A stretch of 42,122 nucleotides of DNA, taken from the NCBI GenBank assembly GCA_949289855.1, contig CASEPS010000013.1:1-42122 (forward strand), written 5' to 3'. Under the pieces are notes generated by a model. The model had not been told where the DNA came from and made no database searches. It saw nothing but the letters and a program-made list of their open reading frames with translations. Positions 1 through 42,122 of this stretch are shown here, one piece after another. A program made the position numbers and the translations under genes. The DNA is from an uncultured Erysipelotrichaceae bacterium. GTDB taxonomy: Bacteria > Bacillota_I > Bacilli_A > Erysipelotrichales > Erysipelotrichaceae. The stretch's first letter is position 1. Every line of letters starts with the position of its first letter.

Positions 1-153
1 CCAACTAACAGCACAAACAAAACGTAGGGATGGAATAGCCCGAACGAATACGCCTGTGGACATTGTGTAAGACATTGCGTTGCGAGAAATCGCAGCCAGC
101 GCAGTAGTGGTTGAAGCAGGAAGCTCCGACTTCTATAAGTCGGAGTAGTTCAC
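1..153 (+). mobile_element. Right end of an IS200/IS605-type element
   Basis: The left edge holds the 3' end of a tnpB-like reading frame followed by a perfect 9-bp hairpin (arms 124-132 and 137-145, 4-nt loop) and the sequence TAGTTCAC. A subterminal hairpin followed by a short TTCAC-type end is the usual right end of IS605-family elements, which have no inverted terminal repeats. The exact boundary near 153 is inferred. The rest of the element lies outside the window. In active relatives the 3' part of tnpB and this hairpin also form the scaffold of the guide RNA, and the guide is the flanking DNA just past the end. Confidence 0.7.
2..148 (+). pseudogene. IS605-family TnpB, C-terminal remnant with internal stop
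   Basis: Read in the frame that ends at TAG 146-148, the translation runs to GIARTNTPVDIV, then a stop (TAA 68-70), then DIALREIAASAVVEAGSSDF and YKSE. The order of a TPV-type segment and a terminal VVEAGS segment matches the ordinary C-terminus of IS605 TnpB proteins, an RNA-guided nuclease family. The in-frame stop suggests the copy is dead, though only about 48 codons are visible and the catalytic RuvC part is outside the window. The stop codon overlaps the element's terminal hairpin region, as is normal for the family. Confidence 0.68.
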
Positions 154-177
154 TAGCACTGGAAAGGAAACCTGTCT

Positions 178-1017
178 ATGCAATTATTCTATCAGTTTGT
201 TCTATTGATTTTCATCTTTTCTGTCATCGGATGGCTGATGGAAGTCATTCTCAAATACATACAATACCATCGTTTCATCAACCGTGGTTTCATGATTGGT
301 CCCTATTGTCCTATCTATGGCTTTGGTGTTGCAGGTGTCACCATTCTTGTTGGTGGTTTCATCGGAAGACAAGGCACCATTCCCGAAACATTCTGGGCTG
401 GTTTTGTCATCTGCGGCTTTCTGGAATATATGACAAGCTATTATATGGAAAAGATGTTCCATGCAAGATGGTGGGATTATTCCAATAAACCGATGAACCT
501 GCATGGCAGAATATGGATTGGCAACCTCATCCTGTTTGGCATAGCTTCAGTACTCATTGTCAGATGGATTGCTCCACATTACTTCAGCTTTGCCACAACA
601 ATCAATCCAACATTGTTAGCAGTACTGGCATGGATCATCCTGATTGTCATGATATCTGACTTTTCAATCTCCCACATTCTCATGAATGTGGTCAAAAAAG
701 AAATTGATACTTCTGAAGGCGATGATACAGAGGAAATTTCTCAAGAGATTCATGCTCTGCTCAAAAACAAAAATGTGCTTATTCGCAGAATTCATGAAGC
801 ATACCCGGATTTCCGTGTCACACCACAACGGCTTAAAGATAAATACAAAGCTGCCAAACAGGAGTTTATTGCCGCAAGAAAAGAATACAAGGCACTGCTC
901 AAAAAACGATTCGAAGATAACTTTGATAACGAAGCACTCCGTAAGGCAAAGGAAAAACTTGATGAGCGCTATAAGAAACTCAAAGAGCTTACGGATGGCA
1001 TATTCCGCAAATTCTGA
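178..1017 (+). CDS. CmpB-family (putative ABC transporter permease type IV) membrane protein
   Basis: This 279-aa integral membrane protein belongs to the CmpB family, often labelled putative ABC transporter permease although transport has not been shown. The family core is visible: an N-terminal membrane helix ending in GWLMEV, the NRGF..GPYCPIYGFG segment, a FLEYMTS segment and a WWDYS..P.NLHGRI block, with about five membrane segments up to residue 170. The C-terminal 110 residues are highly charged and lysine-rich, predicted helical or coiled coil, and probably cytoplasmic. The start is supported by GGAAAGG at 161-167, 10 nt before the ATG. The gene begins just downstream of an IS605 end. 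Two more CmpB genes lie within 3 kb. Confidence 0.85.
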   Translation: MQLFYQFVLLIFIFSVIGWLMEVILKYIQYHRFINRGFMIGPYCPIYGFGVAGVTILVGGFIGRQGTIPETFWAGFVICGFLEYMTSYYMEKMFHARWWDYSNKPMNLHGRIWIGNLILFGIASVLIVRWIAPHYFSFATTINPTLLAVLAWIILIVMISDFSISHILMNVVKKEIDTSEGDDTEEISQEIHALLKNKNVLIRRIHEAYPDFRVTPQRLKDKYKAAKQEFIAARKEYKALLKKRFEDNFDNEALRKAKEKLDERYKKLKELTDGIFRKF

Positions 1018-1026
1018 GAGCATTCC

Positions 1027-1050
1027 AGCAGAGGAAATCCCTCTGCTTTC
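1027..1050 (+). terminator. Intrinsic terminator after the first CmpB gene
   Basis: AGCAGAGG (1027-1034) pairs with CCTCTGCT (1040-1047) across a 5-nt loop, followed by a short T-rich stretch. It lies 10 nt after the stop codon of the CmpB gene. Confidence 0.65.
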
Positions 1051-1172
1051 TTATTGATCATTAGCATAATCGGACTATTTCAGCCAAATGCATGAATTCA
1101 ATAACAAAAGAATTTACTGTCATAAACAAAGGGGAGAGGACATCATACGTTGTCACAACCCGCTTATATTTT

Positions 1173-3047
1173 TTATATGAATTGTTCTTTCTTCTTTTCT
1201 ATTGTCTCAGGAAGTACATACATCGTCGTATCAGTTATACCCTGCCCTGTATTTGGATGGAAATGGGAATATACTGCATCTGCACCAAATATGAGCATCA
1301 GTGCAGATAGAATTATCATCAAAACCTTTTCGTTTATCTTACTGACTAAGTTATCTACAATCGGCGCAATCACATATGTGATCGCAAGACCACCTATGCC
1401 AAATACCAACAGACCTTCTGCACAGATTCTGCCATTGAGGTTAAGGAAATAACCGCTATAGTCCCACCATTTTGTGCCATCATTGACTATTTCCATGACC
1501 CAGGATGTCATATATTCCAAAATACCACAAACCACAACCGTAGACGCAAATTCAAGGCCTGGTTTCTTTCTGAACCTGTACAATAATGTCAAAATGAGCA
1601 CAGCGCCACTGCCATAAATTGGCAGCCACGGTCCATGTAATGCTCCGCGATTGACAAATACACCATTCTCAATCAGATGCAGGCTGACTTCCCACAACCA
1701 GCCAAATACGGACATGCTGAGGAACACGGCAATCAATGACCATACAGAATAGTGCCGCATGTAGTTCAAGGACTGCACAAGCATCCTTCTCTCTTCCTGA
1801 GGAATCGGATAAAGGCGCACCGGATAGGCAAGCCCCTCCACATCATCGAACAGCGTTCTGTAACGAACACGTTCCGCCTGCTGTTTCTCATAAAGTCTGT
1901 CTTCCTTTCTTCGCATCAAAAGGATGCCGAAGTTATTGGCAAGAAAGGCTCTCCATCCTCCTGGTTTTTCCTCTTCGTCAACATCCTGCATGGCAGAAAT
2001 AACATCCGCATATCTTTCCTGTATCAATGCATGATCTGCTTTTTCATACAAATACTTGTCCATCAACAATTCTGTTCCTGCAAGCTTTTTATCTACTGCC
2101 TGCCTGCGCAATGCAGCATAGTACTCCGTAAATGAGGCCATTTTATATGGATTAGTGTACAAGACATTGAAAAGCCCAAGAGTGAAAAGACCCAGGATAT
2201 CCCATCCAATAAAAGACAATTCCATCACAAAGCACTGCCATTTATGGCCTTTCATCATCTTCCGCGAAAGCGAAATTGCTTCATTTGCCTTCATATTTGG
2301 ATTTTCCGCAACGATATAGGGCACAAGGAAATAAGAATATCGTTTTATGACCGCACCAATGATGGTCAGTGACCAAAGCGAGTAATATACAAATTCCACA
2401 AACATCGTCCAGCTCGCTTTCAGCCACTTCCGTATCCGCAGTAAAAACACAAGCCTGTCTGTTGTCAGTTGTTCATAGTTCATGCCTTCAAGAAACATCC
2501 TGCGCATGATAACACCAAAGACATTGGTGATCAGAAACCAGAACCCAAAGGCAAATACCATCGCCAAGAGAATCAAGACGAGGATACCTGCATTTGCCGA
2601 GCCGGTAAGAGATGCAAGTGCAGAAACGATTGTCACAAGAATAGAACCAGAACTGAAATCGTTGACAAATTTGGCAAGCACGCCTCTTGTTCTCCCCAGT
2701 GCCGGATTGCCCGTTTCGGATTTTTCAATTTCTTCCTTTTCTACCTCTTCACTCAGTTCTCTTCCTGCTTCGGTATCCTTTTCCGAAATGGTCCTCAAAA
2801 CATCGCTCCACGACACACCTTCATACGAAGTTTTGATATTGATGTTCTCCTGCCGCCCATCAACACCAACTTCCATTTGCTCTGTTGTCTGTTCAGTGTT
2901 CTGAAATGAATAAAATGTCAGTGATCCGGAGAATTCCACACCGAGAAACGCGCCTATCAGGCATACCATCACAAAAATCACATAGTGCTTCTTGAACGAT
3001 ATCTTGCCCTTTTTCTTCAACTCTTTTCTGTTAATTGATGTTTCCAT
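1173..3047 (-). CDS. DUF975-CmpB fusion membrane protein
   Basis: This 624-aa protein joins two membrane modules. Residues about 20-45 form a first membrane helix, followed by an acidic extracytoplasmic stretch. Residues about 130-300 match DUF975: several helices, then the blocks VPYIVAENP, AISLSRKMMKGHKW and SFIGWDILGLFTLGL. After a charged linker, residues about 430-600 carry a full CmpB domain (GWLWEVSLHLIENG, NRGALHGPWLPIYGSG, ILEYMTSWVME, WWDYSGYFLNLNGRI). The ATG is preceded by AAGGGG at good spacing. It is transcribed away from the third CmpB gene across a 115-bp intergenic region. The function is unknown; the fusion implies that the DUF975 and CmpB modules work together in the membrane. 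Confidence 0.82.
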   Translation of the reverse strand: METSINRKELKKKGKISFKKHYVIFVMVCLIGAFLGVEFSGSLTFYSFQNTEQTTEQMEVGVDGRQENINIKTSYEGVSWSDVLRTISEKDTEAGRELSEEVEKEEIEKSETGNPALGRTRGVLAKFVNDFSSGSILVTIVSALASLTGSANAGILVLILLAMVFAFGFWFLITNVFGVIMRRMFLEGMNYEQLTTDRLVFLLRIRKWLKASWTMFVEFVYYSLWSLTIIGAVIKRYSYFLVPYIVAENPNMKANEAISLSRKMMKGHKWQCFVMELSFIGWDILGLFTLGLFNVLYTNPYKMASFTEYYAALRRQAVDKKLAGTELLMDKYLYEKADHALIQERYADVISAMQDVDEEEKPGGWRAFLANNFGILLMRRKEDRLYEKQQAERVRYRTLFDDVEGLAYPVRLYPIPQEERRMLVQSLNYMRHYSVWSLIAVFLSMSVFGWLWEVSLHLIENGVFVNRGALHGPWLPIYGSGAVLILTLLYRFRKKPGLEFASTVVVCGILEYMTSWVMEIVNDGTKWWDYSGYFLNLNGRICAEGLLVFGIGGLAITYVIAPIVDNLVSKINEKVLMIILSALMLIFGADAVYSHFHPNTGQGITDTTMYVLPETIEKKKEQFI

Positions 3048-3123
3048 TTTTCATCCCCTTGTCGGCTTACAGTGTATCGCAAAACCCACAGCAAGTGAAA
3101 CAGAGTCTGTCATATCATTGTAA

Positions 3124-3153
3124 TTGTTAAGCACAAGATGTTTCTGGTAGAAT
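3124..3153 (+). promoter_or_regulatory. Candidate promoter of the third CmpB gene, very close to the ATG
   Basis: TTGTTA (3124-3129), an 18-bp spacer and TAGAAT (3148-3153) fit a vegetative promoter. The ATG is at 3163, so the predicted transcription start falls within about three bases of the start codon, and no Shine-Dalgarno sequence is present. Confidence 0.4.
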
Positions 3154-3162
3154 GTTGAGCAT

Positions 3163-3846
3163 ATGGAAAACAAAGAGACAAATCAAATATTTGCCAAAGG
3201 ATGGTGCTTTGCCAAGATCTTCTTTATGTTCGTAATCGGCTGCGTCATCGGCACATACTACGAAGAAATCCTGAACTATGTTCGAAATGGTGTATGGGAA
3301 TCAAGACAGGGCATCATCTACGGACCATTCAATCCGATTTACGGATTTGGATTTGCCGGCTTTGCCTTGCTTTTTGGAAAGAACAATGACACCCGTCCAT
3401 GGTGGAAAACATATATATGGTCGTGTCTGATTGGAGGCGTTGCAGAATACAGCCTGAGCTGGATAGGCGAGATGTTATTTCACGGCAATGCCTGGGACTA
3501 CTCCAACATGCCACTGAACATCGGTGGAAGAACAACCATCTCGTTCATGTTGTTCTGGGGACTTGGCGGTCTTCTGTTCATGCGATTCATCTATCCACTT
3601 TTATCAAAGCTGATCGAAAAGATTCCATATGATGTAGGAAAGATTCTGTTACCCATATTAGTTGTGTTCATGTCATTGAATATGTTTGTTTCTTACACTG
3701 CCTTATTCAGACAGGCACAGAGACTGGATGGAAAACCACCGATAACAATTCTTGGTGAAATCTATGACAAAGTTTATACTGATGAATTCCTTGGAAAGAT
3801 CTATGCCAACATGCATCATGATCAGATTGGAGAAAATCCTGACTAA
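3163..3846 (+). CDS. CmpB-family membrane protein
   Basis: This 227-aa protein is a single CmpB domain with about five membrane helices. The family blocks are IGTYYEEILNYVRNGVWESR, GIIYGPFNPIYGFG, GGVAEYSLSWIGEMLF and AWDYSNMPLNIGGRTT. It ends in a soluble tail of about 35 residues. It is the third CmpB copy in 4 kb and the only one of the three without an added domain or a long coiled tail. No ribosome-binding site is visible upstream; a -10-like TAGAAT lies 9 nt before the ATG, so the message may be leaderless. The molecular role is unknown. Confidence 0.82.
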   Translation: MENKETNQIFAKGWCFAKIFFMFVIGCVIGTYYEEILNYVRNGVWESRQGIIYGPFNPIYGFGFAGFALLFGKNNDTRPWWKTYIWSCLIGGVAEYSLSWIGEMLFHGNAWDYSNMPLNIGGRTTISFMLFWGLGGLLFMRFIYPLLSKLIEKIPYDVGKILLPILVVFMSLNMFVSYTALFRQAQRLDGKPPITILGEIYDKVYTDEFLGKIYANMHHDQIGENPD

Positions 3847-3849
3847 AGC

Positions 3850-3871
3850 AAAAGGAGCACTCGCTCCTTTT
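3850..3871 (+). terminator. Bidirectional terminator between convergent genes
   Basis: AAAAGGAGC (3850-3858) pairs perfectly with GCTCCTTTT (3863-3871) around a 4-nt loop. The stop codon of the opposing Mbeg1-like gene (3870-3872) lies inside the right arm, so one hairpin serves both convergent genes. Confidence 0.8.
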
Positions 3872-5015
3872 AATTTTGTCGTTCAGTTTTCTGTTCTTTC
3901 TTCAAAAATGGAATATAACTTGTGACTTCATCAATGATGTCATCTTTCAAAGAATCACCAATAATACCAAATGCCTCTTTAACCAGTTTCTGCTCATTTT
4001 CATCGAGACCATTCATGTGTTTCATCACCGTCATCAGATTGCGGACAAAGTGTTTTGAAAAATCATCCATCGTCTCGACATCACATTTTTCCAGGGCATC
4101 AAAGATGATGCTCACAACTTTTCCCCTCTCTTCTCTGGTCAGTTTGGCAAGATAATCATGGAATGCCTCATCGAACATCCGTGAGAACGCAGTATTCTCT
4201 TCCGAAAGCACAAAATCCTTGCGCACAACTTCCCATGTATAGACGTCATGTTGTATAACGCCAGCAGCGTTGGAATGAACTGTCACCTGCAATTCTTTGT
4301 GGGAAAGCATCTTACCAAACACAGATGATTGCGGCATATATGTTGCAACAAAAGGAAAGGCAGGTTTGTTTTCAATACCTTCAAGAAGTTTCTGATGCAG
4401 ACCTGGACCATCAAAGGAGAATACCCCCTTGATGCGTTTTGCAATCTCATCATTGCAGAATAGGGATGCATATACTGCAAGGTTTCCCCCTTTTGAATGC
4501 CCGCCAAGAAACAGATCACCTGTTGTATGAGATGCCACAAGATTGATATATTCCAGCGCATCACTCTGGGAAGCAACTTCCTCATCAAATGTCATCAACA
4601 GATCTTCTTTCCAGCCATTGATCGTATTATCCGTCCCTCTGAATGACAGAAAATGCCAATTGTTCCCATAAGAAATAGTAATTGTAGAAAACTGTTCTAC
4701 TTCATCATTGCTGAACTGGAAATCATGATAAGAAAGATACAGGTTGCGGAAACGTTCAGAATCTGCCATGAGGCGGAACAGTTCCGGATCCTGCACAGCA
4801 AACTTTGGTCTTTCTTCTTCATTGGCATGATACTTTTCATATGCCTCTGCCACCGTCATACCATTTTCATCATTCCACAGGATATTTTTCATATCCATGT
4901 AGGAAAAGCGGGAAAGAATCAGAGCATCTACTTCATTAAAATGGTCTCTTTCAAAAGGGAGGTCTCCTCTCCAGATAACATAATCAATAATATTTCTGAC
5001 TTCATTCTTATTCAT
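3870..5015 (-). CDS. Mbeg1-like alpha/beta hydrolase (DUF2974 family)
   Basis: This 381-aa protein has the alpha/beta hydrolase signature of the DUF2974/Mbeg1-like family. HFLSFRGTDNTINGWKED (from residue 121) is the lipase-like RGT segment, and GGHSKGGN (171-178) holds the nucleophile elbow with Ser174. FSFDGPGL follows as expected. The C-terminal 100 residues are helical and charged. There is no signal peptide, so it is probably cytoplasmic. The substrate is unknown for the family; lipase or esterase activity is a guess from the fold. The ATG has no Shine-Dalgarno sequence; an extended -10 (TGC TAGTAT) sits 7 nt upstream, so a leaderless transcript is likely. Confidence 0.82.
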   Translation of the reverse strand: MNKNEVRNIIDYVIWRGDLPFERDHFNEVDALILSRFSYMDMKNILWNDENGMTVAEAYEKYHANEEERPKFAVQDPELFRLMADSERFRNLYLSYHDFQFSNDEVEQFSTITISYGNNWHFLSFRGTDNTINGWKEDLLMTFDEEVASQSDALEYINLVASHTTGDLFLGGHSKGGNLAVYASLFCNDEIAKRIKGVFSFDGPGLHQKLLEGIENKPAFPFVATYMPQSSVFGKMLSHKELQVTVHSNAAGVIQHDVYTWEVVRKDFVLSEENTAFSRMFDEAFHDYLAKLTREERGKVVSIIFDALEKCDVETMDDFSKHFVRNLMTVMKHMNGLDENEQKLVKEAFGIIGDSLKDDIIDEVTSYIPFLKKEQKTERQN

Positions 5016-5022
5016 ACAAAAA

Positions 5023-5031
5023 ATACTAGCA
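5023..5031 (-). promoter_or_regulatory. Extended -10 element directly before the Mbeg1-like gene
   Basis: On the minus strand TGC TAGTAT is followed by 7 nt and then the ATG. Transcription would begin at or within one or two bases of the start codon. The -35 region is weak, which is normal for extended -10 promoters. Confidence 0.5.
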
Positions 5032-5093
5032 CAGACAACACATTCCTACACTCTGTTTTTCATACTTTTTCAACGCTGTTCATGTCCAAAACC

Positions 5094-5117
5094 AAAAAGG
5101 CTGCCTATCAAGCAGCC
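5094..5117 (-). terminator. Terminator after the Rpn-type nuclease gene
   Basis: On the minus strand GGCTGC pairs with GCAGCC around a 7-nt loop and is followed by five T residues, a few bases past the stop codon of the nuclease gene. Confidence 0.75.
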
Positions 5118-5123
5118 CGGTCA

Positions 5124-6212
5124 TTATGATCGAAACAACGAAATGATGTCTTTCACTTCACCACTATCTAAGTTCAGTATTTCAGCTATGTCATTTGCAG
5201 AAAATCCTTTGGAATGCATTGAGAGAACATTCCTCTTTCGTTCCTCACTGATACCATCTGCTTCTCCTTCTGCCCTGCCATTAGAGAACACAATTATCGA
5301 AGTCTCTTCTCTGATTTCTTTTTCCCAGTCTTCAAACGCCTTACACATATTCTCACTCTCCTCTATTTCATCTTTTCTATCGCTGTACTTCTCTGCAATC
5401 CAGCCTGTCTTTGTGACAATTCCGGTAATGTAGGCAACCTGTGGACTGATAAAAAAGTCTTTGAAGTACTTTTCGGATATTTCCTTCATCTTGTTTTTAT
5501 CTTTACTGTATTTTACCATACTCATGAAAAACTTCATATTATTGCTATCCATTGCCATGATTTCTTCATCACTCATCTTATGGGCATCAACTATATGCAG
5601 CGGCCATGATGGAATCCAGCTCATGTGATTTTCAGGCATGGTAAACATCTCATTCAGATTGGTTGCACAATCCCATGTATCACCCGTAAACAATACAGCT
5701 GTAACAACAGGATAGACTCTATCTGTCTTTTTGAATTTTGACAGTCTTTCCCCGGCAGTGAGTTCTTCAGGATAATGAAGCTGACCATCATCACTCCATG
5801 CTTTTTCGTTTCTATCCTGTATTGCACTTACCTGCCTTTCATAGTTGATTGCCTCATAGTTCAACATTCTGATGACCATAGTTGGATCTGCTTTGGATTC
5901 ATTTTCAGCACCGAAATATACCGGTATTCTTCCCCGCCATATTTTGATATTATCCCGATTCAGCGTTTGTCCTTTTTTCTCCATTTCCTCAAAGTCCTTG
6001 AAGCGCAAAGTGGATTGGCGTGAATCCATTTCCATAAGGTCCTCAGGAAGAATCTTATCGTGAAAGATATGCAGCGCGTTGAACAGCGATGCAAAGTTAT
6101 AGGGATTGGAAAGCAAAATTGCCATACAGATATCAATCTGTCGGGCAGTGCCCGGAGGATCACCCAGGACAATGTCAAAAGATTCTTCAGGCAGATGATT
6201 TTGTTTGTTCAT
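5124..6212 (-). CDS. Rpn/PD-(D/E)XK nuclease family protein (putative transposase type)
   Basis: This 362-aa protein resembles the PD-(D/E)XK nuclease-transposase / Rpn group. The core is near residues 95-140: IWRGRIPVYFGAENESKAD and MVIRMLNYEAINYERQV, where the Glu of GAENE is the likely catalytic acid, followed by YPVVTAVLFTGD. A middle helical region leads to a short C-terminal helix-turn-helix-like module (KGFSANDIAEILNLDSGEVK). Family members are DNA endonucleases implicated in recombination and, for E. coli Rpn proteins, phage defence. AAGGAGGA lies 8 nt before the ATG. It is a single gene with its own terminator. A broken relative lies at 30.4-31.5 kb. The exact subfamily is uncertain. 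Confidence 0.72.
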   Translation of the reverse strand: MNKQNHLPEESFDIVLGDPPGTARQIDICMAILLSNPYNFASLFNALHIFHDKILPEDLMEMDSRQSTLRFKDFEEMEKKGQTLNRDNIKIWRGRIPVYFGAENESKADPTMVIRMLNYEAINYERQVSAIQDRNEKAWSDDGQLHYPEELTAGERLSKFKKTDRVYPVVTAVLFTGDTWDCATNLNEMFTMPENHMSWIPSWPLHIVDAHKMSDEEIMAMDSNNMKFFMSMVKYSKDKNKMKEISEKYFKDFFISPQVAYITGIVTKTGWIAEKYSDRKDEIEESENMCKAFEDWEKEIREETSIIVFSNGRAEGEADGISEERKRNVLSMHSKGFSANDIAEILNLDSGEVKDIISLFRS

Positions 6213-6293
6213 AATGGACTTCCTCCTTCACTATTTATGTACACAGCAAATACAAAATCCCCCGTCTTGAAGTAATGATTTGTCAAAAAGTAC

Positions 6294-6323
6294 AAAAAAG
6301 ACAGGATTTATTATCATCCTGTC
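6294..6323 (-). terminator. Terminator after the DUF7916-type gene
   Basis: GACAGGAT (6300-6307) pairs with ATCCTGTC (6316-6323) around an 8-nt loop. On the minus strand the stem is followed by six T residues. A T-run also follows on the plus strand, but no plus-strand gene feeds it. Confidence 0.75.
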
Positions 6324-6330
6324 AGCTTTT

Positions 6331-7224
6331 TTATCTGTTGATGGAAGAAGCCATCTTGTGGTATGTCCATCTCTTTCCTCGGATTGCAATGGACAATGCC
6401 ATGATATTTTCTGGCAGAGCTACACCGCACCAGCCGGCATCACCAATATGCTGGATATCAACACCACACCGTTTATTGACTAATGCAATTTCCCTGATTG
6501 TGCTTTCATCACTGCCTTCCTGAGAAGTACCAATGGAACTCAGAGACAATGCACCTTTGGACTTGATCAGTTTGCAGGCTTCTGCCACTTCCTGTTCAGA
6601 CAAACCAGGTACTGTATAAACAGCAGGCATCAGGATGATGTCAGCACCTGCATCGATGAACTTTTCAATACTTGTCAGATCTACCAGTGGTTCATCAACA
6701 CCAGCAGAATGCATCTTGCCGGCAATAATCATGCCACCGAAGTATTCCTTGGCAAGCTTGATTGCTCTTTCAATAGAAGCATTACTAACTCCAGTCCCAG
6801 GATTTCCTGTCAGGCAGATGTAGTCAAATCCCAAGTCCTTCGCTTTGATGAATGTTTCTTTTGTTGCCTGACGACCACTTGCGATCTCGATTCTCTTTTC
6901 CATCATCTTCGCATTTTCATCAATCGGTTCAAGATTGGTACCTACAGGTCTTCCAACAAGTTTCTTCAACAACTTAACCGGTTCATCTGTTTCAGGCAGA
7001 CCATTGATCTTTGGATTGTTGCAATCAAAACCATTCAACAGAATCATGTCACTGCCGAAAGAAACAGCAAGTTCCGCATTTGTGAGATCTCCAAGCAGCG
7101 GAGGGCAGGCAACAACAGTTTCTGTCATGACAGTTCTGCCTTCACTTGCAAGAATAGCCTGCTTTAATTCGTCTTTGTTCGCTGCCAGCATTTCACTGGT
7201 TGTGCAATTTAATAATCTTCTCAT
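6331..7224 (-). CDS. DUF7916-type TIM-barrel protein (often mislabelled PEP phosphonomutase or HAD-like)
   Basis: The 297-aa protein starts RRLLNCTTSEMLAANKDEL after the initiator Met and contains VACPPLLGDLTNAELAVSFG, ICLTGNPGTGVSNASIERAI, GKMHSAGVDEPLVD and DIQHIGDAGWCGVALPENIM. Alternating strands and helices with Gly-rich turns suggest a TIM barrel. I recognise it as the conserved Firmicutes family now called DUF7916, commonly found near sugar phosphotransferase genes; its reaction is unknown. The start at 7224 is chosen over longer versions because AAAGAGGT lies 7 nt upstream and a TATAAT box is placed just before it. A cre-like site in the promoter suggests carbon catabolite control. 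Confidence 0.68.
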   Translation of the reverse strand: MRRLLNCTTSEMLAANKDELKQAILASEGRTVMTETVVACPPLLGDLTNAELAVSFGSDMILLNGFDCNNPKINGLPETDEPVKLLKKLVGRPVGTNLEPIDENAKMMEKRIEIASGRQATKETFIKAKDLGFDYICLTGNPGTGVSNASIERAIKLAKEYFGGMIIAGKMHSAGVDEPLVDLTSIEKFIDAGADIILMPAVYTVPGLSEQEVAEACKLIKSKGALSLSSIGTSQEGSDESTIREIALVNKRCGVDIQHIGDAGWCGVALPENIMALSIAIRGKRWTYHKMASSINR

Positions 7225-7245
7225 TTCACGTACCTCTTTATCATC

Positions 7246-7272
7246 ATTATATCGTGAATGAAAGCGCTTCAT
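7246..7272 (-). promoter_or_regulatory. -10 box and cre-like operator upstream of the DUF7916-type gene
   Basis: TATAAT (7246-7251, minus strand) lies 21 nt before the start codon. Just upstream, at 7259-7272, the plus strand reads TGAAAGCGCTTCAT, which matches 11 consecutive bases of the CcpA cre palindrome TGAAAGCGCTTTCA and lacks one base of the right half. A repressor bound there would sit between the -10 and -35 regions. Confidence 0.4.
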
Positions 7273-7385
7273 ACTGAATTCAACCCGCATTATCTTGTCC
7301 TTTTTGACAATCATTCATTTCAAATAATCCATAATCATATGCTGCAGATTGTCAGAACGATCATCTTTTGAAGCAATACTATGGA

Positions 7386-7433
7386 AAAACTGCGATGGAA
7401 ATGACATCGGGATGCTGTTTTCATCGCAAAATT
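7386..7433 (-). repeat. Inverted-repeat element, copy A
   Basis: TGCGATGGAAA (7391-7401) and TTTTCATCGCA (7418-7428) form an 11-bp stem with one G-T pair around a 16-nt loop containing GACATCGG. On the minus strand the stem is followed by a T-run, so it can terminate the blaI-blaR operon. A copy with nearly the same stem and loop is at 10390-10438. Confidence 0.75.
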
Positions 7434-7472
7434 TATATTTATTTTAATGTATAGCGGCTTATCGCTATTATT

Positions 7473-8039
7473 CTATGTAGGCTGTTTTACTGCCTTTTTC
7501 CGGATACTTCTGCTTAATGCAAGCAGACAGGCAATGACCACAAAACAATTCAGCACAACAAGAATGGAAGCCAACGCTTCAAGAGCTGACATTTCTCCCC
7601 TTATGACAATGGAAACATATGCTGCGGTAGAAACTACTGTCTGGATATTTCTTGTCAGAACAATTGTTTTGTCGAGACGACTGTCGTCATTTTCATATTT
7701 ACCTGCAACCTTGGCAAAATCGGTCAGCAGCTGGAAGTGGAAGTACAAAGAGACGATCATGGTAATCAATTGCACTATCGGAACAGTTTCTCCCATATTA
7801 CTGCCACCAATGGCGATCACCCATGAGAAAAACGAGAGAATCACAAGAAGAAATCCAAGTGGTTTCAACAACGCGCTTTCCTTTTCTTCTTCCGCTATTC
7901 TTTCAGCTGACCTCAACAACATGAAATATCCCACAAAATCAGGAAGAAAATCTATTCCAGCGATTTGTATTTGAATATAGGTGAATATATAGCCAATTGC
8001 AGCAAGTCTTGCGGCTTTGCGCATCGATTCCGCTTTCAT
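7473..8039 (-). CDS. Small multi-pass membrane protein, third gene of the BlaI-BlaR operon
   Basis: This 188-aa protein has about five hydrophobic segments (around residues 10-30, 60-80, 86-105, 130-148 and 155-175), separated by charged loops such as RSAERIAEEEKESALLK. I do not recognise its family. Its ATG overlaps the BlaR stop by 4 nt (ATGA), and AGGTG lies 7 nt upstream inside blaR, so translation is coupled to blaR. It is the last gene before the hairpin at 7386-7433. The position suggests that it is a target or partner of the BlaI/BlaR switch in the membrane, possibly an accessory to BlaR; this is inference only. Confidence 0.75.
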   Translation of the reverse strand: MKAESMRKAARLAAIGYIFTYIQIQIAGIDFLPDFVGYFMLLRSAERIAEEEKESALLKPLGFLLVILSFFSWVIAIGGSNMGETVPIVQLITMIVSLYFHFQLLTDFAKVAGKYENDDSRLDKTIVLTRNIQTVVSTAAYVSIVIRGEMSALEALASILVVLNCFVVIACLLALSRSIRKKAVKQPT

Positions 8040-9931
8040 GAAGGATCACCTGTCCTTTCCATCTTCAATTCCATTGCTGGTTGACCTTCTGTTTCAAGAT
8101 GTATCACAAATGACGCAGGAAATGTATTGTAGCGTGCTCCATTCAACAATGATTCTTCATCTATACCTGCTGGAGAAGTGGACACAACTCTGTGATATCC
8201 TTCTTCTTTCATCAGTGTCATGGAATGCATCACGTCATACATCAGTCCAAAGGAAATACCCTGAACATCTTCCCAACGGACTGTCACTTCCTCTGCTGTC
8301 TGTTCTTTCTTCCATTCACAATTGATATCCGTCACATTCGCATTCCAGTAGTACGGATTAACAGCTATTGGTTTTCCCATTTCTGAAGGTACCAGCATTC
8401 CATCATATGTTGATAACTGGTTTGTAGAATACAATGACAAATACTGATCATAGGTTATGGTGACTTTTACATCATCATTTTCTGCTGTATAGACAACAGC
8501 AGAAGATGTATCAAGTACTGGCATTTCCTGAAGGGAATAGAGGAATGCATACAAATTATCTTCACATATACATGTCTCAAATGAAGACAATGGCATGACA
8601 CTCCATCTCTTACCAATCTTTGAAACGGAAACCTTCTGCACTGCATATTTATCATTTATATCATCAGAAACAAGGGCGACAACAATAGAACAGTGCATTT
8701 CTTTCGCACTGATGACCTCCGGATTTAAAATGGCATATCCGCGCATTTCATCTCTTGCAAGACTGATCTTTCCATCCCAGTACATCCGGTCTTTCCTGTT
8801 TTCCATTTTCTCAACCAGTTCCTGCTGGATGTCCAATGGTGCACTTGCCGCCCGCAACACGCCTCTGTTATAAATGACTGCTTTGGCATATGTGTCCAGA
8901 GCTTCTGCAGCAGTATCACAATTATCTACACGTGCCTGTGCCATTCTCCATTCCTCTGGCAACATTTCTGCATGGACCGGCTGATAGGCTTTGAGATGGA
9001 ATAAAGAGACAAAAAGCGTAATGACGACACATACCTGTACAATGCCCATGTCTTTTGGATATTTCTTGAATCGGACGATGTTTTCAATCCTTCTTCTGAT
9101 GTTCTTTCCACCATTGGCAATTGATGTGGTCCCAGGCATGCGGGCATATTGTTCATCCGTCATAGAAAGCAATATCTTTCCATATGTCCGCCTTTCTTCT
9201 CCTTCCAGTCTTTCCATCACCCTCTGGTCACACCAGGACTCAAGATCATTCTCTGCCCTGTTACAACAGTAATAAAGAAATGGATTACACCAGTGAACAC
9301 AACGGATAAAGGCAATCAGCACACCATACCACGCATCATGGTATTTCAGATGTAACAGCTCATGCAGGAATACTTTTTCATCTGTACGATTGTGAGAAGG
9401 CAATACAAGTACCGGTTTAAAAAGCCCTGCCACAAAAGCAGAAGATATGCCATCAATGGTTACTGCCCGACATACAGGAAGATGATATTTTTCTGCCGTC
9501 TTCTCAAGCAGTTCCTTATCTTCTTCTCCTACTGGTTTCCCTCTGGCAATCAATCGCTTTAATCTGACATAACTGATGATATACCGCACGAAAGCAACCA
9601 CTATTCCACATAGATAGATGATGTACAGCCAATCCACAAAAGAATTGCCAAAGTTATCTGGAAATAGTGGTAATGGACTGTTAACAGGAGAAAGTGAATA
9701 CGCCCCTGTCAAAGATGTCTTCAACATTTCCATCAGGGTATGCCAGTCGAACAGAATTCCACCATGAAACAAAGTGAAAGGCATGATCGCTACCAGGAAT
9801 GGAATGACCCATATAGCAAATTGCCACCGGGGTGGAAGTTTGTCACGAAAGATTCTTTTGAACAACAAAACAAGCAATGCAACACTGGAAACCTGCAATG
9901 TCATCACAAGAAATCCCCAGATGTCCTTCAT
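8036..9931 (-). CDS. blaR: BlaR1/MecR1-type M56 membrane metallopeptidase
   Basis: This 631-aa protein has N-terminal membrane helices, then a cytoplasmic M56 zinc protease loop with FLHELLHLKYHDAW (HELLH at 190-194) and the third-ligand region NDLESWCD (Glu231, Asp235). Another helix near residue 300 leads to an extracytoplasmic domain of about 310 residues. Unlike classical BlaR1/MecR1 I see no penicillin-binding SxxK/KTG set in this domain, so it may sense something other than a beta-lactam. GGAGG lies 8 nt before the ATG, inside the end of blaI; the two genes are 3 nt apart. It should cleave or inactivate the adjacent BlaI-type repressor on signal. The name is by homology to the sensor family, not by proven ligand. 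Confidence 0.85.
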   Translation of the reverse strand: MKDIWGFLVMTLQVSSVALLVLLFKRIFRDKLPPRWQFAIWVIPFLVAIMPFTLFHGGILFDWHTLMEMLKTSLTGAYSLSPVNSPLPLFPDNFGNSFVDWLYIIYLCGIVVAFVRYIISYVRLKRLIARGKPVGEEDKELLEKTAEKYHLPVCRAVTIDGISSAFVAGLFKPVLVLPSHNRTDEKVFLHELLHLKYHDAWYGVLIAFIRCVHWCNPFLYYCCNRAENDLESWCDQRVMERLEGEERRTYGKILLSMTDEQYARMPGTTSIANGGKNIRRRIENIVRFKKYPKDMGIVQVCVVITLFVSLFHLKAYQPVHAEMLPEEWRMAQARVDNCDTAAEALDTYAKAVIYNRGVLRAASAPLDIQQELVEKMENRKDRMYWDGKISLARDEMRGYAILNPEVISAKEMHCSIVVALVSDDINDKYAVQKVSVSKIGKRWSVMPLSSFETCICEDNLYAFLYSLQEMPVLDTSSAVVYTAENDDVKVTITYDQYLSLYSTNQLSTYDGMLVPSEMGKPIAVNPYYWNANVTDINCEWKKEQTAEEVTVRWEDVQGISFGLMYDVMHSMTLMKEEGYHRVVSTSPAGIDEESLLNGARYNTFPASFVIHLETEGQPAMELKMERTGDPS

Positions 9932-9934
9932 GGT

Positions 9935-10297
9935 CTACACCTCCATTTCATCCAGCATTTTCTGTAATTGTTCTTTTTCTTCCTTTGTCAGCTTCTCCTC
10001 TTTGAGAAAAGCTGTAATCATATCTGCAGCCGCTCCATGATATACGCGGTGCAGAAAACTCTGCCGCTCTTCTTTCTGGCAGGCATCCTTGTCCATGCAC
10101 GCTTCATACACGTGTGGACGCACTTCTTTGTGAATGCATACCAGTCCCTTCTTCTCCATACGGGTAAGGTATGTCAGAACCGTATTCCTGTTCCATCCCG
10201 TATGGGGCTCCAATTCTTTGACCATTGTACCAAGATCTGTTCCACCATGTTTCCAGAGCACATCCAGTACGGTCCATTCACGTTCCGTCAGATTCAT
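9935..10297 (-). CDS. blaI: BlaI/MecI-family transcriptional repressor
   Basis: This 120-aa winged-helix repressor contains the family blocks LTEREWTVLDVLWKHG, WNRNTVLTYLTRMEKKGLV and a C-terminal helical dimerisation tail (ADMITAFLKEEKLTKEEK). The start at 10297 is set by AGGAGG 5-6 nt upstream; longer frames read through the operator region. Two TACA-NN-TGTA palindromes lie between 10306 and 10345, inside the gene's own promoter, so it very probably represses its own operon. It is followed 3 nt later by blaR, the protease expected to relieve repression. Confidence 0.92.
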   Translation of the reverse strand: MNLTEREWTVLDVLWKHGGTDLGTMVKELEPHTGWNRNTVLTYLTRMEKKGLVCIHKEVRPHVYEACMDKDACQKEERQSFLHRVYHGAAADMITAFLKEEKLTKEEKEQLQKMLDEMEV

Positions 10298-10305
10298 AGC
10301 TCCTC

Positions 10306-10354
10306 CTACAACTGTAGTATCTACCTTAATACTACATGTGTAGTACACAAACAA
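10306..10354 (-). promoter_or_regulatory. blaI promoter with two BlaI-type operators
   Basis: On the minus strand TTGTTT (10349-10354) and TATTAA (10326-10331) are 17 bp apart. A near-perfect 16-bp palindrome TACTACATGTGTAGTA (10330-10345, plus strand) fills the spacer, and a second palindrome CTACAACTGTAG (10306-10317) covers the expected start of transcription. Both contain the TACA-NN-TGTA core bound by BlaI/MecI repressors. The layout resembles the staphylococcal bla/mec operators. Confidence 0.85.
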
Positions 10355-10389
10355 CAAGTCCCAAACCAATCTTTTTGACAACCCGAGAG

Positions 10390-10438
10390 AAAAATTGCGA
10401 TGAAAATGACATCGGACTGTTGTTTTCATCGCAAAATA
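10390..10438 (-). repeat. Inverted-repeat element, copy B
   Basis: TTGCGATGAAAA (10395-10406) and TTTTCATCGCAA (10423-10434) are perfect 12-bp arms around a 16-nt loop. On the minus strand the hairpin is followed by TTTTT, so it can terminate the operon ending at 10459. It matches copy A (7386-7433) in most positions, including the loop, and the two copies lie in the same orientation on either side of the blaI operon. Confidence 0.8.
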
Positions 10439-10458
10439 TATACCATATTTAATATTTT

Positions 10459-11277
10459 CTATAATTCAATAGTGCAGCCTGTATATATCAGCAAAAGCCT
10501 GTCCAGCATAAAACTCTTCAGAATGTTCATGGCAACACTTCCCGTACAATGACCGGTATAGACATACTGGATATGTGACAAGGCAAAATCCGCTATCTTT
10601 TCCAGTTCTTCATTTGAAAAGTCTGTTCCTTCAACACCATGTTTTACACTTTTCATATGCAAGCCACCAAGATAAGCGTAGACAGGTTTATGAAAGATTT
10701 GTTCTATGTTTTCTACAATCGGAACAAGACCGGTATGTGAACAGCTGTTAAAGATCACAAGACCTTTTTCTGTATCAAAGACAAGGCTCTGTTCATGGTA
10801 AAAATCATCATGAACATAACCATCATCTGTTTTACGATACAGTTTCTTGCCGGGTGTTATGCTGCCTTTATCCGCAATAAGATAAACATTCTCATTAAGT
10901 TTCATATACTTTTCAGCCATGATGAACTTCTCTTTTTCCCTGAGAAGACTTTCATGAAGACCTATGTAATGCATCTTATCTTTTGAACCGGAATAATAGC
11001 TTTCAAAGATGCCAGGCTGTGCATAGATTTTTCGTTCAGGATATTGTTCAAGGTATCTCACAAAACCGTCCGCATGGTCATAATGCCCATGGGAAAGAAT
11101 GGTCTTATCTGCCATATCCAGATCAACCCCAAGCAGTTTTGCATTGTCCATAAACGCACCACTTTGTCCGGCATCCAGAAGGTAATTTTTTCCTTCAAAT
11201 GTAATATAGAAACTCAATCCATGTTCTGCCACCAATGGTGCTTCACCTGTATTTTCAATCAGTACCGTAACCTTCAT
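10459..11277 (-). CDS. MBL-fold metallo-hydrolase
   Basis: This 272-aa protein has the metallo-beta-lactamase fold. TILSHGHYDHADG (His63, His65, Asp67, His68) is the main metal motif, NSCSHTG near residue 180 supplies the next ligand, and YTGHCTG near 240 the last histidine. The pattern resembles the group of 7,8-dihydropterin-6-yl-methyl-4-(beta-D-ribofuranosyl)aminobenzene 5'-phosphate synthase-like hydrolases; the substrate cannot be told. ATG 11275-11277 overlaps the upstream GNAT stop as ATGA, with GGGAG 7 nt before, and is preferred to an ATG six bases further upstream. It is the last gene of a four-gene operon, ending at hairpin copy B. Confidence 0.82.
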   Translation of the reverse strand: MKVTVLIENTGEAPLVAEHGLSFYITFEGKNYLLDAGQSGAFMDNAKLLGVDLDMADKTILSHGHYDHADGFVRYLEQYPERKIYAQPGIFESYYSGSKDKMHYIGLHESLLREKEKFIMAEKYMKLNENVYLIADKGSITPGKKLYRKTDDGYVHDDFYHEQSLVFDTEKGLVIFNSCSHTGLVPIVENIEQIFHKPVYAYLGGLHMKSVKHGVEGTDFSNEELEKIADFALSHIQYVYTGHCTGSVAMNILKSFMLDRLLLIYTGCTIEL

Positions 11278-11705
11278 ATCCATTCTCCCAAAATCTTTGT
11301 CATAAACAATTCCATTGGTTGTGCATGTTTCCCTTCATTTATACAAAGGCAGCCACAGTCCTTATAACCAAGCTTCCGATAGAAATGTTGTGCTGTTTCA
11401 TCTGCTTGTGTAGAGACAAGAACCATGTCATATCCCTGCACTTTCATATCATATTCCCAATGTGACATGAGCTTTGTACCATTGCCTTTATCGCGATAAT
11501 TCTCATCCAGAAACAACATGGTACAAAATGGAATGCTGTCCCAGAACAGGTTATAGCGTAAAATGCCGATCACCTTGCCTTCTTCAAGCAATACATAGCC
11601 CTGTTTATCTCTTACCTTCTTTTCAAATTCTTCTTCCTTGAGATGGGCATCCAGAGAAAACCAGTCATCTTTATCGAAAGGCTGAACATAACGTATTTCT
11701 GCCAT
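11274..11705 (-). CDS. GNAT-family N-acetyltransferase
   Basis: This 143-aa GNAT protein has EGKVIGILRYNLFWDSIPF (strands 3-4), the acetyl-CoA loop region MLFLDENYRDKGNGTKLMSH (the R-x-x-G-x-G/A-like turn reads RDKGNG) and ADETAQHFYRKLGYKDCG. The acceptor substrate is unknown. ATG 11705 is used because it follows the preceding gene's stop by 1 nt and has GAGGG 10 nt upstream; the in-frame TTG further upstream is too close to that motif. It overlaps the downstream MBL gene by 4 nt. Sandwiched between another acetyltransferase and a hydrolase, it may belong to a modification or detoxification operon. Confidence 0.85.
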   Translation of the reverse strand: MAEIRYVQPFDKDDWFSLDAHLKEEEFEKKVRDKQGYVLLEEGKVIGILRYNLFWDSIPFCTMLFLDENYRDKGNGTKLMSHWEYDMKVQGYDMVLVSTQADETAQHFYRKLGYKDCGCLCINEGKHAQPMELFMTKILGEWI

Positions 11706-11706
11706 A

Positions 11707-12210
11707 TCACACAATCCCTCTTTCCATCAGCACAACCACACCATGGTCATTTTCCTTTTCTCCACCAGCAGGAAGAAACTGATTCTTCATCCAGAAATGC
11801 CTGCTTTGCACATTGTCTTTCATATAGCCAAGTCTTACATAATGAAAGCCATATGTTTGTAAACAGGAAATACATTCTCCAATGATCAAAGAACCAATGC
11901 CTTTGCCCTGGTATGCCTTGTCCATCATGAATAAACCAATCCAGGCAACATGTTCTTCAGGATAATTGAGGATCAGATCCATTACTGCAACAAGGCGTTC
12001 TCCATCAAAGAAACCAACATAGTACTTGTCATCTATTGTTTTGCCCGGTGGTAATGCATGCATGTCATTGATAACAGAAATAACCGATGGTTCTGGTGGG
12101 CAATGAACAAAGTATTGTGGATTGCCCAACCCCAGTTGATAGACCTGTTCTGCATCAGATTTCAGCAGTCGTTTTACTGCATATTGCTTTGATAAATGCT
12201 GTATTTCCAT
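11707..12210 (-). CDS. GNAT-family N-acetyltransferase
   Basis: This 167-aa GNAT protein has VAVMDLILNYPEEHVAWIG, then the acetyl-CoA binding segment MMDKAYQGKGIGSLIIGE (Q-G-K-G-I-G) and RLGYMKDNVQSRHFWMKN before strand 7. An N-terminal region ends in YQLGLGNPQYF. The acceptor is not known. It starts 4 nt after the stop of the 65-aa gene and has only a weak purine-rich ribosome-binding site, so it is probably coupled. Its sequence is not close to the second GNAT in the operon, so the pair is not a recent duplication. Confidence 0.86.
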   Translation of the reverse strand: MEIQHLSKQYAVKRLLKSDAEQVYQLGLGNPQYFVHCPPEPSVISVINDMHALPPGKTIDDKYYVGFFDGERLVAVMDLILNYPEEHVAWIGLFMMDKAYQGKGIGSLIIGECISCLQTYGFHYVRLGYMKDNVQSRHFWMKNQFLPAGGEKENDHGVVVLMERGIV

Positions 12211-12214
12211 AGAT

Positions 12215-12412
12215 TTATTGTTCTTCTTTAAACAAATCCTCTATAAGATCGATACCTTTTTCAGTTATCTTTTCATCAAGATCTGTCTTATCCAAAACAT
12301 TCTGCACAGAAGAAGCCATCTTTCCAAGATCTACCTTGTCCGCAACTTCATCCATCATATCTGTCAGCCTGTCAATCAGGTCTGTCATATTTCCCTCTTT
12401 TTCCGGTGTCAT
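12215..12412 (-). CDS. Small acidic helical protein, first gene of the GNAT-MBL operon
   Basis: This is a 65-aa protein I cannot assign to a family. It is acidic and amphipathic: DLIDRLTDMMDEVADKVDLG followed by a KTDLDEKITEKGIDLIEDLF tail. The start at 12412 is preferred because GGGAG lies 6 nt before it and the promoter at 12437-12466 excludes the longer frame that begins at 12511. A second in-frame ATG at 12388 also has a usable GAGGG. It is the first gene behind the strong promoter and is followed after 4 nt by a GNAT gene. Confidence 0.6.
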   Translation of the reverse strand: MTPEKEGNMTDLIDRLTDMMDEVADKVDLGKMASSVQNVLDKTDLDEKITEKGIDLIEDLFKEEQ

Positions 12413-12436
12413 ACAATTCTCCCATTTCCTGTTCTG

Positions 12437-12466
12437 ATCATAGTCACCCTTGTCAAAGAATGTCAA
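12437..12466 (-). promoter_or_regulatory. Strong vegetative promoter of the GNAT-MBL operon
   Basis: On the minus strand TTGACA (12461-12466) and TATGAT (12437-12442) are separated by 18 bp. The -35 box is a perfect consensus and the -10 box differs at one position. Transcription would start about 15-20 nt before the ATG at 12412. Confidence 0.75.
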
Positions 12467-12513
12467 TGACACATAAGAAAAAGTGCAGAAACCTGCCCTT
12501 TCATCAAACAAAC

Positions 12514-12683
12514 TTACAGCACTTCGCCATTGCTGGCAATGACTGCTTTATACCAGTTAAATGACTTCTTCTTGAGAAATCACCTGTTCCATCATCATAC
12601 CGTTCTACATAGACAAGACCATATCTCTTCTTCATTTCGCCTGTACCGGCACTGACAATATCTATGCAGCCCCATTTAGTTAC
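12514..12683 (-). pseudogene. C-terminal remnant of a GH1 6-phospho-beta-glucosidase
   Basis: The minus strand encodes [20 protein letters not shown], then [10 protein letters not shown], and after one frameshift [18 protein letters not shown] and a stop at 12514-12516. This matches the last 50-60 residues of the intact GH1 enzyme at 23890-25362 ([20 protein letters not shown] and [15 protein letters not shown]). Nothing of the catalytic domain remains upstream; position 12683 abuts the promoter of the TPR-like gene. It is a decayed paralogue rather than a functional gene. Confidence 0.85.
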
Positions 12684-12697
12684 CCCTCTTTCGATTA

Positions 12698-12706
12698 TGC
12701 TATGAT
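12698..12706 (+). promoter_or_regulatory. Extended -10 promoter for the TPR-like gene
   Basis: TGC TATGAT is an extended -10 element 49 nt upstream of the preferred start codon at 12756. The -35 region is poor. Confidence 0.45.
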
Positions 12707-12755
12707 GTAATCAGATCAACCTATTGAAACAATGAAAAGAAAGGATAATACGAAT

Positions 12756-13784
12756 ATGTCAGAGAAAGATCAGGAATCATTTCATCAAATCATGGATAAA
12801 ATTACGAGCAAACTAACCGGCAATCCGGATGAGGATATTCCTTATCTGAATCAGCAATCCAAAATGTACAAGGATCACAAATATGGAACAGAAATTGTTC
12901 GTGCCTGTGGTCGTTTGGTTTTTGATCTTCTTCCAGAAGACAAAAAGCAAGAAATCACCCGCCTCGTCAATAATCGCGATACCGGTATCCAATCCACACT
13001 AGATGAAGTCAAGTTCATTATTTCCAAGAAAGACTATACTAAAGCATTTGAGATCATTGAAGCTTTAGTCAAACAAGTAGAAAATGACAATCTGTTTGAG
13101 GACGATGAAGTCAGTGAATATCGTGTTTTCTCCGAACTGTTTGAAGAAATTCTGTACCTCTTCTTAGCTAAACCGCAAAAAGATGTCCGTCACGCTAACG
13201 TTCCTTATCCAGATATATATTATCTGTATGGAAGCCTTTTAATCGAACTGGAACGATATTCAGACGCAAAAGCTGCTCTTCAAAAAGGATTGCGTTGGAA
13301 TCCAACCTCTTTTACCATCACGGCTGAGTACATTGAAATCTTCAAAATCACAGAAGACTATGAGAACTTCTTCCAACAAACATTAAAAGCCTTTAAGATT
13401 GCGTTCAAGCCAAAGCAATTAGCAAGATGTTATCGGAATCTTGGATATTATTTTGTGGAAAAAGAACTCTACAAAGAAGCTATTGGGTGTTATCTGTTCA
13501 GCCAGCAATACGAAGCTGATAATCTCAATGCACAATCCGAACTCTACATGATTCAGACAATGACCAACAACCAGACACAACCACCAACACAACAGGAAAT
13601 GGACACATTTTCTGAAAAATATGGCTTCCCTTTAGGTCCTGATGAAGACGTATTCGGTTTGTCTTTTACATATGGCAACCAGATGATGAAAAACGGACAA
13701 AATAAAGTGGCCAGATACTTTCTGTCAATTGCATATGATTTAACAGGTGACAGAGAGATCAGGGAACTGATTGACAGCCTATGA
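12756..13784 (+). CDS. TPR-like repeat protein of unknown function
   Basis: This 342-aa protein is soluble and almost entirely helical. Residues about 150-270 look like tetratricopeptide repeats: PDIYYLYGSLLIELERYSDA, KAALQKGLRWNP and YRNLGYYFVEKELYKEAIGC. No enzymatic motif, signal peptide or membrane helix is visible. The role could be protein-protein scaffolding, but nothing in the context defines it. ATG 12756 is chosen over an in-frame ATG at 12732 because AAAGGA sits 10 nt before it and the upstream one has no ribosome-binding site. The gene stands alone between a GH1 remnant and a terminator shared with guaA. Confidence 0.72.
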   Translation: MSEKDQESFHQIMDKITSKLTGNPDEDIPYLNQQSKMYKDHKYGTEIVRACGRLVFDLLPEDKKQEITRLVNNRDTGIQSTLDEVKFIISKKDYTKAFEIIEALVKQVENDNLFEDDEVSEYRVFSELFEEILYLFLAKPQKDVRHANVPYPDIYYLYGSLLIELERYSDAKAALQKGLRWNPTSFTITAEYIEIFKITEDYENFFQQTLKAFKIAFKPKQLARCYRNLGYYFVEKELYKEAIGCYLFSQQYEADNLNAQSELYMIQTMTNNQTQPPTQQEMDTFSEKYGFPLGPDEDVFGLSFTYGNQMMKNGQNKVARYFLSIAYDLTGDREIRELIDSL

Positions 13785-13829
13785 CTTGTTACCATTAGGT
13801 CAACCTGTGGTCAAAACAGAATGAGCAAC

Positions 13830-13872
13830 AAAAAAAAAAAAAAAAAAAAATGCGATAACAATCGCATTTTTT
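13830..13872 (+). terminator. Bidirectional terminator with a 21-base A tract
   Basis: TGCGAT (13851-13856) pairs with ATCGCA (13861-13866) around AACA. Six T residues follow on the plus strand (13867-13872). On the other side is a run of 21 A residues (13830-13850), which reads as a 21-T tail on the minus strand after guaA. It terminates both the TPR-like gene and guaA. Confidence 0.88.
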
Positions 13873-13894
13873 GTCATTTGTAAGTTACTTGGGA

Positions 13895-15433
13895 TTATTC
13901 CAGTTCGATTGTTCCAGGAGGCTTCGATGTCAGATCATAGAGTACTCTGTTAACACCCTTAACCTCATTGATAATACGGTTCATGCATGTCTGTAATACA
14001 GACCATGGAATCTCTGCTGCTTCTGCTGTCATGAAGTCAGATGTCAGCACACCTCTTAAAACTACCGCATAGTCATATGTTCTATGGTCACCCATGACAC
14101 CAACACTTCTCATGTTGGAAAGTGCCGCAAAGAACTGTCCCTTGCCCATATCAATACCGGCTTTTTCCAATTCTTCACGATAGATGGCATCTGCGTCCTG
14201 CACAATTCTGACCTTTTCGGCAGTGACTTCACCAACAATACGGATACCAAGACCAGGTCCTGGGAATGGCTGTCTGTAGACAAGGTTATATGGAATACCA
14301 AGTTCAAGACCAACCTGTCTTACTTCATCCTTGAAAAGAGCACGGAGTGGTTCAACAATTTCCTTGAAGTCCACATGATCTGGAAGTCCACCAACATTGT
14401 GGTGGGACTTGATCACTGCACCCTTGCCAATACCAGATTCAACAACATCCGGATAGATGGTACCCTGGGCAAGGAAGTCTACCGCGCCAATCTTCTTTGC
14501 TTCTTTTTCGAACACGTTGATGAACTCAGCACCAATGATCTTTCTCTTTTCTTCAGGGTCACTGACACCAGAAAGCTTTTCATAGAAATAGTCCTGGGCA
14601 TTGACACGGATGAAGTTCAGTTCATATGGTCCTTCTGGTCCAAATACAGCTTCTACTTCATCACCTTCATTTTTACGCAGCAGACCATGGTCTACAAAGA
14701 CACATGTTAATTGCTTGCCAATGGCCTTGGAAAGAAGTACTGCACAAACAGATGAGTCTACACCACCTGACAATGCACAGAGCACCTTGCCATCACCAAT
14801 CTTTTCCCGCAATGCCTTGATTTCTGTTTCTACAAAAGAATCCATCTTCCATGTACCTTCACATCCACAGATGTCATAAACAAAGTTATGGAACAGCTTG
14901 TTTCCTTCAGGTGTATGGACAACTTCCGGATGGAACTGTACAGCATAGAGCTTTCTTTCATCATTTTCCATAGCTGCTACAGGACATACCGGTGTGTTGG
15001 CAGTAATGTGGAAACCTTCCGGAACAGAGGCAATATAGTCTGTATGAGACATCCATGCGGTTGTCTCCTTTTCCCAATCTTTCAACAGTACACTGTCATC
15101 TTTCACAGAAACATGTGTATGACCATATTCAGAAACAGGTGCTGTCTTGACTTCACCTTTCAAAAGATATGCCATGAGCTGTGCACCATAACAGATACCG
15201 AGTACCGGAATACCAAGAGAGAAAAGTGCCGGATCATAGCTCAATGAATCTTCCAGGTAAACACTATCCGGACCACCGGTCAGAATAATACCCTTTGGGT
15301 TGATTTCCTTCAGTTTTTCAATCGGTGTTGTATAAGGAAGAATTTCGCAGTATACATGGTTCTCACGGACTCTGCGGGCAATCAGCTGCTTGTATTGTCC
15401 ACCGAAGTCCAGGACGATGATTTTTTCTGACAT
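13895..15433 (-). CDS. guaA: GMP synthase (glutamine-hydrolysing)
   Basis: The 512-aa enzyme converts XMP, glutamine and ATP to GMP in purine synthesis. The N-terminal class I glutamine amidotransferase domain has [17 protein letters not shown] (nucleophile Cys81) and VQFHPEV. The ATP pyrophosphatase domain has the PP-loop [10 protein letters not shown], and the C-terminal dimerisation domain has [13 protein letters not shown] and the ending [10 protein letters not shown]. Length and motifs are those of the complete enzyme. AGGAGA lies 8 nt before the ATG. It follows pyrG by 42 nt with no terminator between them, so the two nucleotide amination enzymes are probably co-transcribed. Confidence 0.98.
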
Positions 15434-15475
15434 TGTTCAAATCTCCTCTTCTTCTAAAACCACAGATATCATATA

Positions 15476-17152
<1,677 letters not shown>

Positions 17153-17166
17153 TTAAGAACAGAAAG

Positions 17167-17195
17167 ATAATACCACCAAGGCGTTGACCATGCAA
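17167..17195 (-). promoter_or_regulatory. pyrG promoter
   Basis: On the minus strand TTGCAT (17190-17195) and TATTAT (17167-17172) are 17 bp apart, starting 8 nt beyond the uppP stop codon. The predicted start near 17160 gives a leader of about 85 nt that contains the terminator hairpin. Confidence 0.6.
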
Positions 17196-17202
17196 GCACT
17201 TT

Positions 17203-18057
17203 TCAAATCAGTTTGAAAAATGCCAGCACAAGAATTAATACACCAAGTACAATTCTGTACTTTCCAAACACCTGGAAATCATGTTTGCGGATATATGCCA
17301 TGAGATAACGGATGACAATAACCGACACCCCGAATGAAACAAGTGTTCCAACAAGCAGCACAATCCATGCGGCTGCGTTCATCACAACACCTTCCATGAA
17401 CATCTTGACCATCTTCAAAGCACTTGCACCAAACATGACCGGTATAGCCATATAGAAGGAAAACTCTGCGGCAGTAGGTCTGTCAAACCCAAGCAATGTC
17501 TCACCGATGATCGTACTGCCTGAGCGGGATGTGCCTGGAATCAGGGACAGACACTGGAACAGACCAGCCTGAAATGCTTTCTTATAGGTAATTTCCTTAA
17601 TCGACTTTGTGGTATACGTATGTTCTCTTCTTTCAATCCAGATGAAGACAATACCGTAGACAATCAGGAAGATGGCAACCACAACTGGCGTATTCATCTT
17701 TTCATCAATCCAGTCATCGAGCAATAGCCCAAGAATTGCGGCAGGAACACTGGCAACGACAATCTTAATCCATAAGCGAAGAATACTTCTCTGCTTCTTT
17801 GGTGCAATATCTTTGGCAAAAGGCCACAAACTCTTCCAATACAGCAACAATACCGCAATAATACTGCCAAACTGGATAACAACCTTATACATATCCCAGA
17901 AAGCTGTATTACTCGCCATATCTGCACCAAATACATTTAGCGGCATATATTGTTCCAAAAGAATCAGATGCCCTGTTGAACTAATCGGAAGCCACTCTGT
18001 AATACCCTGTACAATACCAAAGATAATGGATTTCAATACATTTATAAACAGATCCAT
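17203..18057 (-). CDS. uppP: Undecaprenyl-diphosphate phosphatase (UppP/BacA)
   Basis: This 284-aa membrane enzyme removes a phosphate from undecaprenyl diphosphate to recycle the lipid carrier of cell-wall synthesis and can give bacitracin resistance. Family motifs are present: GIVQGITEWLPISSTGHLIL near the N-terminus (with the catalytic Glu and Ser) and LIPGTSRSGSTIIGE in the middle. About eight membrane helices are predicted. ATG 18057 is used because AGAGG is 9 nt upstream; the earlier in-frame TTG abuts the same motif. An extended -10 promoter lies in the 50-bp gap after malQ. Confidence 0.96.
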   Translation of the reverse strand: MDLFINVLKSIIFGIVQGITEWLPISSTGHLILLEQYMPLNVFGADMASNTAFWDMYKVVIQFGSIIAVLLLYWKSLWPFAKDIAPKKQRSILRLWIKIVVASVPAAILGLLLDDWIDEKMNTPVVVAIFLIVYGIVFIWIERREHTYTTKSIKEITYKKAFQAGLFQCLSLIPGTSRSGSTIIGETLLGFDRPTAAEFSFYMAIPVMFGASALKMVKMFMEGVVMNAAAWIVLLVGTLVSFGVSVIVIRYLMAYIRKHDFQVFGKYRIVLGVLILVLAFFKLI

Positions 18058-18084
18058 GTTTTTCAACCTCTCGTTTCAGCGCCC

Positions 18085-18093
18085 ATTATAGCA
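18085..18093 (-). promoter_or_regulatory. Extended -10 promoter of uppP
   Basis: TGC TATAAT on the minus strand lies 27 nt before the uppP start. The -10 box is a perfect consensus with the TGN extension; the -35 would fall at the end of malQ and is weak. Confidence 0.6.
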
Positions 18094-18106
18094 CGAAACC
18101 AAGAGA

Positions 18107-19573
18107 TCATCTTTCGAGGATCTTCCTTCTTGGTGCACGCCCTGCTTTCTCCAAAGCACCGCGAATTTTACCAATCTTCTTTGAAAACTCATCATAGCGC
18201 TTCATTCTCCACATCCAGTTTGGTGCGCCAACTGTTCCCGGTGTGTTAATTCTGCCGGAATGCGGCAGATGCAGCCAGTCATACATCGGAATGATGACCA
18301 TATCAGCACTTCTTTCCAAAGAATACTGAATAACATCATCCATAAAGGAACCTGAATGATAACCGAGTTTCTTCAACATCCTGCGCGTCCACCGTTGTTC
18401 ACCATGTTTCATCGACCTGTACCAGGCAAATGTTGTGTCGTTATCATGAGTACCGGTATAGACAAGCAGATGCTCTTTGTCAGAATACATTTCTTCTTCA
18501 TTGAAGGAAAACTGGATAACGCGCATACCGCGGAAAGCGTAGTGGTCTCTGAGCTCCAGTACTTCCGCTCTGAGATCACCTAAGTCCTCAGCCACAATCC
18601 TGAGATCTGGATTTTCTTTGAACAATGTATCAAACAAAGCATAGCCAGGTGCTTCCACCCACTCACCTTCAATCGCAGTCGGGCAGGAAGAAGGAATCTT
18701 CCAGTATGTATCAAAGGCACGGAAATGATCTACGCGAACAATATCCATCATCTTTCCGCAATATGAAAGCCTCTCAATCCAAAATTTGAAACCATCTTTT
18801 TCCATATAGTCCCAGTCATAAATCGGATTTCCCCATCTTTGTCCTGTTGCCGAGAAATAGTCCGGCGGCACACCGGCAATGAAAGATGGTCTTCCATCTT
18901 CATCCAGCAGAAAGTTCTTCCGGCTGGAGAAGACATCCGCCGAATCGAGGCCAACATAGAAAGGCAAATCCCCCATAATTTCGATACCAAGGGTATTCAC
19001 AAAAGCTTTAAGAGCCGTCCATTGCAGATAAAGTTCATATTGCTTGAACAACTCATAATCCATTTCTTCTCTATAAAGCGAAAGATCTGCCTCTTCATCC
19101 ATCAATATGTCTCTTTCTTCTTTTTCCCACTCCGTCCATGCCTTCATGCCATTTTTCTTTTTCAAAGCCATGAACAGCGCATAATCCTGAAGCCACTTCT
19201 GCTTCACATATGATGCATATGCATCATCCGGCACAAAGTTTGCATAAGCCTCCCTGAGAATAGGCTCCCTGAACTTTCGGATAGCTTCATAGTCAATCTT
19301 GTCAAAATTCTTATGGAAGGCATATGGTCTATGGATCAGACCTTCTTTTGCCAAAAGATCCAGAGAGAGATACAAATCATCCATTGCATAGGATGAATAT
19401 GGCTGGTACGGGGAATTCCCATACCCGAGCGGATTCAATGGCAGTATCTGCCAGATAGAAAAACCTGCCTGTTTCAGTAGTTGTGCAAAATGATATGCCT
19501 GTGGACCGAAGTCACCACACCCGTAACGGGATGGAAGCGATGCGACAGGCATGAGAATTCCTGCTTTTCTCAT
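18107..19573 (-). CDS. malQ: 4-alpha-glucanotransferase (amylomaltase, GH77)
   Basis: The 488-aa cytoplasmic enzyme transfers alpha-1,4-glucan segments between maltooligosaccharides and releases glucose. The N-terminus LPSRYGCGDFGP and NPLGYGNSPYQPYSS are typical of GH77. The catalytic residues are visible as Asp282 in IVRVDHFRAF, Glu329 in IVAEDLGDL and Asp377 in YTGTHDND. Length fits the bacterial amylomaltase type. AGAGGA is 7 nt before the ATG. It stands alone without a phosphorylase or maltose transporter nearby. Confidence 0.96.
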   Translation of the reverse strand: MRKAGILMPVASLPSRYGCGDFGPQAYHFAQLLKQAGFSIWQILPLNPLGYGNSPYQPYSSYAMDDLYLSLDLLAKEGLIHRPYAFHKNFDKIDYEAIRKFREPILREAYANFVPDDAYASYVKQKWLQDYALFMALKKKNGMKAWTEWEKEERDILMDEEADLSLYREEMDYELFKQYELYLQWTALKAFVNTLGIEIMGDLPFYVGLDSADVFSSRKNFLLDEDGRPSFIAGVPPDYFSATGQRWGNPIYDWDYMEKDGFKFWIERLSYCGKMMDIVRVDHFRAFDTYWKIPSSCPTAIEGEWVEAPGYALFDTLFKENPDLRIVAEDLGDLRAEVLELRDHYAFRGMRVIQFSFNEEEMYSDKEHLLVYTGTHDNDTTFAWYRSMKHGEQRWTRRMLKKLGYHSGSFMDDVIQYSLERSADMVIIPMYDWLHLPHSGRINTPGTVGAPNWMWRMKRYDEFSKKIGKIRGALEKAGRAPRRKILER

Positions 19574-19595
19574 AATCGTGTCCTCTTTTCTTCAA

Positions 19596-19624
19596 ACTAT
19601 ATTTAGTGTATCTTAATCAGGTAA
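19596..19624 (-). promoter_or_regulatory. malQ promoter
   Basis: On the minus strand TTACCT (19619-19624) and TATAGT (19596-19601) are 17 bp apart, 22 nt before the malQ ATG. It overlaps the region that must drive the divergent cyclophilin gene. Confidence 0.5.
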
Positions 19625-19650
19625 GATTTTCTATACACGGAGGTAACAAC

Positions 19651-20124
19651 ATGATAGTCATTGAAATGGATAATGGTCATACCATCAAACTCGAACTCGA
19701 TGAAAAAGCTGCACCTATCACGGTCGCAAACTTCACAAAACTCGTTGAGGAAGGCTTCTATGACGGATTGACATTCCACCGCATCATCAAAGGATTCATG
19801 ATTCAAGGCGGTGACCCTCTCGGCAATGGAACCGGCGGTTCAAAAGAGAACATCAAAGGTGAATTTGCCGCAAATGGTGTCAATAACCCGATCAGCCACA
19901 AGCGCGGTGTCATCTCCATGGCAAGAGCCATGGATCCCAACTCCGCAAGCAGCCAGTTCTTCATCATGCATGCGGATGGTGAATATCTTGATGGACAGTA
20001 TGCAGCATTCGGCCATGTCGTAGAAGGTATGGAAACTGTGGATGAAATCGCTTCTGTACCTACCGGTTTCCAGGATCGCCCAACGAAACCGGTTGTGATC
20101 AAACGAATCTATATTGAACAATAA
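19651..20124 (+). CDS. Cyclophilin-type peptidyl-prolyl cis-trans isomerase
   Basis: This 157-aa protein is a single cyclophilin domain that catalyses proline isomerisation in protein folding. Conserved blocks are FYDGLTFHRIIKGFMIQGGD (with the catalytic Arg), GTGGS, GVISMARAMDPNSASSQFFI and GHVVEGMETVDEI. No signal peptide is seen, so it is probably cytoplasmic. The start is fixed by GGAGG 8 nt upstream of ATG 19651; the longer in-frame ATG has no ribosome-binding site. It is monocistronic with its own terminator. Confidence 0.96.
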   Translation: MIVIEMDNGHTIKLELDEKAAPITVANFTKLVEEGFYDGLTFHRIIKGFMIQGGDPLGNGTGGSKENIKGEFAANGVNNPISHKRGVISMARAMDPNSASSQFFIMHADGEYLDGQYAAFGHVVEGMETVDEIASVPTGFQDRPTKPVVIKRIYIEQ

Positions 20125-20129
20125 GAAAA

Positions 20130-20163
20130 ATGTGTTTTCCAATACGGAAGGCACATCTTTTTA
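20130..20163 (+). terminator. Terminator after the cyclophilin gene
   Basis: ATGTGTTTTCC (20130-20140) pairs with GGAAGGCACAT (20146-20156), using two G-U pairs, and is followed by CTTTTTA. The stop codon of the convergent nuclease gene (20161-20163) lies in the T-tail. Confidence 0.78.
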
Positions 20164-20973
20164 TTCTACAGCATGATTGGAACCATCCCGGTAATCAATC
20201 TCAACGCCAGGTTCTACATTATAGGCATAGATGCACCAGCAAATTCCTTCACCTTCATCTTCAATGGAATACGCCTCCATTAAAACACCCCTGGCAACCA
20301 GCTCATCACAGACAAATACCGGTGTGACACGATATCTGACATGATTACCGGTTTCCCTGATATATTCGAGCACCTCCATCTCATTGTCAAGCATACCGTT
20401 GATATTCATGGACCTTGTACCGGTGATGAGATTTCTCTCTTCCGCATTTGCTCCGCAAAGAGAAAAAGCGATGAGATGACACCGGTTGTAGAGACTCCCG
20501 CCATCCACAAAATCATATTGTACAGATTGCCATCCAGTCGGCTTTACTTCATAGATAGACTCCCTGTCTTCATGCGGCAAAGTATCTGTGGAAAGAATTG
20601 CATCTGCTGTACCACATCTTCCAAAAAGATCCAGAGAACTGAAATGAACATATGACTCCGGTTTCATCTCTTCATCCAGGAAGTACGGCTCATCATCATT
20701 AATGACAATCCATGGCTGCCCGTCATATTCCGGAATTTGTTCATACTCAAATGGCAGATTTTCACTATGGAATAGAAGTTCCGGTGAAAAGACAGATGTC
20801 AGTGTCAGCACAAACCCCAGCAAAGCAAGGGAACCTGCTGACATCACCTTCTTTCGCTCTTTCTTTCTTCTCTTGTACCGAGGCAGGGCATGCCATCTGT
20901 ATAACAACAACAGAAAAACAGAAAGAGTTATCAGAGTAAATATGGCAAGCAGGAAAGTAGAAGCTTGTACCAT
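20161..20973 (-). CDS. Membrane-anchored DNA/RNA non-specific endonuclease
   Basis: This 270-aa protein has two hydrophobic segments (residues about 5-25 and 45-65) with a basic stretch between them, then an extracytoplasmic nuclease domain of the NUC/EndA type. The beta-beta-alpha metal motif is seen as SLYNRCHLIAFSL (His166 probable general base) with NLITGTRSMNINGM supplying the metal-binding Asn. The usual DRGH is NRCH here. EndA relatives degrade DNA at the surface during uptake or nutrient recovery. It starts 5 nt after the NifX-like gene; ATG 20973 has no clear ribosome-binding site and is likely coupled. A TTG start five codons upstream is possible. Confidence 0.85.
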   Translation of the reverse strand: MVQASTFLLAIFTLITLSVFLLLLYRWHALPRYKRRKKERKKVMSAGSLALLGFVLTLTSVFSPELLFHSENLPFEYEQIPEYDGQPWIVINDDEPYFLDEEMKPESYVHFSSLDLFGRCGTADAILSTDTLPHEDRESIYEVKPTGWQSVQYDFVDGGSLYNRCHLIAFSLCGANAEERNLITGTRSMNINGMLDNEMEVLEYIRETGNHVRYRVTPVFVCDELVARGVLMEAYSIEDEGEGICWCIYAYNVEPGVEIDYRDGSNHAVE

Positions 20974-20978
20974 GTCAT

Positions 20979-21344
20979 TTATGCGCAATGGTGATGACCC
21001 CCATGTTCATGACAAGAACAACCCATTGCTTCACTTGTCGCGCCAAGCTGCCCATCAAGGAATGCGTCCACCGCACTGTCCGCATCACCTTCTGCCCCAG
21101 CAAATACGGAAATACCATATTGGGCAAGCGCGTTGAACATTCCCTGTCCAAGGCCTCCACAAATTACGGCATCCACACCTGCTTCATGCAAAAAATCCGC
21201 AAGGCCATGGTGAGAAGCACCGCAGGTATCTGTCACAGCACTACCTGTTACCGCACCATTTTCAATCGTATACATCTTGAAGAACTCTGTTTTGCCAAAG
21301 TGCTGGAAAACAGATCCATTGTCATAGGTTACTGCAATTTTCAT
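20979..21344 (-). CDS. NifX/NifB-type dinitrogenase cofactor-domain protein
   Basis: This 121-aa protein has the dinitrogenase iron-molybdenum cofactor fold: KIAVTYDNGSVFQHFGKTEF at the N-terminus, DTCGASHHGLADFL and GGLGQGMFNALAQYGI. The tail CSCHEHGGHHHCA is rich in Cys and His and can bind a metal. In non-diazotrophs such proteins are thought to carry metal clusters, but the client is unknown. ATG 21344 has GGAGG 7 nt upstream. It is followed after 5 nt by the membrane nuclease, so the two are probably one operon. Confidence 0.88.
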   Translation of the reverse strand: MKIAVTYDNGSVFQHFGKTEFFKMYTIENGAVTGSAVTDTCGASHHGLADFLHEAGVDAVICGGLGQGMFNALAQYGISVFAGAEGDADSAVDAFLDGQLGATSEAMGCSCHEHGGHHHCA

Positions 21345-21363
21345 ATTAAAACCTCCATTTCGC

Positions 21364-21393
21364 ATTCTATCACAGAATACAAAACGGAGGTAA
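21364..21393 (-). promoter_or_regulatory. Promoter of the NifX-like gene
   Basis: On the minus strand TTACCT (21388-21393), an 18-bp spacer and TAGAAT (21364-21369) preceded by TGA form an extended -10 promoter 19 nt before the ATG. Confidence 0.5.
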
Positions 21394-21403
21394 TGATGTA
21401 AAC

Positions 21404-22801
21404 TTAGAGACCCTTCTCTGTCAGCATTCTTGCTGTTTCATCCTTGATGGTAACACCCTTTGCTTCCAATTCAGCAATCTTTTCTGCAAACTGTGGCAGA
21501 TACTTCTTGTGAGCAACGAGCATTTCATCAAGCAGATCCTGTGCACACTGACCATGGTTAACAAGAGGGTTGATCTCAAATGCTTCAAGAGCCTTGTTGT
21601 AGTTACCTGTCAGTGCAGCTTCGATGATGGTTTCTTCCATAGCCTTCATCAGCTGTACCATACCGCGGACTGCTGGTTCCATATGACCGAAAGCAATTGG
21701 TTCAGCACCATTTCTTGTGATACGAGCAGAAACTTCAACGATCACATCTGCTGGAAGATCCGGGAGCGCACCCTTGTTTTCTGTAGAAACAACCATGACC
21801 TTACCGGTATTGCCGTAAATAGCTGCAATTGTTTCGCAAGCCGCATCGCTGTAGTACTTACCGCCACGCTTACCGAGCAGTTCAGGCATTTCATGGAGAT
21901 TTGGATCCTTGTAAAGTTCGAACAGCTCATTTTCAACCTTCTTGACTGCTTCAGCACGGCATTCATGCTTACCGAACTCTTCAAGTTCCTTCTTCATCAT
22001 TTCATTTGTCAGATAGTAATATCTGTGGTAACCGCAAGGCAGGCAGTCCATAGCAAGCAGATGGTCAAGCAGGAACTTTTCGTTCTGGATGTTCTGCATG
22101 TTGGACTTGTCGTCTTCCATCATCTTATATGCAACCTTATGTGTGACATTTTCACCAGTCTTTGCATCGAAGACCTTATGGAAATGGAAGTGGTTGAGAC
22201 CAGCAAACTGGAAATTATAGTCACCTTCCTTGCCACCGAGCATTTCTGGTTCCTGCATCATGATATTTACAGGTACGTTACAAAGACCAATGCACTTCTT
22301 CCAACCGCACTGACGGATGACAGTTTCAGTAATCATACCGGATGGGTTTGTGAAGTTGATCAGCCATGCATTCGGGCAGAGTTCCTTCATGTCATTGACA
22401 ATATCTCTGATAACCGGTGCAGTTCTCAGAAGCTTGAACATACCACCAGCACCATTTGTCTCCTGGCCGAGCATGCCATGGGACAGCGGAATTCTTTCAT
22501 CCTTGACACGTGCATTCAAGAGACCTACACGGAACTGTGTGGTAACGAAGTCCGCATCCTTGAGAGCTTCTCTTCTGTCGAGAGTCAGATGAACCTTGAC
22601 ATCATATGGGGAAGCATCCCACATTCTCTGGGCAAGCGCACCGACGATTTCAAGCTTTTCCCTGCCTTCTTCGATGTCAACGAGCCAGATTTCTCTGATT
22701 GGCAGTCTGTCATAACGTTTGATGAAACCATTCATCAATTCTGGTGTATAGCTGGAGCCACCACCGATTGTAACAATTTTTACACCTTTTTTCTCACTCA
22801 T
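21404..22801 (-). CDS. 6-phospho-beta-glucosidase, GH4 family
   Basis: The 465-aa enzyme hydrolyses phosphorylated beta-glucosides using NAD+ and a divalent metal, the unusual GH4 redox mechanism. The N-terminal Rossmann motif is VTIGGGSSYTPEL. NFTNPSGM (Asn152), GLCNVPVN (Cys174) and GLNHFHFHK (His204) are the metal and substrate ligands, and GQETNGAGGMFK is also typical. The protein is complete. GGAGG lies 8 nt before the ATG. It is transcribed divergently from an RpiR regulator across an operator region, and a GH1 enzyme of related function lies 2 kb away. No phosphotransferase gene is in the window. Confidence 0.94.
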   Translation of the reverse strand: MSEKKGVKIVTIGGGSSYTPELMNGFIKRYDRLPIREIWLVDIEEGREKLEIVGALAQRMWDASPYDVKVHLTLDRREALKDADFVTTQFRVGLLNARVKDERIPLSHGMLGQETNGAGGMFKLLRTAPVIRDIVNDMKELCPNAWLINFTNPSGMITETVIRQCGWKKCIGLCNVPVNIMMQEPEMLGGKEGDYNFQFAGLNHFHFHKVFDAKTGENVTHKVAYKMMEDDKSNMQNIQNEKFLLDHLLAMDCLPCGYHRYYYLTNEMMKKELEEFGKHECRAEAVKKVENELFELYKDPNLHEMPELLGKRGGKYYSDAACETIAAIYGNTGKVMVVSTENKGALPDLPADVIVEVSARITRNGAEPIAFGHMEPAVRGMVQLMKAMEETIIEAALTGNYNKALEAFEINPLVNHGQCAQDLLDEMLVAHKKYLPQFAEKIAELEAKGVTIKDETARMLTEKGL

Positions 22802-22827
22802 GAGTCTTTCCTCCTGTGTATACGCAA

Positions 22828-22856
22828 ACCATAACAGGTAATCACAGACAAAACAA
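22828..22856 (-). promoter_or_regulatory. Candidate promoter of the GH4 gene
   Basis: On the minus strand TTGTTT (22851-22856) and TATGGT (22828-22833) are 17 bp apart, 26 nt before the ATG. The duplicated operator motif begins 21 bp further upstream. Confidence 0.45.
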
Positions 22857-22877
22857 CCTTCCTGTGCAAACCAGTCA

Positions 22878-22929
22878 ATTTATTTCGGAATAACCTCAAA
22901 ATTGGCGATTTATTTCGGAATATTATTCC
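22878..22929 (+). promoter_or_regulatory. Duplicated operator, probably for the RpiR regulator
   Basis: The 15-bp sequence ATTTATTTCGGAATA occurs twice in direct orientation (22878-22892 and 22908-22922), 30 bp apart, about three helical turns. The second copy runs into a 13-bp palindrome GGAATA-T-TATTCC (22917-22929). The site lies between the divergent GH4 and rpiR genes and directly upstream of the rpiR -10 box, so a bound regulator could control both. Confidence 0.65.
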
Positions 22930-22950
22930 TCAATATGGTACAATTATTGT

Positions 22951-23772
22951 ATGAAATACAACTTGATTCTCAATGAACAGACAGGCTTTACGTCTACTGA
23001 AAAAGTTATAGCCAATTATATTACAACCCATCGCGAGGAAATACTGCAGATGTCCATACAGAAACTGGCGAGGGAAACCTATACTTCCACAAGTGCAATT
23101 ATGCGCCTTTGTGCACGCATGGGGCTCTCTGGCTTCAAGGAATTCAAAATTCGTTATGCCCAGGAGCTCAGCGAACCAACGGATGACACAACTGAAATCG
23201 ATCCGAATTTCCCTTTTTCACCTAATGACAGCGTTGGAGAAATCGCCGCCCAGCTGCAGAAGTTGACTGTACAGTGTCTCAGGGATGCCCGTAAACTGTT
23301 ATCCGCAAGTGATGTAAGGCGGGCATGTGGCATCATGAAAGAAGCAACACATGTTGCCATATTCGGGGTAGGAGACGCCTATCTTGCCGGACTCACCTTC
23401 CAGGCCCGCATGATGCGTACCGGTCTCAACATGCTTGTATCCACGGTATATGGAGAACAGGGATATCTTGCTGAGAACATGCACCGGGGAGATTGTGGCA
23501 TATTGCTTTCCTATAGTGGCACAACCTATGCAACGATTGACTGTGCAGAAAAGATGAAGCGCAATGGTGTTTCCACTATATGCATTACAGCCGGAAAGGA
23601 CTCCCCACTCGCAAAAATAGCGGATATCACATTATATCTGCCTTCCAAAGAAGAAAAGTTCCACCGCATTGCCAGTTTCTTCTCGCAAACCGCAATGGAA
23701 TACTACCTCAATGTCATCTATTCATGTCTCTATGTCATGGATTACGAAAAGCTCAGCAAGAAACCAATCTGA
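22951..23772 (+). CDS. MurR/RpiR-family transcriptional regulator
   Basis: This 273-aa regulator has the N-terminal RpiR helix-turn-helix domain (residues 1-75, with QKLARETYTSTSAIMRLCAR and GLSGFKEFKIRY) and a C-terminal SIS sugar-phosphate isomerase-like domain (about 105-250, with VAIFGVGDAYLAGLTFQARM, LLSYSGTTYATID and ICITAGKDSPLAKIAD). It probably senses a sugar phosphate made from beta-glucosides and controls the flanking GH4 and GH1 genes. There is no Shine-Dalgarno sequence; TACAAT at 22939-22944 lies 6 nt before the ATG, so the mRNA is probably leaderless. Confidence 0.94.
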   Translation: MKYNLILNEQTGFTSTEKVIANYITTHREEILQMSIQKLARETYTSTSAIMRLCARMGLSGFKEFKIRYAQELSEPTDDTTEIDPNFPFSPNDSVGEIAAQLQKLTVQCLRDARKLLSASDVRRACGIMKEATHVAIFGVGDAYLAGLTFQARMMRTGLNMLVSTVYGEQGYLAENMHRGDCGILLSYSGTTYATIDCAEKMKRNGVSTICITAGKDSPLAKIADITLYLPSKEEKFHRIASFFSQTAMEYYLNVIYSCLYVMDYEKLSKKPI

Positions 23773-23782
23773 CAACCAACGG

Positions 23783-23807
23783 TCTTTCCAAAAGGAAAGG
23801 CTTTTTT
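23783..23807 (+). terminator. Terminator after the RpiR gene
   Basis: TCTTTCC pairs with GGAAAGG around AAAA, followed by a C and six T residues, shortly after the stop codon. Confidence 0.8.
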
Positions 23808-23889
23808 CACACCCGGAAGTCAATGCGAAAGTATAGTCCAAAACAAAAAATGGAGGCAGAATATAATCTGTCTCCATTTCTTTCTTACA

Positions 23890-25365
<1,476 letters not shown>

Positions 25366-25387
25366 TTATTCTCCTTTACTAATTTGC

Positions 25388-25396
25388 ATTATAGCA
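25388..25396 (-). promoter_or_regulatory. Extended -10 promoter of the GH1 gene
   Basis: TGC TATAAT on the minus strand is a perfect extended -10 element 25 nt before the ATG. About 20 bp upstream the sequence GTCGGAAC shares the TCGGAA core of the operators at 22878-22922, which could be a weaker RpiR site. Confidence 0.55.
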
Positions 25397-25458
25397 TTGC
25401 AATGTAAAGTTCCGACATATTTTGTCATTTTCATCCGTTCTTTTTCTCTGATACAGGG

Positions 25459-25464
25459 TATAAT
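25459..25464 (+). promoter_or_regulatory. -10 box six bases before the carboxypeptidase ATG
   Basis: A consensus TATAAT at 25459-25464 is followed by AGCGCC and then the ATG at 25471. A start of transcription at the normal distance coincides with the start codon, and there is no Shine-Dalgarno sequence. Confidence 0.55.
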
Positions 25465-25470
25465 AGCGCC

Positions 25471-26637
25471 ATGAAAAAAAGAGGACTATTCGCTGCCACA
25501 CTTGCAGCATTGCTTTTATTGACAAAACCTTCCGTCATCCATGCATCAGAAGATGCGGATGCGACAGCTTCAGCGCTCTACAGCCAGTATGCATATGTCT
25601 ATGACCCATCTACTGATCAGGTACTCCTTGACAAAGCAGGCGACCAGAAGATGTTTCCTGCATCTTTAACAAAGATGATGACCGCTATGGTTGTTCTCGA
25701 TAACAACCCGGATCTTTCCGCTACGGTAACCATCACCGATGAAATGCTTGCCGGACTCTATGAAGCCAATGCTTCGGTTGTCGGTTATAGTGCCGGCGCA
25801 ACACCAACAGTGCTGGACCTTCTTTATGGAACCATTCTTCCAAGTGGCGCTGATGCCGTCAATGCCCTTGCTTTTTATACAGCAGGTTCCGTTGAAGCCT
25901 TTGTTGAAATGATGAATGCAAAAGCTGCTGATCTTGGTATGAGTGGTACACACTTTGTCAACCCTACCGGTCTGCATGACGACAACCATTACAGCACATG
26001 TCATGACATGGCAACGTTGGTTGAATATGCCATACAGAATGAAACATTCCGCACCATTTTTGAAACGGAAACCTATACGGACACAACCGGCATAACCATG
26101 GAAGCTACAGTACTTCCGTACACACAGACAAACCACATTTCCATGCCCGGTTTTCTTGGCGACAAAACAGGTTATACACTTGAAGCAGGGCATTGCATGG
26201 CAAGTTATAGTGAACTCAACGGCATGAATGTCATCATCATTACCGCCCAGGGCATGACCGGTATGTATGAACCATCCCACGTCTATGATGCAAGCACTAT
26301 TCTCACCTGGCTGAATGACAACTATAGCAGAAAAACAGTTTTGGAAAACAATGCCGAACTGGATACATTTACCGCTTCTGAGGTCATTGGTGAAAAGGAC
26401 GTCACTGTTTACAGCACAGAAGAAATAGCACTGGATGTGCGCAATGATGCACAGATTACAGTCACCAATGACATTCCTGACCAGATTGATGTCACAAATG
26501 AAAAACAGGTGGAAACGGCAAACATTTCCATCCTGTCCAATGATGAAGAAATCTATTCCTATACAGAACAATATACTGTTCCATCATCTGATGACATCTT
26601 CAACAAAATTCTGATTTTCCTGAGGGATCTGTTCTGA
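25471..26637 (+). CDS. D-alanyl-D-alanine carboxypeptidase, S11 family (DacA-like)
   Basis: This 388-aa secreted enzyme trims the terminal D-Ala from peptidoglycan pentapeptides. Residues 1-26 are a signal peptide ending in IHAS. Catalytic motifs are SLTK (65-68) and KTG (232-234). The middle motif, normally SxN, reads SGADA (125-129), with Ala in place of the usual Asn. The C-terminal 120 residues form a beta-rich domain and end in an amphipathic helix (DDIFNKILIFLRDLF) that may anchor the protein to the membrane, as in PBP5-type enzymes. No Shine-Dalgarno sequence precedes the ATG. The 3' end overlaps the convergent SDR gene by 54 nt. Confidence 0.9.
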   Translation: MKKRGLFAATLAALLLLTKPSVIHASEDADATASALYSQYAYVYDPSTDQVLLDKAGDQKMFPASLTKMMTAMVVLDNNPDLSATVTITDEMLAGLYEANASVVGYSAGATPTVLDLLYGTILPSGADAVNALAFYTAGSVEAFVEMMNAKAADLGMSGTHFVNPTGLHDDNHYSTCHDMATLVEYAIQNETFRTIFETETYTDTTGITMEATVLPYTQTNHISMPGFLGDKTGYTLEAGHCMASYSELNGMNVIIITAQGMTGMYEPSHVYDASTILTWLNDNYSRKTVLENNAELDTFTASEVIGEKDVTVYSTEEIALDVRNDAQITVTNDIPDQIDVTNEKQVETANISILSNDEEIYSYTEQYTVPSSDDIFNKILIFLRDLF

Positions 26638-27360
26638 TCCCTTTTTTATTTTACCCACAACCTTCATACGCAACGATGCTGGCACAAGTAACATAGCTTT
26701 GTTCATCCAGCCACTGACAACAACAGACTTGTTTTCTACATGTTCAAGACACTTTGCGACCTGTTCACTACTTTGTGCTATAAATGGCATATTCCCACCA
26801 TATTTCTCATAAAAGGCAGTTTTCACAGGACCTGGACAAATGCAGCATACATGTACACCAGTACCTTTTAATTCCTCAGCAAGTGCTCTTGTATAGGAAA
26901 GCACAAATGCCTTTGTCGCATAATAGCAGGCAATATAGGGACCTGGCTGAAAAGCACCAGTCGAAGCAACGGTCACAAGTGTGCCCTGACCTCTTGCCTG
27001 CATCTTTCTTCCATATAACTTCAAAAGGTTCATCACACTGATGCAGTTAAGTGCAACCATGTTCTCATCATCCTGCATGCTGCGTGACAACGCTTCTCCT
27101 GTACCTCCACTTCCTGCATTGGCGATCACTACATCCACATCACCACATCTTTCAACAAGTTCATAAACCTGTTGACGCCTGGAAAGATCAACGGATACTG
27201 CCGTAATGGGGACTTTATATTTCTGTAATGCCTTTGCGGCACACAACAGTTTTGTTTTGTTTCTTGCGGCAAGGATGATGGCATAGCCACGTTTTGCATA
27301 CCACTCTGCCATCGCAAAGCCGATACCTTCAGAGCCACCTGTAATCAATGCGGTTTTCAT
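26584..27360 (-). CDS. Short-chain dehydrogenase/reductase
   Basis: This 258-aa SDR has the cofactor motif TALITGGSEGIGFAMAEW, an Arg after strand 2 (AARNKTK) suggesting NADP(H), the NAG motif IANAGSGGTG and the catalytic set Ser in VASTGAF with YYATK. The substrate is unknown. ATG 27358-27360 overlaps the stop of the upstream flavoprotein lipoprotein (ATGA), so the two are translationally coupled. The last 54 nt run antisense into the carboxypeptidase gene and through its terminator hairpin. Confidence 0.9.
   Translation of the reverse strand: MKTALITGGSEGIGFAMAEWYAKRGYAIILAARNKTKLLCAAKALQKYKVPITAVSVDLSRRQQVYELVERCGDVDVVIANAGSGGTGEALSRSMQDDENMVALNCISVMNLLKLYGRKMQARGQGTLVTVASTGAFQPGPYIACYYATKAFVLSYTRALAEELKGTGVHVCCICPGPVKTAFYEKYGGNMPFIAQSSEQVAKCLEHVENKSVVVSGWMNKAMLLVPASLRMKVVGKIKKGSEQIPQENQNFVEDVIR
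26624..26647 (+). terminator. Terminator overlapping the carboxypeptidase stop codon
   Basis: GGGATC (26624-26629) and GATCCC (26636-26641) flank a 6-nt loop, followed by six T residues. The stop codon TGA (26635-26637) lies at the start of the right arm, and the hairpin is inside the coding region of the convergent SDR gene. Confidence 0.85.
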
Positions 27361-29156
27361 TGTTCGGGAACAGCACTTTCCAGTGCCTTTGCTGCAGCAC
27401 CAATACCATCTGCCACATGTTTGGCAGACACAAATGCCCATGTTGTTCCTCCACCTGCCGGCATATCTGTTCCAAACACATTGCCAGCAGCTCCACCAAT
27501 CACATAAAGATTTTCCACTGGAGTACCATCCTGTCGAAGGACATGGAGGCTTTCATCAGCCATCAATCCACCAAGTGTCATCCATACAGCTTCCTGTAAT
27601 GGTACGATTGCATAACCTTCTGTTTCATCAGGTGCCTGCAGTGTCTCAGGATCCCTGCCATATGCTTCATCCACACCTGCTGCACAATCTGCTTCATATT
27701 GAGTAAGTGTCTCATTGATTTCTGCTGCATCAAGTCCGGCCAGTTCTGCAGCTTCTTCCAGTGTTTCCGCACGCATTGACACGTCTATGCCATTTTCTTC
27801 ATCATTCAACTGTTTTTTCAGGTCTTCACTCACATTTTCCAAAAGCATATCCCGGAATGTTTCATATGTGCTGCCATCCATGATGACATATGCATGTACA
27901 CCATCACCTATCGCCTCAGCAAGATCATCCATGTCTGTTTCATCCGCAAAGCGGCGACCTTCTCCATTGACGACGATCGCCCCATCATCAACTGCTTCTA
28001 TCAAAGCATCTGTCGCATCCAGGGCATAATGGTCTTTCACCTTTACGGTTGGCCACAGTGTTTCTTTCTCTGTAACAGAACTTGTCGCAAAAGAAGCATC
28101 ACCAGCCATCACATAGATATCACCCGTGTTGCCTTCTGGTCCATAATACAAACTATCCGGCAGCATGGACACACTGTTTCCATAACCACCTGTCGCAATG
28201 ATGATATTTTCTGCATTGATCTCATATACAGTGCCATCTGCTCCCTTGGCTTTTACACCAGTGTACTGGTCCTCTTCCCGCATCAGTTCATATGCCATGG
28301 TATCTGTTATTACATTGGCACCAGATACATCCAGTTCTTTTTTGAACAAGAGCTGTAAAGAATCTGCACCATCTCCCATCACAGCAAGTGACAACCGGGA
28401 ATAGTCATCATCAGACGCCAGTGTTTCGGAAAAGTTTACGCCAAGGTCAGAAATCTCCCAGTCTATTGTTTCCGCAATACCATCAATCAATACATCCTGC
28501 AGCACTTCATCTGCTTCATTGTTGCCAATGGCATTGAGGTCTTCTTCCAATACATTTATATCTCCATCCGGATTAAGAGAACTGCCTGTCACAATCTGCA
28601 TTCCATCAATGTATTGCAAAGATGCACCAACTTCTTCTCCTTTTTCCAGAAGTACAACCGATACACCCAACTGCTGTAAGCGCAGGGTTGCGGCAATTCC
28701 GGCAATACCACCGCCGATGACAACCACATCTGTGGAAAGTGATTCAACCGCATCCGCATTCTGCCCAGTGACATCTTTTTCCCAATAGGTCATATCTGCC
28801 CCTGCCTGGTTCAGACAGTCACGCACAGCATTCTTTACCGCATCACTTGTGACCGTAGCACCTGTGGAACCATCCACATTTACGGATTGCCGCTCCAAAA
28901 TTCTTGCAGGAACATCTTTCAATGCTGCATCAGAAATCGTCATCGGTTCACTTTCATCCACAATCTTCACCGAAGAAATCGCACCAGAAGATATGACAGT
29001 TTCAACTGTTACCTGTCCACTATAGCCATCGGCAGTTGCTGTATATGTGCCATCCTGAATTGCTTCATCCACAGCAGAAGGCTGTTTCTCACAGCCAACA
29101 AGTGAAGAAAGCAATGCCAGGGATAGTCCTGTTTTTACTAATCTGTTGTGTCTCAT
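27357..29156 (-). CDS. Flavinylated FMN/FAD-binding lipoprotein reductase (fumarate reductase flavoprotein-like)
   Basis: This 599-aa protein is a predicted lipoprotein (lipobox SLVGC, Cys22) with an FMN-binding domain (residues 30-115) and a fumarate-reductase-type FAD domain (142-590). DGSTGAT (95-101) matches the motif to which ApbE transferase attaches FMN, with Thr101 the likely site. The FAD motif is VVVIGGGIAGIAA. EGRRFADE keeps the catalytic Arg402, but the two substrate-binding His regions read TLWPT (Trp368) and VWMTLGG (Trp525), so the acceptor is probably not fumarate. It should work outside the membrane as an electron-accepting reductase. No Shine-Dalgarno sequence is present; TAAAAT lies 6 nt before the ATG. 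Confidence 0.87.
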   Translation of the reverse strand: MRHNRLVKTGLSLALLSSLVGCEKQPSAVDEAIQDGTYTATADGYSGQVTVETVISSGAISSVKIVDESEPMTISDAALKDVPARILERQSVNVDGSTGATVTSDAVKNAVRDCLNQAGADMTYWEKDVTGQNADAVESLSTDVVVIGGGIAGIAATLRLQQLGVSVVLLEKGEEVGASLQYIDGMQIVTGSSLNPDGDINVLEEDLNAIGNNEADEVLQDVLIDGIAETIDWEISDLGVNFSETLASDDDYSRLSLAVMGDGADSLQLLFKKELDVSGANVITDTMAYELMREEDQYTGVKAKGADGTVYEINAENIIIATGGYGNSVSMLPDSLYYGPEGNTGDIYVMAGDASFATSSVTEKETLWPTVKVKDHYALDATDALIEAVDDGAIVVNGEGRRFADETDMDDLAEAIGDGVHAYVIMDGSTYETFRDMLLENVSEDLKKQLNDEENGIDVSMRAETLEEAAELAGLDAAEINETLTQYEADCAAGVDEAYGRDPETLQAPDETEGYAIVPLQEAVWMTLGGLMADESLHVLRQDGTPVENLYVIGGAAGNVFGTDMPAGGGTTWAFVSAKHVADGIGAAAKALESAVPEQ

Positions 29157-29162
29157 GGCAGT

Positions 29163-29168
29163 ATTTTA
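29163..29168 (-). promoter_or_regulatory. -10 box six bases before the flavoprotein ATG
   Basis: TAAAAT on the minus strand is followed by ACTGCC and the ATG of the flavoprotein. The spacing is the same as at the carboxypeptidase and RpiR genes. The -35 region is weak. Confidence 0.4.
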
Positions 29169-29256
29169 CCATGCAGTGGCATAGTTGGAAGTGAATCATT
29201 GTTCACAATTTGTAATTACAATCTGCTAATATACAGACAAGAAGGAGATACAACAT

Positions 29257-30237
29257 ATGATTTATCCAACAATTTTGCAAAAAGGAGACACCATCGGTAT
29301 TGCTGCACCAAGTGCAGGTGTTGGTGAAAAACTCGAGGACTTTGACAAATCTCTCAATATTCTTCATGAAGAAGGCTTTAAAACTAAAGAAACAAAATCT
29401 GTACGCACACCACTTACCCGTTCAGCAGATGCAAAAACACGTGGTGAAGAACTCACTTCCCTGTTTACAGATGAAGAAGTAAACATGGTCATGGCAGCAG
29501 CAGGCGGAGACTTTCTCAATGAAATGATTCCTTATGCGGACTTTGAAACCATGAAACAACACCCCAAATGGATGATGGGTGCCTCTGACCCAACGGGTGT
29601 TCTCTACCCATACACAACAGTTTATGATGTTGCGACTATGTATGGCATGAATGCCGGCAGCTTTGACATGGGCACAAAGTGGGATTACATCCGCAATGCC
29701 CTCAACTTTATACAAGGAAACTTCAAAGAAGAAAGCTTCCCCATGTGTATGACAAAAGCCAAATTTATGGTCGAAACACCTGCGTATGACACAACCGACA
29801 TATGGCATTCCCCCATTGATGACATCCATGTATCCGCAAGATGTATTGGTGGATGTATTGATGTACTCAAAGACCTCATCGGCACACCATATGATGGCAC
29901 AAAAGCCTTTGTGGAAAGGTATAAAGAAGATGGACAGATTTTCTATTTTGACAACTTCTCCATGAGTGCAGAAAACTTCTACCGCACCCTCACCCAGTTC
30001 CGCTATGCCGGATGGTTTGACCATACAAAAGCTGTCATCATTGGAAGAGTCTGCTTTCCAGGCAGTGAAACAGGCATGACCTATGAAGAAGCAGCTTCAA
30101 AAGCACTTGCTGGTATTCCATGGGTATGCGAAGCAGATGTAGGACATACCATTCCCTGTATGATTATGATCAATGGTGCTATTCTTGACTTCCAATACCA
30201 CAAAGGCAGAGCTGCTCTCACATTCCACCTTGACTAA
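29257..30237 (+). CDS. S66-family peptidase (LD-carboxypeptidase / MccF-like)
   Basis: The 326-aa protein belongs to the S66 serine peptidases, which include LD-carboxypeptidases of muropeptide recycling and microcin C immunity proteins. GDTIGIAAPSAG opens the fold, WMMGASDPTG holds the nucleophile Ser110, and VGHTIPCMIMINGAILDF holds His297. The acid of the Ser-Glu-His triad is probably in FYFDNFSMSAEN (Asp232 or Glu239), as in the related Clostridia subfamily. It has no signal peptide, so it is cytoplasmic. AAGGAGA is 7-8 nt before the ATG. It is divergent from the flavoprotein and upstream of tRNA-Ala. Confidence 0.9.
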   Translation: MIYPTILQKGDTIGIAAPSAGVGEKLEDFDKSLNILHEEGFKTKETKSVRTPLTRSADAKTRGEELTSLFTDEEVNMVMAAAGGDFLNEMIPYADFETMKQHPKWMMGASDPTGVLYPYTTVYDVATMYGMNAGSFDMGTKWDYIRNALNFIQGNFKEESFPMCMTKAKFMVETPAYDTTDIWHSPIDDIHVSARCIGGCIDVLKDLIGTPYDGTKAFVERYKEDGQIFYFDNFSMSAENFYRTLTQFRYAGWFDHTKAVIIGRVCFPGSETGMTYEEAASKALAGIPWVCEADVGHTIPCMIMINGAILDFQYHKGRAALTFHLD

Positions 30238-30243
30238 TACCAC

Positions 30244-30272
30244 TTAACGTCACACATGTACGGTGCTACAAT
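30244..30272 (+). promoter_or_regulatory. Promoter of tRNA-Ala
   Basis: TTAACG (30244-30249) and TACAAT (30267-30272) are 17 bp apart, with TGC before the -10 box. The predicted start lies one or two bases before the mature tRNA. Confidence 0.65.
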
Positions 30273-30280
30273 TACCGTAC

Positions 30281-30353
30281 GGGGTCATAGCTCAGCTGGG
30301 AGAGCGCCTGGTTCGCAATCAGGAGGTCGCGGGTTCGATCCCCGTTGACTCCA
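30281..30353 (+). tRNA. tRNA-Ala, anticodon CGC
   Basis: A complete 73-nt cloverleaf: acceptor stem GGGGTCA/TGACTCC with the G3-U70 wobble that marks alanine tRNAs, D-arm GCTC/GAGC, anticodon stem CCTGG/TCAGG with loop TTCGCAA (anticodon CGC at 30314-30316) and T-loop TTCGATC. The discriminator is A, and CCA is not encoded. It would read GCG codons. Confidence 0.96.
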
Positions 30354-30355
30354 CT

Positions 30356-30377
30356 AAACCGCAACATGCGGTTTTTT
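30356..30377 (+). terminator. Terminator after tRNA-Ala
   Basis: ACCGCA (30358-30363) pairs with TGCGGT (30367-30372) around ACA, followed by T residues to 30377. Confidence 0.85.
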
Positions 30378-30393
30378 CTATTCCAAACACATA

Positions 30394-30420
30394 ATAGTGA
30401 CAGGAATACCCTGTCACTAT
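30394..30420 (-). repeat. Perfect 11-bp inverted repeat
   Basis: ATAGTGACAGG (30394-30404) and CCTGTCACTAT (30410-30420) are perfect arms with a 5-nt loop. It lies 14 bp past the stop of the last Rpn C-terminal module. No T-run follows on either strand, so it is not a typical intrinsic terminator. Confidence 0.7.
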
Positions 30421-30434
30421 CTGGTAATGATTCA

Positions 30435-30620
30435 TCAGCGAAGCCACGCCTTCACCTGTTCAACGGTTGATCTAGTATATCTGGCAATATGCTCATCATC
30501 AATTCCATCCGCATGCAAGCTTCTCGCCAGCTCCTTATCTCTGGATTCTGCTGCCTTTCTGGCAATTTCTCTTTCTTCTTGCCGCTCTGCTTTAATGATC
30601 TTTTCCAATTTCTTATTCAT
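30435..30620 (-). CDS. Free-standing Rpn C-terminal module, second tandem copy
   Basis: This 61-aa reading frame is a duplicate of the C-terminal module of the neighbouring Rpn-type nuclease: [14 protein letters not shown], then [19 protein letters not shown] and [11 protein letters not shown]. The shared segment looks like a helix followed by a helix-turn-helix-like unit. ATG 30620 follows GAAAGGATGG, which is conserved in the first copy, so it can be translated alone. E. coli Rpn genes make a short protein from an internal start that matches the C-terminal domain and inhibits the full nuclease. Whether this copy does so is inference; it could equally be debris. Confidence 0.5.
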
Positions 30621-30686
30621 TTTACTTTTACCATCCTTTCGGAATACGAAGAATGTGACAATACCGGAGCCGACTAAACGCCAGAC

Positions 30687-30851
30687 TCAGCGAAGCCATG
30701 CCTTCACCTGTTCAACAGATGTTTTGGTATATCTGGCAATACGCTCTTCATCAATTCCATCCGCATGTAAGCTTCTTGCAATTTCTCTATTATTTGCTTC
30801 TACTCTTTCATTGCTTTCTTCTTTAATGATCTTTTCCAATTTCTTACTCAT
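30687..30851 (-). CDS. Rpn C-terminal module with internal start, first copy
   Basis: Within the broken nuclease gene an ATG at 30851 opens a 54-aa frame ([19 protein letters not shown], then [20 protein letters not shown] and [13 protein letters not shown]). It is preceded by GGAAAGGATGG about 10 nt upstream, the same signal as in the second copy. It could be expressed independently of the frameshifted upstream part. No function is shown; an intragenic Rpn antitoxin is the leading idea from the E. coli family. Confidence 0.5.
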   Translation of the reverse strand: MSKKLEKIIKEESNERVEANNREIARSLHADGIDEERIARYTKTSVEQVKAWLR

Positions 30852-31479
30852 TTTGCTTTTACCATCCTTTCCGATCTTCTTCAGATCTGCAATTCTTTTT
30901 CGCAGTACTTCGTTGTAGATCTTTTGTGGATCCGCTGTAGTGAATCGTGCATCAACCTGCCAAGCCTTGTTTTATCATCCTGCAGTTCAAGTACATACTA
31001 TACGAACCACCCACAAAAAGTCTACTGTCCGAATAAACCGTTCTCGGAATAATATATACCGGCTTGCCTTTTCTGAACATATCTCCATTCGTGATGAAGA
31101 TAACGTACACTGGTGGAAGTCTTGCATAAGACTTCCCACTTTCCAAAATCTTTGTGTCAATGATGGAACCATAATAGCGTGCCCGCTCAGGTCTTGCCTC
31201 GTATAGATTTTCCTGTGGTTCTATGTTATAGAAAACAAGAGGCCTGCCCTGGGCAAGGACATCCATCTGTGTGCCTTTGCCAAAGAAGTTATCCAGTTTT
31301 TCCTGTGTCCAGGAATGGGTGATTTCGAGGGACGAATCATCAAAGATCTCCCGCAGGACTGCTTCAACACATTTGCGATCATTGAAGACTTCATGCATGA
31401 GCTTGTCATCCATCAGCGTCATGTCTTGAACAAGATCTTTATGGACATCACTCCAGCGTTTCTCATTTGTTTGAGACAT
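30687..31479 (-). pseudogene. Rpn/PD-(D/E)XK nuclease, interrupted by two frameshifts
   Basis: The first 175 codons (ATG 31479, AAGGTG 8 nt upstream) carry the nuclease core: QMDVLAQGRPLVFYNIEPQE with Asp73, Glu87 and Gln89, then ERARYYGSIID and VYVIFITNGDMFRKG. The frame stops at 30952. The expected continuation LGRLMHD is found one frame over, and FTTADPQKIYNEVLRKRIAD in the third frame, leading without a stop to the C-terminal module ending at 30687. Two small indels near 30940-30985 therefore broke a gene of about 260 codons. The nuclease core itself looks undamaged, so a truncated protein may still be made. Confidence 0.78.
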
Positions 31480-31744
31480 CGTAGTATCACCTTCTTTCTA
31501 CTAGTCTTATTCCCTCGAAAATCAAAATTCCTCACACAAAACACAAAATTGTCTGTTTTTACAAAAAAACGTCCTGACAGTGAACCAACTACCTGTATTT
31601 CACATTCTCCACAACAGAAACGTCGCAAAAAGAAATTGGGTAAATACTGTTTCCCCAATTCAATAATCAGACTGACAAAGCCCAGAATGCTGATTACCTG
31701 GGTGCCGTAATTTTTGAACAACACAAAACCGGGCATAGAATATA

Positions 31745-31770
31745 CTAAAAAATCCGGCACTTGCCGGATT
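31745..31770 (-). terminator. Terminator after the lactonase gene
   Basis: AATCCGGCA (31751-31759) and TGCCGGATT (31762-31770) form a tight stem, followed on the minus strand by TTTT. It ends the HAD-CBS-lactonase operon. The remaining DNA up to 31480 (about 265 bp) holds no gene I can support. Confidence 0.82.
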
Positions 31771-31773
31771 GTC

Positions 31774-32703
31774 TCATTCTCCAATCAGTGAAACTGCTTC
31801 TGTTACTGGGATGCGCAATAGTTCCTGCTCTATCTCTCCTTCATTTAATGGAAAGACAGAGATTTCATTGCTGAAGCGGTTGGCACATAACAGGTAGTTT
31901 TCATCAATGTTGAAGTCTCTTGGATGTTTGCCTCCACATGGAATATTATCTGTCAGCTTTACCTTGTCTCCATCCACATGGAATACAGAAAGTACATCTT
32001 TGCCTCTTGTTGAAGCATACAGGTATTTCCCATCTTCTGAAAGACGGATCGCTGCGCCACCTCTTACATGCAGTTCCCCACTAGTCAGCACTGGCTGCTG
32101 GGAAAGGATTTCCCATGTATCTGTAGAAATCACAAACAGTTCATTGGAAAGTTCTGACACAAGATAGAGGTACTTTTCATCATGGGAGAACACACCATGT
32201 CTTGGTCCGGTGCCTGTATTGAAACGGATGGAACCAAGCGGCTTCAATGTTTCTCTTTCATACATCATGATACGATCCAGGAAAAGACATGGCACAAGGA
32301 GTCTGTCCTTATACACAAGTACCTGGTGACAGCCTCCACCATCCTGGATATGTACCGTTTCTTTGAGGGAAAGATGATTATCTTCCACTTTGAGAACGGT
32401 GAATGTACCTTCATGGAAATTAGCGGAATAGAGATATTCTCCATCACTGCCAATGTAGCACGATGTGCGCTGTTCATAAGTAATGGTGTCAAGAATTTCT
32501 CCATCTTTGGAAATCAGGGCTGCCCCTGCACCATGTTCAAAGTCACACACCGTTGCAATCATGTCCTGATGAAATGTAATATACTTTGGATTTTTGATCT
32601 TGCAGAGCAGTTCTGGTTCACCTGCTTCTTTATTTTCCAATGTGAAACGATAAATACCTTCACTGCCATTTCCGGTATATGTACCGGCATACCATGTTTT
32701 CAT
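31774..32703 (-). CDS. Lactonase-family beta-propeller protein (6-phosphogluconolactonase-like)
   Basis: This 309-aa protein has the seven-bladed propeller pattern of the YbhE/Pgl family: WYAGTYTGNGSEGIYRFTL at the start, YLYSANFHEGTFTVLKV, GTGPRHGVFSHDEKYLYLVS and GGKHPRDFNIDENYLLCANR. The GPRH and HPRDF segments contain the His/Arg pairs of the presumed active site. The family hydrolyses 6-phosphogluconolactone, but some members act on other lactones. GGGAGG lies 7-8 nt before the ATG. It follows the CBS gene by 13 nt in a three-gene operon. Confidence 0.9.
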   Translation of the reverse strand: MKTWYAGTYTGNGSEGIYRFTLENKEAGEPELLCKIKNPKYITFHQDMIATVCDFEHGAGAALISKDGEILDTITYEQRTSCYIGSDGEYLYSANFHEGTFTVLKVEDNHLSLKETVHIQDGGGCHQVLVYKDRLLVPCLFLDRIMMYERETLKPLGSIRFNTGTGPRHGVFSHDEKYLYLVSELSNELFVISTDTWEILSQQPVLTSGELHVRGGAAIRLSEDGKYLYASTRGKDVLSVFHVDGDKVKLTDNIPCGGKHPRDFNIDENYLLCANRFSNEISVFPLNEGEIEQELLRIPVTEAVSLIGE

Positions 32704-32716
32704 GAATTATTCCTCC

Positions 32717-33421
32717 CTATACTAGTGCGTTTACAATCTTTGGCAGGTCCTTGATGGTAATGATACCCAATGGTTTCTCATTGCGTGAACCATGTTCTGT
32801 AATGATGACAGATAAAAGAACATAACCATGATTCATTGCCTGTTCGAATGACTTTGTTGCTTCAATGACCGTATCATCCTTGGAAAGAAAGATGACACGT
32901 TCGTTTTTAGCTTCTTTCATGATGTCATAGACATGCATGGATTCATCCATGCCATCAAATGCCCAGCCACATACATTTTCGATTGTCACCATACCACGGA
33001 ACCGTCCATTGTCATAGACGGGAATCTTGCTTGAGCCAAGATGTTTCATCACCGCATATGCTCCACGGATACTGTCAGTAGGCCGTACTGTTTTGACTGG
33101 TGAACTGGCAACAGAAAGGATGTTGTCATCCACAGAGAGCAGTGAAGCAATCCGCTCAATATCTTCGGTCACCCTATTGGTAGGCTCTGCAATAATTTCA
33201 TTCTTACTGTCTCTTAAATGGACGATGGCATTGCGCAATTCATGATATTCTCTGAGTTCCTGCTGGTTTTTGGAAACCACCCAGCTGCGTTGTGCACATT
33301 TGTACAACAATTGGGAAAATGGCACATACTTCGTTTCTTTTGCCAATGCCCCAAGCTCATGTTCAATAGTCGCATACGCATCCAGAAACCTTTCCGCATT
33401 TGTTTTGTTTTCTTCAGCCAT
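32717..33421 (-). CDS. CBS-domain protein
   Basis: This 234-aa protein has an N-terminal helical region (residues 1-80, with a HELRNAIVHLRD segment) and two CBS domains (about 90-145 and 155-232), recognisable from VRPTDSIRGAYAVMKHLGSS, KIPVYDNGRFRGMVTIENV and PLGIITIKDLPKI. Paired CBS domains usually bind adenine nucleotides and regulate a partner; no effector enzyme is attached. ATG 33421 is used because AGAGG is 9 nt upstream; it overlaps the HAD gene by 8 nt. The helical part resembles domains found in abortive-infection and nucleotidyltransferase partner proteins, but only weakly. Confidence 0.85.
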   Translation of the reverse strand: MAEENKTNAERFLDAYATIEHELGALAKETKYVPFSQLLYKCAQRSWVVSKNQQELREYHELRNAIVHLRDSKNEIIAEPTNRVTEDIERIASLLSVDDNILSVASSPVKTVRPTDSIRGAYAVMKHLGSSKIPVYDNGRFRGMVTIENVCGWAFDGMDESMHVYDIMKEAKNERVIFLSKDDTVIEATKSFEQAMNHGYVLLSVIITEHGSRNEKPLGIITIKDLPKIVNALV

Positions 33422-34241
33422 GCGTACGTTCCTCTCTTTCCCGTAACAGTTCATCTGCCTTCATATGGTCAATGATCATACAGACAAGCTTCTCAAGATC
33501 TGATTCTTCCCGGTAATCTGCTTTGGCAACAAAGTTTGCCCTGCCATCCTTGATCAGCTGGTTCGCCACAGCATCGCTCTGGTTATAGACCGCAATGGAC
33601 TTGCCTCCATATGTCTTCACCAGTTTCATACATGGCACATCTGTGAAGCCATCCGCAATATAAATCATGCGTTCAAAAGGAATGGGACGTTTTGTCTCTG
33701 GCACAAATTCATTGACCGACGCATCATCACTTTCATCAAGCACGCCTTTGTTTATGCGGAAGATGTATTGTGTCTTTGTCGTGTAATTGACAATTCTTGC
33801 CGGCCATTTGGCATGTCCCTGTTCATCATAATAATAGCGGCAGGCATAAATGCGGGAAAATTCCCTGGCAATGGGAACAGCTTCAATGACCTCACTCATG
33901 CCCGAAGAAATGATGTAGTGTTCGATGAAAAAACCTGCCTTTCTTCCATAGGCATTGATTCTGCGGAACCAGGACTCCACGCCCGGAAACAGTTCCACAT
34001 CCCGTCCCAGTGGTGAAAAAGCATCCAGTGTCAGTGGTGTTCCATTATCTTCATACTTCTTCTGCAACATATAGAGATAAGCAGAAATACTGTCCATGTT
34101 ATTGCGTACTGACAGCTCTGTCACCTCATCCCAGAAATCCCTTGGATTATGATACCCAAGGTCTGGTATAAGACTATATTCCTCCATATCCCTTGGAGAC
34201 AGTGTCTTATCGAAATCGTAAAGAATCGCTGCTTTTTTCAT
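33414..34241 (-). CDS. HAD-superfamily hydrolase
   Basis: The 275-aa protein carries the HAD motifs: AILYDFDKTLSPRDM with Asp9 and Asp11, YIISSGMSEVIE (motif II), a Lys in the region KRPIPFERM and IADGFTDVPCMKLVK (motif IV). It has a large insertion after motif I (about residues 20-95), so it belongs to the C1-cap type. The substrate is unknown; phosphate ester hydrolysis is expected. AAGGA lies before the ATG, and TAGAAT about 25 nt upstream may be the operon promoter. It is first in the operon with the CBS and lactonase genes. Confidence 0.88.
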   Translation of the reverse strand: MKKAAILYDFDKTLSPRDMEEYSLIPDLGYHNPRDFWDEVTELSVRNNMDSISAYLYMLQKKYEDNGTPLTLDAFSPLGRDVELFPGVESWFRRINAYGRKAGFFIEHYIISSGMSEVIEAVPIAREFSRIYACRYYYDEQGHAKWPARIVNYTTKTQYIFRINKGVLDESDDASVNEFVPETKRPIPFERMIYIADGFTDVPCMKLVKTYGGKSIAVYNQSDAVANQLIKDGRANFVAKADYREESDLEKLVCMIIDHMKADELLREREERTHG

Positions 34242-34284
34242 TGTTATTTTCCTTGCTTTCTATTTCTTTTATTCTAACACTACG

Positions 34285-34321
34285 AAAAAAAAACATCTCC
34301 TGCAAATATTGCAGAAGATGT
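34285..34321 (-). terminator. Terminator after the PepV-like gene
   Basis: ACATCTCCTGCAA (34293-34305) pairs with TTGCAGAAGATGT (34309-34321) across three bases, with one G-T pair. Eight T residues follow on the minus strand. Confidence 0.88.
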
Positions 34322-34327
34322 TCACAA

Positions 34328-35695
34328 TCAGAGTTCATTGAACTTGAGAATTGCGGCTGCATAAATCTCAGCCTGCTTCATCAGTTCATCAATTCTGACC
34401 CATTCATTGACATTATGAATGCAATAATCATTTCCCGGGAAAGCACAGCCAAACGCAACGGTATTACTGATGCCCTTGGCATATGTACCACCACCAATGA
34501 CAAGTGGCTTGCTTTCCATATCACCTGTTTCTTCCTGGTAAGCTTCCATCAATGTTGTAATGAGTGGAGAATCAACCGGATAGAACAGCGGTTCTGTTGT
34601 ATGGTTGATGATAATTTCACCATTTTCATCCTTCAGATGATCACTCCACTGTTTCACAACCTGCTTGGCATTGTATGTGACCGGATAACGGATATCGATT
34701 GTTCCTTCAATCACACCATCCTTCATCTTTACAACACCTGTATTCAATGTCAGTTCACCATATTCATCACTGCAATAAACACCTGCTGACTTACCATTTG
34801 TTTCAAGGCCAAAGTGTTCACAATAGAAGGAAACAAACGGATCCTGGAAACCTGCCAGGCGAAGGCCTTCCATAAGATAGGAAATCGCATTGCGGCCAAG
34901 ATCTGGTGTACTGGCATGGGCGGCTACACCATCTACGGTAATCCGCACATTGTCGCCATCTGGTTCAATGCTGTAGTCAAGGGAGTTGTTGTTGAAATAA
35001 TCCTCGAGTATCTTGTTGGAGAATGAACATTTCTTTACCACAACAGTACATGTCTTGCAGACAACATTGGAAACCGTACCACCTTCAATGTCCACAATAC
35101 CGCTCTTGTCACACACATACTTCGCAGAAATCATGCCCTTTTCACCATAGACAAGCGGGAACTCACCATCTGGTGTAAAGCCATAATCCAGTCCGCCTTC
35201 TTTTTCCACATAATGCGCAAGGCAGAGAGAACCAGATTCTTCGTTTGTTCCCATGATGAGGCGGAATCTCTTCTGTAAAGGAATACCTGCTTCTTTGATA
35301 GCCTTCAAAGCCATCATGGAAGCCACAACTGCACCCTTGTCATCAGAAACACCACGGCCATAGAGAACACCATCTTTCTCTGTCATCACAAATGGATCGG
35401 TATCCCAGCCATCTTCCTTCGCAGCCGGCACAACATCGAGATGTCCGACAATACCAACAAGTTTTTCACCTTCACCAATTTCACCATAACCGATGTAATT
35501 GTCCAGGTTTACAGTTCTGAAGCCATCGTCGTCAAGCATCTTCAATGCCTTGAGGAGAACTTCTTTTGGGCCTTTGCCAAATGGTGCATCTTCTTCTGCT
35601 GCTCCCATCTGGGAATTGACAGCCACAAGTTCTCCCAGTCTGTTGACCAGTTCTTCGCGGTAACCCGCAAGTTTTTCTTTTACTATCGTATTCAT
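34328..35695 (-). CDS. pepV: M20-family dipeptidase (PepV/Sapep type)
   Basis: The 455-aa cytoplasmic enzyme is a zinc dipeptidase with broad specificity. GIVGHLDVVPA holds His85 and Asp87, GRGVSDDKGA holds the bridging Asp119, and GTNEESGS holds the catalytic Glu pair 152-153. FTPDGEFPLVYGEKG is typical of the PepV subgroup, and CIHNVNEW near the C-terminus gives the last His ligand. The lid domain with VAAHASTPDLG is complete. ATG 35695 has GGAGG 7 nt upstream; the in-frame TTG before it is not needed. A good promoter lies just upstream. Confidence 0.94.
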   Translation of the reverse strand: MNTIVKEKLAGYREELVNRLGELVAVNSQMGAAEEDAPFGKGPKEVLLKALKMLDDDGFRTVNLDNYIGYGEIGEGEKLVGIVGHLDVVPAAKEDGWDTDPFVMTEKDGVLYGRGVSDDKGAVVASMMALKAIKEAGIPLQKRFRLIMGTNEESGSLCLAHYVEKEGGLDYGFTPDGEFPLVYGEKGMISAKYVCDKSGIVDIEGGTVSNVVCKTCTVVVKKCSFSNKILEDYFNNNSLDYSIEPDGDNVRITVDGVAAHASTPDLGRNAISYLMEGLRLAGFQDPFVSFYCEHFGLETNGKSAGVYCSDEYGELTLNTGVVKMKDGVIEGTIDIRYPVTYNAKQVVKQWSDHLKDENGEIIINHTTEPLFYPVDSPLITTLMEAYQEETGDMESKPLVIGGGTYAKGISNTVAFGCAFPGNDYCIHNVNEWVRIDELMKQAEIYAAAILKFNEL

Positions 35696-35731
35696 CAATA
35701 TTCCTCCGGAATCATTTGATACTATGCCACA

Positions 35732-35760
35732 ATTATATGCATATTTTCCTTAAAACTCAA
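35732..35760 (-). promoter_or_regulatory. Promoter of the PepV-like gene
   Basis: On the minus strand TTGAGT (35755-35760), a 17-bp spacer and TATAAT (35732-35737). It overlaps the end of the exonuclease III coding region. Confidence 0.75.
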
Positions 35761-36505
35761 TTTCAAGCCCGACAGGACAATGGTCAGACCCCATGACTTC
35801 ATCATAAATCATGGCATCTTTGACATTTTCTTTTATCCTGTTGGAAACAAGGAAGTAGTCAATACGCCACCCGGCATTTCTTTCCCTTGCCTTAAACCGG
35901 TAACTCCACCAGGAATACTTCACTATTTCCGGATACAGCATGCGGAACGTATCCGTAAAGCCGGCATTGAGCAGTTCTGTCATCTTTGCGCGCTCTTCAT
36001 CACTGAAACCGGCATTTTTGCGATTTGCCTGTGGATTTTTGATATCAATTTCCTCATGGGCAACATTGAGGTCACCTGTATAGATAACCGGCTTTGTCTC
36101 ATTGAGCTTCAACAGATGTGCCTTGAGATAACCTTCCCATTCCATGCGATAAGGCAGTCTTGCAAGCCCATCCTTGGAATTTGGTACATAGGCACATACA
36201 AAGTAGAAATCAGGATATTCCAATGTGATAACCCGTCCTTCCTTTGTCTCATCCCCATCAATGTCATATATCACTTGTAATGGTTCTTCCTTTGCATAGA
36301 CAAGCGTACCAGAATAGCCTTTTCTTTCAGCACTGTTCATGTAGAGATGATAGCCATCAAACCGCATGGCATCACTCAATTGATCTTCCTGCATTTTTGT
36401 TTCCTGAATGGCAAAAATATCCGCATCCGCACAATCAAAGAAGTCCTTAAACCCTTTGTTCATGCAGGCACGCAGGCCATTCACATTCCATGAGACAAGT
36501 TTCAT
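35750..36505 (-). CDS. xth: Exodeoxyribonuclease III (AP endonuclease)
   Basis: The 251-aa enzyme acts in base excision repair, cleaving abasic sites and 3' blocking groups. MKLVSWNVNGLRAC opens the fold with Asn7, FAIQETKMQ gives the metal ligand Glu35, YTGDLNVAHEEID gives Asp145 and Asn147, and GSDHCPVGLEIEF gives Asp241 and His242. Length is normal. ATG 36505 overlaps the stop of the M24 peptidase gene by 4 nt (ATGA) with GGGAGA upstream, so the two are translationally coupled. Confidence 0.97.
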   Translation of the reverse strand: MKLVSWNVNGLRACMNKGFKDFFDCADADIFAIQETKMQEDQLSDAMRFDGYHLYMNSAERKGYSGTLVYAKEEPLQVIYDIDGDETKEGRVITLEYPDFYFVCAYVPNSKDGLARLPYRMEWEGYLKAHLLKLNETKPVIYTGDLNVAHEEIDIKNPQANRKNAGFSDEERAKMTELLNAGFTDTFRMLYPEIVKYSWWSYRFKARERNAGWRIDYFLVSNRIKENVKDAMIYDEVMGSDHCPVGLEIEF

Positions 36506-38298
36506 CGTTCAATCTCCCTTGTGGCATTCTTCAGCCATGCCTTGTCACCTTCATCAAGATAAGGCGCAAGTGTCTCATAAACCGTTTCGTGATATGTGTT
36601 GATCTCAGCAATATTCTCATCACTCAGATACTGTACATCAATGGCATCAAGATCATATGGGCAGAATGTGAGGTTGGCAAAATGCATCCACTGTCCATAG
36701 AAATTCTCTTCTTCCTTTTCTACAAGCAATTCATTTTCAATGCGGATACCAAGCTCATGCGGCAGATAAATACCTGGTTCATCGGTCACAATCATACCTT
36801 CTTCTAATGGAATGAGGTTTCCTCTGACACCCCATCTCACACCATGCGGACCTTCATGGACCGAAAGCACATGACCAACACCATGACCAGTACCACACTG
36901 GTAGTCAATATGGAGGTTCCAGAGTGGTGCACGGGCAAGAATATCGAGGTTGTTGCCGGTTGTACCATAGAGGAATCTTGCATGGGCAAGATCAAGATGT
37001 CCCTTCAGCACAAGTGTATAATACTTCTTTTCTTCTTCTGTCAAACCACCAAGCGAAATAGTACGAGTGATATCTGTTGTACCATCGAGGTATGTACCAC
37101 CGCTGTCCACAAGCAGGAAACCCCTTGCCTTTACCAGAGAATACTTTTCTTCTGTTGCCGTGTAGTGCATCATTGCAGCATTTTCCTGGTATGCAGAAAT
37201 GGTTTCAAAACTCGGTTCAATATAACCTTCACCCATTTGGCGCAATGCATATAGCTTATCTGCAGCCGAAAGCTCTGTCATATCACCATTGCCAACGTTT
37301 TCCTTTACCCAGCGGATAAAGCGCACCATGGCAACCCCATCTTTGATATGGGCATTGAGCGTATTCTTTCGTTCTACTTCATTTTTGATGGCACGCATCA
37401 TGGCAACCGGTGATGCCTCATTGTGCACACGATTATTTCCCTTTCCCAGCATGTCATACATCTTTGTGTTCATCTTGGAAAGATCCGCCCATACAGTCTT
37501 GTTTTCCAGACTTGCAATGTCTTCATAAACAGCATCATATGCACAAACAAGCACACCATTATCCGCAAAGTACTGTTTCACTTCCTCATCAACCTTATCC
37601 ATGTCAATGTAGTAACGCACTTCACTTTCACGCAACAATGCAAAGGCATATGGTACTGGTGTGCAGGGAATATCATTGCCACGCACATTCAGCACCCAGC
37701 ATGGATCCTCCAAAGCATTGAGCACAAGCACATCTGCTTCCTTTTCCTGCATCTTCTCACGCACTTTTGCAATACGTTCCGCAACACTTTCACCAGTACA
37801 CGCCTCATCCAGCACAAAGATCTTCTCTTTTGGCAAAGATGGTCTGTCTTCCCAGATCATACCAACAAGGTCTTCACTGATATGCATCGTTGCATGTTTC
37901 TTTTGCAATGCTTTCTGCAGAAACAATGTCTCAGATGCACTGACCATTCTTCCATCAAACCCGAGAATGCCATTTTCTGGTGTATGTTCAACCAGAAACT
38001 CACGAACAGTCGGTACGCCTGCCTGTCCCATGCGCATCAGTTCTACTTCACTGCCGGCAAGTTCATCTTCGGCCTGGGTAAAGTATCTGCCATCTGTCCA
38101 AAGACCCGCAAAATCCTTTGTCACAACCACAAAACCGGAGTCTCCAGAAAAACCAGACAGCCATGACTTGCTTTTGTAGTAATCAGCTGTATATTCATCC
38201 GACAGATGATCATCCGCATTTGGTACATAGTAAACATCAATGTTTCTTTCAGCCATCAGTTTCCTGAGTTCAGCTATTTTTTCACTTGTATTCATCAT
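36502..38298 (-). CDS. Xaa-Pro aminopeptidase, M24B family (three-domain type)
   Basis: The 598-aa enzyme removes an N-terminal residue before proline. Two creatinase-like N-domains (residues 1-300) precede the metal-binding domain. Ligands are Asp398 in LLVDSGGTYLDG, Asp409 in TTDITR, His472 in GTGHGVGH, Glu507 in VTDEPGIY and Glu521 in RIENELL. It is longer than E. coli PepP and matches the eukaryotic-like APP form. ATG 38298 has GAGGT 6 nt upstream, and a TATAAT lies at 38316-38321. It is translationally coupled to xth. Confidence 0.94.
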   Translation of the reverse strand: MMNTSEKIAELRKLMAERNIDVYYVPNADDHLSDEYTADYYKSKSWLSGFSGDSGFVVVTKDFAGLWTDGRYFTQAEDELAGSEVELMRMGQAGVPTVREFLVEHTPENGILGFDGRMVSASETLFLQKALQKKHATMHISEDLVGMIWEDRPSLPKEKIFVLDEACTGESVAERIAKVREKMQEKEADVLVLNALEDPCWVLNVRGNDIPCTPVPYAFALLRESEVRYYIDMDKVDEEVKQYFADNGVLVCAYDAVYEDIASLENKTVWADLSKMNTKMYDMLGKGNNRVHNEASPVAMMRAIKNEVERKNTLNAHIKDGVAMVRFIRWVKENVGNGDMTELSAADKLYALRQMGEGYIEPSFETISAYQENAAMMHYTATEEKYSLVKARGFLLVDSGGTYLDGTTDITRTISLGGLTEEEKKYYTLVLKGHLDLAHARFLYGTTGNNLDILARAPLWNLHIDYQCGTGHGVGHVLSVHEGPHGVRWGVRGNLIPLEEGMIVTDEPGIYLPHELGIRIENELLVEKEEENFYGQWMHFANLTFCPYDLDAIDVQYLSDENIAEINTYHETVYETLAPYLDEGDKAWLKNATREIER

Positions 38299-38315
38299 TA
38301 ATTCACCTCGCATCT

Positions 38316-38321
38316 ATTATA
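38316..38321 (-). promoter_or_regulatory. -10 box of the M24B-xth operon
   Basis: TATAAT on the minus strand, 17 nt before the start codon. The -35 region (about 17 bp upstream) is poor. Confidence 0.45.
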
Positions 38322-38410
38322 CCCATGAAAAAGTTTGTGACATATCATTGTGCTCCATATTGTTTCCTGCGGAAAAAATCGTTAATATTGTCATACAGGA
38401 GTGATTCAGG

Positions 38411-40543
38411 TTGTTAACAACGACAGTATTTGCAATATCTTCCCTTGCCTACCGTTCAAGCAAGGACACGATAGAAAGAGCTGTTTCTGCCATCGATGGT
38501 GTTATAGAAACAGACGTTTCTTTGTATTCCCGCACCATGCAGGTAACATATGATGATGAAAAAACAGATATCCGTACCATCATTCATACCGTATCTGCCT
38601 GTGGCTATACCGCATTTGTGCAAAGTGAGGAAACCGAAGTCATCGATCTTCCCACACACCCTATCCTTGAGCGCATTGAAATGACACGCATCTTTCTTTT
38701 TTTCGTCATTCTCCTTTCAGCTTTTCTGCATTTCACAGACTGGATTGGTTTTCTCTGTGCCACCATTATTTTATTTCTTTCAAAAGATATGTTGTTGCGT
38801 GGTATTTCCCTGCATCACACCAAACGCACAAACGATGATACGATGTCTGCCATCACCATCATCCTTTCGTGGCTCTCTGGCATCCTTGCCCTCTTGTTGA
38901 AAGAACATGCAGCACCGTTCTTCCTGGCTGCTTCTGGCACTTCCATTTTGCATGAACTGCTCACAAAGCGCATAAAAGAACATGACCGCAAGAATGCACG
39001 CATCATTGAAAAGAAAGAAAAACTGCCAACTTATGCAAGAGTCTATACCGACCATCACGAAGACATGGTACATCTTTCCTCTCTCAAAAAAGATGAACTG
39101 ATTGTTTTAAGACCTGGCAATGTAGTGCCTGCAGATGGCATCGTTATCAAAGGCTTTGCCCGCATTGATGAATCACGGCTTTCCGGCAAGAAAACACCTG
39201 TTGAGAAGAGGGAAAATGCTCATCTTTATGCAAACAGCATCGTTCTGGAAGGGGCATTGACCATGCGGGTAGAACAGACTGGTGCCACAACTGCCATGAT
39301 GCGCTTACGCCTTATGGCTGAAGACACAGCCCGAAGCCATCGCTATGCGACTCCATTAAACGGGTTCGGCACTATGTTATTCCCCTATATGTGCCTGGCT
39401 GCGCTGATCACCTTTGTCGGATGGTATTTCGCAGAAGGTGAACCGATGATGGCAATCGCCGCAGCACTTTCTGTTTGTGCTTCACAATGCACAACAGCCT
39501 TCTCCCTGGCAAGTTCAGAACCAGTCATCCATACAGCCATGGACTCTGCTGATCACCATATTCTTTTCAAAGACATCCGTGCCCTTTCTTCTTTAAGCAT
39601 GCTGGATGCAGTCATCATAGAAGAATGTGGAACAATCACTTCAGGAAACCTGATGGTCACCGACTTCATTCCATCCGATGGTGTACCTTCATCACATCTT
39701 GAATATATTATTTATGCGCTGCTTTCCAAAAGCCGACAGCCATTTTCCAAAGCTGTCATCCGCTATCTCAGAACAAAAAAGGTTAGTGACGTAGACAAGG
39801 GTGACTTCATTTCCCTCAACAGGCGTGGCAGAAGCATCTATAACAGCGTAGGAAGATGTACATATGGCACACCAGAACACCTTGCCAAAGATGGTATAAC
39901 CCTTGCGGCGTGGCACGAAACCATCACAAACCTTCGCAAAGACGGCAAACAGGTCATGTTATTTGCAGAAAACGGAAGAATCATAGGTGCTGTCGCCACA
40001 AGAAAACCTGTACTTGAAGGTGCTGTACACACTCTCAAAGCCTTACGTGAAAAGGAAATCACAACCATTGTTATCACTAGAGGAGAAGAAAATGAAGCCG
40101 CATGGCTCAAAGAACAACTCCCTGCAGATGAAGTGCTCTACAACCCGGACGATGCAGCACTACGTAATAAAATGACAGCTATGAAACAGGAAGGATTATT
40201 AGTTGCCTATATCAGTAACACCCATCCCGAACACTTTGAAGATGTTGCCGACATCTGTATCGCTTCTGATTGTGGTACAGACATTGCAAGAGATGGCTGT
40301 GGTATATTACTGACACGAGACTCCCTGGAAGATTTCTACCAGGCAATAGAAAACTCCACAACCATGGGAAAGACCATACGCAAAGGACAATCTATTGTCG
40401 TCATCTACCATGTCCTTATGGTCGTTATGATGGGTATTGCCATCCCAGCACTGTTCCACTTTACCTTCCCCATCTTCCTGAGTGCAGCATTTCCATTGCT
40501 GCTATCATTTGGAATACTGTATTTCAGCACAAAGAAAGCATAA
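38411..40543 (+). CDS. P1B-type ATPase-like protein lacking all catalytic motifs (pseudo-ATPase)
   Basis: This intact 710-aa protein has the full layout of a heavy-metal P-type ATPase: an HMA-like domain (residues 5-70), membrane helices (93-127, 147-180, 325-370, 660-702), an actuator domain (205-300) and P/N domains (398-645). Every signature is replaced. The metal motif GMxCxxC reads SLAYRSS; TGES reads SGKK (258-261); the ion-binding CPC of helix 4 reads SQC (358-360); DKTGT reads EECGT (404-408); the HP motif reads RQP; TGDN reads TRGE; and GDGxND becomes SNTHPEH (602-608). It cannot form the usual aspartyl-phosphate. The start is TTG 38411 with AGGAG 9 nt upstream. A non-catalytic role is inferred. 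Confidence 0.83.
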   Translation: MLTTTVFAISSLAYRSSKDTIERAVSAIDGVIETDVSLYSRTMQVTYDDEKTDIRTIIHTVSACGYTAFVQSEETEVIDLPTHPILERIEMTRIFLFFVILLSAFLHFTDWIGFLCATIILFLSKDMLLRGISLHHTKRTNDDTMSAITIILSWLSGILALLLKEHAAPFFLAASGTSILHELLTKRIKEHDRKNARIIEKKEKLPTYARVYTDHHEDMVHLSSLKKDELIVLRPGNVVPADGIVIKGFARIDESRLSGKKTPVEKRENAHLYANSIVLEGALTMRVEQTGATTAMMRLRLMAEDTARSHRYATPLNGFGTMLFPYMCLAALITFVGWYFAEGEPMMAIAAALSVCASQCTTAFSLASSEPVIHTAMDSADHHILFKDIRALSSLSMLDAVIIEECGTITSGNLMVTDFIPSDGVPSSHLEYIIYALLSKSRQPFSKAVIRYLRTKKVSDVDKGDFISLNRRGRSIYNSVGRCTYGTPEHLAKDGITLAAWHETITNLRKDGKQVMLFAENGRIIGAVATRKPVLEGAVHTLKALREKEITTIVITRGEENEAAWLKEQLPADEVLYNPDDAALRNKMTAMKQEGLLVAYISNTHPEHFEDVADICIASDCGTDIARDGCGILLTRDSLEDFYQAIENSTTMGKTIRKGQSIVVIYHVLMVVMMGIAIPALFHFTFPIFLSAAFPLLLSFGILYFSTKKA

Positions 40544-40544
40544 C

Positions 40545-40568
40545 AAAGGACTGCACTGCAGTCCTTTT
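40545..40568 (+). terminator. Terminator between the pseudo-ATPase and LCP genes
   Basis: AAAGGACTG (40545-40553) pairs perfectly with CAGTCCTTT (40559-40567) around five bases. The convergent LCP gene stops at 40568, so the hairpin serves both directions. Confidence 0.82.
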
Positions 40569-41611
40569 CACTCTCCATAAACCATTATATTCCATAAAGA
40601 AAGATTCGCGCCATAATCCACACCGAGTACCATCATCCCATTGACAGTAAGGTCATAGGACGTGCCAGGAGAAGGCATCGTGAACTGGTTCAGTTCATAG
40701 CTCTTCATGTCTGCCATAATCAATAACAGCTTTGCAATATCCCCTTCTGAAAGATCTGTACCGATCTCTGGCAGCAGTTCTTCCGCCAGTGCATGTATTT
40801 CAAACAAACTGCATCGTTTCAATTTCTCAAGACACTGTGTGATCACTTTGCGCTGTCTCTCTGTACGGTTGTAGTCTGTGCCAGTATAGCGGTTACGGCT
40901 GTAGCCAAGTGCCTGTTTGCCACTCAAATGCAAATCAACAGTATCTGTCTCTGGTACTGGCACAACACCATCTTCCTTCTCGGCATCAAAGATGGTGCCA
41001 TTCATACTGCGCACATAGTCATTCATGACTTCCACTTCATCTTTGGAAAGCGTCAAATCCACACCATGCAAAGCATCTACCATCTTTGCCACAAACTGGA
41101 AATTCACCACAATACATTTATCCACCGCGATGCCAAAGTTTGCCTGGATAGTCTGATACAAGAGTTCTGCACCACCATAGGCATATGCCGCATTCAATCT
41201 GTTATTGCCATAACCAGGAATAGAAACATAGCAGTCTCTCATCAAAGAAGTCATGACCATCTTCTTTTCATCGGTATTGATCGTAAAAAGAATCATCGCA
41301 TCTGACCTTCCTTCAAGGTCATCGTTTCTTGAATCCACACCAATGCAGAGAATGTTAATCACATGTGCATCCAAAGTTGCCTGTCCCTGCATTGCCTCAA
41401 GATTCCGCTCAACTTCCTCTTCAAGCCTTTGTTTCATCTCCTCAGGTGATTCACTAGCTTCTGGTTCTTCTTCCACCTCAACTGTTCCACTGCCCTTGCC
41501 AACCTCTTTGCCAAGTAGACCATAATAATGTCTGTATATACCAACACCACCGAGCAGGACAGCCAAAACTATTACACCGATGACACAAAGTACAATTCTC
41601 TTCTTTTTCAT
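40568..41611 (-). CDS. LytR-CpsA-Psr (LCP) family glycopolymer ligase
   Basis: The 347-aa protein has a short cytoplasmic basic start, one membrane helix (residues 5-26) and an extracytoplasmic LCP domain. LCP enzymes attach teichoic acids or capsule-type polymers to peptidoglycan from undecaprenyl diphosphate carriers. Family blocks are INILCIGVDSR, GRSDAMILFTIN, MTSLMRDCYVSIPGYGNNRL and LGYSRNRYTGTDYNRTERQR, which supply the conserved Asp and Arg residues binding pyrophosphate and Mg. ATG 41611 is chosen over the in-frame GTG 41635; TACAAT lies 9 nt upstream and no proper Shine-Dalgarno sequence is present. Confidence 0.92.
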   Translation of the reverse strand: MKKKRIVLCVIGVIVLAVLLGGVGIYRHYYGLLGKEVGKGSGTVEVEEEPEASESPEEMKQRLEEEVERNLEAMQGQATLDAHVINILCIGVDSRNDDLEGRSDAMILFTINTDEKKMVMTSLMRDCYVSIPGYGNNRLNAAYAYGGAELLYQTIQANFGIAVDKCIVVNFQFVAKMVDALHGVDLTLSKDEVEVMNDYVRSMNGTIFDAEKEDGVVPVPETDTVDLHLSGKQALGYSRNRYTGTDYNRTERQRKVITQCLEKLKRCSLFEIHALAEELLPEIGTDLSEGDIAKLLLIMADMKSYELNQFTMPSPGTSYDLTVNGMMVLGVDYGANLSLWNIMVYGE

Positions 41612-41752
41612 ATCTTTCTTATTGTACGACGACACTTCATATTGTTCAGCTGTCTGATGTACTTTCTAACCCCAAAAATGTGACTAAATCAAGCTGATAC
41701 TGTAAGCGTCAAATAGAGAACGTATTGATAATGATAGCGTATCAACTAAATA

Positions 41753-41768
41753 GGGTTTGCTGAATAAT
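41753..41768 (-). repeat. Candidate terminal inverted repeat of the IS5-type element
   Basis: GGGTTTGCTGAATAAT directly follows the transposase stop on the minus strand. Ends of this kind are common in IS5-group elements, but the other terminus is outside the window, so the repeat cannot be confirmed. The 140 bp between here and the LCP start hold no gene; they contain TTGATAC-type inverted repeats near 41720-41745. Confidence 0.45.
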
Positions 41769-42122
41769 TAAGCCAGGCTGGCAAATGAGCACTCCCAGGT
41801 AGATTTGTATATACTTATTACATCTTTAATAGTATATAGAATTTGTGCGAAAATCCTCCTGTTTGCTTTTGGTGCACACGAAAACTTCCTTCTCAGGTAA
41901 GTCTCCATGTTCAATATGAACATATCCATGGTTATCATGTTCTCTGTCGTTTCCTCCAGCTTTGCCATGATCCTTCCGAGTCCCAACGCTCTTTTCCCAT
42001 TGCCGAACTTGCCTTCTACAATGTTTCTTTCGCCAATCTCTTTATACTCTTCCTTCTGCTTTTCAGGATCTTTTGAATGCCTCAGACCCTGCATCTTTAT
42101 GCCGTGCTCTTTGCAGTATTTC
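41768..42122 (-). CDS. IS5-type DDE transposase, C-terminal part (runs off the window)
   Basis: The frame is open to the right edge of the window and ends at TAA 41768-41770. The visible 117 residues include LRHSKDPEKQKEEYKEIGER, NIVEGKFGNGKRALGLGR and FILNMETYLRRKF. The R-x3-E-x-K-F-G-x-G-K pattern is the YREK-like C-terminal signature of IS5/IS4-type DDE transposases, where the Glu is the last catalytic acid. The N-terminus is outside the window, so whether the copy is intact cannot be judged. Confidence 0.82.
   Translation of the reverse strand, partial: KYCKEHGIKMQGLRHSKDPEKQKEEYKEIGERNIVEGKFGNGKRALGLGRIMAKLEETTENMITMDMFILNMETYLRRKFSCAPKANRRIFAQILYTIKDVISIYKSTWECSFASLA

Follow-up and report, generated by a model that had tools for sequence, protein, structure and literature searches.

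A conserved CopA-related pseudoenzyme family in one genus of Erysipelotrichaceae and its probable ATP-independent role

The window, i.e., the whole stretch of 42,122 nucleotides analyzed here, carries a gene of the P1B-ATPase type transcribed divergently from a gene encoding aminopeptidase P; the features of the locus are collected in Table 1. The sequence-only reading had described a 710-codon frame with HMA-like, actuator (A), P, and N domains and about eight helices, and this architecture was borne out by Pfam matches, by alignment with CopA, and by an AlphaFold model.

Table 1. Features of the pseudo-P1B-ATPase locus in the window (aa, amino acid positions in the predicted protein).
Feature	Position	Strand	Remarks
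Aminopeptidase P, divergent neighbor	36502..38313	-	Marks the syntenic site
Shine-Dalgarno AGGAG	38397..38401	+	9 nt 5' of the TTG start; basis: sequence
Pseudo-P1B-ATPase gene	38411..40543	+	710 codons plus stop; TTG start
HMA-like domain, aa 1-72	38411..38626	+	PF00403; CxxC replaced by Y-x-x-S at aa 14-17
Helices MA, MB, M1, M2, aa 88-203	38672..39019	+	Structure model and hydrophobicity
Actuator domain, aa 204-309	39020..39337	+	PF00122; SGKK (aa 258-261) in place of TGES
Helices M3, M4, aa 317-382	39359..39556	+	Alignment and model; CTT (aa 360-362) in place of CPC
P and N domains, aa 383-650	39557..40360	+	Alignment and structure model
Helices M5, M6, aa 651-709	40361..40537	+	YN replaced by YH at aa 666-667; MxxSS lost
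Stem-loop, terminator-like	40545..40567	.	Between convergent stops; consensus match only

The P1B-ATPase homology of the window protein is far above chance. Archaeoglobus fulgidus CopA (3j09) aligns with it end to end (E 3e-47), and scores exceed the respective cut-offs for the E1-E2 ATPase (PF00122, 99.9 vs. 28.1 bits), HMA (PF00403, 39.3 vs. 24.8 bits), and HAD Hydrolase (35.3 vs. 26.4 bits) Pfam families. The heavy-metal P-type ATPase model TIGR01525 matches with an E-value of 8e-59, but its score of 199.9 bits falls short of the NCBIfam curated cut-off of 346.25 bits, i.e., below the threshold for a functional heavy-metal P-type ATPase. The AlphaFold model (mean pLDDT 83, pTM 0.73) comprises the HMA domain, eight transmembrane helices, and the A, P, and N domains; its best solved structural match is CopA 7r0g (Z 32.8 over 616 residues), and Foldseek comparisons with CopA structures gave E-values of about 1e-28 to 1e-32. 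Both homology across the A, P, N, and transmembrane regions and the fold formed by MA, MB, and M1-M6 were found, which places the protein in the P1B superfamily by descent. In many upstream regions, inspection by eye revealed promoter-like elements a short distance before the start codon, which suggests that the gene probably forms its own transcription unit; a pattern search upstream of the gene revealed no CopY-type or Fur-type operator, and PADLOC gave no match to a defense family.

Of 70 congeneric genomes (Solobacterium-like Erysipelotrichaceae), 23 carry an orthologue and 47 yielded no copy, so that altered-motif orthologues are now known from 22 other species. A search for related loci with the window protein alone returned no relative, whereas one with the family alignment did. 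They derive from Solobacterium and other Erysipelotrichaceae, mostly from metagenome-assembled genomes, several of rumen or gut origin. Copies are also present in NK3D112, whose record is not marked as metagenome-assembled, and in the one-contig genome G003, and the family is therefore not a binning artefact. Identity to the window copy is low, amounting to 22-34% overall in the multiple alignment and reaching 36% in local alignments. The family is nevertheless sharply delimited: its profile scores members at 695-1068 bits and the next match, an active CopA, at 430 bits, leaving a clean gap, and no member was found outside the genus among 294 genomes sampled from the order and 296 sampled from the class, although more distant or independently arisen pseudo-P1B proteins may exist in other groups. 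In the tree, the members form one clade beside CopA (SH-aLRT 100, stem of 1.86 changes per site), which is unsure in its inner branching order because of long branches. The pseudo-P1B family thus has a single origin.

To define what this family has lost, we compared its 23 members column by column with 13 active CopA proteins from the same bacterial family. Of the 170 CopA-invariant columns, the pseudo-family lost 88 and keeps 23. In the window protein, CxxC, TGES, CPC, DKTGT, HP, TGDN, GDGxND, YN, and MxxSS are all altered, including, within the P and N domains, DKTGT to EECGT (aa 404-408), HP to QP (443-444), TGDN to TRGE (556-559), and loss of GDGxND (601-606). The earlier claim that every motif had been replaced holds as far as the losses are concerned, but "every" was slightly too strong, as four partial remnants persist, namely G of TGES, Gly-Thr of DKTGT, T of TGDN, and Y of YN. 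Two details were also corrected: CPC is indeed altered, but the family alignment pairs it with C-T-T rather than with SQC (aa 358-360), so that the first cysteine happens to stay, and the altered HP motif reads QP instead of RQP.

Across the family, the Glu of the TGE dephosphorylation loop, the Lys of DKTG, and the Mg/phosphate residues (Asp of TGDN and Asp of GDG) occur in none of the 23 members. A complete set of the metal ligands CPC, YN, and MxxSS is likewise found in no member, CPC never being complete and MxxSS being lost. Many replacements are shared: the second Cys of CxxC is Ser (S17) and the Asn of YN is His (H667) in all 23 members, with Tyr (Y666) kept; the Lys of DKTG is Gln (Q405) in 21; the Asp of TGDN is Gly (G558) in 20; and H383 is common to 21. 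The most diverged member (L028, G002:C4:261411-263414) has the whole TGES loop deleted and keeps Pro at the CPC position. In P-type ATPases, any one of several such losses stops the catalytic cycle; judged by its sequence, the family is catalytically dead. At the phosphorylation site itself, Asp is retained in five members and replaced by Glu in 18, and five proteins (L017, L020, L021, L022, and L023) read D-Q-D there, resembling the DxD of HAD phosphatases. It could be argued that an E/D-Q-D-G-T sequence, with D at the third position in 14 of the 23 members and Asp at the nucleophile position in five, represents a regained DxDGT-like motif of a HAD-type hydrolase, but Glu at the nucleophile position in the majority and the loss of the motif IV GDG Asp in all members make this reading very improbable.

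Loss of catalytic residues would also be expected of a CopA paralogue on its way to becoming a pseudogene, and the fast evolution of the family (no member exceeds 36% identity with the window copy, vs. about 60-66% for the neighboring aminopeptidase P), together with the many lineages without the gene, is in line with such simple decay. However, none of the 23 frames, each of about 700 codons, contains an internal stop (an in-frame TAA considered as a disruption in L009 was rejected, being the normal terminal stop), the replacements described above are shared and in part invariant, and tblastn revealed no remnants in the region upstream of aminopeptidase P in twenty genomes without the gene. 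In two unsaturated pairs, dN/dS was 0.107 and 0.099 (range for unsaturated pairs, 0.08-0.11), indicating long purifying selection; the branch of the window copy, whose nearest orthologue is 36% identical, lies outside these pairs. The A domain showed values of 0.02-0.07 in the same two pairs. Among the other 22 members, 68 columns show at least 90% conservation, and the window copy itself keeps 60 of these. Because of the low dN/dS, the absence of internal stops, and the kept conserved columns, we rejected decay for the family as a whole and consider it very unlikely in the case of the window copy. Thus, the proposal that the frame was kept while the pump chemistry was lost, giving a neofunctionalized membrane protein, is supported by the altered-motif orthologues, the intact frames, and dN/dS, and it is well supported that the family represents a conserved pseudoenzyme whose fold and sequence remain under purifying selection across species after loss of the catalytic residues.

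In carriers, the gene nearly always adjoins aminopeptidase P, beyond which lie genes for exonuclease III and a dipeptidase, while in many genomes the other flank comprises a NUDIX gene and an amylase gene (all names assigned by eye from translations). The exception is G042, in which about 25 kb separate the copy from an aminopeptidase P gene of its contig; aminopeptidase P copies occur on several contigs of this genome (among them G042:C129 and G042:C95), and with a contamination estimate of 6, one of them may be foreign. In twenty copy-less genomes, tblastn found no remnants upstream of aminopeptidase P, and most of these genomes have NUDIX or other usual genes at the site. On the aminopeptidase P tree, in which the three long rows G020, G023, and G029 were disregarded as likely wrong-frame picks, carriers are widely scattered, and eight changes within the genus are required to explain the presence pattern, so the gene is dispensable in places. 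We read this pattern as presence in the genus ancestor followed by several clean losses, with mostly vertical inheritance at one locus. No partner gene specifically tied to the pseudo-P1B gene was found in the neighborhood. The NUDIX and alpha-amylase-like genes continue the locus in carriers and non-carriers alike (L042, L044, L046, L047, and others) and offer a stable anchor for presence/absence work.

Judged by mean pairwise identity per region, the constraint on the family has shifted, relative to CopA, away from the membrane path and onto the A and N domains in the cytoplasm. The A domain is conserved to 53% in the pseudo-family vs. 56% in the CopA set, the N domain to 43% vs. 38%, and the HMA domain to 43% vs. 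50%, whereas identity drops in the second half of the P domain (34% vs. 62%) and in the helices M1-M2 (19% vs. 64%), M4 (38% vs. 76%), M5 (42% vs. 70%), and M6 (23% vs. 79%). Since the CopA set covers more genera, the drop in helix conservation is not explained by sampling. The helices remain hydrophobic, and the best kept are M3 (43%), with a nearly invariant Gly-Trp, and M5. Such a distribution is consistent with a protein that is anchored in the membrane and works through its cytoplasmic surfaces, with additional kept features in M5 (the Tyr-His pair) and M3.

These features of M3 and M5 could also belong to a working transporter with altered chemistry, in which the Tyr-His pair forms a new site for an ion or small molecule moved passively or by a driving force other than ATP. 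The invariance of H667, the retention of Y666, and the M3 Gly-Trp speak for such a protein, but the poor conservation of M1, M2, and M6 is unlike a transport path, and we consider this explanation unlikely. Somewhat less likely again is an ATP-independent membrane receptor or regulator made from the P-type scaffold, in which the former copper site, rebuilt around the invariant Tyr-His pair, would detect a ligand, and the signal would be relayed to a cytoplasmic partner by the A and N domains.

On balance, we favor the view that a CopA-type P1B-ATPase was turned into an ATP-independent, membrane-anchored pseudoenzyme kept for a new role through partner or ligand binding. The protein probably has a new job that does not use ATP, and the conservation pattern, on which this assignment is based, points to an ATP-independent regulator or scaffold as the most likely one. 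At an early stage of one Erysipelotrichaceae genus, a CopA-type ancestor probably gave up phosphorylation by ATP, dephosphorylation, and metal ligation, after which the protein was retained for its new role. The protein would be located in the cytoplasmic membrane through its eight helices, now serving mainly as an anchor, while the HMA, A, and N domains would bind a partner or ligand without ATP. The conserved M5 Tyr-His pair occupies the former copper site and may be used there for sensing or binding something inside the membrane.

Although P-type ATPases are known from textbooks as pumps, to our knowledge they have, in contrast to kinases, hardly any established pseudoenzyme branch. The closest known relative of the family is CopA, a P1B-1 copper ATPase (PDB 7r0g, 3j09, 3rfu) with the same fold, domain order, eight helices, and N-terminal HMA domain, and the nearest clade in the tree; the window protein differs from it in sharing only about 21% identity and in having lost nearly all catalytic residues and metal ligands. 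The nearest precedents for the loss of pump chemistry are human TMEM94 (ERMA) and the P4-ATPase domain of Plasmodium guanylyl cyclase beta (PfGC-beta). TMEM94 resembles the family in its P-type-like architecture without a TGES loop, but it belongs to another class and its ATPase status is contested: one study found no ATPase activity and discussed D417 as a candidate phospho-Asp (PMC12134183), whereas another group describes an active ER Mg ATPase (PMC13322241). The P4-ATPase domain of PfGC-beta is degenerate (PMC6592433); this eukaryotic P4-type domain is fused to a cyclase and is not a free-standing P1B protein. In line with the earlier statement that no pseudo-P1B-ATPase of this kind had been described, we found no description of a bacterial P-type pseudoenzyme in the literature searched, which is weak evidence, as most subscription papers lay outside the search. 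The existence of a free-standing family in bacteria in which the entire scaffold was retained without its chemistry shows that the fold can be reused, and it provides a natural control for distinguishing which parts of the pump serve folding rather than catalysis.

Genuine metal pumps are encoded in the same genomes. A search of the window's genome identified a CsoR-like gene (assigned by eye) followed by copA, whose motifs are intact as far as the contig extends, as well as a second P1B pump (L003); the pseudo-P1B gene is linked to neither. At least one P1B pump above the family cut-off is present in all 23 carrier genomes, and the common fold could allow hetero-association, so that the protein might associate with the cell's own active CopA or Zn/Cd pump, either as a regulatory partner or as a decoy. 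Location outside the csoR-copA operon, the occurrence of CopA also in congeners without the pseudo-P1B gene, and three carriers in whose incomplete assemblies CopA is missing (G049, G051, and G055) argue against this, and no bacterial P1B pump that depends on a paralogous subunit is known to us. The partnership with an active CopA-type pump suggested earlier therefore gained no support from operon structure or strict co-occurrence; it is possible but unsupported, and we regard it as doubtful. Automatic annotation of family members as "heavy metal translocating ATPase" could inflate counts of metal resistance for genomes from gut and rumen. A small HMA protein carrying GMMCEGC (L107, G000:C7:51274-51444; identity by eye) is encoded after the apparent end of a FeoB-type transporter gene, with a flavodoxin-like gene further on (by eye).
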